Origin: a virus
DNA length: 54,348 nt
IMG/VR virus record: IMGVR_UViG_3300017963_000320
Coordinates: 1-54,348 of that record
Reading direction: 5' to 3' (one strand)
Below are positions 1-54,348 of this stretch, in pieces. The notes under the pieces are model-generated. The model ran no database searches, was not told the DNA's origin, and worked only from the letters and a program-made list of their open reading frames with translations. A program made the translations under genes and the position numbers. How positions within the stretch are numbered: position 1 is the stretch's first letter; every line of letters starts with the position of its first letter.

Positions 1-123
1 AAAGCTGAAAAGGAAGCATTTGAAAAAGAGAAAGCAGAACACGAAAAAGAAATGGCAGAATTCAAAGCATGGAAGGAACAACAGGAAAAGGAAAAGGAAC
101 CTGCAAAAGAAAAACTGATCCTG
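1..123. repeat. 123-bp exact terminal repeat, left copy (circular closure)
   Basis: The first 123 bases are identical to 54226-54348. The repeat lies inside a coding sequence whose frame continues across it, so it reads as an assembly overlap of a circular or terminally redundant genome rather than a duplicated gene segment. True packaging termini cannot be read from it. Confidence 0.95.
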
Positions 124-405
124 TCAGAAAACATGAAAGAAGTTCCAATTGATTATTCAGGGATCATTCCTGAAGTGGTCAATGCACCCATTCCTAAAAC
201 AGAAGCAGAACCCACAGAAACGCCCGAGAAAGCCGAACAGGGTTCAGGACAGGTGAAGACCTACGTGATTGTAGTTTCTTTGATGGAAAGGGCAAGCAAT
301 GGAAATCACACGACTTTGGAATCAGAATCCATTCATGGTGTGACTGAAAAAGACTTTCCCCTTGTGAAAACATTCCTTGATTCCCTGAAACAGCCTCAAA
401 ATTGA
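1..405 (+). CDS. C-terminal part of a coiled-coil, recombination-associated phage protein (wraps the contig junction)
   Basis: This is the 3' part of the gene that starts at 53650. Because bases 1-123 equal 54226-54348 and the frame is kept, the joined protein is 326 residues. The part seen here opens with a Lys/Glu-rich coiled coil (about the first 35 residues), then a Pro/Glu-rich linker, then a short globular end containing KTYVIVVSLM. The family, frequent in phages of Gram-negative bacteria next to single-strand annealing genes, is usually annotated only as a coiled-coil protein. A role in recombination is inference from such contexts. No start codon exists for this fragment other than the one at 53650. 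Stop TGA at 403-405. Confidence 0.8.
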   Translation, partial: KAEKEAFEKEKAEHEKEMAEFKAWKEQQEKEKEPAKEKLILSENMKEVPIDYSGIIPEVVNAPIPKTEAEPTETPEKAEQGSGQVKTYVIVVSLMERASNGNHTTLESESIHGVTEKDFPLVKTFLDSLKQPQN

Positions 406-437
406 CAGAAAAAAAGTTTCCTGAAAGGCTTGAATCT

Positions 438-452
438 ATAGAAAAAATCTAT
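438..452. promoter_or_regulatory. ATAGAT-N3-ATCTAT palindrome, variant copy (operator or promoter core)
   Basis: The site reads ATAGAAAAAATCTAT, one base from the ATAGAT-AAA-ATCTAT consensus found elsewhere. It ends 36 bases before the ATG at 489, in the only gap between two early genes here (406-488). It is followed by an AAAGGAGAATC ribosome site. Confidence 0.6.
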
Positions 453-488
453 ATATTGAATTTGTAAACCAAAGGAGAATCCAAAATC

Positions 489-752
489 ATGAAAGAAAGA
501 AAAGAAATCATTGAAGAAATCATCAACCTGAGAATGCAGGCTGAAGATGGAAAGTCTTTTGCAAAAATTGAAAACTCTTTCAGTGCATTTGAACAGGCAG
601 AACTTTTTGCAAATGATGCAATGTCTTTGCAGGTGATTCATGAAATCCCTGAAGAAGAAATCATTGCACACAGAAAAGTTGATGTGATTGAATACGATCC
701 TTTCGGGAATGCAATTGAACCAACAGAAGACATTGATGACCTGCCCTTCTAA
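489..752 (+). CDS. Small acidic protein with an SSB-like C-terminal tip
   Basis: An 87-residue protein I do not recognise as a named family. Its N-terminal half is helical and charged. Its extreme C-terminus is DIDDLPF, which closely resembles the acidic DDDIPF tip by which bacterial single-stranded DNA-binding protein (SSB) docks its partners. Two other proteins close by (1994-2608 and 2680-3072) end in similar tips, which is unlikely by chance and suggests a shared replication or repair partner. Translation starts at ATG 489 behind AAAGGAGAATC at a somewhat longer spacing than usual. It is the first gene after a palindromic promoter-like site, so it may open a transcription unit. Confidence 0.75.
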   Translation: MKERKEIIEEIINLRMQAEDGKSFAKIENSFSAFEQAELFANDAMSLQVIHEIPEEEIIAHRKVDVIEYDPFGNAIEPTEDIDDLPF

Positions 753-758
753 GGGCAG
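741..758 (+). promoter_or_regulatory. Intergenic hairpin with the stop codon in its loop
   Basis: CTGCCCTTCTAAGGGCAG folds into a 6-8 bp stem. The TAA of the upstream gene lies in the loop and the next AAAGGAGAATC site starts right after the stem. Similar hairpins occur at several other early-gene boundaries. Confidence 0.55.
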
Positions 759-774
759 AAAGGAGAATCTGAAA

Positions 775-1014
775 ATGGAAGAAATTATCAAGCAGAATGA
801 AGAAGAAATCAAAGCACAGGTTGCAAGATCACTTGCACAGACAACAATCATTGCTGTGCAGATTGACACACTTGAAAAGCAACGTGCATTCCACAAAGCC
901 ATTGTGAATAAATTTATGGAACAGGAATTCAAAAAGCATGGTGAAGGATCAGAATTCAAATGCATCATTTGCGGTGACACAGACTGTGAACCCATCTGTG
1001 CAGGATGCCAATAA
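775..1014 (+). CDS. Small cysteine-rich protein, putative zinc binding
   Basis: A 79-residue unknown protein. The N-terminal two thirds is a predicted helix rich in Gln and Lys. The C-terminus holds a tight cysteine cluster (CIICGDTDCEPICAGC) that could bind one zinc ion. The start at 775 is chosen because it sits at normal distance from AAAGGAGAATC; the reading frame is open further upstream but overlaps the previous gene without a ribosome site. It lies between two other early genes in a tightly packed run, so it is probably co-transcribed from the site near 440. Confidence 0.75.
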   Translation: MEEIIKQNEEEIKAQVARSLAQTTIIAVQIDTLEKQRAFHKAIVNKFMEQEFKKHGEGSEFKCIICGDTDCEPICAGCQ

Positions 1015-1034
1015 ACAAAAAGGAGAATCAGGAA

Positions 1035-1574
1035 ATGTTTGAAGAAGTCAAAGAAGTTGTGAAGAATGGGGTGATCCTTGCAGGCGGTGCTTGCAGGTCA
1101 CTTCATGACAAAACCCCTGTTGAAGATTATGATTTGTTTTTCATCAAGGATGAAGAACCAAAGCAGAAGAAGATTGACAGGACAATCAGCAGTCTTGAAC
1201 AGAAGGGTTTCAGCATTGTCTTTCAATGTCCTGAAGGACACCTGACAACAATGAAACAGGATGAACTGAAGGTGCAGGTCATTTCAAGGTTTGAATATGA
1301 TTCTGCCCTTGCTTGCATCAGCACCTTTGATTTCCTTGCTTGCTGTATGGCATGGGATGGAATGAAGTTCATTGAACTTGAAGGTGCAATCAATGATGCA
1401 AAGAACAAAGCACTTTCCCTGAACAAACTTGAATATCCTGTTGCCACTTTAAGACGCATGACAAAGTACCTGAAAAAAGGTTATAAACCAAGCAGGGGAT
1501 TGTATGCTGAAATTGTCAGGACAATCAATGAAATGCCTTTGACAGATGACACAATGCTTTATTCAATAGACTGA
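1035..1574 (+). CDS. Nucleotidyltransferase-fold protein (poly(A) polymerase head-like)
   Basis: A 179-residue protein whose N-terminus reads GVILAGGACRSLHD followed by EDYDLFF. The GG-x-x-R-S and D-x-D pattern is the core of the DNA polymerase beta-type nucleotidyltransferase fold, as in the head domain of tRNA nucleotidyltransferase and poly(A) polymerase. A later helix (ATLRRMTKYLKKGY) is also typical of the short phage versions. These proteins lack the RNA-binding body of the cellular enzymes and their substrate is not known. The start at 1035 follows an AAAGGAGAATC site that overlaps the end of the previous gene. It lies in the early recombination/replication cluster. Enzymatic activity is inferred from the motif only. 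Confidence 0.75.
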   Translation: MFEEVKEVVKNGVILAGGACRSLHDKTPVEDYDLFFIKDEEPKQKKIDRTISSLEQKGFSIVFQCPEGHLTTMKQDELKVQVISRFEYDSALACISTFDFLACCMAWDGMKFIELEGAINDAKNKALSLNKLEYPVATLRRMTKYLKKGYKPSRGLYAEIVRTINEMPLTDDTMLYSID

Positions 1575-1587
1575 AAGGAAAAATGAA

Positions 1588-2001
1588 ATGGCTGGAAGGA
1601 AAAAAGTATTTAAGAACAAGACACAAATCTTCTACGAAGAAAACTATGAAAGGTTCATCCTGTATGAAGAACATGCAAATGAACAATTGCTTGACTTCAG
1701 TGCATGGTGCAGGCTTGCAGTGCAGACCTTTTTGAAACATAAACCAAGATCATTTCTTATTGAAGAAAGGAAAGAATGGACTACAATAAAACAGGTCAAT
1801 GTTTTTGTTGATCAAAGAATGAAACTGAATTGGAAAAATGATTGGTGCAAACTTGCAAGCAACAGAAGACAGCTTGAAAGATATGCAAAGAAAAACAATC
1901 CACCAATGGCATTGTTGTATCGCAGTGCCTGCAAATGGTTCTATGATGCACAATTGAAATCAACTGAGAAAATAAAACAAGGAGAATCCCAAAATGGATA
2001 A
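1588..2001 (+). CDS. Hypothetical early protein
   Basis: A 137-residue basic protein (many Lys, Arg, Trp and Tyr) with no family I recognise. It has no signal peptide or membrane segment and looks like a helical nucleic-acid-associated protein, but nothing in the sequence proves that. The start at 1588 follows a GGAAAAATGAAATGG stretch; an upstream ATG five bases earlier is out of frame. Its 3' end carries the AAGGAGAATC site for the next gene and overlaps it by 8 bases, so the two are translationally linked. Confidence 0.7.
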   Translation: MAGRKKVFKNKTQIFYEENYERFILYEEHANEQLLDFSAWCRLAVQTFLKHKPRSFLIEERKEWTTIKQVNVFVDQRMKLNWKNDWCKLASNRRQLERYAKKNNPPMALLYRSACKWFYDAQLKSTEKIKQGESQNG

Positions 2002-2608
2002 CCACCAAAAACGAATTGCATTAGGAATGTGCTTCAACAATGCCTGTCAATGGGCAAATCAAAAGAACATTCTTGATGGTGAAGAAAGACAGGATGCAAT
2101 CAAACAGGAAACTGTCAGACTTGCAAGGACATACAAGGAACTTGATTCAATGTTCTTTGACAATGTTCAGCAACCACAGCAGAACACACCACAGAATCCA
2201 CAGAATCCGCCACCACAGCAAAACACACAACAGAAGCAAGGGAATGTCAAACCCTGCAACAAATGCAGTCAGGACATTTATTTGACTGAAGAAAATGGAA
2301 AGTGGAAACCAAAGAATCCTGATGGTTCTGCACATCAATGTTCAGGCAATCAGCAGGACAGCACACATGCAACCAATCAAGCCGATCCTAACGGTCCATC
2401 AGGGAACACAGGCAGTTCCTATTGCAACAGGTGCAATCAGCTTGTGTGGTGGAAGAAAAGCCAAAGAACAGGAAAATCATTCACTGTCAACAAAGATGGT
2501 GAATTCCACAGTTCAACATGTGGACAAAGCACACAGACCACACAGGAAAACACCAACGATGATGAATGGTCAGGTGGGGATTCTGATATTGATGACATTC
2601 CTTTCTAA
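1994..2608 (+). CDS. Tandem zinc-ribbon protein with an SSB-like C-terminal tip
   Basis: A 204-residue protein with a helical N-terminus (1-55), a Gln/Pro/Asn-rich linker (58-85), and two similar putative zinc ribbons: C88/C91 with H114/C116, and C144/C147 with H172/C176. It ends in an acidic tail finishing DSDIDDIPF, almost identical to the protein-docking tip of bacterial SSB. No OB fold is visible, so this is not an ordinary SSB. One reading is a zinc-ribbon DNA-binding protein that borrows the SSB tip to recruit host SSB partners. It is followed by a terminator and then NinG, which also has an SSB-like tip. The function is inferred. Confidence 0.75.
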   Translation: MDNHQKRIALGMCFNNACQWANQKNILDGEERQDAIKQETVRLARTYKELDSMFFDNVQQPQQNTPQNPQNPPPQQNTQQKQGNVKPCNKCSQDIYLTEENGKWKPKNPDGSAHQCSGNQQDSTHATNQADPNGPSGNTGSSYCNRCNQLVWWKKSQRTGKSFTVNKDGEFHSSTCGQSTQTTQENTNDDEWSGGDSDIDDIPF

Positions 2609-2627
2609 AATAAACCTATGATACAGG

Positions 2628-2679
2628 ATGCAGGGGTGATTGCTAAAAGGTGACAGGCAATCATCCTTGCATTTTTTTT
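2628..2679 (+). terminator. Rho-independent terminator between the zinc-ribbon gene and ninG
   Basis: Arms 2628-2643 and 2657-2672 pair over 16 positions with two G-U pairs, and eight T residues follow at 2672-2679. The T tract abuts the ATG of the next gene, which is unusual. Confidence 0.8.
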
Positions 2680-3072
2680 ATGACAATACCAACACTGAAA
2701 AAGAAGCTCGACAAAATCTTTTCTGAATACATCAGGAAAAGGGATCAAGGAATTTGTTTCACTTGTGAAAACAAGAAAGAATGGAAGAAACAAGATTGTG
2801 GTCATTTCATTCCAAGAGCCTGCACCCCTTTAAGATGGGCAGAAGAAAATTGTCATTGTCAGTGCAAGAAGTGCAACCAGCATCTTGCAGGAAACTTGAA
2901 AGTTTACAGGAACAAACTAATCATGAAATATGGATCAGACTTTGTTGAATATCTTGAACAGCAAAGAAACAAGATTCAAAGACTGACAAAGGCAGAACTG
3001 ATTGCAGTGATTGACTACTATAAAAGCAAGACAAAATCTATTGATCAGGATTCAGAAGAACCACCATTTTAA
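2680..3072 (+). CDS. ninG: NinG/Rap-type recombination protein
   Basis: A 130-residue protein matching the phage lambda NinG (Rap) family, which acts on Holliday-junction and displacement-loop intermediates during phage recombination. The family hallmarks are present: YIRKRDQGICFTC, then CGHFIPR, LRWAEENCHCQC-x-x-CN, GN-x-x-x-YR and GSDFVEYLE. The cysteines and histidine form a likely HNH-like zinc centre. The C-terminus, SEEPPF, resembles an SSB-type docking tip. The ATG at 2680 directly follows a terminator T tract and has no Shine-Dalgarno sequence, unlike its neighbours. A GTG at 2650 is the only upstream alternative and lies inside the hairpin loop. Expression may therefore depend on read-through or on the hairpin. 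Confidence 0.85.
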   Translation: MTIPTLKKKLDKIFSEYIRKRDQGICFTCENKKEWKKQDCGHFIPRACTPLRWAEENCHCQCKKCNQHLAGNLKVYRNKLIMKYGSDFVEYLEQQRNKIQRLTKAELIAVIDYYKSKTKSIDQDSEEPPF

Positions 3073-3286
3073 TTTTATATAAAAAATTGTATCATTTATA
3101 AAATTATTTTTATTTCCGAGAATCACTTTCAATTTTCAGATTTTCTTTCATTGTGGATTTCAGGGATCGGCAAACCCTGCAAACTTTAGAACAACCACAC
3201 CCTTGCACAGTTCAAGTTTTTGCAGTTTCTTTGACTGCATTTGCCGGACTTGAATTGTCAAGGGTTTTTCTGACGGAGGCAATAAC
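3073..3286 (+). promoter_or_regulatory. 214-bp structured spacer upstream of the replication initiator
   Basis: No credible gene is seen. The first 45 bases are very A+T-rich. The remainder can form nested hairpins: TGCAGT pairs with ACTGCA inside a larger stem where TTCAAGT pairs with ACTTGAA, and CAGGG pairs with CCCTG. A GACGGAGGC ribosome site closes it. It could hold a promoter, attenuator or small RNA for the replication genes; the sequence alone does not decide. Confidence 0.4.
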
Positions 3287-4003
3287 ATGTCAGATGAATT
3301 TGAGAAAATGCCTGTGCCATTCACACAGGTCAGCAACACTGTTTTGAATGATCCATCCCTTTCATGGAAAGCAAAAGGTGTCTTTGCTTATGTTTACATG
3401 AAGCCTGAAGGATGGACATTTTCAGCAAAGAACATGTCAAAGAATTCAAAGGATTCTATTGATGCAACACAATCAGGAATCAGGGAACTGATTGATGCAG
3501 GCTATCTTACGAAGCAAAAGCAACCTGATGGAAGAATAAAATATACTGCACACCATGAGCCAAAACAGGAAAATCCCTTTTTGGCTGAACCCAAAACAGG
3601 AAAATCCCTTAAAGGGAAAAAGCCTGAAAGGGAAAATCCCTGCCACAATATAAATAAAGATATTTATAGAAATAAAAATGAAGCAAATGTTTTTGCTGTG
3701 CCTTTTCAGAAAGAACATGATCCTGAAATATACAGAACAGGAATCAGGGTTCTTGCACACTTGAACAAAAAGACAGGAAGGAAATTCAAAGAACCAGCAG
3801 GAAACCTTCTTGAAAGGATTGCAGAAGGATTGTCATTTGATGATGCTGTGAAGATCATTGACAACATGTGTTCTGAATGGAAAGGAACAGACTTTGAAAA
3901 GCACCTGCAACCAAACACCCTTTTCAAAAAAGAAAAATATGATGGATATTTGAACAGATCAGTTGAAGAACCTGAAACAGAATTCAAAATAAAGGTTGAT
4001 TGA
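3287..4003 (+). CDS. Replication initiator-like protein (N-terminal winged helix, C-terminal Phg_2220_C-type domain)
   Basis: A 238-residue protein. Residues 1-85 look like a winged helix-turn-helix DNA-binding domain (PSLSWKAKGVFAYVYMKPEG, then ATQSGIRELIDAGYLTK). Residues about 85-130 are a low-complexity linker encoded by short DNA repeats. Residues 145-225 match the conserved phage C-terminal domain of replication initiators: VLAHLNKKTGRKF, GLSFDDAVKIIDNMCSEW, LQPNTLF. Just downstream lies a DnaB-type helicase, giving a lambda O/P-like arrangement in which the initiator binds origin repeats inside its own gene and loads the helicase. The start at 3287 follows GACGGAGGC. A role in origin recognition is inferred from domain order and the iterons. 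Confidence 0.8.
   Translation: MSDEFEKMPVPFTQVSNTVLNDPSLSWKAKGVFAYVYMKPEGWTFSAKNMSKNSKDSIDATQSGIRELIDAGYLTKQKQPDGRIKYTAHHEPKQENPFLAEPKTGKSLKGKKPERENPCHNINKDIYRNKNEANVFAVPFQKEHDPEIYRTGIRVLAHLNKKTGRKFKEPAGNLLERIAEGLSFDDAVKIIDNMCSEWKGTDFEKHLQPNTLFKKEKYDGYLNRSVEEPETEFKIKVD
3560..3641. repeat. Iteron cluster, candidate replication origin inside the initiator gene
   Basis: A 20-bp sequence (3560-3579) recurs exactly at 3591-3610, and a third, partial copy shares the GGAAAATCCCT core at 3631-3641. The core starts lie at 3568, 3599 and 3631, spaced 31-32 bp or three helical turns. An A+T-rich stretch follows (3648-3680). This mirrors the lambda O gene, where origin iterons sit in the linker-coding part of the initiator. 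Confidence 0.6.
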
Positions 4004-4225
4004 ATGAGAACAGAATGTTTGACATGTCAGGATAAACTGTCACCTTCAGAAGCTGTGTTCTGTGAACCATGCAGAACTGCACAAGACCTGAAGCAGTTGA
4101 ATAACCTGAAGAACGATCTCACATGGATCATTGCAGATGCATGCAAAGACAATGATCTTGAATGTGTAAAAAGGGCAAGAGTAGAACTTGCAGAAGTGAA
4201 TGAAATGATTGAAGAATTGATCTAA
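4004..4225 (+). CDS. Small zinc-finger-like protein
   Basis: A 73-residue unknown protein with two CxxC pairs near the N-terminus (ECLTCQ and FCEPC), which together could bind one zinc ion, followed by two acidic helices. It begins right at the stop of the initiator (TGATTGAATGAG) and precedes the helicase by 16 bases, so it belongs to the replication operon. It may be a helicase-loading or primase-related accessory factor, but that rests on position only. Confidence 0.7.
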   Translation: MRTECLTCQDKLSPSEAVFCEPCRTAQDLKQLNNLKNDLTWIIADACKDNDLECVKRARVELAEVNEMIEELI

Positions 4226-4241
4226 TAAAGGAGAATCACAA

Positions 4242-5564
4242 ATGTACGAACAAGCAATCATCAGTGCCTTGATGAATGAACCAATGACCCGACCACGAAT
4301 ATTTGCAAAGATATTTGAAAAGGATTTCAACAATAGCCTTGCAAAGGATGCATTCACAACCATCAAACAATTGTATGAAGATGGAACACCAATTGATGAT
4401 GATGAAACCATGACAAGACTTTATGTGAAATATGCATCACTGTTTGAAAACCTTCAACCGATTCACTTTTCAGATGCAATCAATGGTTTGATATACAAAA
4501 GCATCACAGGAAATTGCAGGGAACATGTTCAGTCTTTGCTGGATGACATCAACAATCAGAAAGCAACACTTCCTGAAATACAGGAAAGGATCAAAGACAC
4601 AATTGAAAAGTCAGTTGATTACAGGGTGAACACAAACAAACTTGGAATTGATGAAGTTTCAAGAAAGGCTTATGAAATGATCACCCGACAGTTGAATGTT
4701 GTTCCTTTTGGAATCAGGGAAATTGATAACAAGGCTTGCATGGAACTTGGCACTGTTTCAATCATTGGTGCTCGACCTCGTGTTGGAAAGACAAGCCTTG
4801 CTTTATCCTGCATCAGGAACCAATTGAAAATGCGACAGGGTGTTGGAATTTGGTGTGGTGAAATGTCACCTGAAGATTTGTTCCTGCGAATAATTTCTCA
4901 AGAAATCAATATTCCTTTTCTGAACCTGAAATTGAATTACAAATACCTGTCCGATCTTGAGAAAGAAAAATTTCATCAAGCAAGAAAAGAACTTTCAGAA
5001 ATGAACCTGCACATCAAGACAGGATCAGCAACCACAACAGAACTGAAAGCATGGGCAACAGACATCTGCAAAACAGATGGTGTCAATGTTGTGTGGTGTG
5101 ATTATCTGCAAAGGATGCAACCTAGATTCAACAATGCTTCAAGAAGGGAACAGGTCAGTGATATTTCAAGGGAAATCCACAAGATCGCACAGGAACTGAA
5201 TGTGCCGTTTGCTGTCCTTGCACAGTTGAACAGGCAAGCAGAAAATGCATTCCCTGAAATTGACCACCTTGAAGAATGTTCAAGCATTGAACAGGATGCA
5301 CACCTTGTTTTGTTGATGGACAGACCAAAGGTGAACAAGCCTAATGTAATTAAGCGTGGATACTATGCAGAAACATTTGATCCTGATACAGGAACAGAAA
5401 AGATCAAGCTCGATGAAATGATGGAAGATCAAGACCTGACTGCAATTGTAGTTGCCAAAAACAGGAATGGTTCAACCTGTGTCAGGTTTCTGCAATTTTA
5501 TCCTGAAGCAATGAAGTTTGGGAACCCCTTGTTTGATTTCAAAAGGAAAGGGGAAATGAATTAA
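4242..5564 (+). CDS. dnaB: Replicative DNA helicase, DnaB-type
   Basis: A 440-residue RecA-fold helicase that would unwind DNA at the phage fork as a hexamer. The N-terminal domain (1-125) resembles the DnaB helical collar. The motor shows a Walker A motif IGARPRVGKTS at about residues 174-184, GEMSPEDLFLRIIS, a Walker B-like strand NVVWCDYLQRM, the motif QLNRQAEN, and the DnaB-typical SSIEQDAHLVLLMDR. The end KNRNGSTCVRFLQF is also characteristic. It starts at ATG 4242 behind AAAGGAGAATC. It follows the initiator and a small zinc protein, so the three probably form the replication operon. No phage DNA polymerase is visible, so the host polymerase is presumably used. Confidence 0.92.
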   Translation: MYEQAIISALMNEPMTRPRIFAKIFEKDFNNSLAKDAFTTIKQLYEDGTPIDDDETMTRLYVKYASLFENLQPIHFSDAINGLIYKSITGNCREHVQSLLDDINNQKATLPEIQERIKDTIEKSVDYRVNTNKLGIDEVSRKAYEMITRQLNVVPFGIREIDNKACMELGTVSIIGARPRVGKTSLALSCIRNQLKMRQGVGIWCGEMSPEDLFLRIISQEINIPFLNLKLNYKYLSDLEKEKFHQARKELSEMNLHIKTGSATTTELKAWATDICKTDGVNVVWCDYLQRMQPRFNNASRREQVSDISREIHKIAQELNVPFAVLAQLNRQAENAFPEIDHLEECSSIEQDAHLVLLMDRPKVNKPNVIKRGYYAETFDPDTGTEKIKLDEMMEDQDLTAIVVAKNRNGSTCVRFLQFYPEAMKFGNPLFDFKRKGEMN

Positions 5565-5597
5565 ATTTTGCAAAAAAACTTGCCATTGCTCAAATCT

Positions 5598-5612
5598 ATA
5601 TATTTTATATAT
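5598..5612. promoter_or_regulatory. Degenerate copy of the palindromic promoter/operator site
   Basis: ATATAT-TTT-ATATAT differs from the ATAGAT-N3-ATCTAT consensus by one base in each arm. It sits 24 bases before the ATG at 5637, the same position relative to AAAGGAGAATC as the clear copies elsewhere. A TTG triplet lies ten bases upstream of the left arm. Confidence 0.45.
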
Positions 5613-5636
5613 AATTTAACAAAGGAGAATCACCAA

Positions 5637-6197
5637 ATGGAACAGCTTGAACTGTTTGAACAATCTGTCAAAGATGACAGGAAAAAGGGATTGAAAGAAA
5701 AAAAATACGGGGTTCAGCACCTGAACTTTCTGATTCAAGAAAGGGAATGGTTGAATCAGAACAAAGATGAAGGATGTGAATGTCGTGTCTGCGGTCAGAA
5801 TGTCAAGAGATACAAAAGGGCATTCAATTCAGGAATGGCACTTGTCCTGATCAAGTTGTCTGATTGGATTGCAGATCATCCTTCAGAACCTTTTTGCAAA
5901 GTTGAAGATCATCTTCAAGAATGGGGTTTGTCTCATTCAGTCAGGGGTGACTTTCACAAAGCAAGATTTTGGGGTTTGATTGAACCCGACAATGACAGGC
6001 GTGATGACGGATCACAAAGAACAGGATATTGGAAATTGACAAAAGAAGGTTTTGATTTTGTCTTTGAAAGAACAACAATTCCAAGTCATGTTTATCTGTA
6101 CTTAAACAATGAAGAAGGATTCACAAAGGAACACATAAGCATTCGTGATGCATTAGGAACAAAATTTGATTACGAGGCTTTGATGTATGGTCAATGA
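5637..6197 (+). CDS. Hypothetical zinc-ribbon plus winged-helix protein
   Basis: A 186-residue protein. An N-terminal acidic segment leads to a CECRVCGQ motif near residue 50 that looks like half of a zinc knuckle. Residues 70-150 resemble a winged helix (KLSDWIADHP, VEDHLQEWGLSHS, GYWKLTKEGFDFV), as seen in phage DNA-binding proteins of unknown role. The start at 5637 is chosen for its AAAGGAGAATC site; the frame is open upstream but lacks a ribosome site. It is first in a run of small genes that follows its own palindromic site, so it may be a regulator. No function is proven. Confidence 0.7.
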   Translation: MEQLELFEQSVKDDRKKGLKEKKYGVQHLNFLIQEREWLNQNKDEGCECRVCGQNVKRYKRAFNSGMALVLIKLSDWIADHPSEPFCKVEDHLQEWGLSHSVRGDFHKARFWGLIEPDNDRRDDGSQRTGYWKLTKEGFDFVFERTTIPSHVYLYLNNEEGFTKEHISIRDALGTKFDYEALMYGQ

Positions 6198-6427
6198 TGG
6201 CACTGCTTGGAAAAGAAGTTTCATTCACAGGTGATGATGATGAAGCAAGATACAGAATCACAGGGATTGCAGACACAGGACAGAATGTTGTCCTTGTCAT
6301 GAAGAACATTTCTGAAGTGGTCACATTTTATGACAGAAGGATCACTGTTTCACATGAATATTACGAGCAACTTGATAAACAATCCAATGGAAAAGGATCA
6401 CTGATTGTTTCAGTGAAAAATGTCTGA
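6194..6427 (+). CDS. Hypothetical small protein
   Basis: A 77-residue protein, probably all-beta (SH3-like pattern of short strands: EVSFTGDDDEARYRITGIAD), with no recognised family. It overlaps the upstream stop by four bases (ATGATG start) and ends on the ATG of the next gene, so it is translationally coupled on both sides. Confidence 0.65.
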   Translation: MMALLGKEVSFTGDDDEARYRITGIADTGQNVVLVMKNISEVVTFYDRRITVSHEYYEQLDKQSNGKGSLIVSVKNV

Positions 6428-6642
6428 TGCGAGTAAACTACGAACAACTAAAAAATTCAAAGCTGAAAGACAAGATCGACAAGGCTATTGCAAAGCCTGT
6501 TGAAAAGCCTGCAAAGGATGATAAAAAAAAGCAAAAGAAAAGAACCAACACAGCAAAGATCAATGATGCAATTGCAAGGGGTGGTTCAGATGGTTTTGAA
6601 TTCTGCACTTCAATGATGAAAAGGAGAACACAAGATGACTGA
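6427..6642 (+). CDS. Hypothetical lysine-rich protein
   Basis: A 71-residue, strongly basic protein with a Lys/Pro-rich centre (KPVEKPAKDDKKKQKKR). It shares one base with the previous stop (TGATG) and overlaps the next gene. It may bind nucleic acid by charge, but no family is recognised. Confidence 0.6.
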   Translation: MRVNYEQLKNSKLKDKIDKAIAKPVEKPAKDDKKKQKKRTNTAKINDAIARGGSDGFEFCTSMMKRRTQDD

Positions 6643-6943
6643 AGAAATCAAAGAACAGCCAAAAGGCACAATCCTATATATCAAGTTCGACAAATACACA
6701 CAGAAAGCAAAGGTCATCAGGCAGGATGGCAACCATGCATGGATTCAATTCTTTGGATCAACCAAAGTGAAAAAAGAAGTTGATGGAAAAACCAAAACAG
6801 CAAGGATTGATTTCAAGTTGCCTGTTGGAATGACTTTCAAATTGCAGGACAAAGAATATATTTGCGACATGGTAAACATGAAGAACCCAAAAATTTGCAG
6901 GGTGAAACCTGTTGAATACACTGAACAGGATGAAGCAAGATGA
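6635..6943 (+). CDS. Hypothetical protein
   Basis: A 102-residue protein with a regular beta pattern (GTILYIKFDKYTQKAKVI, ARIDFKLPVGMTFKL) suggesting a small barrel. It starts behind AAAAGGAGAACAC, which lies inside the previous gene, and overlaps the next gene by four bases. No family recognised. Confidence 0.65.
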   Translation: MTEEIKEQPKGTILYIKFDKYTQKAKVIRQDGNHAWIQFFGSTKVKKEVDGKTKTARIDFKLPVGMTFKLQDKEYICDMVNMKNPKICRVKPVEYTEQDEAR

Positions 6944-7395
6944 AAAGAAGTGATTTTCTTAAAAGCCTGCTTGGGTTGTCTGCACTAGGTGTTGCAGGGA
7001 TTCCAAAACTGCCAGCATCAACAGAAGAACTTGAACCAATATTTGAAAACAAGTGTGACATTCCTGAATTGATAATTGGTGATTGGAAGTCAGAAATTTA
7101 TTCAATGACATTCACATCACAAATACGAGAACCAATTGACATTTCACATCTTGGTGTTGATAGTCCAATAAAACTTTTGCAACCACCTGAAATAATTTTG
7201 ACATTCCAAATTGCAGATCAATTCATACGATTTTTTCAGAACAGAAAAGTCAAAGTGAATCTTCCTGATGAATGGGCAATGTGCAGTTTAGAATTTCATG
7301 GAACACTGCGAAGGTTTGACCAAAGAATAAGCAATGAAAAATTTGATTACGAAATTGAAATTGCAGTTGATTCACAAATCACAATGACAACATGA
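6940..7395 (+). CDS. Hypothetical protein with a Tat-like N-terminal signal
   Basis: A 151-residue protein opening MKRSDFLKSLLGLSALGVAG, which closely resembles a twin-arginine export signal (MKRRDFLK type) with the second arginine replaced by serine. A hydrophobic stretch and a PASTEE cleavage-like region follow. The rest is predicted beta-rich (EIILTFQIADQFIRFF, YEIEIAVDSQIT) with no known family. If exported it would act in the periplasm, which is odd amid replication and packaging genes. A cytoplasmic protein with a chance hydrophobic start remains possible. It overlaps both neighbours by four bases. Confidence 0.6.
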   Translation: MKRSDFLKSLLGLSALGVAGIPKLPASTEELEPIFENKCDIPELIIGDWKSEIYSMTFTSQIREPIDISHLGVDSPIKLLQPPEIILTFQIADQFIRFFQNRKVKVNLPDEWAMCSLEFHGTLRRFDQRISNEKFDYEIEIAVDSQITMTT

Positions 7396-7898
7396 ATCAT
7401 CCAAAGAACCAACTTGATCAAAGCATTGTGCAGGAACTTTTTCAATACGACAGTTCAGGCAATCTTGTGTGGAAAGATGCAGTCAGGAAAAAGTCTGCTG
7501 ATGGTTTTGCAGGAACTGTTGCAAACACAGGATATAGGCAAATTGGCTTTGATGGGAAAAAATATCAGGTGCATGTTCTTGTGTGGAATTATTTCAATGG
7601 GAAAATTCCTGAAGGAAAACTTGTTGATCATATCAATCACAAGAAGACAGACAACAGGTTTGAAAATTTAAGACTTTTAAGCAACAAAGAAAACCTGTCA
7701 CACCGAAAGGTTGCAAAGAACAACAAGACAGGTCACACAGGTGTTTTCTTCAACAGGAAACAGAAGAAATGGTTTGCAGTGATCACAGTGAATGGAAAGA
7801 AACAAGTCATTGGAAGATTTGAAAATGAAGGTCAAGCAATCCAAGCAAGAAAGCAAGCCGAACAAGCAAAGAAATTTTCATACAAGAAAGGAAAATGA
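7392..7898 (+). CDS. HNH homing-type endonuclease with AP2 DNA-binding domain
   Basis: A 168-residue protein combining two known parts. Residues about 45-105 form an HNH_3-type nuclease (VHVLVWNYFNGKIPEG, VDHINHKKTDNRFENLRLLS), with the His and Asn residues expected for metal binding. Residues 115-160 form an AP2-like DNA-binding domain (GHTGVFFNRKQKKWFAVI, IGRFENEGQAIQAR). This arrangement is typical of free-standing homing endonucleases that spread between phage genomes by cutting copies lacking them. It overlaps the upstream gene by four bases and sits three bases before the ParB-like gene, so it is embedded in the operon and not in an obvious intron. Confidence 0.88.
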   Translation: MNHPKNQLDQSIVQELFQYDSSGNLVWKDAVRKKSADGFAGTVANTGYRQIGFDGKKYQVHVLVWNYFNGKIPEGKLVDHINHKKTDNRFENLRLLSNKENLSHRKVAKNNKTGHTGVFFNRKQKKWFAVITVNGKKQVIGRFENEGQAIQARKQAEQAKKFSYKKGK

Positions 7899-7901
7899 AA
7901 A

Positions 7902-8702
7902 ATGTCATCACCTATAACATGGACAGACAGCACAAGAAAACTTCATGAACTGCTTCCAAATCCAAGAAACCCAAAAATCCTGACTGAAAAACAAGGTCAA
8001 GGCTTGCAGGTGTCTTTGAAAAAATTTGGTTTTGCAATTCCTGTTTTGATTTCACCATCAAACAAAATCCTTGATGGACACCAAAGAACAAAACTTTTGT
8101 CAGTCATGGAAGAATACGGTGCAGAAGCAGAAATTCCTGTCAGGGTTTCAAGCAGGGAATTCACAGATGAAGAAACAAAGGAATTCATTGTCAGACTGTC
8201 AAAAAATCAAGCAGGCTTTGATTTTGACATGCTTGCAACAGATTATGAAGAAACAGACCTGATCAATTTCGGCTTTGAAGAATGGGAACTTTCAATTGGT
8301 GGTGAAGGTGAAGGTGAAGGTGAAGGTGAAGGTGGTGCTTCAGATGATTACAGCAAGAAGGTTGATTCACCTGTATACGAACCAACAGGAAACAAGCCTG
8401 CACTTTCAGAACTTTGCAGTGATGAAAAGACAAATGAATTGATTGAAGAAATTCAGAATGCAGAACTTCCTGATGATGAAAAAGAATTCCTGATGAAGTG
8501 TGCAACAAGACACAGGGTTTTCAACTACGAAAAGATTGCAGAATATTATTCACATTCATCAAAGGAAGTGCAAGAACTGATGGAAAAGTCTGCACTTGTT
8601 ATCATTGACTTTGAACAAGCAATTGAACAGGGGTACGTCAAGATGTCTGATGCAATCATTGATCAATTCAAAGAAGACTACCCTGAAGAAGTGCCACAAT
8701 GA
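7902..8702 (+). CDS. ParB-like nuclease-domain protein
   Basis: A 266-residue protein. Residues 10-110 match the ParB/Srx N-terminal fold: LHELLPNPRNPKILTE, KFGFAIPVLISPSNKILDGHQRTKL and a later IVRLSKNQAG. Residues 130-141 are a Gly-Glu linker encoded by five tandem GGTGAA hexamers (8301-8330). The C-terminal 100 residues are helical with no recognised domain. Phages often encode such ParB proteins just upstream of the terminase, frequently with DNA-modification enzymes; some are nucleases or ATP/CTP-binding switches. The next gene overlaps by four bases and encodes a probable DNA glycosyltransferase, so the pair may act together on phage DNA. Biochemical activity is unknown. Confidence 0.8.
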   Translation: MSSPITWTDSTRKLHELLPNPRNPKILTEKQGQGLQVSLKKFGFAIPVLISPSNKILDGHQRTKLLSVMEEYGAEAEIPVRVSSREFTDEETKEFIVRLSKNQAGFDFDMLATDYEETDLINFGFEEWELSIGGEGEGEGEGEGGASDDYSKKVDSPVYEPTGNKPALSELCSDEKTNELIEEIQNAELPDDEKEFLMKCATRHRVFNYEKIAEYYSHSSKEVQELMEKSALVIIDFEQAIEQGYVKMSDAIIDQFKEDYPEEVPQ

Positions 8703-9547
8703 AGAACAAAGATTTTGCAGTTTTTATCCTGACACATGGCAGACCGAATCTTCTGATCACAGAAAAAACCCTGCGTGATTGTGGATATACAGGAAAAATT
8801 TATTTCATCATAGATGATGAAGACAGCAGTGCAGATGTTTATTTTGAAAAATGGGGTGATGGTGTTGTTCAATTCAACAAGAAAGCAATTGCAGACAAGA
8901 CAGATGAAGGTGACAACTTCAATGACAGAAGAACAATCACACATGCAAGAAATGCATCATTTGAAATTGCAGAAAAACTTGGTGTGAAATATTGGATTCA
9001 ACTTGATGACGATTATCAGGCTTTTGAATATAGGCTTTATCAATTTGGAAACCCCAAAAAGGTGAAGTCACTTGATGCAATCTTTGATGCCTTGATTGAT
9101 TTTTACAAGTCGATCAATGCAAAAAGCATTGCTTGCAGTCAGGGCGGTGATTGGATTGGTGGGAAAGACAATGCAAATGTGAAAAAGAAACTGATCAGGA
9201 AGTGCATGAATTCTTTCATCTGCACCAATGACAGACCATTCAAGTTTGTTGGCAGGATGAATGAAGATGTCAACACATATGCAACACTTGGTTCAAGGGG
9301 TGATTTGTTTTTCACAGTTCTGCTGATTTCAATTGTTCAAAGACAGACACAATCACAGGAAGGTGGAATCACTGACATGTATCTTGATTACGGAACCTAT
9401 GTCAAGGCATTCACAACAGTGATGTTCAATCCATCAGCAACAAAGATTGCATTGATTGGAACAACACAGAAAAGAATCCATCACAACATTTCATGGAATA
9501 ATACTGTTCCGAAAATATTGCATGAAAAACACAAAAAGGAGAATTGA
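8699..9547 (+). CDS. TET-associated-type glycosyltransferase (TAGT-like), possible DNA-base glycosyltransferase
   Basis: A 282-residue protein of a GT-A-like fold. It opens FAVFILTHGRPN, then GYTGKIYFIIDDED, FNDRRTITHARNASFEIAEKLG and IQLDDDYQAF, whose acidic triplet would bind the nucleotide-sugar metal. These blocks match the phage family named for its association with TET/JBP base oxidases, predicted to add sugars to hydroxymethylated bases. I see no hydroxymethylase or TET oxidase in this genome, so the acceptor is open: a host-made base, a protein or a glycan are all possible. It overlaps the ParB-like gene by four bases (ATGA). Confidence 0.72.
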   Translation: MKNKDFAVFILTHGRPNLLITEKTLRDCGYTGKIYFIIDDEDSSADVYFEKWGDGVVQFNKKAIADKTDEGDNFNDRRTITHARNASFEIAEKLGVKYWIQLDDDYQAFEYRLYQFGNPKKVKSLDAIFDALIDFYKSINAKSIACSQGGDWIGGKDNANVKKKLIRKCMNSFICTNDRPFKFVGRMNEDVNTYATLGSRGDLFFTVLLISIVQRQTQSQEGGITDMYLDYGTYVKAFTTVMFNPSATKIALIGTTQKRIHHNISWNNTVPKILHEKHKKEN

Positions 9548-9550
9548 CAA

Positions 9551-9991
9551 ATGGTGATCCATGACATTGCAAGGACAGTTGCAGAAGCTGAATTCTACAA
9601 GGGGAAAGGGGAACACAGATTCAGAGTCACACACAATGGCGAAATCTTTTACAAGTCATCAGAAGGTTATAAAAAACCAAAAGACTGCGACAAGAATTTC
9701 AACTTTGTTGTTCTTGCAAAATGGATTGCAACACCATCAATGCCTTTTTTCAATACAATAAATGAAGCAGTCAATAAAAACCTGTATACGCAAAACATGG
9801 TAAGCAGTGATGACAGAAAAGGAAAGGTGCAGTTTTATAAAAGCAAAGACAAATACTATTGGCGATTCAAATATCTGAATGGAAGAATTGCAGGATCATC
9901 ATTCAAAGGCTTCAAAACCTTTGATGAAATGTTCGATAATTTCACAATGGTGCTTTGCAGAAAATGGAAAGTGGTAAAGGAAGAAAAATGA
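9551..9991 (+). CDS. YegP/DUF1508-like protein with two repeats
   Basis: A 146-residue protein with two similar beta-rich segments: EFYKGKGEHRFRVTHNGE near the N-terminus and VQFYKSKDKYYWRFKYLN near the C-terminus, the latter followed by GRIAGSSFKGFKTFDE. This is the pattern of DUF1508/YegP repeats, small domains of unknown role. It follows the glycosyltransferase by three bases, with AAAAAGGAGAATTG overlapping that gene's end. Confidence 0.65.
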   Translation: MVIHDIARTVAEAEFYKGKGEHRFRVTHNGEIFYKSSEGYKKPKDCDKNFNFVVLAKWIATPSMPFFNTINEAVNKNLYTQNMVSSDDRKGKVQFYKSKDKYYWRFKYLNGRIAGSSFKGFKTFDEMFDNFTMVLCRKWKVVKEEK

Positions 9992-10239
9992 ACAATGAAA
10001 AAATGAAAGTTGCAAAGATTAAAATTGCAGTGCCTGATGCAAAAGGCGGTGTTCAACAAGGCTTCAAGTTTGTTCTTGCAAGACCTGACAAAATGTTTCA
10101 GGATGCAGAAGAACAAGCAAAGGAACTTTTCAAGGACACACAGCCACAGCCAAAAATTGTTGGCATTGATGAAATGTGTGAAGTGGAAATGCTGAAATAC
10201 AGGATCAGTGAAAGAATGGACAAAGAAGAAAAGTCATGA
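9988..10239 (+). CDS. Hypothetical protein
   Basis: An 83-residue protein with no recognised family. It starts at an ATG that overlaps the previous stop (ATGA) after GGAAGAAAA, and overlaps the next gene by four bases. It has a mixed alpha/beta pattern and no membrane segment. Confidence 0.65.
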   Translation: MNNEKMKVAKIKIAVPDAKGGVQQGFKFVLARPDKMFQDAEEQAKELFKDTQPQPKIVGIDEMCEVEMLKYRISERMDKEEKS

Positions 10240-10421
10240 CAGAAAAAAAATGGCAAATGAAAGTGAAATGTTCAAAGTGTAAGAAAACTTTGGAAGAAAA
10301 TGAATCAGAACATTACGGTGAAGGCGGTGTTTGGTGGTCTGATTGCAAAGCATATGAAAAGGAATGTGCAAAGCCAACACAAAAGCAGTTGAAAAGCCTG
10401 CAAAAAATAATGGGTTCATGA
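10236..10421 (+). CDS. Small zinc-binding-like protein
   Basis: A 61-residue protein with a KCSKCKKTL knuckle and later His and Cys residues (H27-region EHYG, DCKAYEKEC), suggesting one zinc site. It overlaps both neighbours by four bases, directly upstream of the small terminase. Confidence 0.65.
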   Translation: MTEKKWQMKVKCSKCKKTLEENESEHYGEGGVWWSDCKAYEKECAKPTQKQLKSLQKIMGS

Positions 10422-10966
10422 ACAAGAGAAAACAAACTATTGTCAGAACAGGTGACAAGCCTTTGAAGTGGCAGTTGGAAGTGCAAAAACTTTCAGACAT
10501 GGAAAAGGAAGACATCATCAATGTGATGCAAGAAACATGGGGTAATGTTGCACAGACAGCAAAAATCCTGAACATTGATTCTGCAAAACTCCGATCATGG
10601 GTTTTGAATGATCCTGTTTTCTTTGCCAAGCTGGAAGAAATCAGAAAGGCAAGGGTTGAAATGGCAGAAAACAAATTGCTGAATTTGATCAACATGAATC
10701 ATTTCGGTGCGATCAAATTCTTTCTTCAGACACAAGGAAGAAAAGAAGGATACAATGAAAAGGTTGATGTCAATTTGACAACACAGCCACTTGATACAGA
10801 AAGGAACTTCATTGATTTTGACATTGAAGCACTTTCAGATGATGAACTGAAAACCCTTCGGGATATTAAAAGAAAGCAACTGCAAGAAATTTCAGTTGAT
10901 GCACAGGTGATTGATGAATCAGATCAGTCAAAGACAGAATCAGATTCAAATGATGAAGGAACTTGA
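10418..10966 (+). CDS. terS: Terminase small subunit
   Basis: A 182-residue protein whose residues 35-70 form a helix-turn-helix of the terminase small subunit type (TWGNVAQTAKILNIDSAKL, RSWVLNDPVFFAKL). It would recognise the phage packaging site and deliver DNA to the large subunit. Its place immediately before the large terminase supports the call. The acidic C-terminal tail (SDSNDEGT) is common for this subunit. The start at 10418 overlaps the previous stop (ATGA); the frame stays open upstream but that part duplicates the coding region of the gene before. Confidence 0.8.
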   Translation: MNKRKQTIVRTGDKPLKWQLEVQKLSDMEKEDIINVMQETWGNVAQTAKILNIDSAKLRSWVLNDPVFFAKLEEIRKARVEMAENKLLNLINMNHFGAIKFFLQTQGRKEGYNEKVDVNLTTQPLDTERNFIDFDIEALSDDELKTLRDIKRKQLQEISVDAQVIDESDQSKTESDSNDEGT

Positions 10967-12377
10967 AAGGCTTGATGATGAACATGCATTCAGGTCTTTC
11001 AAGGGGTTTGTCGAAGTTTTTTGGTCTGAAGTGGAACCACAGCCATTCAAGGACAATTGGCACATTGATGCAATCTGTGATCATCTTGAAGCACTTCAGA
11101 AAAGGCAAATCCTCCGACTGCTGATCAACATTCCACCAAGACATTCAAAAAGCCTGCTTGTATCTGTTCTTTTCCCTGCTTGGTGTTGGTTGCATGATCC
11201 TGTTGAACAGTTCCTGACAACTTCCTATGCAGGAAACCTTGCAACAAGGGATGCAAGACGATCAAGGCTTGTGATGCAAAAGCCAAGATTCATGAATTTG
11301 ATCAGGACAAAGCACCCTTCGTTTGAATGGGCAGGTGATCAGAATGTCAAATCCAAATATGAAAACAATCTGCAAGGCTATAGAATGGCAACAGGGGTGC
11401 GTGGACAGCTTACAGGTGACGGTGGATCAATTATCATTGTGGATGATGCAAACAATGTCAAGGAGACTGAAAGCAAGGCAACAAGGGAAGCAACAATTCA
11501 ATGGTGGGATGAAGCACTTTCAACAAGACACAATGATGCTGTGACAGGATGCACTGCTGTTGTTCAGCAAAGAACCCATCAAGAAGACCTGACAGGACAC
11601 ATCTTGAAAGAAGAAGGTGATGATTGGAATCAGTTGATCCTTCCAATGGAATATGAAGGAAAGAACAGATGCAGGTCAACAATCAACTTTGTTGATCCAC
11701 GAAAGAAAAAAGGTGAACTGTTGAATCCTGTCAGGTTTCCAAAAGAAGCAGTTGAAAGAATTGCAAAAAAACTTGGTGCATATGGCAAGGCAGGACAATT
11801 CCAACAAACACCTGCACCCCGAAAAGGTGGCGAACTGCCAACAGAAAAAATTGTGATCATCAAGGAAGAACAAATTCAGAAATCAAACATCATTGAAATT
11901 GTCAGGTATTGGGATAAAGCAGGCAGTGAAGGAAAGGGTGATTTCACAGCAGGTGTGAAAATGTGCTTGATGAAATCAGGAAGAACAATCATTCTTGATG
12001 TGAAACGTGGTCAATGGGGGATTTCAAAAAGGAATGCAATCATAAAACAAACTGCACAAGTCGATGGAACAGGTGTCAATGTATGGGTTGAACAAGAAGG
12101 TGGATCAAGTGGAAAAGAATCAGCAGAAATCACAATCAAAGAACTTGCAGGTTTCAATGTAAAAGCAGAAAGACCAACAGGAGAAAAAACAGCAAGGGCA
12201 GAACCTTTTGCTTCACAGATGGAAGCAGGAAATGTTTACATGGTCAAAGCAGATTGGAACAAAGATTATCTTGATGAATTGCGATTGTTTCCAGCAGGAT
12301 CACATGACGATCAAGTTGATGGTTCATCAGGTGGTTTCAACAAATTACATGCAAGGCAAACAGGTGTGACATGGTAA
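10911..12377 (+). CDS. terL: Terminase large subunit (ATPase and nuclease)
   Basis: A 488-residue DNA-packaging motor. The ATPase shows a Walker A-like INIPPRHSKS (residues 73-81 in this frame), a coupling-type TSYAGNLATRDARRSR and a Walker B SIIIVDDAN near residue 175. The C-terminal RNase H-like nuclease shows RYWDKA, then GDFTAG, VWVEQEGGSSGK and HDDQVDG, which supply the acidic metal ligands. The enzyme cuts concatemeric DNA and drives it into the prohead through the portal. ATG 10911 overlaps terS by 56 bases and has an AGGTG upstream; ATG 10950 or 10953 would shorten the protein by 13-14 residues and remains possible. The portal gene lies 11 kb away, an unusual separation. Confidence 0.93.
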   Translation: MMNQISQRQNQIQMMKELERLDDEHAFRSFKGFVEVFWSEVEPQPFKDNWHIDAICDHLEALQKRQILRLLINIPPRHSKSLLVSVLFPAWCWLHDPVEQFLTTSYAGNLATRDARRSRLVMQKPRFMNLIRTKHPSFEWAGDQNVKSKYENNLQGYRMATGVRGQLTGDGGSIIIVDDANNVKETESKATREATIQWWDEALSTRHNDAVTGCTAVVQQRTHQEDLTGHILKEEGDDWNQLILPMEYEGKNRCRSTINFVDPRKKKGELLNPVRFPKEAVERIAKKLGAYGKAGQFQQTPAPRKGGELPTEKIVIIKEEQIQKSNIIEIVRYWDKAGSEGKGDFTAGVKMCLMKSGRTIILDVKRGQWGISKRNAIIKQTAQVDGTGVNVWVEQEGGSSGKESAEITIKELAGFNVKAERPTGEKTARAEPFASQMEAGNVYMVKADWNKDYLDELRLFPAGSHDDQVDGSSGGFNKLHARQTGVTW

Positions 12378-12384
12378 AAAAAAG

Positions 12385-12413
12385 TGCCGTCAGGGGAATC
12401 AATCCTGACGGCA
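12385..12413 (+). promoter_or_regulatory. Intergenic hairpin after terL
   Basis: TGCCGTCAGG (12385-12394) pairs perfectly with CCTGACGGCA (12404-12413) around a nine-base loop. An AAGGAGAATC ribosome site follows at once. No T tract is present, so it looks like an RNA processing or stability element rather than a terminator. Confidence 0.6.
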
Positions 12414-12427
12414 AGGAGAATCACAAA

Positions 12428-12568
12428 ATGTCTGCCAAAGGCAAGCAGTTTTGCAATCAATGTCACCATACACAAAACAGGAACACATGCAAATCATTGT
12501 CCTGCTTTAAGCTAAAAAATCATTTTTTTATGCAAAAAATTGGTCAAAATTCAGGCAAAAAAGCCTGA
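12428..12568 (+). CDS. Small cysteine-rich protein
   Basis: A 46-residue basic protein with a CNQCHHTQNRNTC cluster followed by a further Cys, able to bind one zinc. The start is fixed by AAGGAGAATC eight bases upstream. Its last codons form a small hairpin (12551-12568). No family is recognised; it closes the packaging transcription block. Confidence 0.6.
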   Translation: MSAKGKQFCNQCHHTQNRNTCKSLSCFKLKNHFFMQKIGQNSGKKA

Positions 12569-12576
12569 CAACACCC

Positions 12577-12696
12577 CTTTTTCCCTTTAGTTTTCTTCTA
12601 TTTTTACCCCTTATTTTAGCCTCAAAATCAAAAAAAAATGGCTTTTTTTAATTTTTTTTATATAAAATAGTTTGAAAAGTTATAGATAAAATCTAT
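12577..12696 (+). promoter_or_regulatory. Promoter/leader module, copy 1 (upstream of the amidoligase)
   Basis: The stretch 12569-12725 has no gene. It carries CCCTTTAGTTTTCTTC, then TTAGCCTCAAAA (12616-12627), an A+T-rich tract, and TTG-N7-ATAGATAAAATCTAT ending at 12696. The same elements in the same order appear near 21234-21343 and 51593-51723, each time before a strong AAAGGAGAATC-ATG. I infer a phage-specific promoter with a regulated leader. Confidence 0.6.
12682..12696. promoter_or_regulatory. ATAGAT-AAA-ATCTAT palindrome (operator or promoter core)
   Basis: A perfect 6+6 inverted repeat with a three-base centre, ending 29 bases before the ATG at 12726. The identical 15-mer also occurs at 21329 and 51709, and its reverse complement at 29954. 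Confidence 0.7.
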
Positions 12697-12725
12697 CTTT
12701 CTTTAACAACAAAGGAGAATCCAAA

Positions 12726-13658
12726 ATGACAACTGAATCAACCATCAAGCAAGACACTGAAGCAATGAACTACACATTCGGAATTGAATTTGAAACACAG
12801 GTTCTGAATTCAACAAGACTTCCTGTTCGTGTCAGTTACAGTGATGCACAGCAGTGTCCTTATGCAATTGTAAATGGTGAAAGAGTTGATGCACCTTCAA
12901 TCAATGGTCAATTTGCTAAAGCAATGTGGGATGTCACCATTCACCCACGTGGAAACAGATTCGGTGTTGAATGGGTGACACCTGTTCTGAAAGGTCAAGA
13001 AGGTCTTGACTATGTTGAAGCATTGATTGAATGGATTGTCAAAATTGGTGGATCAGTGAACAAAAATTGTGGTCTTCACATTCATGTTGGAATTGATTCA
13101 ATCAATGAAGGAAGAACACCTTCACAAGTTTTGAAATGGTTCAAGAAATTTTCATACATCTGCAAAGACCTTGAGACAGCAATCTATGGACAAACAGGAA
13201 CTCGCAGAGATCAGGCACAATGGTGTTCACCTTTGAACAGCAGTGACAAAATGAAGTTTGACAATGCAAACAATGCAAGGGGTTTTGTTGGTCACAGTGA
13301 TGACAAATACAAAATGGTAAACTTTCAGAATGTTGGAAATCACAAGAACACAATTGAATTCAGAGCCTTTGCAGGAACCCTGAACAAGATCAAAGTTTTC
13401 CACCATCTTGCAACTGCACTTGGCATCTGCTCAATTGCCAAAACCAAACGCACAGGAAAATGGATTGCATCTGATGGTTCTGCAACAAAAGAACTTGACA
13501 AAATGTATAAAAAACTTGAATGGTTTGAATGCATTCAGAACAATGAAAAATATGCAAACAAAATTCCTTATGGAATGTTTGGAACCCTTCTTGATAACAT
13601 GAAGGACATGAAGAAAGAAGCAAAAAGACTTGCCAAGAAATATGACAACCGTTTCTAA
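12726..13658 (+). CDS. Amidoligase (COOH-NH2 ligase, glutamine synthetase-like fold)
   Basis: A 310-residue protein of the Amidoligase_2 family, whose members join a carboxyl group to an amine using ATP in a glutamine synthetase-like fold. Core motifs are present: YTFGIEFETQ near residue 17 (Glu metal ligands), FGVEWVTPVL, NCGLHIHVGID near residue 117 (the GLH-H motif) and NTIEFRAFAGTL near residue 205. The next gene encodes a gamma-glutamylcyclotransferase-like protein, a pairing noted before for this family in comparative genomics. Together they may add and remove a glutamyl or peptide tag on a protein, cell-wall peptide or small amine; the substrate is unknown. It begins a transcription block behind leader module 1 and AAAGGAGAATC. 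Confidence 0.85.
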   Translation: MTTESTIKQDTEAMNYTFGIEFETQVLNSTRLPVRVSYSDAQQCPYAIVNGERVDAPSINGQFAKAMWDVTIHPRGNRFGVEWVTPVLKGQEGLDYVEALIEWIVKIGGSVNKNCGLHIHVGIDSINEGRTPSQVLKWFKKFSYICKDLETAIYGQTGTRRDQAQWCSPLNSSDKMKFDNANNARGFVGHSDDKYKMVNFQNVGNHKNTIEFRAFAGTLNKIKVFHHLATALGICSIAKTKRTGKWIASDGSATKELDKMYKKLEWFECIQNNEKYANKIPYGMFGTLLDNMKDMKKEAKRLAKKYDNRF

Positions 13659-13670
13659 AAAACAAAAACA

Positions 13671-13694
13671 AGGGGTGTCAATCAAGACACCCCT
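13671..13694 (+). promoter_or_regulatory. Intergenic hairpin between amidoligase and cyclotransferase
   Basis: AGGGGTGTC (13671-13679) pairs perfectly with GACACCCCT (13686-13694) around AATCAA. The AAAGGAGAATC site of the next gene begins two bases later. No T tract follows. Confidence 0.65.
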
Positions 13695-13710
13695 GAAAGG
13701 AGAATCCAAA

Positions 13711-14220
13711 ATGAAAAACCTATACTTCGCATACGGAAGCAACATGCACCCTGAAACAATGGAAGCAAGATCAAGGGGTTTTGCAAAGCCACTTGGACAT
13801 GCAGTTCTTGATGATTACAGATTGTCAGAAAGGCTGTTTGCAGACATTGATTTCAGTGAAGGTGATCAGGTGCATGGATTGCTGTGGGAAATTGATGACA
13901 GAACCCTTGCAAGCCTTGACATCTGTGAAGGTGTTGCAGGTGGTCTTTATGAAAGATATGAAGTGCCTGTCACATTGAAGGACAACACCTGTCTTGTTGC
14001 CATTGTTTATGAAATGACATATCAGGCAAAGCAGGCAAGAATGGAATCAATCTTTCCATTGATCTATGCAATTGAATGTGCCATTGGTGCATTTCAGCAC
14101 AATGTTCCTGTTGATCACCTGTATCAAAGCAGGCTTGCAGAAGATGCAATGAAAGCAAAGGAATTCATCAGAAACAAAAAGACAACTCGCAAAAGCATAA
14201 ACTACAAAAGGAAAAAATAA
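13711..14220 (+). CDS. Gamma-glutamylcyclotransferase-like protein (AIG2/GGCT fold)
   Basis: A 169-residue protein with the fold's signature LYFAYGSNM (residues 4-12), then VHGLLWEIDD, LDICEGVAGGLYERYEVPV and a hydrophobic C-terminal helix. Cellular members release 5-oxoproline from gamma-glutamyl compounds. Placed directly after an amidoligase, it probably edits or removes what that enzyme attaches, or matures the product. The start at 13711 is set by AAAGGAGAATCC; a longer frame from 13630 overlaps the amidoligase and has no ribosome site. It ends three bases before a DUF932 gene. Confidence 0.85.
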   Translation: MKNLYFAYGSNMHPETMEARSRGFAKPLGHAVLDDYRLSERLFADIDFSEGDQVHGLLWEIDDRTLASLDICEGVAGGLYERYEVPVTLKDNTCLVAIVYEMTYQAKQARMESIFPLIYAIECAIGAFQHNVPVDHLYQSRLAEDAMKAKEFIRNKKTTRKSINYKRKK

Positions 14221-14222
14221 TC

Positions 14223-15191
14223 ATGGCACATGAAATCATGGAAAATGACAAGGGTGCTGTTGGATTTGTCCAGCAGTACGGGCAGACATGGCACAAGATG
14301 GAACAATACAAGCACTTTGAAGAATGCATTCCATTTGAATATGTGGAACACATTCTTTCATGGCAGGTGGAAAAGAAACCATTGTTTGTTGCAGGTGCTG
14401 ATGGAACCTTTCAGAAGCTGGAAAAGAAATACGCCCTTGCAAGGCAAGACACAGGTGAAATTCTTTATGCACCTGTTACTGATGTGTATTCAATTTATCA
14501 GAACAGTGAAATGATGAAGTTCATTTATGAAGCAATCATCAAACCTTTTTCAATGGAACTTGAATCAGCAGGTTCTTTGAAGAATGGCAGACATGTGTTT
14601 GCAAACATCATCCTGATGGAAGAAACAATTGATGGTGACATTTCACCAACAAAGACAAGACTGATGATTGACAACACACATGGCGCAAAGGCACTGTCAA
14701 CATGTTTGCATCAGACAAGGATTGTCTGCAACAATACTTTGAGAATGGCAAAGGCACAGGGAACAGCCAACAGCACATTCAAAAAGTTCAGACATTCAAA
14801 GTCAATGATCAACATCATTGAAGAATATGCAGTTGACCTGACTGACCTGATTGCAGAATCACGAAAAACATATCAGGCAATGAATGACCTTGCATCAGAA
14901 AAGATCAATGAAAAATATCAAGATCAATTCTTTGACAATTTTCTTCAGGTGGATAAACTTAAAGGAAGGGCAAAAACAATTGCACAAAGTCAGATGCAGG
15001 GAATCAAAACCTTGTATGATTCAAAAGAAGACCTGAAACCTTTGCCTGATACAAGGTACAAACTTTTGAATGCTGTGACCGATTACTACGATCACAAATA
15101 CAAGAAGAAAGAAGCATCAATCATTGATGCTGTAAAAGGCAAAAGGGATGAAATGAAACAGCAGGCTTTATCAGTCTTGACAAATTGCTAA
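14223..15191 (+). CDS. DUF932 phage/plasmid-like protein (TIGR03299 type)
   Basis: A 322-residue protein typical in length and motifs for DUF932: an N-terminal GQTWHKMEQY, KKYALARQDTGEILY, the central GRHVFANIIL and DNTHGAKALSTCLHQTRIVCNNTL. The family is widespread in phages and plasmids, is often highly expressed early, and has no established function. It sits three bases after the cyclotransferase with AAAAGGAAAAA upstream, so it shares the amidoligase operon. A hairpin downstream may end or process that message. Confidence 0.82.
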   Translation: MAHEIMENDKGAVGFVQQYGQTWHKMEQYKHFEECIPFEYVEHILSWQVEKKPLFVAGADGTFQKLEKKYALARQDTGEILYAPVTDVYSIYQNSEMMKFIYEAIIKPFSMELESAGSLKNGRHVFANIILMEETIDGDISPTKTRLMIDNTHGAKALSTCLHQTRIVCNNTLRMAKAQGTANSTFKKFRHSKSMINIIEEYAVDLTDLIAESRKTYQAMNDLASEKINEKYQDQFFDNFLQVDKLKGRAKTIAQSQMQGIKTLYDSKEDLKPLPDTRYKLLNAVTDYYDHKYKKKEASIIDAVKGKRDEMKQQALSVLTNC

Positions 15192-15205
15192 GACGGAGGC
15201 GTGAA

Positions 15206-15233
15206 GGTGACAGGGGATTTTTCCCCTGTTGCC
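15206..15233 (+). terminator. Stem-loop after the DUF932 gene (possible terminator)
   Basis: Arms 15206-15217 and 15222-15233 pair over 12 positions (two G-U) around a TTTT loop. Only a short TGTTTCC follows, so termination would be weak; it may instead be a processing hairpin like others in front of AAAGGAGAATC sites. Confidence 0.55.
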
Positions 15234-15259
15234 TGTTTCCAAAAAGGAGAATCACAAAA

Positions 15260-16171
15260 ATGAAATTCAATTTTTACAATCAACTTAAAGAATGCATCCT
15301 TTCAAAATTCAGAAAGGAAATGAAACTTCCAAAAAAGATGAAGCCTGAAATCAGGAAAAGTCTTTTCAGAAAAGCCTTTCAAATTTCAGCAGACATGAAT
15401 GCACTTGATTCATCAATCTTGCTTGACGAAGAATCATGGAACAATTCAGACAGAACAATCTTTCTTGTTGAAGACAATTCACTTCTTGAAATGTTGAACA
15501 AGTCAAAGTTTGAAATCCATGTAGATGACCTGAAAGAATTCCCTGAAACATTTCAGATTGCTTTCCCAAAAGACAATCCATTCAAATTGACAGGGTGCAA
15601 TGTGTGGTTTGGAAACATGTTGCACAGACAAAAGATTGCAGACACCATCAACAAGCAACTGAACCTTTCACTTGATTTGAAAGGTCTTGAAAATATTCAT
15701 GGATTGCATGTCACTTATTCAAACAGCAAAGGAAGCAACAGTCAGTTTTCAAGGGCAAGCATTCAGGAAGACTTGATCACATCAGTTCTTGAATCACCTG
15801 AAAGAATGCTTGAAACAGTTGGAAGATACGAGTCAAACTATGCAATTCCCCTGAATGCTGAAGAAATGGAATATCAACACACAATGGTGAAGATGGTTCT
15901 GTTCTTGATGACATACATCAAAGCCTGTCCTGAATCAGTCATTGATGGTTTTCCTGATTCCGTTGGAAAGACAAAGACAATCAAGAATGTCACAAAGAAA
16001 ACTTTGACCATGCCAAAAGAATCAGGAAGCAAATCAACACATTTGCGAAATGCTTACTTCAGGCAATATCCAAAAAGAAAAGATGGAACAAGAAAGAAGG
16101 GAATTGTTTTTGTCAGTTCCTGCCTTGTTAATTCAAAAGCAAACCCCAAAACTGTAAGGAACAAAAAATGA
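15260..16171 (+). CDS. Hypothetical protein of about 300 residues (possible anti-defence protein)
   Basis: A 303-residue protein of uncertain family. Its C-terminus (THLRNAYFRQYPKRKDGT, then KKGIVFVSSCLVNSKANP) has a basic His/Arg/Tyr-rich motif followed by a short strand. It faintly recalls large phage proteins of the AcrVA2 group, but I cannot confirm this by eye. No signal peptide or membrane segment. The start at 15260 follows AAAAAGGAGAATCAC; a longer frame from 15185 runs through the hairpin and is rejected. It heads a run of small unknown genes to 18111, a region typical for host-takeover and anti-defence functions. Confidence 0.7.
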   Translation: MKFNFYNQLKECILSKFRKEMKLPKKMKPEIRKSLFRKAFQISADMNALDSSILLDEESWNNSDRTIFLVEDNSLLEMLNKSKFEIHVDDLKEFPETFQIAFPKDNPFKLTGCNVWFGNMLHRQKIADTINKQLNLSLDLKGLENIHGLHVTYSNSKGSNSQFSRASIQEDLITSVLESPERMLETVGRYESNYAIPLNAEEMEYQHTMVKMVLFLMTYIKACPESVIDGFPDSVGKTKTIKNVTKKTLTMPKESGSKSTHLRNAYFRQYPKRKDGTRKKGIVFVSSCLVNSKANPKTVRNKK

Positions 16172-16425
16172 CAGAAGAACAAAGGCTTCAGATCACAATG
16201 CTTGGTGCTGTGCTGTTGATTGTAGGCGTAGAAAATAAGCCTGAAGACATGCAACTTGCAATGACCCTGATCAATGAAAACATATTCTTGACAGCAGAAC
16301 TGAAGAATAGGAACATTCAAACAGTCATGCAAGTTTCAAGGAACCCTGAAGCATGGATGCAAGACTTTCCTGAATTTGCAAAACTGCTTGCACTGAAAAA
16401 CAAAAAGGAAAAAGACAAGGAATAA
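16168..16425 (+). CDS. Hypothetical protein
   Basis: An 85-residue, predicted all-helical protein with a hydrophobic first helix (LQITMLGAVLLIVGV) that could be a weak membrane segment, then amphipathic helices and a Lys/Asp-rich end. It overlaps the upstream gene by four bases. No family recognised. Confidence 0.65.
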   Translation: MTEEQRLQITMLGAVLLIVGVENKPEDMQLAMTLINENIFLTAELKNRNIQTVMQVSRNPEAWMQDFPEFAKLLALKNKKEKDKE

Positions 16426-16427
16426 AG

Positions 16428-16817
16428 ATGATGTCAACATATTATTTTTCACAGATGTGCAAGGAAGGTGAAGAATCTGATCCTAAATTTTTATACAGGG
16501 CAGTTGATCGTCTTTCTGAATGGAAGCATGAACCACAGGTCATCCGATACAGGATTCAAAAAGAAACAGAATGTGGATGCTGGATTGTATTCAGAGAAAA
16601 TCCATCAGGAAAGAAGTTTGTCTGTTTCAAATTTCAGAATGGACATGAGACAAAGAAAAGATTTGCAGAAAGGACAATTGAAGATGCAAAGCAAGCATAT
16701 CTTTTCAGGAAGTTAAGACAGCACAGAATCATTGCATCAAGGCTTGTCACCTGTGAAAGAAGAATTTTTGCAAGTGGTGGAACTGTGCCAGTAATTCAAA
16801 GGGGTTTATTCTTATGA
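16428..16817 (+). CDS. Hypothetical protein
   Basis: A 129-residue alpha/beta protein with a CGCWIVFRENPSGKKFVCFK strand pair and an Arg-rich C-terminus. It starts at ATGATG two bases after the previous stop and overlaps the next gene by four bases. No family recognised. Confidence 0.65.
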   Translation: MMSTYYFSQMCKEGEESDPKFLYRAVDRLSEWKHEPQVIRYRIQKETECGCWIVFRENPSGKKFVCFKFQNGHETKKRFAERTIEDAKQAYLFRKLRQHRIIASRLVTCERRIFASGGTVPVIQRGLFL

Positions 16818-17149
16818 TTGAACAATTAAATTTTTCATACAATTGGAACAAGAAACTTGATTGCAAAATGTTTACAACACTAAGACTGTCAAACAGGTTT
16901 TCAGTTGGTGATAAAGTTTTTGTGACACTGAAGAACATTGAACATTGCAATGCAATTTGCAGGGGAAAGAAAAAACTGTTCATGAAAGACATCAATGAAT
17001 TCATTGCAGGAATTGACACAGGTTATTCAGTTGAAGAATGTCAGGACATTCTGAAAAAGATGTATAGCACAGTCGATTGGAACACACAAGAAATTTTCCT
17101 GTACCTTTTTGAAAAGGTAAAAGAAGAACAAGGAGAATTGCAACTATGA
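16814..17149 (+). CDS. Hypothetical protein
   Basis: A 111-residue protein with a beta-rich first half and an acidic helical end (LFEKVKEEQGELQL). It carries the next gene's AAGGAGAATTG site in its last codons and overlaps neighbours by four bases at each end. No family recognised. Confidence 0.65.
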   Translation: MIEQLNFSYNWNKKLDCKMFTTLRLSNRFSVGDKVFVTLKNIEHCNAICRGKKKLFMKDINEFIAGIDTGYSVEECQDILKKMYSTVDWNTQEIFLYLFEKVKEEQGELQL

Positions 17150-17460
17150 ATACACACAAGGAACTATTCAAGAACCCTGAATTGATTGTCAATGACTTCA
17201 ATCTTTTCAGGGGAATGGTGAACTTCATTGACAGGCAAGGTGAAACACATCACTTTCCAAAAAGTGTTATCATGTGCAGTCTTTCCTTTTGCGATCTTTC
17301 AGGATGGGAATATCAGTGTGGTGATGTTTTCCCTGTATACCTTGACAACAAGGTTCATGAAATTGTCATTCAAGAAGTCAAGCCAAGCAAAGTTGAACAT
17401 GCGCCCTGCTTGGTGTTCACAGAAATCAAAGGACAAATAAAAAAAGCAAAGGAGCAATGA
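17146..17460 (+). CDS. Hypothetical protein
   Basis: A 104-residue protein with several aromatic-rich strands (SLSFCDLSGWEYQCGDVFPV). No family recognised. It begins within the previous stop region and ends one base before the next ATG. Confidence 0.65.
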   Translation: MNTHKELFKNPELIVNDFNLFRGMVNFIDRQGETHHFPKSVIMCSLSFCDLSGWEYQCGDVFPVYLDNKVHEIVIQEVKPSKVEHAPCLVFTEIKGQIKKAKEQ

Positions 17461-17461
17461 A

Positions 17462-17824
17462 ATGTTTTATCATGCAGTTATTCACAAATTTTTTGTTCAT
17501 TCAAAAGGCTGGATCATTTTGCCAATAGAAGCAGACACAGAAGAAGAAGCACACAGGGTTGCAAAGGCAAGAGTTCATGACATTGAGAAATCATCAACTT
17601 GCAAGAAAGCAGAATATCACTTGATAGGAATTGCTGATAAAGATGTCATTTACCTTGAAAGAAAATTGACATGGAAAGAAAGAATTTTTGGATGGGCAAA
17701 AGTTTCAATTGCACCAACAAAAAAAACAGTCACAGAAGTTTGTCCAAAATGCAAAGGGGAAACATGGAACATTGATTGTGTCTGTCATGGCAGTGGTTAT
17801 TTGATCAAGGACATTGAAGAATGA
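17462..17824 (+). CDS. Hypothetical protein with a DnaJ-like zinc knuckle
   Basis: A 120-residue protein. The first 80 residues are alpha/beta (VHSKGWIILPIEADTEEEA). The C-terminus carries VCPKCKGETWNIDCVCHGSG, a four-cysteine layout with the CxxCxG spacing seen in DnaJ zinc repeats. Its target is unknown. It overlaps the next gene by four bases. Confidence 0.68.
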   Translation: MFYHAVIHKFFVHSKGWIILPIEADTEEEAHRVAKARVHDIEKSSTCKKAEYHLIGIADKDVIYLERKLTWKERIFGWAKVSIAPTKKTVTEVCPKCKGETWNIDCVCHGSGYLIKDIEE

Positions 17825-18111
17825 AAAAAATATATAAATACAAACTTGAACCAACAAGGGGAATGGGGCAGGAATGGAAAGTCACCATGCCTTGCATTCA
17901 TGAAGTTTTGAAAATTGGAATGGACAGGAATCGGGAACTTCACATTTGGATCAGATTCAATCCTGAAGGTATTGATTCAACATATCTTGTCAAGGTGTTT
18001 CCAACAGGTGCAGAAGTTCCTGACAGCTTTGAACACATCAAGACAGTCATTGAAGAAAGTGGTCTTGTTTGGCATTGGTTCATTCAAAACCTGAGAAACA
18101 GAACCAAATGA
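17821..18111 (+). CDS. Hypothetical protein
   Basis: A 96-residue protein with alternating strands and a C-terminal helix (FEHIKTVIEESGLVWHWFIQ). It overlaps the previous gene by four bases and is the last of the tightly coupled run that starts near 15260. No family recognised. Confidence 0.65.
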   Translation: MKKIYKYKLEPTRGMGQEWKVTMPCIHEVLKIGMDRNRELHIWIRFNPEGIDSTYLVKVFPTGAEVPDSFEHIKTVIEESGLVWHWFIQNLRNRTK

Positions 18112-18131
18112 ACAAAAGTTCTTTTGCTTAT

Positions 18132-18171
18132 ACCAAATCAAACCAAATCAAACAATATAAAACAATATAAA
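18132..18171. repeat. Four tandem 10-bp units
   Basis: ACCAAATCAA occurs twice (18132-18151), followed by ACAATATAAA twice (18152-18171), in a 73-base gap between genes. Helical-turn spacing of A-tracts suggests bent DNA or a promoter-proximal site. No AAAGGAGAATC precedes the next gene. Confidence 0.6.
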
Positions 18172-18184
18172 ATAACGGTGAAAA

Positions 18185-18442
18185 ATGAGTTATGAAAATT
18201 ACGACAATTCACTTGAAGTCAGAACAGAACATGTTCACTTTTTGTTTTACAACGCACTTGCAATAGAACCTGACATCAATGAAGTTTACTACTATGTTAT
18301 TTTCACAGGAACAGAATGGAGAACAGTTCCTGCACAATGGGAAGAATCAAAACATGACCTTGCAAGATTCAATGCAGGAAATGTTTTCACAGGCAAAGAA
18401 GAAATTGAATCAATTCTTGAACACCAAAAGGAGAATCAATAG
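18185..18442 (+). CDS. Hypothetical protein
   Basis: An 85-residue acidic protein (NEVYYYVIFTGTEWRTVPAQ) with no recognised family. It starts behind a weak GGTGAAAAA, after a stretch of 10-bp repeats, so it may be expressed separately from the upstream run. The AAAAGGAGAATC for the next gene lies in its last codons. Confidence 0.65.
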   Translation: MSYENYDNSLEVRTEHVHFLFYNALAIEPDINEVYYYVIFTGTEWRTVPAQWEESKHDLARFNAGNVFTGKEEIESILEHQKENQ

Positions 18443-18443
18443 A

Positions 18444-18707
18444 ATGAAAGCATTGCAAAACATTTTGAAAGCATCACAGATGATGCGAACAGACCTTGAC
18501 ATCTTCAAGCAGGATTGCATCACATCAATTCATGTTCACTACTACACACCACAACAACCAAGAAGTTTTGTCAAAGGGTATGAAAGTGCAAGAGCAACAA
18601 TTGAATTTCAGAAAGGTGACATGAAAGGAGAAAAACAAATCACAGGTGAAAACATTCCTGAAGTTTTTGAACAGATCAAAGAATTCATTGAAGGATTGGA
18701 ATTATGA
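18444..18707 (+). CDS. Hypothetical protein upstream of the APS kinase
   Basis: An 87-residue protein with a helical start, a central beta hairpin (SIHVHYYTPQQPRSF) and a C-terminal acidic helix. The start at 18444 is fixed by AAAAGGAGAATC; the frame is open further upstream, over the previous gene, without a ribosome site. It overlaps the APS kinase by four bases, so the two are translationally coupled, but nothing links it to sulfur metabolism. Confidence 0.68.
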   Translation: MKALQNILKASQMMRTDLDIFKQDCITSIHVHYYTPQQPRSFVKGYESARATIEFQKGDMKGEKQITGENIPEVFEQIKEFIEGLEL

Positions 18708-19234
18708 AGGGAATCACATATTGGATGACAGGTCTTTCAGGTGCAGGAAAGACAACCATTGCAGAACTTGCAGTGAATCAAATGCAGAAGGAAAAGATTC
18801 CTGTTGTTTGGCTTGATGGTGACATGATGCGAAAAGGCTTGTGTCATGATTTAGGATTCAGCAATGATGACAGGACAGAAAACATCAGAAGGATTGCACA
18901 TGTTGCAAAGCAAATCAATGACAATGGAATTGATGTCATTGTCAGCATGATCACACCCCGATATTCACAAAGGCAACTTGCAAACATCATCCTGTTGAAA
19001 TCTTTCAGGGAAGTTTATATCAGCACACCTTTGACTGTCTGTGAAGATCGTGACCCAAAAGGATTGTATAAGAAAGCAAGGAAAGGTGAAATTGAAAACT
19101 TCACAGGGATTGGATCAATCTATGAAAACCCACAAAACCCTTCACTGCAACTGACACATTTCATGACAGCACATGAATCAGCAAGAAGACTTTTCAAATA
19201 CATAAAACAAGAAGGTGCAGAAAATGGAATTTGA
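18704..19234 (+). CDS. cysC: Adenylylsulfate (APS) kinase
   Basis: A 176-residue, full-length APS kinase, which phosphorylates adenosine 5'-phosphosulfate to make PAPS, the universal donor for sulfotransferases. Diagnostic motifs are all present: P-loop TGLSGAGKTT (residues 9-18), VVWLDGD (35-40), GLCHDLGFSNDDRTENIRR, VSMITPRYSQR, PLTVCEDRDPKGLYKKAR and FTGIGSIYENP. The RDPKGLY and DLGFS blocks separate it from generic P-loop kinases. No ATP sulfurylase is visible, so the host would supply APS. Phages more often carry genes for reducing PAPS; making PAPS together with two sulfotransferase-like proteins (37499-38170, 50154-50783) points to sulfation. It overlaps the upstream gene by four bases. 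Confidence 0.92.
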   Translation: MKGITYWMTGLSGAGKTTIAELAVNQMQKEKIPVVWLDGDMMRKGLCHDLGFSNDDRTENIRRIAHVAKQINDNGIDVIVSMITPRYSQRQLANIILLKSFREVYISTPLTVCEDRDPKGLYKKARKGEIENFTGIGSIYENPQNPSLQLTHFMTAHESARRLFKYIKQEGAENGI

Positions 19235-19436
19235 AATTGATGAAACAGTTTTGATCACACTGAAACAATACACAATTGCCAATGGTGCAAATCCAATTGA
19301 AGTTGAAGGTGTGATTGAAAGAATAGAAAACAAACCATATCACAAGGTTTTCCATGTCAGATATTTTGACAGACAAATAAACGAAGAAACAGTTGGCAGA
19401 TTTTATTCTGTCAGAAAAAAGGAGAAAACACAATGA
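19224..19436 (+). CDS. Hypothetical protein downstream of the APS kinase
   Basis: A 70-residue, probably beta-barrel protein (DETVLITLKQYTIANGA, ERIENKPYHKVFHVRYF). It overlaps the kinase by 11 bases; a GTG at 19215 is an alternative start. No family recognised. Its 3' end contains the AAAAAGGAGAA site of the next gene. Confidence 0.65.
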   Translation: MEFEIDETVLITLKQYTIANGANPIEVEGVIERIENKPYHKVFHVRYFDRQINEETVGRFYSVRKKEKTQ

Positions 19437-19813
19437 ACCTGATTCCACCATTGACACATGAAGTAAAACTGCAAACAGGCAAAATGTCACCTGTTCACAC
19501 TAATCATCAAGGTTGCGAGTCAATCAGATGTGAAGGAACAGAAAAGCACAAAGGTTGCGGTGAATGGAAGTATTGGACAAAGTTTCATCCATCCATGCTG
19601 AAGACAGAAAAGCCAAGATGCAAAGAATGCCTGAAGAAAGCAGATGATGAAAGAACAAGAAGAAGAATCAAAGAAAGATCAGATCACAAAACAATCAATG
19701 ATTTGAAAACCATGATTGAAAACATTGAAAATCAGATTGCCAGCACTGACAGAAGGAAGATTCACCTTCAAGGACAATTGGCAATTCTTCAGGAACTTCT
19801 TGAAAAACAATAA
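19433..19813 (+). CDS. Zinc-ribbon plus coiled-coil protein
   Basis: A 126-residue protein. The N-terminal half has Cys residues in CESIRCEGTEKHKGCGEWK and CKECLKKADDE, which could hold one zinc in the manner of phage HNH-like or zinc-ribbon proteins. The C-terminal half is a long charged coiled coil (KTMIENIENQIASTD) for self-association. Function unknown. Confidence 0.68.
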   Translation: MNLIPPLTHEVKLQTGKMSPVHTNHQGCESIRCEGTEKHKGCGEWKYWTKFHPSMLKTEKPRCKECLKKADDERTRRRIKERSDHKTINDLKTMIENIENQIASTDRRKIHLQGQLAILQELLEKQ

Positions 19814-19830
19814 AACAGGAGATCACAAAA

Positions 19831-20181
19831 ATGACAGAAGCTAAAAAAAGGCAATTGGAAATTGGTGAATGCATTGTCAATGAAAAGATGGAAACTGAAC
19901 AATACCTTTACGCAGAAGAAGCATACATCAAACACCTTATATGCAATCAATCACAGGAACCACAGGATGAAAAAAAGATACCACCTGAAGTTGATGATGA
20001 AACAGGCAAGAAGATTGAAGAATATTTGAAAGAAGTCAGGAACAAAAGAAATTCAATCCTTGAAGAATTTACAAAAGCATATTTGGCAGAAACAGGATTG
20101 AAACCAAGTGAAGTTGAAATGATCACAGAACTTGGAAAGAATGGAACAATGGTCACATCTTTCAGGGCAAAGGAGAATTGA
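19831..20181 (+). CDS. Hypothetical protein
   Basis: A 116-residue acidic, mostly helical protein (KKIEEYLKEVRNKRNSILEE). It starts behind AGGAGATCAC, a slightly different ribosome site. The AAAGGAGAATTG of the next gene lies inside its end. No family recognised. Confidence 0.65.
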   Translation: MTEAKKRQLEIGECIVNEKMETEQYLYAEEAYIKHLICNQSQEPQDEKKIPPEVDDETGKKIEEYLKEVRNKRNSILEEFTKAYLAETGLKPSEVEMITELGKNGTMVTSFRAKEN

Positions 20182-20184
20182 AAA

Positions 20185-20445
20185 ATGGAACACGAGGTTT
20201 TTAGAAAGATTGAAAATGAAAAACCTATTCAGCTTTATTCACTTTGGGAAGACAAGCAGACAGGGAATATTTATGTCCTGACACCAACTTCAACAAATCA
20301 TTCAAGATACCTGTGCAGGAATTTACTGAAACCCGATTTCATTTGGTTAGGATCAGCAAAAACAATGCAGGAAGCAACAAAGGGATTGACCTATTTTGAT
20401 GGGATGATCCAAGTCAGCAACAAACCAATTGAAAATTTCATATAA
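20185..20445 (+). CDS. Hypothetical protein
   Basis: An 86-residue protein with a beta-sheet pattern (PIQLYSLWEDKQTGNIYVL) that resembles small phage proteins described only as hypothetical. It starts behind AAAGGAGAATTG, three bases after the previous stop. Confidence 0.65.
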   Translation: MEHEVFRKIENEKPIQLYSLWEDKQTGNIYVLTPTSTNHSRYLCRNLLKPDFIWLGSAKTMQEATKGLTYFDGMIQVSNKPIENFI

Positions 20446-20457
20446 GGAGAAAGCAAA

Positions 20458-20700
20458 ATGTACGAACTTGAATTCAGAGCATGGAAAAAGGTTAAGGGCA
20501 TCCCTCATGAATATTCAGGACATTTCTTTGTGAAGAAAATCACCATGACAGGATTTGATGCACTTCTGCAATTTGAAGACAGAATCAATCAGGCACTTGG
20601 TGGTGGTTTTTGGGTTGAATGCACATGGAACAAACTTGATGATGCAAGAATTCTTGAAACACAAGAAGACCTGATTGAAAGATTGGAGAATCAAAAATGA
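20458..20700 (+). CDS. Hypothetical protein
   Basis: An 80-residue protein with the opening YELEFRAWKKVKG, seen in the YopX-like group of small phage proteins, but too short for the full family. It starts behind TAAGGAGAAAGC. It is followed by a regulatory palindrome. Confidence 0.62.
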   Translation: MYELEFRAWKKVKGIPHEYSGHFFVKKITMTGFDALLQFEDRINQALGGGFWVECTWNKLDDARILETQEDLIERLENQK

Positions 20701-20735
20701 AACTTTTTGAAAAAAAAGTGAACCCCAAAATCCCA

Positions 20736-20749
20736 AATCTATAGATTTT
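20736..20749. promoter_or_regulatory. Perfect 14-bp palindrome with an overlapping half operator
   Basis: AAATCTATAGATTT is its own reverse complement. From 20741 it also reads ATAGAT-TTT-ATTTTG, one good arm of the ATAGAT-N3-ATCTAT site. It lies in a 97-base gap before the next possible gene. Confidence 0.5.
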
Positions 20750-20797
20750 ATTTTGATACAAAAACCAACAATTCAATTTGGTGCTGATGGTGGATTC

Positions 20798-21088
20798 ATG
20801 GCAGAAATCATTCAACTGAATTCTGCTGTTCCACCTGACACCATGAAGCAACTCGAAAATGCTGACTACATGCCAGCAAAACAAATGACTGGACAAGGGG
20901 AATTTGAATTGACCCTTTCTTTCATTGAACCAGCAATGACCATCACATGCAAAGTGAAACCAAGCATCAGGAGAAAGGCACATTCAAGAAAGTGGATGCA
21001 TTGCAGGAAGGCAAGATTCAGCAGGGCAGGATCAATCACTGTCACTGCAAGGAACCTGTCAGGATTGACCCCTGCTTCACTTTATTGA
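20798..21088 (+). CDS. Uncertain gene, possibly a decaying one
   Basis: A 96-residue frame with phage-like codon use in its first 55 residues (MAEIIQLNSAVPPDTM, FELTLSFIEPAMTITCKV) and a very basic, compositionally different end (RRKAHSRKWMHCRKARF). It lacks the AAAGGAGAATC site of its neighbours, having only a weak GGTGG before ATG 20798; a TTG at 20753 would extend it. The abrupt change of character may mark a frameshift in an older gene. I rate it as doubtful but coding. Confidence 0.45.
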   Translation: MAEIIQLNSAVPPDTMKQLENADYMPAKQMTGQGEFELTLSFIEPAMTITCKVKPSIRRKAHSRKWMHCRKARFSRAGSITVTARNLSGLTPASLY

Positions 21089-21233
21089 TTCAGGTGCATC
21101 AGAAGCTGTCCTGATGCTTAAAGTGGCTTAGAATGGCTTAAAATGGCTCATTCAGGATGATGATTTCAGGAAGAACACCTGATTTCATGCCAAAAACACC
21201 CCAAAAATACGCCCAAAATGCCGATGAACCCTG
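21089..21233 (+). other. Gene-free stretch with small repeats
   Basis: No gene is seen. GCATCAG and CTGATGC form a seven-bp hairpin near 21101-21117. Then three near-repeats of TGGCTTA follow at about 21124-21148. Further downstream the promoter/leader module begins. It may be the untranslated end of the previous transcription unit. Confidence 0.4.
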
Positions 21234-21343
21234 CCTTTTCCCTTTAGTTTTCTTCAGGAAAAAGGGAAAAATTTAGCCTCAAAACATTATTTTTTATAAA
21301 AAAAATAGTGGAAAGGGGTTGAAAAAGCATAGATAAAATCTAT
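21234..21343 (+). promoter_or_regulatory. Promoter/leader module, copy 2
   Basis: It carries CCCTTTAGTTTTCTTC, TTAGCCTCAAAA (21273-21284), an A+T tract and TTG-N7-ATAGATAAAATCTAT, in the same order as copies near 12577 and 51593. In this copy TTTTCCCTTT also pairs with AAAGGGAAAA (21260-21271 region) to make a ten-bp stem. Confidence 0.6.
21329..21343. promoter_or_regulatory. ATAGAT-AAA-ATCTAT palindrome (operator or promoter core)
   Basis: Identical 15-mer to the copies at 12682 and 51709. It ends 36 bases before the ATG at 21380, with AAAGGAGAATTC between. Confidence 0.7.
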
Positions 21344-21379
21344 TCTTTAAGCATCAACAGAAACAAAGGAGAATTCAAA

Positions 21380-21802
21380 ATGATCACTTCAACTGAAAGC
21401 AAAGAAATGACAGTCAGCAACCTGAAAGGTGGACAAATCAAAATTGATGTGTGGACAATCACCCACAACCATGATGAAGTTCGTCACTGTGTTTTCTACA
21501 AACATGAAGATGGCAAAACCTTACAGGCAGTTGAAGAAGAACTTGAAGGTGCAATTGGAATGCTTCAGTGGGCAATCATCGGCTACGACAAAAAGAAAGC
21601 AATGGAAGTTGCCAAGAAAGAAGCAGACATGTTCATCAAGCAGGACACAAGAATCGCAGGGTTGAAATGTCCAACAAATGTTATCATCAATCAGGCTTGT
21701 GAAGAAGCCTGCAAGCGTCACAAAGTTGAAGATGTTGAAGGATTGAAAAGACTGATGAAAAGCACACACATTCACACAATGAAAATTCAGGGGTTGGCAT
21801 AA
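21380..21802 (+). CDS. Hypothetical protein, first in its block
   Basis: A 140-residue protein with an N-terminal beta region (GGQIKIDVWTITHNHDEVRH) and helical remainder with two Cys near QACEEACKRH. No family recognised. It is the first gene behind promoter/leader copy 2 with a strong ribosome site, so it is probably highly expressed. Its stop codon lies in the loop of a hairpin. Confidence 0.7.
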   Translation: MITSTESKEMTVSNLKGGQIKIDVWTITHNHDEVRHCVFYKHEDGKTLQAVEEELEGAIGMLQWAIIGYDKKKAMEVAKKEADMFIKQDTRIAGLKCPTNVIINQACEEACKRHKVEDVEGLKRLMKSTHIHTMKIQGLA

Positions 21803-21811
21803 AGCCACCCC
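21790..21811 (+). promoter_or_regulatory. Intergenic hairpin with the stop codon in its loop
   Basis: GGGGTTGGC pairs with GCCACCCC with one bulged T; the loop contains TAA, the upstream stop. AAAGGAGAATC for the next gene follows five bases later. Confidence 0.55.
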
Positions 21812-21830
21812 AAACAAAGGAGAATCAAAA

Positions 21831-22472
21831 ATGCAATTACTTACAAGAAAAAAGAGTGAGCAAACAGGAAGAACCTATACCAAAGCAATCAACCTGAAAG
21901 AGCTTGTCAACAATCTAATGCCTGAAGCAGAACTTTCAGAAAGTGAACATGCAGACTTCATCAGGACAGATTCAGGAATCAGTTTCAGAATTGAAATTTC
22001 AAGAAGTTACCCATATACACACAAGTTGACTTTTGCCTACTACGCAGGATACAGGATCAAGGCTGTGAAACGATGGATGAAAATTGATCATGGTGAAATT
22101 GACATGAACAAAGTTCAAAAGAAGTTTAATCAGTTCCAGCAGGAAGCAACTTATGCAAAGAATCTTGAAAATGAAAAGCAAGCACAAGAGCAAGAGAGAA
22201 AATCAAAGAAGGAACACTTTAAGCAGGAACTTGAAACACTGATGCCTCAACTGCTGGAACTTGGCATCGCAGAAGAATATACTTCATACGATGGTTCACT
22301 TGCCTATAATAGCAAACTGAAAGTAAAAGAAACAAACTATGGGCATGTGTGGATTGACTTCAATGATGGATCAAGTGAATTCCATTTTGACAGCATTGAT
22401 GGTGTCAAAGAATTCCTGATCCTTTATCCACAACTGAAAGCAGTCACAGACAAAATCAAAGTCTTGAAATAA
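21831..22472 (+). CDS. Hypothetical protein with a coiled-coil centre
   Basis: A 213-residue protein. Residues 1-90 are mixed, 90-135 form a charged coiled coil (NEKQAQEQERKSKKEHFK), and 150-213 are a small alpha/beta domain ending in a helix (GVKEFLILYPQLKAV). No family recognised and no membrane segments. It starts behind AAAGGAGAATC. Confidence 0.7.
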   Translation: MQLLTRKKSEQTGRTYTKAINLKELVNNLMPEAELSESEHADFIRTDSGISFRIEISRSYPYTHKLTFAYYAGYRIKAVKRWMKIDHGEIDMNKVQKKFNQFQQEATYAKNLENEKQAQEQERKSKKEHFKQELETLMPQLLELGIAEEYTSYDGSLAYNSKLKVKETNYGHVWIDFNDGSSEFHFDSIDGVKEFLILYPQLKAVTDKIKVLK

Positions 22473-22492
22473 TCACAAAGGAGAATCAGAGA

Positions 22493-22768
22493 ATGAGAAG
22501 AAAATCAAATCCAGCAGAGAAAGAAGCAGAACTGCTTCAAATCAGACAGGCAAAATGGCGCAGTCAATATCATTGCATCAAGGTTCTGAATGGAATTGCG
22601 ACTGTTGGATCAGAAGTTTATTTTTCACCAAGAAAAAAAGGAAAGGTTGTGTCAATCTCATTGACTGAATCAGGTCAAGGGCAGACAGTGACATTTGAAA
22701 CATCAAAGGGTTTGATGACACGAGGCGCAGAAAGTCTTGAAATAATTACAAAGGAGAATCAGAAATGA
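22493..22768 (+). CDS. Hypothetical protein
   Basis: A 91-residue protein with a basic helical N-terminus and a C-terminal SH3-like barrel (GSEVYFSPRKKGKVVSI, GQTVTFETSKGLM). It may bind DNA or RNA. It starts behind AAAGGAGAATC and overlaps the next gene by four bases. Confidence 0.65.
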   Translation: MRRKSNPAEKEAELLQIRQAKWRSQYHCIKVLNGIATVGSEVYFSPRKKGKVVSISLTESGQGQTVTFETSKGLMTRGAESLEIITKENQK

Positions 22769-22947
22769 AACAGGTCAGCAAGAAGCAACTGAAAGAATGC
22801 CTGAAATTATTAAGGGATTATGGATTCAAAGGTGAATTGAATAAGCCTGCAAAGATCAAGGTTGAATGGAAAAACAGACATTTCACAAATGTGAAATTTA
22901 TCAATGCAAACATTTATGCAGTGATGGATTTCATCAGGGAACACTGA
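22765..22947 (+). CDS. Hypothetical small basic protein
   Basis: A 60-residue basic protein (VSKKQLKECLKLLRDYG) with a helix-strand-strand-helix pattern. It starts behind an AAAGGAGAATC located in the end of the previous gene. No family recognised. Confidence 0.65.
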   Translation: MKQVSKKQLKECLKLLRDYGFKGELNKPAKIKVEWKNRHFTNVKFINANIYAVMDFIREH

Positions 22948-22963
22948 AAAGGAGAATTGAAAA

Positions 22964-23182
22964 ATGGCAACACTGAAAATCTATTTTGACAATGAACTGA
23001 TTGAAGCAACCAATGTGACAATCTGCCTGAATGAACTTGAAGGACATTCACATTCTGAAGTCAGGATCAGCACAAACTATTCGGGTGACAAAATGATCAT
23101 CAAGGCAACAGACATGAATGTTGAAGAACTGTCCATGTCAGAAGCACACAAGAACATGAAACTAAAACTGAAGGAAAGTTGA
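22964..23182 (+). CDS. Hypothetical small protein
   Basis: A 72-residue protein with a beta start (TLKIYFDNELIEATNVTI) and a charged helical end. It starts behind AAAAGGAGAATTG. No family recognised. Confidence 0.65.
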   Translation: MATLKIYFDNELIEATNVTICLNELEGHSHSEVRISTNYSGDKMIIKATDMNVEELSMSEAHKNMKLKLKES

Positions 23183-23183
23183 A

Positions 23184-23363
23184 ATGAAAAAGAAATGGAA
23201 ATCAATTGCACAGCCAAACCCCTTTTACAGTCAAAAGGAAGCTGAAGAATATGCAAAAGGTTATGCATATGCAGTGAAAGGAAACAACATAAAAGAGAAT
23301 CAAGGAGACGCACGGGAAGCAGGGTTTGCTGATGGTGTCTTTGATGCAAAGCTGAATGAGTGA
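23184..23363 (+). CDS. Small hypothetical protein, 59 residues
   Basis: The frame starts one base after the previous stop, behind AAGGAAAG, and ends TGA at 23361-23363. The protein is basic at the start (MKKKWKSIAQPNPFYS), then AEEYAKGYAYAVKGN and AREAGFADGVFDAK, a pair of alanine/glycine/tyrosine helices common in small phage proteins. Its end runs into another AAGGAGAATC that serves no visible gene. Confidence 0.65.
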   Translation: MKKKWKSIAQPNPFYSQKEAEEYAKGYAYAVKGNNIKENQGDAREAGFADGVFDAKLNE

Positions 23364-23385
23364 AGGAGAATCCAAAATGAAATAA
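23363..23385 (+). pseudogene. Orphan ribosome site with a two-codon stub
   Basis: AAGGAGAATCCAAAATG is intact, but the frame is ATG-AAA-TAA. It looks like the start of a gene lost by deletion, leaving the cassette front directly before the terminator. A regulatory mini-ORF is the alternative. Confidence 0.5.
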
Positions 23386-23393
23386 TAAAATCA

Positions 23394-23408
23394 ATAGATA
23401 AAATCTTG
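23394..23408. promoter_or_regulatory. Degenerate ATAGAT-AAA-ATCT site
   Basis: ATAGAT-AAA-ATCTTG keeps the left arm, centre and four bases of the right arm of the palindrome. It lies just upstream of a terminator rather than before a ribosome site, so it may be a remnant. Confidence 0.4.
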
Positions 23409-23411
23409 AAC

Positions 23412-23444
23412 AGGCAGATTGCAAAAGTGCAGTCTGCCTTTTTT
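23412..23444 (+). terminator. Strong rho-independent terminator before the head genes
   Basis: AGGCAGATTGCA (23412-23423) pairs with TGCAGTCTGCCT (23428-23439) over 12 positions with one G-U pair, around AAAG. Six T residues follow. It separates the accessory block from the structural genes. Confidence 0.9.
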
Positions 23445-23511
23445 ATTTTCCCTTGCGTCATTGTTATTTCATCTTTATATTTGCACCAATAAATTTTTTA
23501 CAGGTACAAAT

Positions 23512-24972
23512 ATGAATCCACAACCAAATGAAAAACAGGCAAAGATGAATGATGACATGGCAAGAGCCATGATGATTGTCAATACATTCCTGACCCGATC
23601 ACAATTACAGGCACAGCTTGGTTATCAATACGGCACTGAGCGTGACATGTATGAAGCACTTGGATACAAAAGAACACCTACCTTTGAAGACTTTGAAGCA
23701 ATGTACGACAGACAGGACATTGCAAAAACAATCATTGACATTCCTGCCGATGGAACTTGGAAGGGTGAACCCTGCATTGAACAAGTTGGAATGTTGGAAG
23801 GAAAGGTTGATTCCCCTTTTGAAATTAAGTTCCAGCAGATTGCGAACGATTTGAAACTGTGGACATATTTCAACAGGGTTGACAAGATCAGTCAACGTGG
23901 TGAATATGCTGTTTTGTTTCTTGGCTTTGATGATGCAAAGGATTTCAAGCAACTGAAGAACCCTGTTTCAGAAAACACAGAAGGTCTTTCAATCACACAC
24001 ATTCGCCCGATCAGTCAACCAAATGCACAGATCAGCAAATTCAATTCTGATCCTTCATCTTCAAGATTTCAACAGCCTGAGATATACACACTGACTTTTG
24101 ATGATCAGTCACAGCTTCAAGGATCAACTGATCAAGATACAAAATCAAAGTCAGTCAATGTTCATTGGTCAAGAGTTCTGCACATTGCATCTGATCTTCA
24201 GGAATCAGACATCTACGGAACACCTACATTGAAAGCAATCTTGAACAGATTGTTTGATTTGGAAAAAGTGGTTGGTGGAAACAGTGAAGCATTTTGGCGT
24301 GGTGCATATCCTGCAACACAGTTCGACCTTGATCCTGATGTTCAGTTGTCACCAAAAGAGAAAGAAGAACTGCGTGATCAGACAAATGATTTTATAAACA
24401 AATTCAAAAGGACAATCAGAACAAGGGGAATGGACATCAAAGAATTTTCTGCACAAGCAGTTGATCCTTCAGGTGCATTTGATGTCATCATGAAATTGAT
24501 TTCTGCAAAAACAAGAATTCCAATGCGAATGTTGACAGGTTCTGAACGTGGTGAATTATCATCAAGTCAGGACATGGTTTCATTCAATGAAATGCTGTTG
24601 GAAAGAAAAGAAGATTTTGCAACACCTTGTGTGATCAAGCCATTCATTGACAGGTTAATCAAATACGGCATCTTGCCACCTGTTGAATACACTGTGACAT
24701 GGCATCCTGTTACAGTCAGGGATGCAGAAAAACAATCTGTTGTCACAAAGAACCTGACTGAATCAATTGTCAAATATTCTGAATCACTTCCTGCACAGAT
24801 GATTGTTCAACCAAAAGATTTTTTCACAAGGATTCTTGGCTTGTCAATTACAGAAGCTGAAACATTGCTTGAAGAAATGGATGGACAGTTCGATGATGAA
24901 GAAGAAGATGATGAATTTGATTTTGAAATAATTGAAAAAGAACAGGACAATGAACAAACCCCTGACAACTAA
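23512..24972 (+). CDS. Portal protein (DUF1073-type)
   Basis: A 486-residue portal subunit, the dodecameric ring through which DNA enters and leaves the head. Typical segments include TRSQLQAQLGYQYG, QDIAKTIIDIPADGTWK, RGEYAVLFLGF, NVHWSRVLHIA, YGTPTLKAILNRLFDLEK and SAKTRIPMRMLTGSERGELSSSQD, the last being the conserved DUF1073 region. The acidic C-terminal tail (DDEEEDDEFDFE) is common in portals. ATG 23512 is chosen over a longer open frame that runs back through the terminator. It overlaps the MuF gene, the normal neighbour. Confidence 0.9.
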   Translation: MNPQPNEKQAKMNDDMARAMMIVNTFLTRSQLQAQLGYQYGTERDMYEALGYKRTPTFEDFEAMYDRQDIAKTIIDIPADGTWKGEPCIEQVGMLEGKVDSPFEIKFQQIANDLKLWTYFNRVDKISQRGEYAVLFLGFDDAKDFKQLKNPVSENTEGLSITHIRPISQPNAQISKFNSDPSSSRFQQPEIYTLTFDDQSQLQGSTDQDTKSKSVNVHWSRVLHIASDLQESDIYGTPTLKAILNRLFDLEKVVGGNSEAFWRGAYPATQFDLDPDVQLSPKEKEELRDQTNDFINKFKRTIRTRGMDIKEFSAQAVDPSGAFDVIMKLISAKTRIPMRMLTGSERGELSSSQDMVSFNEMLLERKEDFATPCVIKPFIDRLIKYGILPPVEYTVTWHPVTVRDAEKQSVVTKNLTESIVKYSESLPAQMIVQPKDFFTRILGLSITEAETLLEEMDGQFDDEEEDDEFDFEIIEKEQDNEQTPDN

Positions 24973-27124
24973 TCTTCTGCCAGCACAGAAAGACCCCACA
25001 CATACACTGACAATCAGGAATAAATTTGTCAGTGAATTCAGGAGACGTTTGCGAACAATCAGGGGTTTCATCACAAAGTCTTTGGTTGACAATGATGCAC
25101 TTGGTTTGATCAATACATCAGGACAGGGCAGGGAATCATTCAGGCGATTCACAGGCAACATGCCAGCAGGAAGGAATCAGTTTGTCAGACCTACACAAGC
25201 AGGATCAATCCAAGCATTCAGGGAATGGTTTCAGGAACAGCTTGATGAACAGGTTCTGCAAGTGACAAGGAATCCATTGACAGGAACAGTTGAACAGATC
25301 AGACCACAGTGGACAGAAAAATATATTCAGCAAGGCTATTTGTCAGGGGTGAATCAAGCAACTGAATCTGTCAGGGCATCAGGAATCATCACACCATCCA
25401 TTGCACCAACAATTGACAAGCTGAATCTTGTTCAGATACAAGCAAACCCTGTTCACGCATCAGCAATGGAAACATTGTTTCAAAGAACCTTTTCAGAATT
25501 GACAGGAATGACTGACACAATGAAACAACAGGTTGCAAGAAATCTTGCTGATGGATTGCTTGCAGGTGACGGTCCACGAGCCATTGCAAGGAACATGAAC
25601 AAGACAATGCAAACACTTGGAAAAAGGGCAGAAGTAATTGCAAGGACAGAAACCATCCGAGCACATGCAAATGCATCCCTGAATCAGATGTCTGTTCTTG
25701 GTGTCACTGAAGTCAATGTTGTGGTGGAATTTTCCACAGCAGGTGACAACAGAGTTTGTCCACAGTGTTCATATTTGGAAGGAAGGATTTTCACAATTGA
25801 AAAGGCACAGGGAATCATCCCTGTTCATCCACAATGCAGATGCACATGGATTCCTGCCAATGTGGGTGAAAGGCGTGATCCAAATGTGTCAGATGAAGGC
25901 TTTGGTGACAGGATACCACAAAGCAGGATTGAAGAATTTGGTGATGTCAGGATTTCAGATGTTGAAAGGGAAGTCACAGACATTATTGGTTTCACCCCAC
26001 CATCCCGAGCAATACCGAATAAAACGATCCTGCATGGAAAAGATGGTGAAAGGGGTGTCAGTGTTGCCTATTCGGAGATAAACGCTTCAGGATGCCTTGA
26101 AATCCATTATACCGATGGACTGTTTCAGAATGTTGGAAAGGTTCAGGGATCAGGGATCAAGGACATTCAGATTCAAAATGAAAGGCTTTTAATCCACACC
26201 ACAGAAGGAAAGGTCTTTGATGTGGGTTCAGTCATGGGCAGGGCAGGAAAAGACGGTCAGGATGGAAAGAATGGGATTGATGGCAGGACAGGTGACAAGG
26301 GTGAAGATGGAATTGGAATCAAAGGAACAGGTCTGATTGATGGAATGCTGTTTCTTGAATTGACAAATGGCAACATTCACAATCTTGGAAAGGTCATTGG
26401 TGATGCAGGTGCAAAGGGTGACAAAGGTGATGCAGGCAAACAAGGTGAACAAGGTGAAGCAGGGCAAGATGGAATCAATGCAGACATCATTGAAAGCATC
26501 AGTCACAATGACAACACAATCATTTTCAATTTTGAATCAGGCAGGGTGATTGAAACTGAACTTCAATTGAATGAAGCAAAGCCTGAAGAATTTGTTGAAA
26601 GAATTGAATTGAACAATGCAAAGACCATGTGGCGATTCAGAATGTTTGGTGAAGCATGGTCTGAATGGATCAGGATCGGTGGTCGTGGTGGTGGTGGTGG
26701 AATAGGTGAAGCACCAAAGGACGGAAAGACCTATGGAAGAAACAATGGCGAATGGGTTGAAGTTTCAACAGGTGATGGTCTTGAAACTGTCAACTTCACT
26801 TTTGCAAGAAACAGCAGGAATGTGACCGACCAATATTTGCGTGGCATTGATGGTCAACGATCAAACCTTTCAAGCTATGTTGCACCATTCAATGCAACGA
26901 TATACAAGATCACAGTTGCAACAGCAGACACAGAATCATGGACAGCAGAAGTCAGAAAGAATGGAAGTGCAACTGTTGAAACTTCTGCAACTATGTCAGG
27001 AGAATCATTGAAGGTTGTGACAGTCAACAAAGATGTTGATGAAGGCGATCTTTTGCAACTTTATTGCAATGGAATAAATATTAACAGACCAACAGTAACG
27101 ATATACTTAAAGCGGAGAAATTAA
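24950..27124 (+). CDS. MuF-type head morphogenesis protein fused to collagen-like repeats and a head-fibre domain
   Basis: A 724-residue fusion. Residues about 30-305 are a Mu gpF/SPP1 gp7 minor head protein: ARTETIRAHANASLNQM, CPQCSYLEGRIF, PVHPQCRCTWIP. Two collagen-like Gly-X-Y blocks follow (about 428-460, GKDGQDGKNGIDG; and 483-510, GDKGDAGKQGEQGE), then a Gly-rich hinge with APKDGKTYGRNNGEWVEV (about 577-605), and a beta-sandwich end (617-724). The end shares the VRKNGSATV...LYCNG pattern with the next gene product. MuF proteins bind the portal inside or at the head vertex; here the C-terminus probably forms a trimeric fibre. ATG 24950 is used, overlapping the portal gene. Confidence 0.85.
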   Translation: MNKPLTTNLLPAQKDPTHTLTIRNKFVSEFRRRLRTIRGFITKSLVDNDALGLINTSGQGRESFRRFTGNMPAGRNQFVRPTQAGSIQAFREWFQEQLDEQVLQVTRNPLTGTVEQIRPQWTEKYIQQGYLSGVNQATESVRASGIITPSIAPTIDKLNLVQIQANPVHASAMETLFQRTFSELTGMTDTMKQQVARNLADGLLAGDGPRAIARNMNKTMQTLGKRAEVIARTETIRAHANASLNQMSVLGVTEVNVVVEFSTAGDNRVCPQCSYLEGRIFTIEKAQGIIPVHPQCRCTWIPANVGERRDPNVSDEGFGDRIPQSRIEEFGDVRISDVEREVTDIIGFTPPSRAIPNKTILHGKDGERGVSVAYSEINASGCLEIHYTDGLFQNVGKVQGSGIKDIQIQNERLLIHTTEGKVFDVGSVMGRAGKDGQDGKNGIDGRTGDKGEDGIGIKGTGLIDGMLFLELTNGNIHNLGKVIGDAGAKGDKGDAGKQGEQGEAGQDGINADIIESISHNDNTIIFNFESGRVIETELQLNEAKPEEFVERIELNNAKTMWRFRMFGEAWSEWIRIGGRGGGGGIGEAPKDGKTYGRNNGEWVEVSTGDGLETVNFTFARNSRNVTDQYLRGIDGQRSNLSSYVAPFNATIYKITVATADTESWTAEVRKNGSATVETSATMSGESLKVVTVNKDVDEGDLLQLYCNGININRPTVTIYLKRRN

Positions 27125-27126
27125 AA

Positions 27127-27972
27127 ATGGCTCAAGTATTATTAACAACACAGAATGTCGGATCATACACAGTTGATGATTTGGGTGGAAAAACTTTTGT
27201 TCACCCTGTGGTTGACTTTGATCTTCTGACAGAATTCACAGAAACTGACATTCAGGAAAGTGAAGACCTGCAATCATTGATTGATTCAGGTGACATTGTT
27301 CTTGAAGATACAGCAGGAAATGTTCTTGGAACAGTGCGTGACATTGGCGCACACAAACACAATCTGAAGGATGACGTTGATCAGTTCACCCTTGCAGATT
27401 TGAATGACAGGGTTTCTGATGGAACACTTGACACAACAAGTGATCCACGACCACCAAATGCACATGCAGGATCACACATTCAAGGTGCAACAGATGAAAT
27501 TGACGGTGATCAAATTGACATTGATTTCACACCTGCAAACTACACACCTGACACATCACCACCTGAAGTTGATGACCTTGATCAGTTGACAGCACACTTG
27601 AAAGGTATTGATGATGCCTTGAATGGTGTTGCAGGAAATGAAAAATACATAATCCGATTTGGAAGAAACAGGAACAATAGTGCTGATGTTTACCTGAACA
27701 ACGAAGAAGTTCCTTCAAACATTGCAGGAAGCGTTCTTGCTGTTGCTGGTACACTGACACACATTGCAGTGAAAACTGAATCACCTGTGTCTTGTACTTT
27801 TGAAATCAGAAAGAATGGTTCACCAACTGTTCTTGAAAGCATTACACTGACAGCACAAGACCTTGCTGTGAAAGCAGTCAACGTTGCATTTTCTGCACAG
27901 GATGAAGTTCAGGTCTATCTGAATGGAACATGTGACAGGGTTGTGCTTCTTCTTTCATTTACTAATCCATAA
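27127..27972 (+). CDS. Head-fibre-like virion protein A
   Basis: A 281-residue protein. Its N-terminus (GGKTFVHPVVDFDLL, then DLQSLIDSGDIVL) is paralogous to that of the next gene. Its C-terminal domain (from about 170) shares FEIRKNGSPTV and VYLNG patterns with the end of the MuF fusion. The shared-end, shared-start arrangement suggests modular head fibres or decoration proteins built from exchangeable domains. Position among head genes supports a virion role. Receptor binding or capsid display is inference. It starts behind GCGGAGAAATT. Confidence 0.7.
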   Translation: MAQVLLTTQNVGSYTVDDLGGKTFVHPVVDFDLLTEFTETDIQESEDLQSLIDSGDIVLEDTAGNVLGTVRDIGAHKHNLKDDVDQFTLADLNDRVSDGTLDTTSDPRPPNAHAGSHIQGATDEIDGDQIDIDFTPANYTPDTSPPEVDDLDQLTAHLKGIDDALNGVAGNEKYIIRFGRNRNNSADVYLNNEEVPSNIAGSVLAVAGTLTHIAVKTESPVSCTFEIRKNGSPTVLESITLTAQDLAVKAVNVAFSAQDEVQVYLNGTCDRVVLLLSFTNP

Positions 27973-27986
27973 GGTTTGACAGGGCA

Positions 27987-28745
27987 ATGAGCGAACTTCT
28001 TTTATCTACAACAGGAACAAACACTGAGATTGTTTTGCCTGACATGGGGCAGAAGAAGTTCGTTCACCCTGTAATTGATTACAACCTTTATAACGAATAC
28101 AATGAAGAAGACATCAAAGCATCACAGGATTTGCAAAATGCAATCAGTCAAGGATGGATCACATTAACGCTGAACGGATTGACAATTGACGATGTCAAAG
28201 AAGTAGTTGAAAGCAGACCATCAAGGCAAAGCATTGACTTTGACCCTGTGAACTTCATTCCTGTCACTGATGCAGAACACGATGAAGATTCACTGCTTGC
28301 TTTACTTAAAGGGATCGACACAAAACTTGGAGCAATTATTTCAGGATCAGTTGATGTTGATTCACAAAAAAGCAAACTATCTGAAGACACAACAGTGATG
28401 GTTGACGAATGGCAAGATATTGCAGGGGATTCAATCAATCAATTGACTGAAGCAATAACAGCATCAGGTGTCAACAGGAATTATCTAATTGAATTCAGTG
28501 GTGATTTTCAGAATTCACAGAACAACAAATTTGTTTGTCTTCGATTTGTCATTGATGGGATTCCTTCAGAAGCATCTGAAATTGAAATCAAGCATCAAGA
28601 ATATCCTGCAAACATTTCAATTCAGGATATTGCAACACTTGCACCTGCAAAACAGGTCAAGGTTCAATGGAAAATCAAATCAGGAAATACAAACTACACA
28701 ATCACTGCAAGAAGGGGCAGGTTGATAATTTACGGAGTCGGATAA
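27987..28745 (+). CDS. Head-fibre-like virion protein B
   Basis: A 252-residue paralogue of the preceding protein in its first 70 residues (GQKKFVHPVIDYNLYNEYN, DLQNAISQGWITL), with a different, beta-rich C-terminal domain (VNRNYLIEFSGDFQNSQN, VKVQWKIKSGNTNYTI). The pair looks like a duplication followed by replacement of the outer domain. It starts 14 bases after protein A, behind GACAGGGCA, and ends one base before the next gene. Likely capsid-associated. Confidence 0.68.
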   Translation: MSELLLSTTGTNTEIVLPDMGQKKFVHPVIDYNLYNEYNEEDIKASQDLQNAISQGWITLTLNGLTIDDVKEVVESRPSRQSIDFDPVNFIPVTDAEHDEDSLLALLKGIDTKLGAIISGSVDVDSQKSKLSEDTTVMVDEWQDIAGDSINQLTEAITASGVNRNYLIEFSGDFQNSQNNKFVCLRFVIDGIPSEASEIEIKHQEYPANISIQDIATLAPAKQVKVQWKIKSGNTNYTITARRGRLIIYGVG

Positions 28746-28746
28746 A

Positions 28747-29616
28747 ATGGCAGTACAGAAACACACATATTCAATTGCAACGGACACAGCAAATGGAAAG
28801 GTTGATCATGACACATTGAAAAAAGAGATTGAAGCACCTTCATCAGGCGTGATCTATGGTCTTGCAATTCCAATGATTGTGACTGTCAACGATGTTCTTG
28901 ACATCTACCTGAAAGACAATGCAGAAGACATGTACGATGAACTTCTTGCAGTTGTGAATGCACATCAAGGTGAATCAACTGCTGAACAGCCTGAAGCATT
29001 TGCACCACAGCAATCAAGGGAAGGGTTCAGATTGTGCAACAGGGATTTTCTTTTGAACACTGCAATTTTTGATGGCATTGATTCCTTTGAAGACCTGTAC
29101 GTCAATCCAGCAGACAACAAGAGATACGACTGGGGTGAAATGTCTTTTATGGGTTGTTATAAAAAAGACCTGACAGAAAGCAGTGAACCGATGATCCTTT
29201 GCACAGATCAAGCAGATGCAGATGCAAATGCAATTCTTTCTGTGTGGGATTATGTACCAAGAAATTTGTCAGATGGATCACCAACTGACATTGACATTCT
29301 TGGTGGTGGTCTTTGGGTTGACAAAGATTTGCAAGGTGCAAACAATGCAGAACTTCTTGAACATCAGGTCTACGTTATTTCTGCCCCGAACATTCCTTCA
29401 AGTCTTGGTGGAAGAATCAAGTTCTTCGATGGTTATCTGTTGCCATACAAAGACAGGCAGATGCAAGCACAGTCATCAAGAGCAATTCCACTTGATGCAA
29501 CAGGTGCAGGTGGTGTTGAAGGTGGACGAATCAGGGTTTGGCTTTATTATCCAGCAGGGAAAAAGCAAAGTCACATCTTTAGACTGAACACATTCAGGAA
29601 AGCAATGTCACAATGA
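28747..29616 (+). CDS. Hypothetical virion protein
   Basis: A 289-residue protein with no motif I can name. It has a beta-rich centre and end (GGRIKFFDGYLLPYKD, GRIRVWLYYPAGKKQ), no signal peptide and few cysteines, and sits between head-fibre genes and the capsid protease. It may be a capsid-associated or portal-region protein. It overlaps the next gene by four bases. Confidence 0.62.
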   Translation: MAVQKHTYSIATDTANGKVDHDTLKKEIEAPSSGVIYGLAIPMIVTVNDVLDIYLKDNAEDMYDELLAVVNAHQGESTAEQPEAFAPQQSREGFRLCNRDFLLNTAIFDGIDSFEDLYVNPADNKRYDWGEMSFMGCYKKDLTESSEPMILCTDQADADANAILSVWDYVPRNLSDGSPTDIDILGGGLWVDKDLQGANNAELLEHQVYVISAPNIPSSLGGRIKFFDGYLLPYKDRQMQAQSSRAIPLDATGAGGVEGGRIRVWLYYPAGKKQSHIFRLNTFRKAMSQ

Positions 29617-29957
29617 AAGACCATTGCACAAAATTCCCTGATCACCTTTTTGGAATTGACATTTCAGAATGCTGTGAATATCACGACATATGCTATGCAC
29701 TTGGTGGTGGCGAACAGGAAAGGTTTCTGTCTGACATTGTTCTGAAAAGGTGTGTGTTCAATAAGTTCATGAAAAAGAAAGTGAACTTTGCAGGGGATCA
29801 TTGGTCTGCTTGGTTCCTTTGGTGGTATGTGTTCATGACCTTGTTTGTTTACAGCACAAAAGCAGGAAGGTGGATTGCAGGAAAGATTGTTTCAAACCTT
29901 ATGTTTGCAGGTGTCAGACTGTTTGGAAAGAAATATTTTAACTACCATTCACAATAG
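29613..29957 (+). CDS. Phospholipase A2-like membrane protein
   Basis: A 114-residue protein whose N-terminus holds the phospholipase A2 active-site signature: ECCEYHDICYALGG with Cys20-Cys21, catalytic His24, calcium-ligand Asp25, Cys27 and Tyr28, plus a second acidic residue at Asp41 (FLSDIVLKRC). The usual glycine-rich calcium loop before the CC pair is absent or replaced by FPDHLFGID. Residues 60-105 are strongly hydrophobic (SAWFLWWYVFMTLFVY) and end FAGVRLFGKKYF, a tail seen in related phage and bacterial proteins. It could damage lipid bilayers during entry or lysis. It lies among head genes and overlaps the previous one by four bases. Confidence 0.72.
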   Translation: MKDHCTKFPDHLFGIDISECCEYHDICYALGGGEQERFLSDIVLKRCVFNKFMKKKVNFAGDHWSAWFLWWYVFMTLFVYSTKAGRWIAGKIVSNLMFAGVRLFGKKYFNYHSQ

Positions 29958-29968
29958 ATTTTATCTAT
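29954..29968. promoter_or_regulatory. ATAGAT-TTT-ATCTAT palindrome overlapping a stop codon
   Basis: Exact reverse complement of the ATAGATAAAATCTAT sites. It covers the TAG stop of the phospholipase-like gene and opens a 112-bp gene-free gap (29958-30069) that contains a second, degenerate copy at its other end. Confidence 0.6.
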
Positions 29969-30056
29969 AACTTTCAAATAAAAATTTTGCACAAACCCTT
30001 GCAACGATTGCCGTTTTCATTACCGTAGCGAATAAATACTTATAAAAAAAATTGGT

Positions 30057-30071
30057 ATAGATTTTATTTAT
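30057..30071. promoter_or_regulatory. Degenerate palindrome overlapping a start codon
   Basis: ATAGAT-TTT-ATTTAT, one base off the consensus, overlaps the ATG at 30070. A protein bound here would block translation start DNA and transcription entry. With the copy at 29954 it brackets the gap. Confidence 0.5.
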
Positions 30072-30966
30072 GGCAGTCAGAACTTGGAAAGGTGAAGGGG
30101 ATTCAGCACTTCCTAACGATTGGAACACGCCTGCAAATTGGCTTGAAGGGTTTGTTCCTGTCAATGGTGATGATGTTTATTTCAGCGACAATGCTGTTTC
30201 TGTACTGACAGGGCTTGATCAGTCAGCAGTCATGCTTGCATCCCTGAATTTCAGACAATCATTCACAGGTGTCAATGCACCTGATGCATCTTCTTTCTTA
30301 CAGATTGGAACACAAAGATTGACTATCGGACAGAATCAAGGCAATTCTTCTGCTGGTGGTTCTTCAAGATTAAACATTGATCTTCAACCACCTGATTCAG
30401 GTGGAACACAAATTGACATATACCAAACAAACACTTCACCTGCTGATCAAAACAGACAGACAGTGCGAATCATTGGTGGAAAAGATTCTGCATCAGGCAT
30501 CCTGAATGTGTTCATCAGAAGTGGTGTTGTTTCCTTTGCTGAAGATGGTGGATCAACTTTTGAATGTGATGACATTCACATCACCGAAGACGATGCAGAT
30601 GTCAAACTTGGTGATTCTGTGACATATCAGAACCTGTTCATGCGAAGGGGTTCATTTGAAGGTTATTCAATGCCAGCAGTTGAAGCAAGGTTTTCAGGTG
30701 GTGATGGAATCCTTCAGGGTGTTGATGCATTGCCATTGCTTGTGATGGATGGAACAGCATCAGTCATCAGCAACATTGAAGGAACTATTTCACAGGTCGA
30801 TGGTTATGGTGGAACAGTTGACTTTTCACAGTCAGATGTTTCAAGGATTCTGACCCTTTTGAATTTGAAAGAACAAAATTTCAGCATGGTTTATGACAAA
30901 GACGTTCTCGATGTTCAGTCAATTGTCAATCAGATTGAAGGATTTGCAACTTTGGGTGTGTCATGA
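30070..30966 (+). CDS. Beta-rich virion protein with an autotransporter-repeat-like start
   Basis: A 298-residue protein opening VRTWKGEGDSALPNDWNTPA followed by NWLEGFVPVNGDDVYFSD. This W...NW...P..GDD..F layout is the one found at the start of autotransporter-associated beta-helix repeats on large bacterial surface proteins. The rest alternates short strands with Gly and Ser (SSRLNIDLQPPDSGG, ASGILNVFIRSGVVSF), consistent with a beta-helix. Its place before the capsid protease suggests a capsid decoration or fibre. No ribosome site is visible, and an operator-like site overlaps the start. It overlaps the protease gene by four bases. Confidence 0.65.
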   Translation: MAVRTWKGEGDSALPNDWNTPANWLEGFVPVNGDDVYFSDNAVSVLTGLDQSAVMLASLNFRQSFTGVNAPDASSFLQIGTQRLTIGQNQGNSSAGGSSRLNIDLQPPDSGGTQIDIYQTNTSPADQNRQTVRIIGGKDSASGILNVFIRSGVVSFAEDGGSTFECDDIHITEDDADVKLGDSVTYQNLFMRRGSFEGYSMPAVEARFSGGDGILQGVDALPLLVMDGTASVISNIEGTISQVDGYGGTVDFSQSDVSRILTLLNLKEQNFSMVYDKDVLDVQSIVNQIEGFATLGVS

Positions 30967-32366
30967 TATTCAACAAAAAGAAAGAATGTGATTGTGGGTG
31001 CGGTGGTGCATGTGGGAAACCTGATTTCAACATTGCACCAAATGGACAGGTGAACATCAATTCAGAATTGAAACTGAATCTGAAAGGTTCTGACATTGAA
31101 ATGAAAGTTCTGAATGGTGAAAGGCATCTTGTAGGGCGAGCAGTTTTAATTGTTGAAGGTGTCCTGAATGGCTTGCTTTATCCACTTGAAGAACTTGAAA
31201 TCCATCCTGATGCTTGGAATGGCAGACCAATTCCAATTGATCACCCTACAAATGAAAGGGGTGAATTCCTGTCTGCAAATGATCTTGCTGTATTTGAGAA
31301 GAACATAGGTCAACTAATGAATTCCCGAATTGAAGGGAATGCATTGGTTGCTGATCTTTGGATGAATGAAGCCAAGCTGAGAAAGCAGAATCCAAAACTG
31401 CTTTTGAAAATTGTCAACAAAGAATTCATTGAAGTCAGCACAGGACTATTCATTGAAATTGAAGAACAGGCAGGAGAATTCAACGGTGTCAAGTTCTATG
31501 GCATTGCAAGAAATTATAAACCTGATCACCTTGCACTGTTGCCAAATGACATCGGTGCTTGCAGTGGCAAAGATGGTTGCGGATTAAGAAGCAACAAAGG
31601 AAATGATGAAATGCTTTATCCAAAAAACCCTTTGGCGAAAAAGGTATGGAATGCATTGGCAGGTATCTTTTCAGAAGATGCTGAAAAAGAAATTTCTTAT
31701 TCCATCAATCCTGATGGAACTGAAAACACAAACAATCTTGAAGTTGCTGGCGAGCTTCAGGGTGCGAAACAAAAAACATTGGAGACAAATACAATGAAAG
31801 AAATGGTTGACAATATCATTTCCAATGAAGGCAATGAATGGTCAGAAACTGATCGTGAATTCCTGATGTCATTGAATGAAGAACAACTGAAAAAAGTTGC
31901 TCCTGCAAACGACAATGAGAAAGGGGAAGTTCCTGCTGAAGAAGGTAAAACTTCCAGCGAGGTGAACACCGAAAATGTTTCTACCCCTGAACCAATTGTC
32001 AAAGCAGAAGCAAATTCTGAAGTTGATGTTGAATCTGCTGTACGCAAAGTTCTGAATGAAGAATTTGGTGAAAGTGGAATCAAGGGTTTCATTCAGAAAG
32101 CTGTTGAAAGTGCATCCAACAAGCGTGTTGAAGCAGATGCAAAAGAAACAGTGATCAACAAAATCATGGCAAACACAGGCATGAACAAAGAAGAAGACAA
32201 AGCAGAATTGCAGAAACTTTCTTTGACTGCCCTTGAAACACTTGCCAAAAATTCCACACAGCAGGTCTATCTTGGATTCGGCTCAAACACCAATGCAGAT
32301 GTTGATGCAGATGCTGAAGTGCTTGAAGTTCCAAGTGATCCCTTCAAAAAAGCAAACAAGGAATAA
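30963..32366 (+). CDS. Prohead protease (DUF2213-like) fused to a scaffold-like tail
   Basis: A 467-residue protein. Residues about 40-205 match the DUF2213 family of putative capsid proteases: RAVLIVEGVLNGLLYPLEEL, GRPIPIDHPTNERGEF, VADLWMNEAKLRKQNP, EFIEVSTGLFIEIEEQAG and NYKPDHLALLPNDIGAC. His and Ser residues in DHP and EVSTG are candidates for the catalytic centre. From about 215 on it is acidic, Glu/Asn-rich and helical, like a scaffolding domain. An unusual N-terminal cluster, CDCGCGGACG, could bind a metal. It precedes the decoration and major capsid genes, the standard order. Confidence 0.8.
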   Translation: MIFNKKKECDCGCGGACGKPDFNIAPNGQVNINSELKLNLKGSDIEMKVLNGERHLVGRAVLIVEGVLNGLLYPLEELEIHPDAWNGRPIPIDHPTNERGEFLSANDLAVFEKNIGQLMNSRIEGNALVADLWMNEAKLRKQNPKLLLKIVNKEFIEVSTGLFIEIEEQAGEFNGVKFYGIARNYKPDHLALLPNDIGACSGKDGCGLRSNKGNDEMLYPKNPLAKKVWNALAGIFSEDAEKEISYSINPDGTENTNNLEVAGELQGAKQKTLETNTMKEMVDNIISNEGNEWSETDREFLMSLNEEQLKKVAPANDNEKGEVPAEEGKTSSEVNTENVSTPEPIVKAEANSEVDVESAVRKVLNEEFGESGIKGFIQKAVESASNKRVEADAKETVINKIMANTGMNKEEDKAELQKLSLTALETLAKNSTQQVYLGFGSNTNADVDADAEVLEVPSDPFKKANKE

Positions 32367-32372
32367 AAGACA

Positions 32373-32807
32373 ATGAGCAAAAATACAATCATTCGTCGCA
32401 TTTCAGGTTCCATGACCAAAGACGGTTACGATGCATCAGCAGAGATTTTGCCGGGCATGGTCTGTGAACTTTTTGACAATGCAGGATCACTTGATGTGCG
32501 TCCATTGGCATCTGCCAAAAAATCCCGTCTGATTGCTGTTGAAAATGATCTTGCTGGAAAAGACATCACTGATGCATATGCAAGTGGTGATCGTGTTCAG
32601 CTTGTGACTTTCAAATCTGGTGACATTGCCCGTATGCGTGTAGCAAATGGCGAGACTGTCACACAGGGTGATGAAGTTGAATCAAACAGCGATGGTTATG
32701 TAAAAACTGGAAGCACTGCACCAATTGGTGTCGCTCTTGAATCTGTGGACATGTCCGACAGTTCAGGTGCCGATCCTGATGGGTTCATTGACATTCAGAT
32801 AATTTAA
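32373..32807 (+). CDS. Capsid decoration/stabilisation protein-like
   Basis: A 144-residue beta-rich protein (PGMVCELFDNAGSLDVRPLA, AYASGDRVQLVTFKSGDIAR, GDEVESNSDGYVKTGS) of the kind commonly encoded between the protease and major capsid protein; similar proteins trimerise on the capsid surface. Like the next gene it uses CGT for arginine far more than the rest of the genome, indicating high expression. Starts seven bases after the protease stop. Confidence 0.75.
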   Translation: MSKNTIIRRISGSMTKDGYDASAEILPGMVCELFDNAGSLDVRPLASAKKSRLIAVENDLAGKDITDAYASGDRVQLVTFKSGDIARMRVANGETVTQGDEVESNSDGYVKTGSTAPIGVALESVDMSDSSGADPDGFIDIQII

Positions 32808-32819
32808 GGAGTTCCAAAA

Positions 32820-33884
32820 ATGACAGACGATGTAATTGTTGGAAATCAGGTCATTGGTGATTTTGCCAATGCACTACATGCAAACGGTTTTTCTGCTGGA
32901 CGCTTGCGTCCGTGGTATGATGTAAACAAACGCAAATGTTTCATCAATGTCAATGGAAAAGCTGTTGAATATTCAAACCTCGCAATGAATGCAACACTGC
33001 GAAAAGATGAATGGCAGGAAATTGATTCTGCTGTTCTTGAAGTTGCACAAGAACGTCTTGTTGGTGTTCGTGACCTGCTTCAGGCTGGTCTGCTGAAAAC
33101 CCTTTCACAGGGAATTGGTGCAACTGTTTTCCAATGGGAAACTGTTTCTGATTTTGATGAAGCAGGTGTTTCAATGGATGCAGTGACTGACCATGTTGGC
33201 GACCGTCCAAAATTCAAACTTGAATCCATGCCTGTGCCTGTGATTCATAAAGAGTTTGAATTCAACAGCCGTCAACTTGATGCAAGTCGCAATCGTGGTG
33301 AAACACTTGATGTGACATCAGTGCGTTCTGCAACTCGTCAGGTGACTGAGAAGCAGGAAGACATGTTGTTCAATGGTGCAGACAGCTTCACTTTTGATGG
33401 TGGTTCACTTTACGGTTATACCACTTTCCCACAGCGTAACTCTGTTACTTCTGCTGATGGCAAAAAGTGGGATGACCCTGCAAAAACAGGTGAAGAAATT
33501 CTTGCTGATGTCCTTGCACTTATTACTGCAAATGACAATGCAAATCACTTCATGGATTCTAAACTGTATATTCCAAGAGCATATGATCGTGTCCTTGACA
33601 ATGATTTCAAAGCTGATTCTGACAAAACAATCCGTCAGCGTCTTCTTGAAATTCGTGGCATCATGGGCATTGAACCAGCAGACAGACTGACTGCTGATCA
33701 GGTTGTTCTTGTTGAAATGAATCGTGAAGTTGTTCAGCTTGTTCAGGGAATGCCTTTGACAACTGTTCAGTGGTCTGAAAACTTTGGTTTCCGTGAGAAA
33801 TTCAAAGTGATGATCATTCAGGTTCCAAACCTGCGTGCTGATCAGAATGGTCAGACAGGTATTGCACACATGGATTTGTCATAA
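32820..33884 (+). CDS. Major capsid protein
   Basis: A 354-residue capsid subunit of the HK97/encapsulin-like fold, judged from size, position after protease and decoration genes, and the pattern MPVPVIHKEFEFNSRQLD, RSATRQVTEKQEDMLFNGA, GSLYGYTTFPQRNSV and a late EFGFREKFKVMII-like strand (NFGFREKFKVM). It starts behind TAAGGAGTTCC. Arginine is mostly CGT and leucine often CTG/CTT, unlike the AGA/AGG habit elsewhere, which marks it as the most highly translated gene. A terminator follows at 33905. Confidence 0.88.
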   Translation: MTDDVIVGNQVIGDFANALHANGFSAGRLRPWYDVNKRKCFINVNGKAVEYSNLAMNATLRKDEWQEIDSAVLEVAQERLVGVRDLLQAGLLKTLSQGIGATVFQWETVSDFDEAGVSMDAVTDHVGDRPKFKLESMPVPVIHKEFEFNSRQLDASRNRGETLDVTSVRSATRQVTEKQEDMLFNGADSFTFDGGSLYGYTTFPQRNSVTSADGKKWDDPAKTGEEILADVLALITANDNANHFMDSKLYIPRAYDRVLDNDFKADSDKTIRQRLLEIRGIMGIEPADRLTADQVVLVEMNREVVQLVQGMPLTTVQWSENFGFREKFKVMIIQVPNLRADQNGQTGIAHMDLS

Positions 33885-33904
33885 GACTTTTCCATTCCGT
33901 TCAT

Positions 33905-33939
33905 GGTGGAATCCTTGTTGATCAAGGGTTCCACCTTTT
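33905..33939 (+). terminator. Terminator after the major capsid gene
   Basis: GGTGGAATCCTT (33905-33916) pairs with AAGGGTTCCACC (33924-33935), 12 positions with one G-U pair, followed by TTTT. It probably limits read-through from the heavily transcribed capsid gene. Confidence 0.8.
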
Positions 33940-33942
33940 AAG

Positions 33943-33978
33943 CCTTAACCAAAGGCATTTTAATTCCTTAACCAAAGG
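33943..33978. repeat. Two direct copies of CCTTAACCAAAGG
   Basis: The 13-mer occurs at 33943-33955 and 33966-33978. Each copy can itself form a small CCTT/AAGG hairpin. They lie between the capsid terminator and the next ATG at 33987 and may mark a promoter or protein site. Confidence 0.6.
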
Positions 33979-33986
33979 ATTGTGTG

Positions 33987-34436
33987 ATGAAGCGTCAATA
34001 TAAAATTCTGCATGGAACACATTCTGAAGATGGAAAATATTTCATTGCAGGAACATCAAACAACATCATTGAAAGTGATGTAAATTTGGCACTAAAATAC
34101 AAGAACAAGTTTGTTGTCCATGTGCCAAGATCAAATTCAGATGAAGACCCTGATATTGAATTTCTTGAACCCGTTGACAAGGGCAATGGAATGTTTGATG
34201 TCATGGACACAAGAACAGGTCAGAAAATCAATAACGGTTACCTGACACAGGAACAGGCTTTTGAATGGTGTGGACTGAATGCACCAAGTGAAGCAAGAAA
34301 GAAACCTGAAAAAATTTCTGAAATTGATTCTGATGATGAAGAAACAGATGCAGAAGCAGATGCAGATGCAGAAACTGAAACAGAATCAGAAGGACAAGAT
34401 GATGATGACAGCAACACAGACCCACTTATTTCATGA
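33987..34436 (+). CDS. Hypothetical protein with an acidic tail
   Basis: A 149-residue protein. The first 105 residues are alpha/beta (MFDVMDTRTGQKINNGYL) and the last 40 are extremely acidic, with DAEADADAETETESE repeats. It follows the capsid gene in the place where head completion proteins are often found, but no family is recognised. ATG 33987 follows GTGTG; a GTG at 33984 is also possible. The acidic tail is read in another frame by the start of the next gene. Confidence 0.6.
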   Translation: MKRQYKILHGTHSEDGKYFIAGTSNNIIESDVNLALKYKNKFVVHVPRSNSDEDPDIEFLEPVDKGNGMFDVMDTRTGQKINNGYLTQEQAFEWCGLNAPSEARKKPEKISEIDSDDEETDAEADADAETETESEGQDDDDSNTDPLIS

Positions 34437-35148
34437 AGCACAGGAGACAGTGAAAGGTCTTTGGTCTGTTCCTAAAGCATGGAAAGATGAAAGCTGTTTC
34501 ATCATTGGTGGTGGATATTCTGCAAAGAAACTTGACCTGTCACTTTTGAAACCCTTCAATGTCATTGGTTGCAATGATGCATATATCTATGGCGAAGAAA
34601 TTGTTGACATCTGCTATTTTGGCGATCTTGGTTGGTACGATATTCATTGGACTGATGAAGTCAGCTACGATGACATTGGAACATTCAAAGGATTGAAGCA
34701 TTTCAAAAATCTGATTGTCACAAACTGCCATGACAAGTTTCTTGAAAAAGATCAGGAAACACCTGTCAATCCAAAAGTCAAAGTTCTGAAACGAATGGGA
34801 AAGGGAATCAACACCATTCCATCATGTGTTGCATGGAATGGAAACACAGGATCATCTGCAATCAGCCTTGCCTGTCATTTAGGTGTCAAAAGAATCTATC
34901 TTCTTGGTTTTGATATGTGCCTGACACAGGAAGGAAGCAAGCAGGTTGCAAATTGGCATCAGAATTTGAAGAATCCACCAAACAAAGATGTGTACGTCAA
35001 ATGGCTTGAATACTTCAAGCAGATCAAAGAAACTGCATCCATGATTGGACTTGAAATTCTGAATTGCAGTAAAGTTTCAAGAATCAAAGAATTCAAATTT
35101 TGTGAATATGAAAAGGCAATTGAAGCCGAAAGGAAAAACCTGAAATGA
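34399..35148 (+). CDS. Sialyltransferase/DUF115-like glycosyltransferase
   Basis: A 249-residue protein. Residues about 25-35 read CFIIGGGYSAKKLDLSLL, then NVIGCNDAY, VDICYFGDLGWY, a conserved NTGSSAISLACHLGVKRIYL and LLGFDMC. This is the layout of DUF115 and CST-type (GT42-like) proteins that bind a CMP- or other nucleotide-linked sugar. It is the first of three genes for building or modifying a glycan (34399-38170). It starts at one of three in-frame ATGs (34399, 34402, 34405) behind AAGGA, overlapping the previous gene by about 38 bases, and overlaps the next by four. The acceptor is unknown. Confidence 0.72.
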   Translation: MMMTATQTHLFHEAQETVKGLWSVPKAWKDESCFIIGGGYSAKKLDLSLLKPFNVIGCNDAYIYGEEIVDICYFGDLGWYDIHWTDEVSYDDIGTFKGLKHFKNLIVTNCHDKFLEKDQETPVNPKVKVLKRMGKGINTIPSCVAWNGNTGSSAISLACHLGVKRIYLLGFDMCLTQEGSKQVANWHQNLKNPPNKDVYVKWLEYFKQIKETASMIGLEILNCSKVSRIKEFKFCEYEKAIEAERKNLK

Positions 35149-37502
35149 AACAACTGATCAACATGTGCATTTGCGGTGGCTCAAAAGTCAGACCTGCAAC
35201 CATGAAAGGAATTGATGTGTTGCAGTGCATTTCATGTGGTGTCATCAGACAATCTGTTCACATGACAGAAGCAGAACTCGATGAATGGTATGAAAAACAA
35301 TATCATGATGGCATTTTTTCACATGACTATGATCATGACATAAAAATTGCCAATTTAAGACTGAAAGAATACGGTCTGAAGAAAAACACCACCATCCTTG
35401 ACATTGGCTGTGGAAATGGTGCATTTGTCGATGCAAGCCGAAAGAAAGGGATTCAGGCATACGGTTGTGAAGTTGGTGATGGTGCAAGTCAAAGCAAATT
35501 CACTTATCAGGGGAAAGTTGAAGACATCCATTTCCCGACAGACCATTTTGACACAGTTGTGATCCATGATGTCCTTGAACACCTTGTCAATCCTTTGCAG
35601 TTCTGCATTGAAGTCAGAAGAATATTGAAACAGGGTGGAACATTCATCATTGACTTTCCTGATTTCTTTGTTCCTGAAGGCGATCATCATTGGAAAGAAA
35701 TTGAACACCTGTGGATGCTGAATGAAGAACAGGTTGTCAATATCCTTGTTGGACTTGGTTTCAATTTGAAGGAAATCAAAAAACCCATTCCTTCAAAACT
35801 AGTTTTCTATGCAGAAGCACCAACAGAACAAAGACAATCAATCATCATTCCGCCGGGCATTGGCGACACATGGTGGTCGTTGTTAAAGCTGAAAAGTTTC
35901 TGTGAATCAAATCAAATTGGAATTCCTGATGTTTACATCATGTCAGACAATGGAAAGAAAGACAGGTCAATTGACTTTGTGAAACGAGCACCATTCCTGA
36001 ATGCAAAAGGATATATGAAATATCCAAACAAAGCACAGGATGAAGTTTGGCGTGAAGCATACATGCTTGATGGAAGAACTGTTTTCACAAGAAAAGATTT
36101 GCCTGTTGATGCAGACTATTTCCTTGCTTACAATGGTGTTTTAAGGGCAGGGAAAAACATTGATGAAGTTGACACCTTGTATCAATCAGATTGGCTTTAC
36201 GATCAATTTATAAGCCTTGAAGAAAGATGGTACGGTGAAAACTGTGTCAAGGAATGGGGTGAATACCTGATTGCATATTTTGTTGATCATGGCATGTATG
36301 GAAAGCATTGGATCAAAGAATTCAGCAAAGCACACATCAAGAAAACACTTGAACTGTTGCACAAGCAGACAGGGAAAAAGATTGTCCTTGTTGGTTCTGA
36401 ATGGGATGACAATGCATTCACAAAAGACCTTGCAAAAGGGTTTGACTTTGTGATCAACATGATTGGCAAAACAGAACTTGAAGAATTCATTGGAATGATC
36501 CGATATTCATCAGGGATGATTGGTTTTCCATCAGGTGCAACTTTCATGGGTGTGAAGTTCAAAAAGCCTGTCATGTGCATTTGGAACAAATACTTCACAA
36601 CGAAATTTTGGTGGAATGCCTGCCCGAAAGAAAGCTGGAACAATTGGTATGGCATCATTGATTCAAGACATGCAAAGCCTGACACAGTTGTGAATGGTTT
36701 CATGAAGTTGATTGATGAAAACATTGAAGACACAAAGGAAATTCCTGTGAAAAACAGCAAAAAACCCCAAAAAACAGCCAAAAAAGCCGAAAAAACTGCA
36801 TCCAAAACAGGTGAAAAGAAAACTAAAAGGGATCAGAAAGAGCCTTTCTTTGTGTCAAAAGGTGCAAAATTGGTTGCATGTGTGCTGAAATCAGGTGGTG
36901 ATTTTGACAGAACCTACGTTTCAAGGCTTGAAAAGAACATCAAGAAGCACACAAACTATCCGATCAAACTTGTCTGCCTGTCAGACTTGGAAAACACAGG
37001 TGCAGATGAAACAATCAAACTGAAACACAATTGGCAAAGTTGGTGGTCAAAGATTGAACTGTTCAGACCTGATGTTTTCAATGAAGAACCTGTTGTGTAT
37101 TTTGATCTCGACACTTTGGTGCTGACAAACATTGATGGATTGATTGGTTCAAAACATTCATTCACAATGCTTGAAGCATTCAACAAAAAAAGAAATCCAT
37201 TTGCATCAGGTGTCATGGCATGGTCAGGAAACTATTCAGAAATTTATACTGAATTCAAAAAGAATTTCAGACAGGTCATTGAAAACAGAACAACCAATGA
37301 TCAGAAATTCATCCACAAAGTTTTGACAGAAGAATACGGCATCATTCCTGAAAGGGTGCAGAAGTTTGTGAATGTTGCAAGTTTCAAAAGAGAATGCAAT
37401 CATCCCACAGGCGCACCAAAGGGAACAAACATTGTCTGCTTTCATGGCAAACCAAGACCGATTGAAGTCACCCTTCCGTGGGTTCAGGAGGCATGGGCAT
37501 GA
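35145..37502 (+). CDS. Three-part methyltransferase / GT9-like / GT8-like glycosyltransferase fusion
   Basis: A 785-residue multidomain enzyme. Residues 8-32 hold a CxC...CxxC zinc knuckle. Residues 75-230 are a SAM methyltransferase (TTILDIGCGNGAF near 81-93, TVVIHDVLEHLVNP, RILKQGGTFIIDFPDFF). Residues 232-520 resemble a GT9/heptosyltransferase (IIIPPGIGDTWWSLLKLK, KKIVLVGSEWDD, MIGFPSGATFMGVKFKKPV). A Lys-rich linker (about 534-568) leads to a GT-A domain (574-785) with an acidic YFDLDTLVL motif near 651, SGVMAWSGNY and a closing CFHGKPRP. It would build and methylate a short glycan. Neighbours are a sugar transferase and a sulfotransferase. It overlaps both. Confidence 0.82.
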   Translation: MKQLINMCICGGSKVRPATMKGIDVLQCISCGVIRQSVHMTEAELDEWYEKQYHDGIFSHDYDHDIKIANLRLKEYGLKKNTTILDIGCGNGAFVDASRKKGIQAYGCEVGDGASQSKFTYQGKVEDIHFPTDHFDTVVIHDVLEHLVNPLQFCIEVRRILKQGGTFIIDFPDFFVPEGDHHWKEIEHLWMLNEEQVVNILVGLGFNLKEIKKPIPSKLVFYAEAPTEQRQSIIIPPGIGDTWWSLLKLKSFCESNQIGIPDVYIMSDNGKKDRSIDFVKRAPFLNAKGYMKYPNKAQDEVWREAYMLDGRTVFTRKDLPVDADYFLAYNGVLRAGKNIDEVDTLYQSDWLYDQFISLEERWYGENCVKEWGEYLIAYFVDHGMYGKHWIKEFSKAHIKKTLELLHKQTGKKIVLVGSEWDDNAFTKDLAKGFDFVINMIGKTELEEFIGMIRYSSGMIGFPSGATFMGVKFKKPVMCIWNKYFTTKFWWNACPKESWNNWYGIIDSRHAKPDTVVNGFMKLIDENIEDTKEIPVKNSKKPQKTAKKAEKTASKTGEKKTKRDQKEPFFVSKGAKLVACVLKSGGDFDRTYVSRLEKNIKKHTNYPIKLVCLSDLENTGADETIKLKHNWQSWWSKIELFRPDVFNEEPVVYFDLDTLVLTNIDGLIGSKHSFTMLEAFNKKRNPFASGVMAWSGNYSEIYTEFKKNFRQVIENRTTNDQKFIHKVLTEEYGIIPERVQKFVNVASFKRECNHPTGAPKGTNIVCFHGKPRPIEVTLPWVQEAWA

Positions 37503-38170
37503 AGTCTGAAGATGGAATTTTGATCACAGGAATTGCAAGAAGTGGAACAAGTGCAACAGCAGGAAGCATTGACATCTGTGGTGCATATGGTGGAAAAACT
37601 GCTGGTGGTACAAGGTACAATCAGAAAGGCTTTTTTGAAAACACTGAAATCAGAAATGCATTGATCAAACCATTTCTTCTTGCAAACAATTGTGATCCAT
37701 TAGGGCAGAACCCATTGCCTGACATTGAAAAACTTGATGACTTTCCTGAACTTCAGGAGAAATTTTTTCAAGTCATGCAACGTCATGGATACAAACAGGG
37801 GAAATGGTATTACAAGGGCGCAAAGATGTGTTTGATTTGGACTGTCATTCACAATGCATTCCCGAATGCAAAGTGGGTGATTGTCAGAAGGAATGATGAA
37901 GACATCATCAATTCATGTTTGAAAACAGGCTTCATGCGAAAGAACAAAGGGCGTGAAGGTTGGCAATGGTGGATTGATGAACACAAGAAAAGGTTTCAGG
38001 AAATGCACACAGCAGGATTGCAGATCAAAGAAATTTATCCTGCAAAAATGGCTGAAGGTGATTTCACAGAAATGCAGGAATGCATTGAATGGTTAGGTTT
38101 GGAATGGAAAGAAAAAGAAGTCAGGAAGTTTATTGATCCACAATTATACAGCAGGACAAAAGTAAAATGA
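37499..38170 (+). CDS. Sulfotransferase-like protein 1
   Basis: A 223-residue P-loop protein. ILITGIARSGTSAT (residues 7-20) matches the 5'-phosphosulfate loop of PAPS-dependent sulfotransferases, and KWVIVRRNDEDIINS (about 125-139) matches their 3'-phosphate-binding strand and helix. A C-terminal QECIEWLGLEW is also typical. It would move sulfate from PAPS to a hydroxyl or amine. It directly follows two glycosyltransferase genes, so a phage- or host-derived glycan is the likely acceptor, and the phage encodes an APS kinase to make PAPS. The start at 37499 lies seven bases after AGGAGG; ATG 37493 is too close to it. A generic nucleotide kinase is less likely. Confidence 0.8.
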   Translation: MKSEDGILITGIARSGTSATAGSIDICGAYGGKTAGGTRYNQKGFFENTEIRNALIKPFLLANNCDPLGQNPLPDIEKLDDFPELQEKFFQVMQRHGYKQGKWYYKGAKMCLIWTVIHNAFPNAKWVIVRRNDEDIINSCLKTGFMRKNKGREGWQWWIDEHKKRFQEMHTAGLQIKEIYPAKMAEGDFTEMQECIEWLGLEWKEKEVRKFIDPQLYSRTKVK

Positions 38171-38391
38171 AACTGATTGTCAAAAAAGAAAAAAACGGTC
38201 AATGTCAGTTGGCACTTGAAGGACAAGATGATTTGAAGATTACAGGCTTCACAATCAAGGCAGGTGTGGATGAAATGATGACAGCAACGATTGATGTTTT
38301 GATCCTGCCTGAAGATGAACTTTTGATTGATGCAGATGATCCACACTTGACAATCAATAAACACTTAATTGGAGAAACAAAAAATGCTTGA
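38167..38391 (+). CDS. Hypothetical protein
   Basis: A 74-residue all-beta protein (QCQLALEGQDDLKITGFTI, MTATIDVLILPEDELLI) with an acidic end. It overlaps the sulfotransferase by four bases and the next head-tail gene by eight. Position suggests a small virion or connector factor. Confidence 0.62.
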   Translation: MKLIVKKEKNGQCQLALEGQDDLKITGFTIKAGVDEMMTATIDVLILPEDELLIDADDPHLTINKHLIGETKNA

Positions 38392-38794
38392 TTCAAGTTG
38401 TCCAATTACAGGTGATGAAGTTGCAGAAGTTCTTGGAATCACAATTGATTCAGGAAGCACAGAACTAGACTTTGCAATCAATTGTGCCTGCAAACTTTAT
38501 GATTCATGTGTCAAAGGCACAGGTGATTCAACGCTTGAAAGTTGCGTATTGCTTTATTTGTCAGCACACTTTGCAAGCCTGAGCGACAAATATAAAAAGG
38601 TGCTTGCACAATCTGAAAAACTTGGTGATGCACAGATCACTTTTGCAATCAATGCATCAGGTGGTGCAGGTGGTCTTTCTTCAACAGTCTATGGTCAGAC
38701 AGCTTTGGACATGGACAAGACAGGAAGACTGCGATCAAAAACATGTGGCATTGGTATTGAATCAATGGGAGCATACAACAATGGCAATTGCTGA
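38384..38794 (+). CDS. Head-tail connector-like protein (DUF4054-type)
   Basis: A 136-residue protein with the helical layout of phage adaptor proteins that cap the portal: ITGDEVAEVLGITIDSG, ESCVLLYLSAHFASLSDKY, then FAINASGGAGGLSSTVYGQT and ALDMDKTGRL. Several such proteins end by describing a Gly-rich loop before a final helix, as here. ATG 38384 follows TTGGAGAAAC. The next genes (tail completion, terminator, tube) support the call. Confidence 0.7.
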   Translation: MLDSSCPITGDEVAEVLGITIDSGSTELDFAINCACKLYDSCVKGTGDSTLESCVLLYLSAHFASLSDKYKKVLAQSEKLGDAQITFAINASGGAGGLSSTVYGQTALDMDKTGRLRSKTCGIGIESMGAYNNGNC

Positions 38795-39146
38795 ATTTGT
38801 CAATCAGAATCTGTTGAACGATGCCGTATATTGGTCAATCGGTGCAGGTGAAGACGATGGTGAAGGGAACATCACATATCCTGCACCCATTGAAATCAAA
38901 TGCAGATGGCAAGATGTGAATGAAATGGTTGATGACAATGAAGGGAATCAATTTTTAAGTCAAGCAATAATCTATTCAGACAGGGAACTTGAAGATAACG
39001 GTTGGCTGTTTGAAGGAAAGCTGACTGACATTGTTGGAAGCACTGACAATCCGAAAGAAGTTGCAGGTGCTTACATGATAAAAAAGAAGGGTAAAAGTTC
39101 AAGACTGAAGATTGCTGATGAAAAAATCTTCAAGGTGTGGATATGA
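38781..39146 (+). CDS. Head-tail joining protein-like
   Basis: A 121-residue protein with a beta-rich core (APIEIKCRWQDVNEM, QFLSQAIIYSDRELEDNGWL) matching the size and position of head-closure or stopper proteins that follow the adaptor. It overlaps the previous gene by 14 bases and the next by four. ATG 38781 is the first good start; a longer open frame lies over the previous gene. Confidence 0.68.
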   Translation: MAIAEFVNQNLLNDAVYWSIGAGEDDGEGNITYPAPIEIKCRWQDVNEMVDDNEGNQFLSQAIIYSDRELEDNGWLFEGKLTDIVGSTDNPKEVAGAYMIKKKGKSSRLKIADEKIFKVWI

Positions 39147-39652
39147 GCATTCAAATGACAGTTCAAGGTGTTGATGTGACAGAGCAAAATATGCTGAAAG
39201 TTGCAAGCGATGTTTTGATTGCATCAGAAATTGGTGTATTCAAAACAGGCTTGCTTGTTCAAAGAACTGCACAGTTGAAAGCACCTGTTGATTTGGGCAA
39301 CTTGAAAGCATCTGCATACACACATGGAAAAAGGCAGGCATTTGACGATCCATCATGGGTGAAAGAGAAAAAAGAAAAGGATGAAAAAACAGGAAGAATT
39401 GTTGTCAGGACAGCAGACCCTGTTGAACTTTCAGTTGATCATGCAAATGCAAAGAATGAAGCAACAGGAAGAATCAGGGTTCAAGAACAGCAATTGAATC
39501 AACTTGTTGTCGTTGGGTTTTCTGCAAACTATGCAATTTATGTTCATGAAAATCACAGAACAAAATCAGATTTCTTGCGTTCTGCAATAACAGAAAGCAG
39601 TGACACTTTGCTGATGAATGTTGCAAGAGAAATCAAAAGGGTGTTGCCATGA
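39143..39652 (+). CDS. HK97 gp10-like tail completion protein
   Basis: A 169-residue protein with the family pattern: an N-terminal helix, RTAQLKAPVDLGNLKASAYT near residue 50, and a late YAIYVHENHRTKSDFLRSAI, where V-E-x-x-x-x-K/A-x-x-F-L is the hallmark of phage HK97 gp10-like proteins. These help join the tail to the head. It overlaps both neighbours by four bases. Confidence 0.78.
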   Translation: MSIQMTVQGVDVTEQNMLKVASDVLIASEIGVFKTGLLVQRTAQLKAPVDLGNLKASAYTHGKRQAFDDPSWVKEKKEKDEKTGRIVVRTADPVELSVDHANAKNEATGRIRVQEQQLNQLVVVGFSANYAIYVHENHRTKSDFLRSAITESSDTLLMNVAREIKRVLP

Positions 39653-40074
39653 ATGCAGTCACAAAAGATTTAGTTGAATATTTTGTTGCAGAAGGTCTTG
39701 GTGTTAAAGGTGGCAAAACTGATTGGGCATTATACATGAACCAAGAACCTGCATCAGGAAAAGATAACGGTCCTGCATCAGACAATGTGATCACACTTTA
39801 CGATCAGGCAGGACAACCACCTGCACGATGCATCAACAGTCAGAAGACTGCATTCTTCACAGCCTTTCAAATCAGGGCAAGGGGAAATGTTCAAACTGAT
39901 GTCAGGGAAAGACTGAAACTTTTAAGAGATAAACTGACAAGCATTGAAGGATGGTTGCAGTTGAATGGAACAGATTACATGAATTTCCAACCGTTGTCCG
40001 ACATGTTTCTAATCGCCAGAGATGACAGACAGCGATGGATTTGGGCGGTGAATTATCAGGTTCTAAGAAAATGA
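39649..40074 (+). CDS. Tail terminator-like protein (minor capsid PF12691-type)
   Basis: A 141-residue protein: WALYMNQEPA, then ITLYDQAGQPPARCINSQK, FQIRARGNVQTDVRERLKLL and a final RDDRQRWIWAVNYQVLRK. This order is that of tail terminator proteins that cap the tail tube and stop its growth. It precedes the tube protein. Confidence 0.75.
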   Translation: MNAVTKDLVEYFVAEGLGVKGGKTDWALYMNQEPASGKDNGPASDNVITLYDQAGQPPARCINSQKTAFFTAFQIRARGNVQTDVRERLKLLRDKLTSIEGWLQLNGTDYMNFQPLSDMFLIARDDRQRWIWAVNYQVLRK

Positions 40075-40118
40075 TGATTCACCATGAAACAATAACAATG
40101 ATGAATTGAGGTAAAAAA

Positions 40119-40508
40119 ATGCCAAAGAATTCACATGGTACAAAGATAACTTTTGCGAGTGGTTTCCTTGCTTGCATCACAGCCTTTGTTTTACCTGATC
40201 AAACAAGAATTGCTCTTGACACTTCTTGCATGGACACCGACACATGGCGGACAAAAATCCCAGGCAAGTTAATTGATCAAGGTGAAATGACTGTTGACCT
40301 GTTCTTTGAACCTGAAAACATTCCTCCGATCAATGGTTCACCCGAAACCATTGTCATACAGTTCACCGATGGTGCGACTTGGAGTTTTACAGGTTTTATG
40401 ACTGCAACAGGTGGTGCATCTGCTGAACTTGATGGATTGATGACACAAACTGTCACCATCACTGTCAGTGGAAAAATTGAAATCACTGGTGACAGTTCAT
40501 CAGGTTAA
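40119..40508 (+). CDS. Major tail tube protein-like
   Basis: A 129-residue beta-rich protein (GEMTVDLFFEPEN, ETIVIQFTDGATWSFTGFM, MTQTVTITVSGKIEIT) in the correct place between terminator and chaperone genes. The paired strands and the closing TITVSGKI segment match siphophage tube subunits, which stack as hexamers. Short for the family. It starts behind GAGGTAAAAAA. Confidence 0.75.
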   Translation: MPKNSHGTKITFASGFLACITAFVLPDQTRIALDTSCMDTDTWRTKIPGKLIDQGEMTVDLFFEPENIPPINGSPETIVIQFTDGATWSFTGFMTATGGASAELDGLMTQTVTITVSGKIEITGDSSSG

Positions 40509-40529
40509 TAAAAAAAAGGTAAACATAAA

Positions 40530-40952
40530 ATGGACAGCTTAACCAAAGCAGAAATCCTTGAATTCAAAAATCTTGAAATCGTGGCTGTGTCCTTGCCTGA
40601 AATGGGCAAGGGCAAAGTCATCAATATAATTGCTTGGAATGGCAGACAGCGTGACCGTTGGGAACAGCAACTGCAAGACAATCAGAAAGGAAAGAAGATC
40701 AGCTTGCGAGGCATCAAAGCACTTGCATGTTGTCTTTCCATCTGCAATGACAAAGGTGAAATGCTTTTCAACGAAAATGATTCTGCTGAACTGAACAAGA
40801 TCAGTGCAAAAATTATCAACAAACTTTGGGATAAGATTTGCGAGATCAATGGTATTGGTGAAAGTGAAGTTGAAGAATTGCAGGGAAACTCAAAAGGCGG
40901 GGCGAAAGATGGTTTTGGTTCCGCCTCTCAAGAGAATTTGGAATCCCTGTAA
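40530..40952 (+). CDS. Tail assembly chaperone, upstream product (G-like)
   Basis: A 140-residue protein (LTKAEILEFKNLEIVAVSLP, GRQRDRWEQQLQDN, NKLWDKICEINGIGESEVEEL) of the tail assembly chaperone type, which coats the tape measure before tube assembly. The -1 frame opens at 40874 and continues to 41242, coding a typical chaperone T-domain, so a programmed -1 frameshift between about 40874 and 40952 would give a longer G-T product. Classic slippery heptamers are absent; candidates are A-AAA-GGC (40892-40898) and T-TTT-GGT (40913-40919). Confidence 0.8.
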   Translation: MDSLTKAEILEFKNLEIVAVSLPEMGKGKVINIIAWNGRQRDRWEQQLQDNQKGKKISLRGIKALACCLSICNDKGEMLFNENDSAELNKISAKIINKLWDKICEINGIGESEVEELQGNSKGGAKDGFGSASQENLESL

Positions 40953-41242
40953 AGCAACTGCAAGAACAGATCAGTTCAAAAGAGTTTGCAGAATACATGG
41001 CATTCTATCTGATTGAACCATCAATCGAAGATAAAATTGTTGCGTATCTGAAACAGGTTGCATACTATGTTGACAGATCATCAGGTGGAAAGGTAGACAG
41101 AAACCTGACAAAATATGAACTGTTTGAAAAGGCATTGAATGAAACCATGACTGATGATGAAATCATCAATGCAAGAAAGCAATGGCAAGAAGCAAACAAA
41201 GATATGTTTGTCAGAAAAAAGAGAAAGAAGAAAAGCGTGTAA
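40874..41242 (+). CDS. Tail assembly chaperone frameshift extension (T-like)
   Basis: The frame is open from 40874 and translates through WFWFRLSREFGIPVKQLQEQ, then ISSKEFAEYMAFYLIEPSIE, the pattern of phage tail chaperone T-domains (Leu-rich helix, aromatic and E-P motif). The first ATG (40997) would omit this conserved segment, so translation by -1 shift from the upstream gene is the better reading. Eighteen bases separate it from the tape measure gene. Confidence 0.72.
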   Translation, partial: RIAGKLKRRGERWFWFRLSREFGIPVKQLQEQISSKEFAEYMAFYLIEPSIEDKIVAYLKQVAYYVDRSSGGKVDRNLTKYELFEKALNETMTDDEIINARKQWQEANKDMFVRKKRKKKSV

Positions 41243-41259
41243 ACGCAAGGAAATAAAAA

Positions 41260-43665
41260 ATGCCTACCGTTGGAAGCATTGTCGTTGACCTTGTTGCTAA
41301 TACATCAAAGTTCATCAGGGGCATTGATGAAAGCACAACTGAAATGGAAAAGTTTGGTCGTGTCATGGAAGCAACAGGAACAAAGATGCGAAACATTGGC
41401 AGGTCACTTTTCACAAGGGTGACATTGCCGATCACAGCTTTGGGTGTTGCATCAGTCAAACTTGCATCAGACTTTGAAACAAGCATGACAAAGATTGAAA
41501 CCCTTGTCGGCATTGCAGGTGATGAAGTTGGAAGGATGCGATCACAGGTTCTTGAATTGTCAGGACAAACATCAAAGTCACCAAGAGAACTTGCAGATGC
41601 ATTGTTTGTTGTAACATCAGCAGGTCTGCGTGGAAGCAAGGCAATGGAAACCCTTCAACAATCTGCAAAGGCATCTGTTGCAGGTCTTGGTGAAACACAG
41701 GATATTGCAAGGGCAGTCACAGGTGTTCTTCAGGCTTATTCAAAGCAAGGTCTGCAAGCAAGTGAAGCAACAGACATTCTTCTTGGAACAGTTCGTGCTG
41801 GTAACTTGGAAGCGTCAGAGCTTGCACCTACACTTGGTCGAGTTGTGGGAATTGCAGGTGAACTTGGTGTGTCATTCAAAGAAGTTGGTGCAAACATTGC
41901 AACATTCACAAGACTTGGTGTGAACAGTGCAGAAGCTGTGACAGGTCTTCGTGCAATCCTGTCTTCAGTTCTTTCACCAACAGAGAAAACAGAACAGGCA
42001 CTTGCAACTGTTGGTTTGTCTGCTGAAGATTTGCGAAGAAAGATTGGTGAACAAGGCTTGCAAAGAACACTTGCAGAATTGCTTGAAAAGTTTCAAGGAA
42101 ATTCAGCGGCACTTGCTGATGTTTTCCCTAATGTCAGAGCATTGTCAAACGTTCTTGGTACAGCATCAGCACAGGGTGAAACATATGCACAGGTGTTGAA
42201 AGACATGGAAGAATCAACAGGTCTTGTTGATCAGGCATTTGACAGAACAAAGCAAACAGCAGGACAAAAGTTTGCTGAAGCAATCAATGCATCAAAGAAA
42301 GCATTCATCAGTTTTGGTGAAACACTGCTTCCTGTTATCACAAAGATTGTTGAAGGAATCACATCAGTTGTCAAAGCAATTGGTGACATGAATAAATTTT
42401 GGAAGATTGTAACAATCACAGTCCTTGCATTTGCGGCGGTCATTCCACCACTTCTGATTCTTATGGGAACTTGGCTTGCAATCATTGGACAGATCACAAT
42501 TGCATATGGAAAAGGATTGATCCCTGCAATTTGGGCTTCAACAAAAGCAATCATTGCAAAGACTGTTGCAATTGGTTTGGCAATTCTTCCTGTTGTGGCT
42601 TTGACTGCTGTGATTGTTGCACTTGGTTTAGCATTTATGGAAGCAGGAGATAATGCACAGACAGGTGCAAGAATGTTCAGGGAATCATTCAGGAATGAAA
42701 AGAATTTCACTGCACTTGGAAAAGCAACTGAAAGCATTGCAAAGTTGAAGAAAGAACTTGAAAAGATGCCAAAGGGAACACTGCCAGCAGAACAGAAAAG
42801 GCTGGAACTTTTCAAGGAACAATCAAAAAGGCTGAATTCACAGAGAAAGATTTTCACAGACCTTGCCAAAGAGCAAAGGGCAACAGGCAGGGGTGATCTT
42901 GCACAGCGATCAATGCGAATTGCAAGAGAAAGAACAAAGCAACTGATTGAACAGAACAAGAAGATCAAGGAACAGTCACAACTGATCAAGAAGATTGCCA
43001 AAGAAGAACGTGAACGAATGGCAAGGGAACAAAGGGCAAAATCCCTTGAAAAGTTTGCTGAAGGCATTGCAAAGATTCAGGAAGGTTTGCGTGGTGGTGG
43101 AATGTCACCAATGGAAAAACTTGCTGATGATATAAGCAAGGCAGAAGAAAATGCAAGGAAATTAGTTGCAGGATTGAAAGGTCTGACAGCAGAACAGAAA
43201 AGCACACTGACAGAACAGGCAATTGCTGACATCAAGAAACTTGGTGCTGAAAGAAAAAGACAGATCAAGAAAGATGCAGAAATCGAACTTGCACAGGCAT
43301 TGCTGACAGGAAAGGAATTGCAAATCTTCAATGAAAAAAGAAGGTTCAATGCACTACGAAAGCAGGCAGGTGACAACAAAAAGATTCAGGATGCACTGAA
43401 GAAACAGTTGGAACTGAACATTGGAAAGATTCTTGCAGATGGTGAAAAGAAAAAAGAACCATCAGGAAGAACAACACTGACAACAGATGCACTTCGCAGG
43501 GGAAGCGTTGAAGCATTCAGGGCGTTGAATGTTGACAGAGATAATAAAGAATTGAAAGTCCAGCAAGAAACAGCAAACAACACTGAAGCAACAAAGAAAG
43601 CACTTGAAAACATTGAAAGAAAACTTGGTGAACAAGGTTTTCAATTGCTAGTGCGAGGTAATTAA
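41260..43665 (+). CDS. Tail tape measure protein
   Basis: An 801-residue protein that sets tail length. The start (IVVDLVANTSKFIRGIDEST, RSLFTRVTLPITALGVASVK, LASDFETSMTKIETLVG) and ELADALFVVTSAGLRGSKAM match the TIGR01760 tape measure core. Hydrophobic helices span about 380-463 (VTITVLAFAAVIPPLLILMG). Residues 480-640 are a long charged coiled coil rich in Lys and Glu. Its length implies a tail of very roughly 120 nm by the usual 0.15 nm per residue rule. It ends four bases before a tail gene. Confidence 0.93.
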   Translation: MPTVGSIVVDLVANTSKFIRGIDESTTEMEKFGRVMEATGTKMRNIGRSLFTRVTLPITALGVASVKLASDFETSMTKIETLVGIAGDEVGRMRSQVLELSGQTSKSPRELADALFVVTSAGLRGSKAMETLQQSAKASVAGLGETQDIARAVTGVLQAYSKQGLQASEATDILLGTVRAGNLEASELAPTLGRVVGIAGELGVSFKEVGANIATFTRLGVNSAEAVTGLRAILSSVLSPTEKTEQALATVGLSAEDLRRKIGEQGLQRTLAELLEKFQGNSAALADVFPNVRALSNVLGTASAQGETYAQVLKDMEESTGLVDQAFDRTKQTAGQKFAEAINASKKAFISFGETLLPVITKIVEGITSVVKAIGDMNKFWKIVTITVLAFAAVIPPLLILMGTWLAIIGQITIAYGKGLIPAIWASTKAIIAKTVAIGLAILPVVALTAVIVALGLAFMEAGDNAQTGARMFRESFRNEKNFTALGKATESIAKLKKELEKMPKGTLPAEQKRLELFKEQSKRLNSQRKIFTDLAKEQRATGRGDLAQRSMRIARERTKQLIEQNKKIKEQSQLIKKIAKEERERMAREQRAKSLEKFAEGIAKIQEGLRGGGMSPMEKLADDISKAEENARKLVAGLKGLTAEQKSTLTEQAIADIKKLGAERKRQIKKDAEIELAQALLTGKELQIFNEKRRFNALRKQAGDNKKIQDALKKQLELNIGKILADGEKKKEPSGRTTLTTDALRRGSVEAFRALNVDRDNKELKVQQETANNTEATKKALENIERKLGEQGFQLLVRGN

Positions 43666-44661
43666 ATGCCAACACCAACACAAATATTTGAAACAGCAGG
43701 TGACGGAAGACGAGCACCAATAAACAGTGACAACACTTTCAACTTCATCAGGACATTCAGAGTTGTTTATGATGAACCTGTGTTTGATCTTGCAGAAGTT
43801 GCAGGTGCAAAGATCAGTGAATCAGTCAGACTGCCAAGAAAGGGTGAACCATATTCAACACAGTTTTCAAAAGCAACTGTTCGTGTCATTGATCCAACAG
43901 ATGTGAACGATGAAGGCTGTGTCTTTGACGTAAGGGTTGAATATTCTTCAGAAGGAAGTTCATCAAACAGAGACAATCCTGATAATCCTTTGAAGCGTCC
44001 GTGGAAAGTTTCATTCAGTTTTGACTTCAAAGAAAAGACATTGGAAAGGGCAAAGTCAAGCATTGGTGCTTTCAATGAATCAGTTGCTGTTGCAACTATT
44101 GCAGGGGAAAAGTTTGATCCGCCACTTGTCCAGCAAGAAACATTCACACTTGTCAGAATGGTGAAAAACATGGCAAATTTTCCAACTGCACTTGCAAGGG
44201 AAACTGTGAAAAGCATGAACAAGAACAAGACAAATGTTGCAGGAATTGATGTTCCTGAACTTCATGCATTCATGCGATCAATCACATCAGGTGACAAGCA
44301 AAAAGAAAATGATGTTGAATTCTATGCAGTGACATTTGAAGTTTTGATTGCAGGTCAGATTCAAAATCAAAATGTGAACTACGTTCCAAAAAACACAGCA
44401 AGAAACAAGGTCAGTCCTTTTGACACTGAAATCCTTCATGCAGGATACAGGGCATTCTATGTGAATTCGCCCGGATCAAGTGATGCTGATGAAGTGACAA
44501 TCAACAATAAGAAACCATCAAAGCCTGTCTTGTTGAATGATGAAGGTGCATACGATCCCGAAGCACAAAAACCTGAAAATGCATCCTATATTGTTTTCAG
44601 AACATTTGAAGCAAAAGATTGGAAAAATCTCGGGTTGCCTGTCAATCAAGGTGGTGTCTGA
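43666..44661 (+). CDS. Tail protein downstream of the tape measure (distal tail role likely)
   Basis: A 331-residue protein, mostly beta (FIRTFRVVYDEPVFDLAEVA, KPWKVSFSFDF-type strands, VEFYAVTFEVLIAGQIQ). Its place right after the tape measure is that of distal tail or tip-complex proteins, but no motif lets me name it. One base is shared with the next gene (TGATG). Confidence 0.65.
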   Translation: MPTPTQIFETAGDGRRAPINSDNTFNFIRTFRVVYDEPVFDLAEVAGAKISESVRLPRKGEPYSTQFSKATVRVIDPTDVNDEGCVFDVRVEYSSEGSSSNRDNPDNPLKRPWKVSFSFDFKEKTLERAKSSIGAFNESVAVATIAGEKFDPPLVQQETFTLVRMVKNMANFPTALARETVKSMNKNKTNVAGIDVPELHAFMRSITSGDKQKENDVEFYAVTFEVLIAGQIQNQNVNYVPKNTARNKVSPFDTEILHAGYRAFYVNSPGSSDADEVTINNKKPSKPVLLNDEGAYDPEAQKPENASYIVFRTFEAKDWKNLGLPVNQGGV

Positions 44662-46406
44662 TGGCAGATAAAGGTGTTGTATTTGGTGAAAAAACTGCTG
44701 ACAGAATTCTGAATGCAACTCAAAAGGTTGAATCAGCAACAAGGGGAATTGGTTCAAGCACATCGGTCAGTTCAGAAAATGTCACCTATGTCGAAATCAC
44801 AGAAGCACTTGAAAATGGTTTTTATTTAGGGGTGCAAAGGGTTTTTGATTTTGAAGCAGTACAAGACACAGAAAACCCTGAACCATTTTTCATTGAACCA
44901 ACATCAGGAAACATCATTCAATTCAATGGCGGTCCAAATGGTGACAACACAAACTTTGGTGTCAGTGAAGCAAGCAATCTTTTTGAAATCAATGGAATGA
45001 CAGGTGTTCCAGCAGGAACAATTGTTCAGGTCTTTCCTGCGTATGGAATTGCAGGTGGTACACAATGGGTTTTTGATGTCAAGTCAGCATTGCTGTTGCC
45101 TTTTCAATTGTCATACGATTCTGATATTTCAGAAGCAACAGTTGGTGCATTCAGAAGTGAATCATGGTATCCGTTTGAAGATTCAATCAGACTTGGCGGA
45201 CAGGAAGAACTGATTCAAACATCACCTGAATCAATCAGTGCAAGTGATGGTGATGTCATCTTTTATGAAATAACAATTTCAACTTTCATGGCAACACTGA
45301 ACAAAGACACTGCACTGCCAGCAGACACAGCCGACACCCGACATGTTGAAGTTGGAAGGATCAAAGGCAATCAGGCACATCAAACACTGTACGGAATCAT
45401 CAGGCTTGATCTTGGTGAAGTCAGGGTTTCAATTGATGACTTGGAACTTGGTTTGCTATACGATAAAATTCAAGCACCTTCAGACACAGGTGATGTTGCA
45501 AATGGTGCAGACAATCTTGCACTTGTTGTCTATGTGGCAAATCCAGCAGGTGCAGAATTGGTTGCATTAGATTTTGACATTCAACTTTTGCCAAGTCAGA
45601 CAATCAGCACATCAGACCACCTGATGCTTGCAAGTGGTCAAAATCATTACAAAGCAACACTTGAAGACATCTACGACAACATTGATGACATCTTTGTGAC
45701 TGCATCTTCATCTGACACAACTGCCGGACCATTGTTTGACGCATCAGTTGGAACAGAAAAACTTCGGGCAGGTGCAGGTGGAAAAGATGGTTACGATCCT
45801 GTATCAACACCTGATAACGATGCACTTTATGTCTATGTCACAAATGAAGCAGGTGACGAAGAAATGTGGATCGACATGGACATTGCAAGACTGGTGAACC
45901 TTGCACCAAATTCAACTGATGTCATCATGTTTGCACCTGATTCAACTGCACCAACACATCAGAAAAGAACCTTTGGTGAATTGGCAGGTGATGCAATTCA
46001 ATTTCTGAACAATGCCTTTGCACTTGATGGAAAAAGATCAATCACAACAGACACAGATCAAGCACAGCTTGTCAATGATTTGGATGATGGAAGTCTTTCT
46101 GATGGATATTGCTATTCATACGATACAACTAGGGGATGGCACTTGATAGAAGACCTTCTGATCACAATGAATGGATATAACGCATCATTTGACCAGTTTA
46201 TTGTTTCAGATTCAAGTGGTGGATCACCTGCCGAATGGCGAAATCTTTCTGTTCTTGCAGGTGAACTGCTGACCTATAGTGAAGCATTCAATTCACTTGA
46301 TGTTGACCTGACAGGAATCACAGGGTACGATTCAGGGAAAACACAATTTCTTGGACACATTTCAGGAACACTGACTTGGATTGATTCAAGCACGACCTGC
46401 ACATAA
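44661..46406 (+). CDS. Large tail tip or fibre protein
   Basis: A 581-residue protein rich in Asp, Thr, Gly and Ala with few Cys, consisting of many short strands (VFDFEAVQDTENPEPFFIEP, GIIRLDLGEVRVSIDDLELG, TQFLGHISGTLTWIDSSTTC). Several segments look like repeated, degenerate blocks (LALVVYVANPAGAELVALDF and ALYVYVTNEAGDEEMWIDMD), which suggests an internal duplication near residues 295 and 390. It probably forms part of the tail tip or a fibre. The start at 44661 shares its A with the previous stop; the open frame upstream overlaps that gene. Confidence 0.68.
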   Translation: MADKGVVFGEKTADRILNATQKVESATRGIGSSTSVSSENVTYVEITEALENGFYLGVQRVFDFEAVQDTENPEPFFIEPTSGNIIQFNGGPNGDNTNFGVSEASNLFEINGMTGVPAGTIVQVFPAYGIAGGTQWVFDVKSALLLPFQLSYDSDISEATVGAFRSESWYPFEDSIRLGGQEELIQTSPESISASDGDVIFYEITISTFMATLNKDTALPADTADTRHVEVGRIKGNQAHQTLYGIIRLDLGEVRVSIDDLELGLLYDKIQAPSDTGDVANGADNLALVVYVANPAGAELVALDFDIQLLPSQTISTSDHLMLASGQNHYKATLEDIYDNIDDIFVTASSSDTTAGPLFDASVGTEKLRAGAGGKDGYDPVSTPDNDALYVYVTNEAGDEEMWIDMDIARLVNLAPNSTDVIMFAPDSTAPTHQKRTFGELAGDAIQFLNNAFALDGKRSITTDTDQAQLVNDLDDGSLSDGYCYSYDTTRGWHLIEDLLITMNGYNASFDQFIVSDSSGGSPAEWRNLSVLAGELLTYSEAFNSLDVDLTGITGYDSGKTQFLGHISGTLTWIDSSTTCT

Positions 46407-46419
46407 AGGGAATCATGTA

Positions 46420-46959
46420 ATGCCTGAAGTTCGATTGAATGCAAATGGTGAAGTCTTATTGAATGCAAGTGGTGAAGTTGCCATTGACACTGAATGCTGT
46501 TGCACAGTTGTCTATGAACTTTGTGATCCAACATCAATTGAATATCTTGAATGCAATGGTGATTCATCAGCAGTTCCAATTTATGTTGACCCTTCAGTTT
46601 TATCAGGGATTGATCCACCACCATCTGTGATTGAAATTTCAGGAACATGTTATGAATTTGTTCAGAAAAGCCTGACTGCCATTGATACATTTTCAATTGA
46701 TTCAGAACCAAATGCATGTGATGATTCTGTCTGTGCAGGTGCAGTTCTTGATTGTGGTGATGCAGGTTGCACAAATCAGATCACACACAGTTCAATTGCG
46801 CCATTCTTTACAGAAGCTGAATGTTTGGCGGCACTACCACCGAGCCCTGATTGCACATCTGATTGCAGTGGATCATTTAGTTCCGCACCATGTGGTGCAT
46901 TCTGTGCAGATTTAGGCGGTCTATGGGCAATCACCTGTTGCTGTGAGGATTCACCATAA
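46420..46959 (+). CDS. Cysteine-rich modular tail protein 1
   Basis: A 179-residue protein with an N-terminal beta stretch (VRLNANGEVLLNASGEVAID) and one copy of a roughly 75-residue module: YELCDPTSIEYLEC, IYVDPSVLSGIDPPP, VIEISGTCYEFVQKS, IDTFSIDSEPNACDDSVC. The C-terminal part has 14 or so further Cys residues (CTSDCSGSFSSAPCGAFC). Three adjacent genes share this module. The protein is likely external on the virion, since such disulfide-rich folds need oxidation. The module is new to me. It starts behind AAAGGGAATC and shares one base with the next gene. Confidence 0.65.
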   Translation: MPEVRLNANGEVLLNASGEVAIDTECCCTVVYELCDPTSIEYLECNGDSSAVPIYVDPSVLSGIDPPPSVIEISGTCYEFVQKSLTAIDTFSIDSEPNACDDSVCAGAVLDCGDAGCTNQITHSSIAPFFTEAECLAALPPSPDCTSDCSGSFSSAPCGAFCADLGGLWAITCCCEDSP

Positions 46960-47909
46960 TGTCTGATATAAGAGTAAATAAAACAAATTTAAGTGATCCA
47001 ATTCCTGATGTGGTCAAAGCAGGTGGTGTGTGCTATAAGATAAAAGAAATCAACAGTGATGCACCCGACACAGTTCCAACTGATGAATACGAAGATTGCG
47101 ACTGCTGTATTGCAACATCTGTTTGCTATCAATCCTGCGATGATTCATCAATTTTGATTTACATTGATCCTTCTGCATTAGATATGAGCAACATTCCTTT
47201 GGTTGTGGAAATTTCAGGAACATGTTATGAATTGCCTTTGTGCAGTCAAGAAGCACCTGACACATTCAGCATCAGCAGTACACCACCTGATTGTGATGAT
47301 TCAGTTTGTTCAGGATCAGGTTCTTGTATTTATGAATTATGTGATCCTGTGTCAGTACAATATCAGGAATGTGCAGGTGGCGGTGGTGCAACAATCTATG
47401 TTGATCCTTCAGTTCTTTCAACACTTGATCCACCACCTGACATTGTGGAAATAAATGAAATCTGTTACGAGTACGTGCAGAAGTCTTTGACTGCCATTGA
47501 CACATTCAGCATTTCAACAGATAGTGCTGTTGATTGTGCTGATGAACTTTGTGTTGTCTGTCCTGCAAATAAAACAGCTTCTTATCTTGCACAATCAGGG
47601 GGAACGTTAATATTTGGTTCATGTGGTGTTTGCGGAATACCTCTAACAAACCTTGCAAGGCAAAGTGATTTACAATGGCTTGGAACTGTTGGTTCACAGT
47701 TTGTTTATCTTGAAAGGGTTTCAAATGAATGGCAAGTCAGGTATCTGTGTAACGCTGGAACACCTGTCACAGTCATTTATAAATTGCCAGGCGGTGCAGG
47801 TATTGGTCAAGCCTGCCCACCAAACGGAAACTATCAACACACAAGTTTCCCATCAGCAGGCGTGGCTTGTGCAGGAACAGTAATACCTTCTTTTATGGTG
47901 ATAAGTTAA
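46959..47909 (+). CDS. Cysteine-rich modular tail protein 2
   Basis: A 316-residue protein with a half module (VCYKIKEINSDAPDTVP), then two full modules (about residues 50-117, with IYIDPSALDMSN and CYELPLCSQEAPDTFSI; and about 125-200, with IYVDPSVLSTLDPPP and CYEYVQKSLTAIDTFSI), then a Cys/Gly-rich domain of about 110 residues containing CGVCGIPLTNLARQSD. The last domain differs from those of the neighbouring proteins, so the modules act as shared stalks with exchangeable ends. A receptor-binding or tip role is inference. It shares its first base with the previous gene's stop. Confidence 0.65.
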   Translation: MSDIRVNKTNLSDPIPDVVKAGGVCYKIKEINSDAPDTVPTDEYEDCDCCIATSVCYQSCDDSSILIYIDPSALDMSNIPLVVEISGTCYELPLCSQEAPDTFSISSTPPDCDDSVCSGSGSCIYELCDPVSVQYQECAGGGGATIYVDPSVLSTLDPPPDIVEINEICYEYVQKSLTAIDTFSISTDSAVDCADELCVVCPANKTASYLAQSGGTLIFGSCGVCGIPLTNLARQSDLQWLGTVGSQFVYLERVSNEWQVRYLCNAGTPVTVIYKLPGGAGIGQACPPNGNYQHTSFPSAGVACAGTVIPSFMVIS

Positions 47910-47910
47910 A

Positions 47911-48603
47911 ATGGCAAATATAAAAATAGCAAAAGTTGGTGCATGTAATAACGATGCAGTTTTATATAATGGGAATTGTTACAAGTTCCTTCAGGAAAGC
48001 CCCGATCCACCTGACACAACACCTGCAAGCATTCATGATGATTGCGAAGATTGCAAATGTGACAATGCAGTGAGCGTTGAATATTCAAGTTGCGAATGTG
48101 GCGATTCAATTTTTGTTGATCCTGCTGTGCTTTCAGGATTAACACCACCACCACCTGTGATTGAAATTTCAACAGTCTGTTATCAATATGTGGAATGTTC
48201 ACAGACAGCAATTGATACATTTTCAATTGATTCAGAACCAGCAACATGTGATGATTCTGTCTGTGCAGATGTATTCACATGTCCTGTTGATTGCTCAAGT
48301 TGTTCGTGGCCATTAAGTATTTTCATATCAGGAATTACAGGAAGTGCTTCCTGCACAAGCCATAATACATTTTTTAATTTTAGCTCACAGCCTTCATCAT
48401 GCGTCAGGCGTTATCAAAATTTTCTTGGAACAGTTTTTGTCGATGTTCAATGTGTTGGAACAAAATGGCAGGTTGTCGATATTCTTGGATTAGGTTTGAT
48501 TTGGGAAGCAGACAATGTTTGTGGTTGTCCACCAACAGGCATTTTTTATAATTTAGTTTCAACAGGTTCATGTGGGGGAACTCCGACATGTCAGGTCTTT
48601 TAA
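47911..48603 (+). CDS. Cysteine-rich modular tail protein 3
   Basis: A 230-residue protein: a half module (NCYKFLQESPDPPDTTP), one full module (SVEYSSCECGDSIFVDP, VIEISTVCYQYVECS, IDTFSIDSEPATCDDSVC) and a C-terminal domain of about 110 residues that resembles the end of protein 2 in places (QNFLGTVFVDVQCVGTKWQV). The DNA at 48211-48240 is identical to 46681-46710, so gene duplication or recombination is recent. It closes the tail module. Confidence 0.65.
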   Translation: MANIKIAKVGACNNDAVLYNGNCYKFLQESPDPPDTTPASIHDDCEDCKCDNAVSVEYSSCECGDSIFVDPAVLSGLTPPPPVIEISTVCYQYVECSQTAIDTFSIDSEPATCDDSVCADVFTCPVDCSSCSWPLSIFISGITGSASCTSHNTFFNFSSQPSSCVRRYQNFLGTVFVDVQCVGTKWQVVDILGLGLIWEADNVCGCPPTGIFYNLVSTGSCGGTPTCQVF

Positions 48604-48619
48604 TTGAAAGGAAAAAATA

Positions 48620-49126
48620 ATGAAACCCAAATTCACAGAAAGTTATATTTGCAGAAGCAATCAGAATTGCATGAATTGCAGGTTTTCCCCTATTCGGGAA
48701 AAGTGGTTTGGAATGTATGAAGTTCCTGAAAATATTCGTGAAGAATGTGCAAGGGGAAAAACAATTGATCAAATCAAAGAAGAACATGCAAATGTTCAGA
48801 AAATGAGAAAAGAAAACCCTGAATTGCCAAGCCTGATTCAAAGGGCATGGAACTATTCACAGTTTTTGAAGCGTGAAGCAATTGCAAAAGCTAATGGTGA
48901 AGAAACAACTGTTTCACAGGAAGTCTTTGAAGAAAGGCTGAAAATTTGTCAAGCAAATAAATGTGGCAAACTAAATATAAAAGAACATGATGATGGTCAA
49001 GGTGGAATCTTGGAAACATTCACATGTTCACATCAAAGCTGTGGATGCAATCTGTTAAGCAAGTTATGGAAAACAGTTGAATCATGTCCAATGGATGAAT
49101 GGCAATCCACACAAGGAAATGGATGA
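48620..49126 (+). CDS. Cysteine-rich phage protein of unknown function
   Basis: A 168-residue protein with an N-terminal Cys cluster (CRSNQNCMNCRFSPIREKWF), an acidic helical centre and a C-terminal RLKICQANKCGKL and TCSHQSCGCNLLSKLW-x-x-VESCPMDEW. The late CxxxCxC...CP..W motif recurs in uncharacterised proteins near tail or lysis genes of other phages. It probably binds zinc or forms disulfides. It starts behind GAAAGGAAAAAA and overlaps the nuclease gene by four bases. Confidence 0.68.
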   Translation: MKPKFTESYICRSNQNCMNCRFSPIREKWFGMYEVPENIREECARGKTIDQIKEEHANVQKMRKENPELPSLIQRAWNYSQFLKREAIAKANGEETTVSQEVFEERLKICQANKCGKLNIKEHDDGQGGILETFTCSHQSCGCNLLSKLWKTVESCPMDEWQSTQGNG

Positions 49127-49461
49127 TGAATTATGAATACAGAGCATTGTGTGTGAAAGTCTACGATGGTGACACCATCACCTGTGACATTGATCTTGGA
49201 TTTTATATCACACTGAGAAAGCAAACAATCAGGTTGCTAAGTATTGACACCCCTGAAATTCGTGGTGATGAAAGACCTGAAGGATTGATTGCAAAAGATT
49301 GGCTTGCTGAACAAATCCTGAACAAGGAAGTTGTTCTGCACACACTGAAAGACAAACGAGGGAAATACGGACGCTGGCTTGCAGATGTTTACCTGCCTGA
49401 ATCTGACATTTCCCTGAACAAAACAATGCTTGATTTGGGCATTGCCAAAAAATACCAATAG
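49123..49461 (+). CDS. Staphylococcal nuclease-like (thermonuclease) protein
   Basis: A 112-residue SNase-fold nuclease. VYDGDTITCDIDLGF, IRLLSIDTPEIRGDERPEG and a late GKYGRWLADVYLP give the family's Asp, Arg, Glu, Arg catalytic set in proper order. No signal peptide is visible, so it would act in the cytoplasm, perhaps on host DNA or RNA, unless released at lysis. ATG 49123 overlaps the previous stop; an upstream in-frame start is unlikely. It lies before a lipoprotein-like gene. Confidence 0.88.
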   Translation: MMNYEYRALCVKVYDGDTITCDIDLGFYITLRKQTIRLLSIDTPEIRGDERPEGLIAKDWLAEQILNKEVVLHTLKDKRGKYGRWLADVYLPESDISLNKTMLDLGIAKKYQ

Positions 49462-49473
49462 GAGAAAAAAGAA

Positions 49474-50157
49474 ATGAAACAAGCAATTTATCTGATCATG
49501 TGTTGTCTGCTGTTTGCAGGATGCTTGACAATAAATGATGATGAAAGCAAGAAGGATGAAGTCACAACCAAAGAAGGGATTGTTCAACTTGATCCAAATA
49601 AAACCTACACAGCAGATGAAGTGAAAGCAATCAAGCAAAAACAGGCACTTGCTTTTGATCAGGAAATCTTGAACAGGAAACTTGAATCAGACAAGGACAC
49701 AAGAACAGTTCTGCGAAGGGTGCAATATCTGTGCGGTCTTATTCTACTAATATCAGCGATTGCTTTTTGGAAAGCACCTTCGTCAAATGCTAAACGATGG
49801 GCAATAGGTGGTGCAGTTGGATCAGTCTTTGCTTTGATGGTATGTGCAACCTGTTCTTTCTTTCTTGATTGGATCAGGTGGATCATGCTCGGCTTGCTTT
49901 TAAGTGCAATTATCACTGCTGTTGGTTTTGCTGTTCTTTGGATCAGGAAAAACTATGCATTCAAGACTGTCACCAAGTCAGCACAGAAACACATTGACGC
50001 TGATCCTGAAGGATGGAATGATCTTGTTGAAAGTGGCAAGATTGATCACGATGAAGATGTGAAGAAACAGGTGAAGGATGCAAAGAAACAAATTGAAGCA
50101 GACAACACCAAAGAAAAGAAAGCAAAACTGAAGGAAAGCATCAAAGAATTGAAATGA
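49474..50157 (+). CDS. Membrane lipoprotein-like protein with about three transmembrane segments
   Basis: A 227-residue protein. It begins with a lipoprotein signal (AIYLIMCCLLFAGC; lipobox LFAGC with Cys17), then a charged linker (DDESKKDEVTTKEG), then three hydrophobic segments (roughly 86-100, YLCGLILLISAIAFW; 111-130; 133-154, IMLGLLLSAIITAVGFAVLW) and a Lys-rich cytoplasmic-like coiled tail (KKQVKDAKKQIEADN). It may be a lysis-related (holin/spanin-like) protein, but no family is certain. It starts behind AGGAGAAAAAAG and overlaps the next gene by four bases. Confidence 0.65.
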   Translation: MKQAIYLIMCCLLFAGCLTINDDESKKDEVTTKEGIVQLDPNKTYTADEVKAIKQKQALAFDQEILNRKLESDKDTRTVLRRVQYLCGLILLISAIAFWKAPSSNAKRWAIGGAVGSVFALMVCATCSFFLDWIRWIMLGLLLSAIITAVGFAVLWIRKNYAFKTVTKSAQKHIDADPEGWNDLVESGKIDHDEDVKKQVKDAKKQIEADNTKEKKAKLKESIKELK

Positions 50158-50783
50158 TTCACCTTTGCACAGTTCAGCACACAGGAACTTGGTTTCTGAT
50201 CAGGTTCCTGTATAAACACCCTGAAGTTCATGACTACATCATTGAATGGACATTGCGACATCAATTAAGCAAATGCACACTTGATGAAACAAAAAGGAAC
50301 ATCTTTCATTGTCATGCACCTGCAAAAGACAGTGCATATTTTCACATCTTGGAATCCCTGATGAAAACAAACAAGGTTGTGATGACAGTTCGTGATCCAA
50401 TTTTAGCACTGACAACTCGGCACACAAGGCATCCTGAAATGGATCACACTTTCATCTTGAAAGGGTTTCTTCAAATGCATGAATGGGCAGACAATGAAAA
50501 TGTTTTCTTTTTCAACATTCATGATCAAAGGGAAGAACAGTTGATTGCACTTCTTGAGTTTTTAGGATTGGAAATTGACTGTGAACTGATCAGTGAATAC
50601 GAAAACAATTGGCAAGCAGAAAACACAACACAGGGAAGGAACATCTTGAAAACCCTTTATCTTGAACATGGGATTGATGGCATCAGGCACAAGCTGTCAG
50701 ATGAAATTGAATTCCTTGAAAAATATCAAGATAAAATTCAGGGTTTCATGGAAAGGTTTGTCAGATTGTCTTGGTTTTCTTGA
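50154..50783 (+). CDS. Sulfotransferase-like protein 2
   Basis: A 209-residue P-loop protein. Near the start, CTVQHTGTWFLIRFL (residues 5-19) resembles the KSGTTWL-type 5'-phosphosulfate loop, and VVMTVRDPILALTTRH (about 74-89) resembles the 3'-phosphate-binding strand (R-D-P instead of R-N-P). A late LLEFLGLEI and helical end fit the sulfotransferase fold. It is more diverged than the one at 37499, so a related P-loop transferase is possible. With the phage APS kinase it suggests a second sulfation step. It overlaps a membrane lipoprotein gene by four bases, which may hint at a cell-surface acceptor. Confidence 0.68.
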   Translation: MIHLCTVQHTGTWFLIRFLYKHPEVHDYIIEWTLRHQLSKCTLDETKRNIFHCHAPAKDSAYFHILESLMKTNKVVMTVRDPILALTTRHTRHPEMDHTFILKGFLQMHEWADNENVFFFNIHDQREEQLIALLEFLGLEIDCELISEYENNWQAENTTQGRNILKTLYLEHGIDGIRHKLSDEIEFLEKYQDKIQGFMERFVRLSWFS

Positions 50784-50832
50784 CAAATTAAAGAAAAAAT
50801 GCAATTTGCGATAAAATGGAATATATTAAAAA

Positions 50833-51252
50833 ATGAGCGATGATATAACAACAGAAAAAGAAGGCAACAGAAAAATGTCAACAAAAGAATGGTGGATTGG
50901 AATTCTTGCCCTTGTCTTCACAGGCATTGGATTGATTTTCAGTATGTGGCAGACATCAATTGAAAATGCAAAAGAGAATCAGAAAACCCGATCCATTGTT
51001 CAGGATTTGAAAGAAGACTTTGAACAGTACAAGCAGATCACTGACAAAAGCCTTGCACATCTGTCTTCCAAGCATCATGAACATTCTGCAATGGCAGGAC
51101 ACCCGATCACACAGGAAAGGATTCTGCAAAATCAGAAATTGCTTGAAAAGATGGAACAAGTCATCACAAAAGATGTGCCACAGATCAAAGCTGAAATCAT
51201 GCTGTTGCGTGCTGTCACCATGCCAAAGACATCACCTTCACCTGTGCCATAA
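50833..51252 (+). CDS. Single-pass membrane protein with a coiled coil (holin- or spanin-like)
   Basis: A 139-residue protein. After a short charged start, residues 18-41 form a membrane segment (WWIGILALVFTGIGLIFSMW), followed by a long coiled coil (VQDLKEDFEQYKQITDK, NQKLLEKMEQVI) and a Pro/Ser-rich end. This layout fits an inner-membrane spanin or holin-like protein and is typical of lysis regions. No ribosome site of the AAAGGAGAATC type is present. ATG 50833 is used; an upstream GTG is absent. It is the last gene before the large noncoding gap with a terminator. Confidence 0.62.
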   Translation: MSDDITTEKEGNRKMSTKEWWIGILALVFTGIGLIFSMWQTSIENAKENQKTRSIVQDLKEDFEQYKQITDKSLAHLSSKHHEHSAMAGHPITQERILQNQKLLEKMEQVITKDVPQIKAEIMLLRAVTMPKTSPSPVP

Positions 51253-51302
51253 GATTTCAAGGTCACTGTGAATTCTGCTTCGGGTTCATGGTTGAATGAC
51301 TG

Positions 51303-51342
51303 CCCTTCTTGATGCAAAATAAAGCATCCTGAAGGGTTTTTT
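51303..51342 (+). terminator. Rho-independent terminator after the late genes
   Basis: CCCTTC...GATGC pairs with GCATC...GAAGGG (51303-51336) with a 2x2 internal loop, and six T residues follow. It ends the late transcription unit. Confidence 0.8.
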
Positions 51343-51421
51343 CTTTTCAGGGGTGTCAGTGGTGGGTTTTGCTGGCAAAGTGCAGGAGAATCAAAGGAAT
51401 CACCATTCAGTGCAAAAAAAA

Positions 51422-51445
51422 GCCCTGCCGGAGGCTTGGCAGGGC
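51422..51445 (+). promoter_or_regulatory. GC-rich hairpin in the large intergenic region
   Basis: GCCCTGCC (51422-51429) pairs with GGCAGGGC (51438-51445) around GGAGGCTT. An AAGGAGGC motif follows at once (51450-51457) but without an ATG, so it may be a remnant of a lost gene or part of an RNA. The whole stretch 51253-51753 is otherwise free of confident genes. Confidence 0.55.
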
Positions 51446-51489
51446 AACAAGGAGGCGTATTCAGTGGCTCTTGCAGGAGAAAAGGAGGC

Positions 51490-51606
51490 ATGGCATTACA
51501 AAAACCACAATCAAAACTGTCATTTCAGGTTCAGAAAGCAAGGAAATTGCAAAAAAACCCTGAAAAAATCTATATTTTCCCTGATTTTCTGCCCTTTTCC
51601 CTTTAG
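51490..51606 (+). CDS. Possible very small gene, 38 residues
   Basis: ATG 51490 follows AAAGGAGGC closely. The product is MALQKPQSKLSFQV..., basic at first then hydrophobic, and ends at TAG in the conserved CCCTTTAG motif. Low evidence: the frame overlaps the leader module whose bases are conserved without a gene in the other two copies. It may be noise. Confidence 0.3.
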   Translation: MALQKPQSKLSFQVQKARKLQKNPEKIYIFPDFLPFSL

Positions 51607-51723
51607 TTTTCTTCTTGTTTTTAATTTATTTATAAAAAAATAAAGGGAAATTTTGAGGCTAATTTGCAAAAAAAACCATTTTTTTTTCAAATATTCACTT
51701 GCAAATGTATAGATAAAATCTAT
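51593..51723 (+). promoter_or_regulatory. Promoter/leader module, copy 3
   Basis: Carries CCCTTTAGTTTTCTTC, then an A+T tract, then TTTTGAGGCTAA (51651-51662), the reverse complement of the TTAGCCTCAAAA in the other two copies, and finally ATAGATAAAATCTAT. TTTCCCTTTA pairs with TAAAGGGAAA (about 51641-51650), a ten-bp stem with a long loop. It leads into the early gene block at 51754. Confidence 0.62.
51709..51723. promoter_or_regulatory. ATAGAT-AAA-ATCTAT palindrome (operator or promoter core)
   Basis: Identical to the 15-mers at 12682 and 21329. Ends 30 bases before ATG 51754. A TTG lies a few bases upstream of the site in all three. Confidence 0.7.
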
Positions 51724-51753
51724 CTTTCCTTAACAACCAAAGGAGAATCCAAA

Positions 51754-52062
51754 ATGACTAAGCAAGCCACAACCACAGAAAACCTTGAAATGACCATGCA
51801 GGAAATTGTTGCTGTTGGTTTAATTCTGAATGCTCAAAGAACTGCTGAAACAACTGTTGCAGATATCAGGGCAGAACTTGACAGCATGAACCCTGACAAG
51901 GTTGTTTATGCAGTCAGCAGATTTCGCAGGGATGCTTGCAACATTGAACAGGCAACTGAATCTTCAAAGCCATTTGGAAAATCAGGTCAACCATACCAGC
52001 CAAGAACCACCAAACCACACACACCAAGCAAACGTGAACAGTGCAACTACGGGCAGGCATAA
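51754..52062 (+). CDS. Hypothetical protein, first early gene
   Basis: A 102-residue protein with a helical first part (EIVAVGLILNAQRTAETTVAD) and a basic Pro/Thr-rich end (SGQPYQPRTTKPHTPSK). No family recognised. It is first behind promoter/leader copy 3 with an AAAGGAGAATCC site. Its ATG context (ATGACTAAGCAA) recurs exactly at the next gene, as if a start cassette had been copied. The start at 51754 is chosen over an open frame running back into the A+T tract. Confidence 0.7.
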   Translation: MTKQATTTENLEMTMQEIVAVGLILNAQRTAETTVADIRAELDSMNPDKVVYAVSRFRRDACNIEQATESSKPFGKSGQPYQPRTTKPHTPSKREQCNYGQA

Positions 52063-52071
52063 AGCCTGTCT
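52051..52071 (+). promoter_or_regulatory. Intergenic hairpin with the stop codon in its loop
   Basis: GGGCAGGC (52051-52058) pairs with GCCTGTCT (52064-52071), with two G-U pairs; the upstream TAA lies in the loop. AAAGGAGAATC follows three bases later. Confidence 0.55.
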
Positions 52072-52087
52072 GAAAGGAGAATCAAAA

Positions 52088-52357
52088 ATGACTAAGCAAA
52101 CAAACAACATTGAAGAAACTGCTGAAGAAACTGCCACAAATTATAACAAAGGAAGAAAGATGCATCCATCATCGGGGATCATTCATACCCTGATTTATTC
52201 CGATGAATCTTCAAAGGTTCATTTCCAAGAGCTTGCAAATGGAAAAGTGCTTGTTGCCTTCAGTCAAGTGGAAGGAACTCTTGAAATGGCAAAAGATGTT
52301 GCTCGCAATATTTGGAAAAAAACCCTGAAAAATAATGATTGGCAGATTGCCAAATAA
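52088..52357 (+). CDS. Hypothetical early protein
   Basis: An 89-residue protein with a beta sheet-forming middle (IIHTLIYSDESSKVHFQEL, KVLVAFSQVEG) and a final helix. It begins MTKQ, like the gene before, with a copied DNA start. No family recognised. The start at 52088 is fixed by AAAGGAGAATC. Confidence 0.68.
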   Translation: MTKQTNNIEETAEETATNYNKGRKMHPSSGIIHTLIYSDESSKVHFQELANGKVLVAFSQVEGTLEMAKDVARNIWKKTLKNNDWQIAK

Positions 52358-52374
52358 ATAAATAATCAACCAAA

Positions 52375-52396
52375 GGTGCAGGGGAAACCCTGCACC
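52375..52396 (+). promoter_or_regulatory. Perfect nine-bp hairpin with GAAA tetraloop
   Basis: GGTGCAGGG (52375-52383) pairs fully with CCCTGCACC (52388-52396) around GAAA, a stable GNRA tetraloop. AAAGGAGAATC follows four bases later. No T tract, so it is likely an RNA-stability or processing element. Confidence 0.7.
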
Positions 52397-52414
52397 ACTA
52401 AAGGAGAATCAAAA

Positions 52415-52888
52415 ATGAAAGTTTCAAACAAAAGAATCACAGCAAATCAATTTGCAAAGTTCCTGATTGGAAAATCCCTGAAGCACCTTGCAGATCAGGT
52501 TGAAGTTGAAAATCAAATGTTTTGGCTGGACAAGCACCCTTCAGAAAAGGAACTTGCAGAAATCAAAAGACACCTGAACAAACACATTGAAGGAATATTT
52601 TCACAAAGAAAGATCACTGCACCCTTTGAAGAAATTGATCAATGCTTTGATGGTGTTGAAGAACCAGCAGTTGAAATTCCTGTTCTTGATGATGATGACA
52701 TCAGGGAAGAAGATTGCTGTCAGGATTCAGCAGATGGTTTCATCAGGGATTTGATGCCACAGAAAAAAGCCAAGAAAGAAAAGGTGAACTGCTGGAACTG
52801 TGGCATTGAATTGTTGAACAGCAGTGATACAAACCTTTGCAAGGGATGCAAGGAAACAGAAGAATTCATTGATGAAGTGATGAAGTGA
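52415..52888 (+). CDS. Hypothetical protein with a C-terminal zinc ribbon
   Basis: A 157-residue protein. The first 70 residues are helical and basic (FAKFLIGKSLKHLADQVE), followed by an acidic linker (VLDDDDIREEDCCQD), then a four-Cys zinc ribbon (CWNCGIELLNSSDTNLCKGC). It may be a DNA-associated early protein; no family is certain. The start at 52415 follows AAAGGAGAATC behind a GAAA hairpin. Confidence 0.7.
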   Translation: MKVSNKRITANQFAKFLIGKSLKHLADQVEVENQMFWLDKHPSEKELAEIKRHLNKHIEGIFSQRKITAPFEEIDQCFDGVEEPAVEIPVLDDDDIREEDCCQDSADGFIRDLMPQKKAKKEKVNCWNCGIELLNSSDTNLCKGCKETEEFIDEVMK

Positions 52889-52912
52889 TCCTGAAGAAAG
52901 GAGAAGAATAAA

Positions 52913-53134
52913 ATGAAAAGAAGCAAGAAATGGTATCGGGCAAAATTCTCAAATGAATCCTTTAGAAGTTTGCTGAATCGGGCAATCCGCAGAACAAAAG
53001 AAGCACCATCCAAAGTTGAAGCAAAATCAGTTTGGCTTGATGAAACAGCTTTCTTTGGGAAAGGGGCAACACCTGATCAGATTTCAGAAATCATTGAAGC
53101 TGAAAAAGAACTTGAATCAAATGGCATCATTTAG
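52913..53134 (+). CDS. Hypothetical small basic protein
   Basis: A 73-residue protein, basic at first (MKRSKKWYRAKFSNESFRSL) and acidic later (ISEIIEAEKELESN). It starts behind AAAGGAGAAG and ends in TAG, a rare stop here, which itself overlaps the ribosome site of the next gene. No family recognised. Confidence 0.65.
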   Translation: MKRSKKWYRAKFSNESFRSLLNRAIRRTKEAPSKVEAKSVWLDETAFFGKGATPDQISEIIEAEKELESNGII

Positions 53135-53146
53135 GAGAATTAAAAA

Positions 53147-53296
53147 ATGCCACAAATGAAAAAGACAAAGGAAAAAGGCAAGTGCTTTTGGTGCAACACA
53201 CCAACAGACTTTGCAAGCCTGATTCATGGAATGGTTGAATGTAAAAAGTGCTATGAAAAGAAACATGGCAAAATCAAAAAGGAGAATAGAAAATGA
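53147..53296 (+). CDS. Small zinc-binding protein, 49 residues
   Basis: MPQMKKTKEKGKCFWCNTP followed by VECKKCYEKKHGKIKK. The two CxxC pairs, 18 or so residues apart, form a compact zinc ribbon. The start is fixed by TAGGAGAATT nine bases upstream. It overlaps the next gene by four bases, and its end carries the AAGGAGAAT site for it. Confidence 0.65.
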   Translation: MPQMKKTKEKGKCFWCNTPTDFASLIHGMVECKKCYEKKHGKIKKENRK

Positions 53297-53418
53297 CATT
53301 GCAAGAATTTGGATCAGTCCTTGCAGGTGCAATGGTGCTTGCTGGATCAATAACCTTTTGGACAAACTATGTTTTCCAAAGCATGTGTGAACAAGAAGAC
53401 AAGGAGAAAAAGAAATGA
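53293..53418 (+). CDS. Single-pass membrane miniprotein, 41 residues
   Basis: The product is MTLQEFGSVLAGAMVLAGSI followed by TFWTNYVFQSMCEQEDKEKKK: one hydrophobic helix and a charged tail. It starts behind AAGGAGAATAG and overlaps both neighbours by four bases. A small inner-membrane protein in an early operon may modulate a host transporter or exclude other phages; that is only a possibility. Confidence 0.62.
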   Translation: MTLQEFGSVLAGAMVLAGSITFWTNYVFQSMCEQEDKEKKK

Positions 53419-53657
53419 TTGTGTGCATCAAATGCAAAAAAGAAATGCCTGCTGTCAAGAATGGTGTTCAACTGCATTACGGTCATGGACACTGTTATGC
53501 ATCAGACATGTTTGAATGCCCATCCTGCCATTGCCAAATTGCAAACGCCAATAATCAAGCATGGCAATCTAAGCAATGGGAAGGAAAAGAAGAATCTGAT
53601 GTGTGGATTGAAATGCACAAAGGCAACAATGAAAAAGGAGAATCTGAAAATGAATAA
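53415..53657 (+). CDS. Zinc-ribbon protein
   Basis: An 80-residue protein with two zinc-binding pairs (MIVCIKCKKEM and FECPSCHCQI) and a His-rich loop between (HYGHGHCYASD). The C-terminal part is acidic. It starts at an ATGA overlap and ends on the start of the next gene. Unknown function. Confidence 0.68.
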   Translation: MIVCIKCKKEMPAVKNGVQLHYGHGHCYASDMFECPSCHCQIANANNQAWQSKQWEGKEESDVWIEMHKGNNEKGESENE

Positions 53658-54348
53658 AGAAGAAATTACAACAGCACTGATTGCATCTGTTCCAAGCAAT
53701 GTGTTTGCAGATAAAGAAAGCATGAATGTTTTGCTGAATCAAATTGAAGCAATGGCAGAATTTGAAGGTGAAGAATTCTCTGACTTGGATGATCCAAAAG
53801 TCAGGGATCAAATCAAATCACTTGCATACAAAGTCAGCAGGACAAAAACCTTCATTGATGCAGAAGGAAAAAAACTTGTTGATGAATTAAAAGCAAGATG
53901 CAAACCAATTGACAGTGCAAGGAAAACTGCAAGAGAATTTCTTGATGACCTGCGTGATGGAATCAAAAAGCCTGTCATTGAATGGGAAGAAAAAGATGCA
54001 AAAAGAGATTTGGAAGAAAGGAATGAAATTGATTCATTCAGGGAACTTTCAAATGCAGAAACCATTGATGAAGCAAATGAAAATCTTGCAGTGTTGCATG
54101 AATGGAATCCTGAAGAAAAAGAATGGCGTGATGATTTCAGAAAAGATGAAGCAGTCAATGCAAAGCAGAAAACAATTGACAGTTTGAAAAAGATCATTGA
54201 CAACCTTCAAGCCATTGCAAAACAGAAAGCTGAAAAGGAAGCATTTGAAAAAGAGAAAGCAGAACACGAAAAAGAAATGGCAGAATTCAAAGCATGGAAG
54301 GAACAACAGGAAAAGGAAAAGGAACCTGCAAAAGAAAAACTGATCCTG
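53650..54348 (+). CDS. N-terminal part of a coiled-coil, recombination-associated phage protein (wraps the contig junction)
   Basis: The gene starts at ATG 53650 behind AAAAAGGAGAATC and leaves the window without a stop, continuing at base 124 of the window after the shared repeat to stop at 405: 326 residues in all. KVRDQIKSLAYKVSRTKTFI, then DAEGKKLVDELKARCKPIDS and DDLRDGIKKPVIEWEEKDAK, match a widespread phage family with the pattern YKVAxSKT-x-x-D-x-x-G-K-x-L. It is annotated elsewhere only as coiled-coil protein and often lies near recombination (RecT- or Erf-type) genes. No annealing protein is visible here, but NinG is close on the circle. Confidence 0.82.
   Translation, partial: MNKEEITTALIASVPSNVFADKESMNVLLNQIEAMAEFEGEEFSDLDDPKVRDQIKSLAYKVSRTKTFIDAEGKKLVDELKARCKPIDSARKTAREFLDDLRDGIKKPVIEWEEKDAKRDLEERNEIDSFRELSNAETIDEANENLAVLHEWNPEEKEWRDDFRKDEAVNAKQKTIDSLKKIIDNLQAIAKQKAEKEAFEKEKAEHEKEMAEFKAWKEQQEKEKEPAKEKLIL
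54226..54348. repeat. 123-bp exact terminal repeat, right copy
   Basis: Identical to bases 1-123. Together the copies show that the sequence closes to a circle of 54,225 bp within a coding frame. Confidence 0.95.

Follow-up and report, generated by a model that had tools for sequence, protein, structure and literature searches.

We analyzed a 54,348-base virus contig over its whole length (referred to here as the window). It carries genes for a terminase large subunit, portal, major capsid, tail, and helicase proteins and thus has a clear phage context. Two adjacent plus-strand genes lie at 12726..13658 (ATG at 12726 to TAA at 13658; 310 amino acids) and 13711..14220 (ATG at 13711 to TAA at 14220; 169 amino acids), separated by a gap of 52 bases. 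The first encodes an Amidoligase_2 protein, a carboxylate-amine ligase of the GS/GCS fold, and the second encodes a YGSN-type γ-glutamylcyclotransferase (GGCT). Neither frame is due to chance, since the matches to PF12224 (55.9 bits against a gathering cut-off of 22; E value of 7.5e-15) and PF06094 (GGACT/AIG2; 52 bits against a cut-off of 22.8; E value of 1.3e-13) exceed the Pfam cut-offs and the two products match phrog_2443 and phrog_2520, respectively. The second protein also scored over the cut-off of PF13772, and the amidoligase was the one PF12224 match in the record. An initial annotation of this DNA had described the same two genes and quoted the motifs GIEFE, GLHIHVG, and IEFRAFAGTL for the first protein and YFAYGSNM and EGVAGGLYERY for the second; we found all of them.

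Upstream of the amidoligase gene is a single palindromic element, ATAGATAAAATCTAT (12682..12696, plus strand), with TTGAAA just before it. As a perfect 15-mer this element has four copies in the window, at 12682-12696, 21329-21343, and 51709-51723 on the plus strand and at 29954-29968 on the minus strand. Allowing up to 3 mismatches gave 17 matches against 1.3 expected. The copies have TTGAAA or TTGCAAA ahead of them, and three stand shortly before a ribosome site, making the element a candidate phage promoter or operator for the operon. A sigma-70 scan of the window returned sites no more numerous than in shuffled sequence. The initial annotation had assigned both genes to one promoter module, and this held insofar as a single candidate element precedes the first gene and none was found between the two; the promoter role itself only fits.

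The amidoligase ribosome-binding site, GGAGAAT (12714..12720, plus strand), lies inside AAAGGAGAATCC and belongs to the AGGAGAAT motif that precedes many genes in the window. Between the two genes we confirmed the predicted perfect hairpin (13671..13694, plus strand), in which AGGGGTGTC and GACACCCCT form 9 bp around the 6-nt loop AATCAA (about -17.6 kcal/mol). It is followed by AAAGGAGAATCC, with the equally predicted GGCT ribosome-binding site (GGAGAAT; 13699..13705, plus strand; AGGAGAAT motif) 4 nt past the hairpin. Hairpins with 9 or more pairs and 6 or more G/C occurred three times in the window (12385-12413, 13671-13694, and 52375-52396) against 0.2 expected in shuffles. Since all three are 1 to 6 nt upstream of a AGGAGAAT ribosome site, this kind of intercistronic spacer is one that the phage uses repeatedly. 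The hairpin at 13671-13694 has no T run on its 3' side on the plus strand and is therefore not an obvious terminator for that strand; together with the ribosome site, it is a possible mRNA-processing or translation-control element.

A third gene, encoding a DUF932/TIGR03299 protein (14223..15191, plus strand; PF06067, 3e-29; TIGR03299, 1e-44), begins 2 bases past the GGCT stop codon and is probably on the same transcript as the third gene of the operon. Apart from the window, 6 of 30 related records with window-like amidoligases (L098, L102, L103, L105, L120, and L127) also had a DUF932 (TIGR03299) gene scoring above the cut-off, no more than about 5 kb away from the amidoligase. Elsewhere in the window, an APS kinase (18704-19234; PF01583, 4.3e-56) and a sulfotransferase-like protein (37478-38170; PF13469, 4.1e-6) could, judging from their families, make and use PAPS for sulfation, and a 785-amino-acid protein with a methyltransferase-type N terminus and glycosyltransferase-like regions (GT9-like, phrog_1962) is encoded at 35145-37502 in the virion gene region. 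Across positions 1 to 54348, observed/expected ratios were 0.25 for TpA and 0.26 for CpG, with an excess of CA (1.62) and TG (1.72), and the CpG deficit extended along the whole record.

The amidoligase and cyclotransferase proteins

The AlphaFold model of the amidoligase (pLDDT of 88.5, pTM of 0.90) matched 1tt4, YbdK, GCS, GS, and Dop structures with Z scores of up to 13.7, including 13.1 for YbdK, 12.7 for plant GCL, about 12.5 for GS, and 12.1 for Dop. The 50 PDB matches listed comprised GS, GCS, YbdK-type enzymes, GmaS, PafA/Dop, and bifunctional glutathione synthetases with a GCS domain. In an alignment of 60 phage homologs, E21, E23, D69, E82, C115, G116, H118, N199, E211, and R213 were invariant and H120 was nearly so. 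We take the ExE, E, HxH, and ExR motifs, from knowledge of the family, to correspond to GS E129/E131, E212, H269/H271, and E357/R359. The model thus places the protein in the GS/γ-glutamylcysteine ligase fold with its catalytic motif residues kept, and the GS-like active site on which the initial annotation had made its reading depend was found as GS-like motifs on a GS/GCS-fold model.

The likeness to YbdK, γ-glutamylcysteine ligase, and glutamine synthetase covers the fold over residues 14-309 and the ExE, HxH, and ExR motifs, but identity in the structural alignments is only 8 to 16%. Characterized enzymes of the GS/GCS-fold superfamily target the γ-carboxylate of glutamate or the terminal Glu/Gln of Pup. 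GS-fold likeness leaves the amidoligase substrate unfixed, and the substrate is not predictable from these relatives. The protein is divergent, with at most 35 to 36% identity to its nearest amidoligases, and neither it nor the GGCT yielded a close relative when used singly to scan viral contigs. Because alignments spanning the full range of distant relatives were too diverse for searching, sub-alignments of closer sequences served as queries. The amidoligase alignment also gave weak PDB-sequence profile matches to plant lectin B chains over one short stretch, which we rejected as chance. Neither protein matched any PADLOC model (2023 library).

For the second protein, a phmmer search retrieved human GGCT (2pn7; E value of 1.3e-7), with E73 aligned to the catalytic E98 of the human enzyme, a residue that is mutated in 3cry and 2rbh (to Gln in 3cry). 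The model (pLDDT of 88.6) had 3cry as its best PDB match (E value of 1.3e-11), ahead of γ-glutamylamine cyclotransferase and ChaC2. The YGSN loop occupies residues 8 to 11, and among 24 aligned divergent phage GGCT sequences, G9 and E73 were the only invariant residues; we propose from the alignments that E73 is the catalytic residue. The human match, the model, and the invariance of E73 together identify a GGCT that keeps its catalytic residue and belongs to the YGSN type, not the YGTL type. It shares the YGSN motif, catalytic Glu, and fold with human γ-glutamylcyclotransferase (C7orf24; 2pn7 and 3cry) but differs from it in sequence (about 26% identity) and by the long C-terminal helix of the phage model. 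The substrates of GGCT are small γ-glutamyl compounds; enzymes of the γ-glutamyl-lysine type are GGACT (YGTL). GGCTs have been described as acting on many γ-glutamyl peptides (PMC7340319).

These structural comparisons bear on the suggestion of the initial annotation that the pair tags proteins or peptides, in which case the amidoligase would add glutamate or a peptide tag to proteins of the host or the phage and GGCT would trim it. Pup is attached to lysines and removed from them by GS-fold enzymes, PafA and Dop, and Dop is among the structural matches at the Z score given above. However, PafA and Dop are no closer to the amidoligase than are GS, GCS, and YbdK, no candidate tag peptide was identified, and the window GGCT is of the YGSN type instead of the YGTL type associated with γ-glutamyl-lysine. 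We consider tagging distinctly improbable.

Linkage and partner exchange in related loci

The loci compared were the best 80 per query, which share ancestry, and the records are metagenomic contigs that may be fragments. With a Heliusvirales-type query, GGCT was present in 74 of the best 80 viral loci, nearly always directly downstream of the amidoligase and on the same strand; three of the six loci lacking it were cut close to the amidoligase. YGSN-type GGCTs were adjacent to the amidoligase in 80 of 86 cases, and 540 of the first 600 candidate stretches encoded a relative of the Heliusvirales query. The two genes were close together in Christensenellales, Faecalimonas, Monoglobales, and Arthrobacter phage records, and in PV036453 the next-door gene annotated as hypothetical is a GGCT by sequence. 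In Monoglobales phage CHVD 5762, one amidoligase is followed by two GGCT genes (L009:6219-6680, annotated as hypothetical, and L009:6989-7435). The linkage in related phages on which the initial annotation had staked its reading was thus found many times over, and both enzyme identities and their pairing are borne out by Pfam, the fold models, and conserved linkage.

The partner of the amidoligase is exchanged in part of these phages. Counting partners within 4 kb at loci with at least 2.5 kb of flanking sequence on each side, we found a YGSN-type GGCT in 54 of 101 viral loci, a class-II glutamine amidotransferase (GATase) without a YGSN protein in 38, both in none, and neither in 9, with cyclotransferase loop types assigned by a simple motif and GATases recognized by PF13522 and a class-II profile requiring an N-terminal MC. 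Eighty loci from bacterial genomes, mostly Bacillota and with a terminase gene recognized in 13, likewise held a YGSN protein (58 loci) or a GATase (11 loci) and in no case both. The loci nearest to the window amidoligase mostly carry a class-II GATase in place of GGCT. The window protein itself groups with the amidoligases of the GATase-bearing loci L090, L092, and L093, and yet the window and L094 carry a YGSN GGCT. No GATase was found in the window record with PF13522 or the phage GATase profile, although the record may be a fragment.

A strict exclusivity of GGCT and GATase proved wrong, since seven well-flanked loci have both, and the cyclotransferase there is of the YGTL type. We therefore limit the exclusion rule to the YGSN type, because YGTL-type proteins co-occur with GATase both in these seven loci and in Arthrobacter phage Laroye. 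In some records, another GGCT-fold gene lies over 4 kb from the amidoligase. On the amidoligase tree, the partner exchange amounts to about five changes, which provide three to four independent contrasts, all in the expected direction (sign test, P of 0.125 to 0.5). With so few independent contrasts, the exchange is suggestive rather than statistically secured. We found no published description of this exchange in the literature accessible to us, in which Iyer et al. 2009 is represented by papers that cite it.

The Heliusvirales-like loci also contained 43 amidoligase-like paralogs of about 255 amino acids in 43 loci, usually upstream of the active ligase (for example, L007:5122-5883, L009:4306-5019, and L010:5110-5871). 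None of the three catalytic motifs that we searched for occurred in 35 of the 43 paralogs, and all three occurred in 69 of 75 full ligases. From its sequence, the second amidoligase-like protein looks like a pseudoenzyme partner. Passages of two reports (PMC11253131 and PMC11318856) mention two amidoligases before a GGCT and do not state there that one is dead.

Because a TET-associated glycosyltransferase (TAGT) gene (8699-9547; PF20691, 1.4e-33) and a ParB-like gene lie 3 to 5 kb upstream of the amidoligase in the window, we considered whether the pair helps to decorate modified DNA bases. A TAGT gene stands directly before the amidoligase in L124 and L125, but its occurrence is sporadic (6 of 31 window-like records, the window included) and most amidoligase loci are without it, and we regard a contribution to DNA hypermodification as very improbable indeed. 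The ParB-like and TAGT genes adjoin each other (7902-9547) and may form a DNA base glycosylation module. Several environmental phages, L108 and L127 among them, have a gene for a PAPS-reductase-like protein and then a second ParB-like gene just ahead of the amidoligase (L127:2761-3822 and 3839-4354, for example).

Proposed γ-glutamyl attachment and removal

We propose that the operon is probably an accessory phage module that makes and cleaves a γ-glutamyl amide. The amidoligase would use ATP to activate the γ-carboxylate of glutamate, either free or peptide-terminal, as an acyl phosphate and would then join the activated γ-glutamyl group to an amine. GGCT would act on the same substrate, removing the γ-glutamyl group by intramolecular cyclization to yield 5-oxoproline and the free amine. 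The class-II GATase that fills the GGCT slot in related phages would presumably remove the group by hydrolysis. We favor an attach/remove module because GGCT and GATase, either of which pairs with the ligase, both belong to types that cleave γ-glutamyl amides. A GATase-type cleavage is exemplified by yeast Dug2p-Dug3p, which converts glutathione to glutamate and Cys-Gly (PMC6508711). Alternatively, the GATase could supply ammonia to the ligase. Published accounts, in the portions available, report no enzymatic test of any phage amidoligase-GGCT pair.

The alternatives that we weighed mostly name acceptors and fit γ-glutamyl chemistry, so the likelihoods given to them are not exclusive of the main proposal. 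One of them is a metabolic role, in which GGCT would break down γ-glutamyl amino acids or glutathione, while the γ-glutamyl compounds made by the amidoligase would feed nitrogen or amino acid metabolism during infection. Such genes are called auxiliary metabolic genes in the part of the Phage-ZRK32 report available (PMC10945688), phrog_2520 is filed as moron/AMG, and the nearest solved relative of the cyclotransferase is human GGCT. However, an enzyme that degrades glutathione on its own would not be expected to keep so close to an amidoligase gene, and in the same orientation, in phages that have diverged widely. Were the ligase and the cyclotransferase to act on a single metabolite, the result would be a futile cycle unless they were separated by time or substrate. 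We consider this role unlikely. Overall, the initial interpretation is partly supported.

More tentatively, the attach/remove proposal can be extended to YGSN GGCT and class-II GATase as interchangeable erasers in one widespread phage γ-glutamyl system, in which each amidoligase would work with one of them only and the dead paralog, where present (roughly half of the Heliusvirales-like loci), would be the second subunit of the active ligase. If so, phages would possess a dedicated attach/remove chemistry acting on a substrate yet to be discovered. Should GGCT and GATase prove to be alternative erasers, the range of possible chemistry would shrink to a γ-glutamyl amide, and a small two-gene system like that of the window would be well suited to finding the substrate. 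Hundreds of phage contigs contain amidoligase cassettes. These have appeared in annotations for over ten years, yet the portions of the literature available give no substrate for them.

Relation to known phage cassettes

The amidoligase-GGCT pair is a recurrent, annotated phage cassette that is already known. As far as the available portions of these reports go, it is annotated in Arthrobacter phages of cluster AL, Laroye and Salgado (AIG2 as gp97 and amidoligase as gp98; PMC5513430), and in Pseudoalteromonas phages, and it occurs in the Tn6164 island (PMC3485107), the C. clostridioforme LM41 φ13 prophage (PMC11318856), the Terrisporobacter TPDSL_ph1 prophage (PMC11253131), Phage-ZRK32 (PMC10945688), and LUZ24-like phages (PMC3890496). 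The window pair thus adds a divergent example to a known type and differs from the larger cassettes in that no GATase was found with it.

Like the window, the cassettes of RIO-1-, phiEco32-, and LUZ24-like phages (PMC5498523 and PMC3890496) contain amidoligase and γ-glutamyl cyclotransferase genes. Unlike the window, they comprise seven genes, described for RIO-1-like phages as a peptidoglycan modification cassette (PMC5498523, in the part available), with a second amidoligase, an ATP-grasp enzyme, and a GATase, none of which was found in our window searches. For ATP-grasp enzymes, these covered three families without a match (PF13535, PF08443, and PF14397). A search with PF14395 had no positive control.

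The peptidoglycan γ-D-Glu linkage is a plausible target for the pair, and as a first guess by analogy, the amine acceptor may possibly be a wall peptide or precursor, with a small host metabolite or a protein as the alternatives. In a fuller version of the wall idea, the pair would bring about superinfection exclusion: by changing γ-linked bonds in the peptides of peptidoglycan or in its precursors, it would make the infected cell resistant to other phages. In the passages available, a wall role was proposed for phage cassettes of amidoligase, ATP-grasp, GATase, and GGCT genes with reference to Iyer et al. and Hardies 2013 (PMC5498523) and was taken up again for prophages that carry amidoligases and GGCT (PMC11253131 and PMC11318856); Iyer et al. 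are cited for wall modification against superinfecting phages in these three reports and in PMC10580990, a proposal different from the attachment and trimming of amide-linked tags that the initial annotation credited to them. However, our searches of the window found none of the rest of the cassette (no GATase and no match to the three ATP-grasp families), one amidoligase and one YGSN GGCT would be insufficient alone for the three linkages described in the wall proposal, and the passages available report no experimental test of it. We therefore rate superinfection exclusion through the wall as possible but doubtful.

The closest known systems include the amidoligase-GGCT (AIG2) modules of Firmicutes phages and prophages (LM41 φ13, TPDSL_ph1, Tn6164, and "Ca. 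Heliusvirales" such as PV036436), in which the amidoligase and GGCT genes are likewise adjacent on one strand, belong to PHROG families 2443 and 2520 where stated, and are often near terminase genes. Their amidoligases differ from that of the window in sequence (about 20 to 25% identity where sequences were aligned), and about half of the Heliusvirales-like loci have the extra motif-less paralog, none of which was found in the window. Arthrobacter phages Laroye and Salgado of cluster AL also have adjacent GGCT-fold and amidoligase genes, but there the gene order is reversed, the cyclotransferase is of the YGTL type, and a GATase follows.
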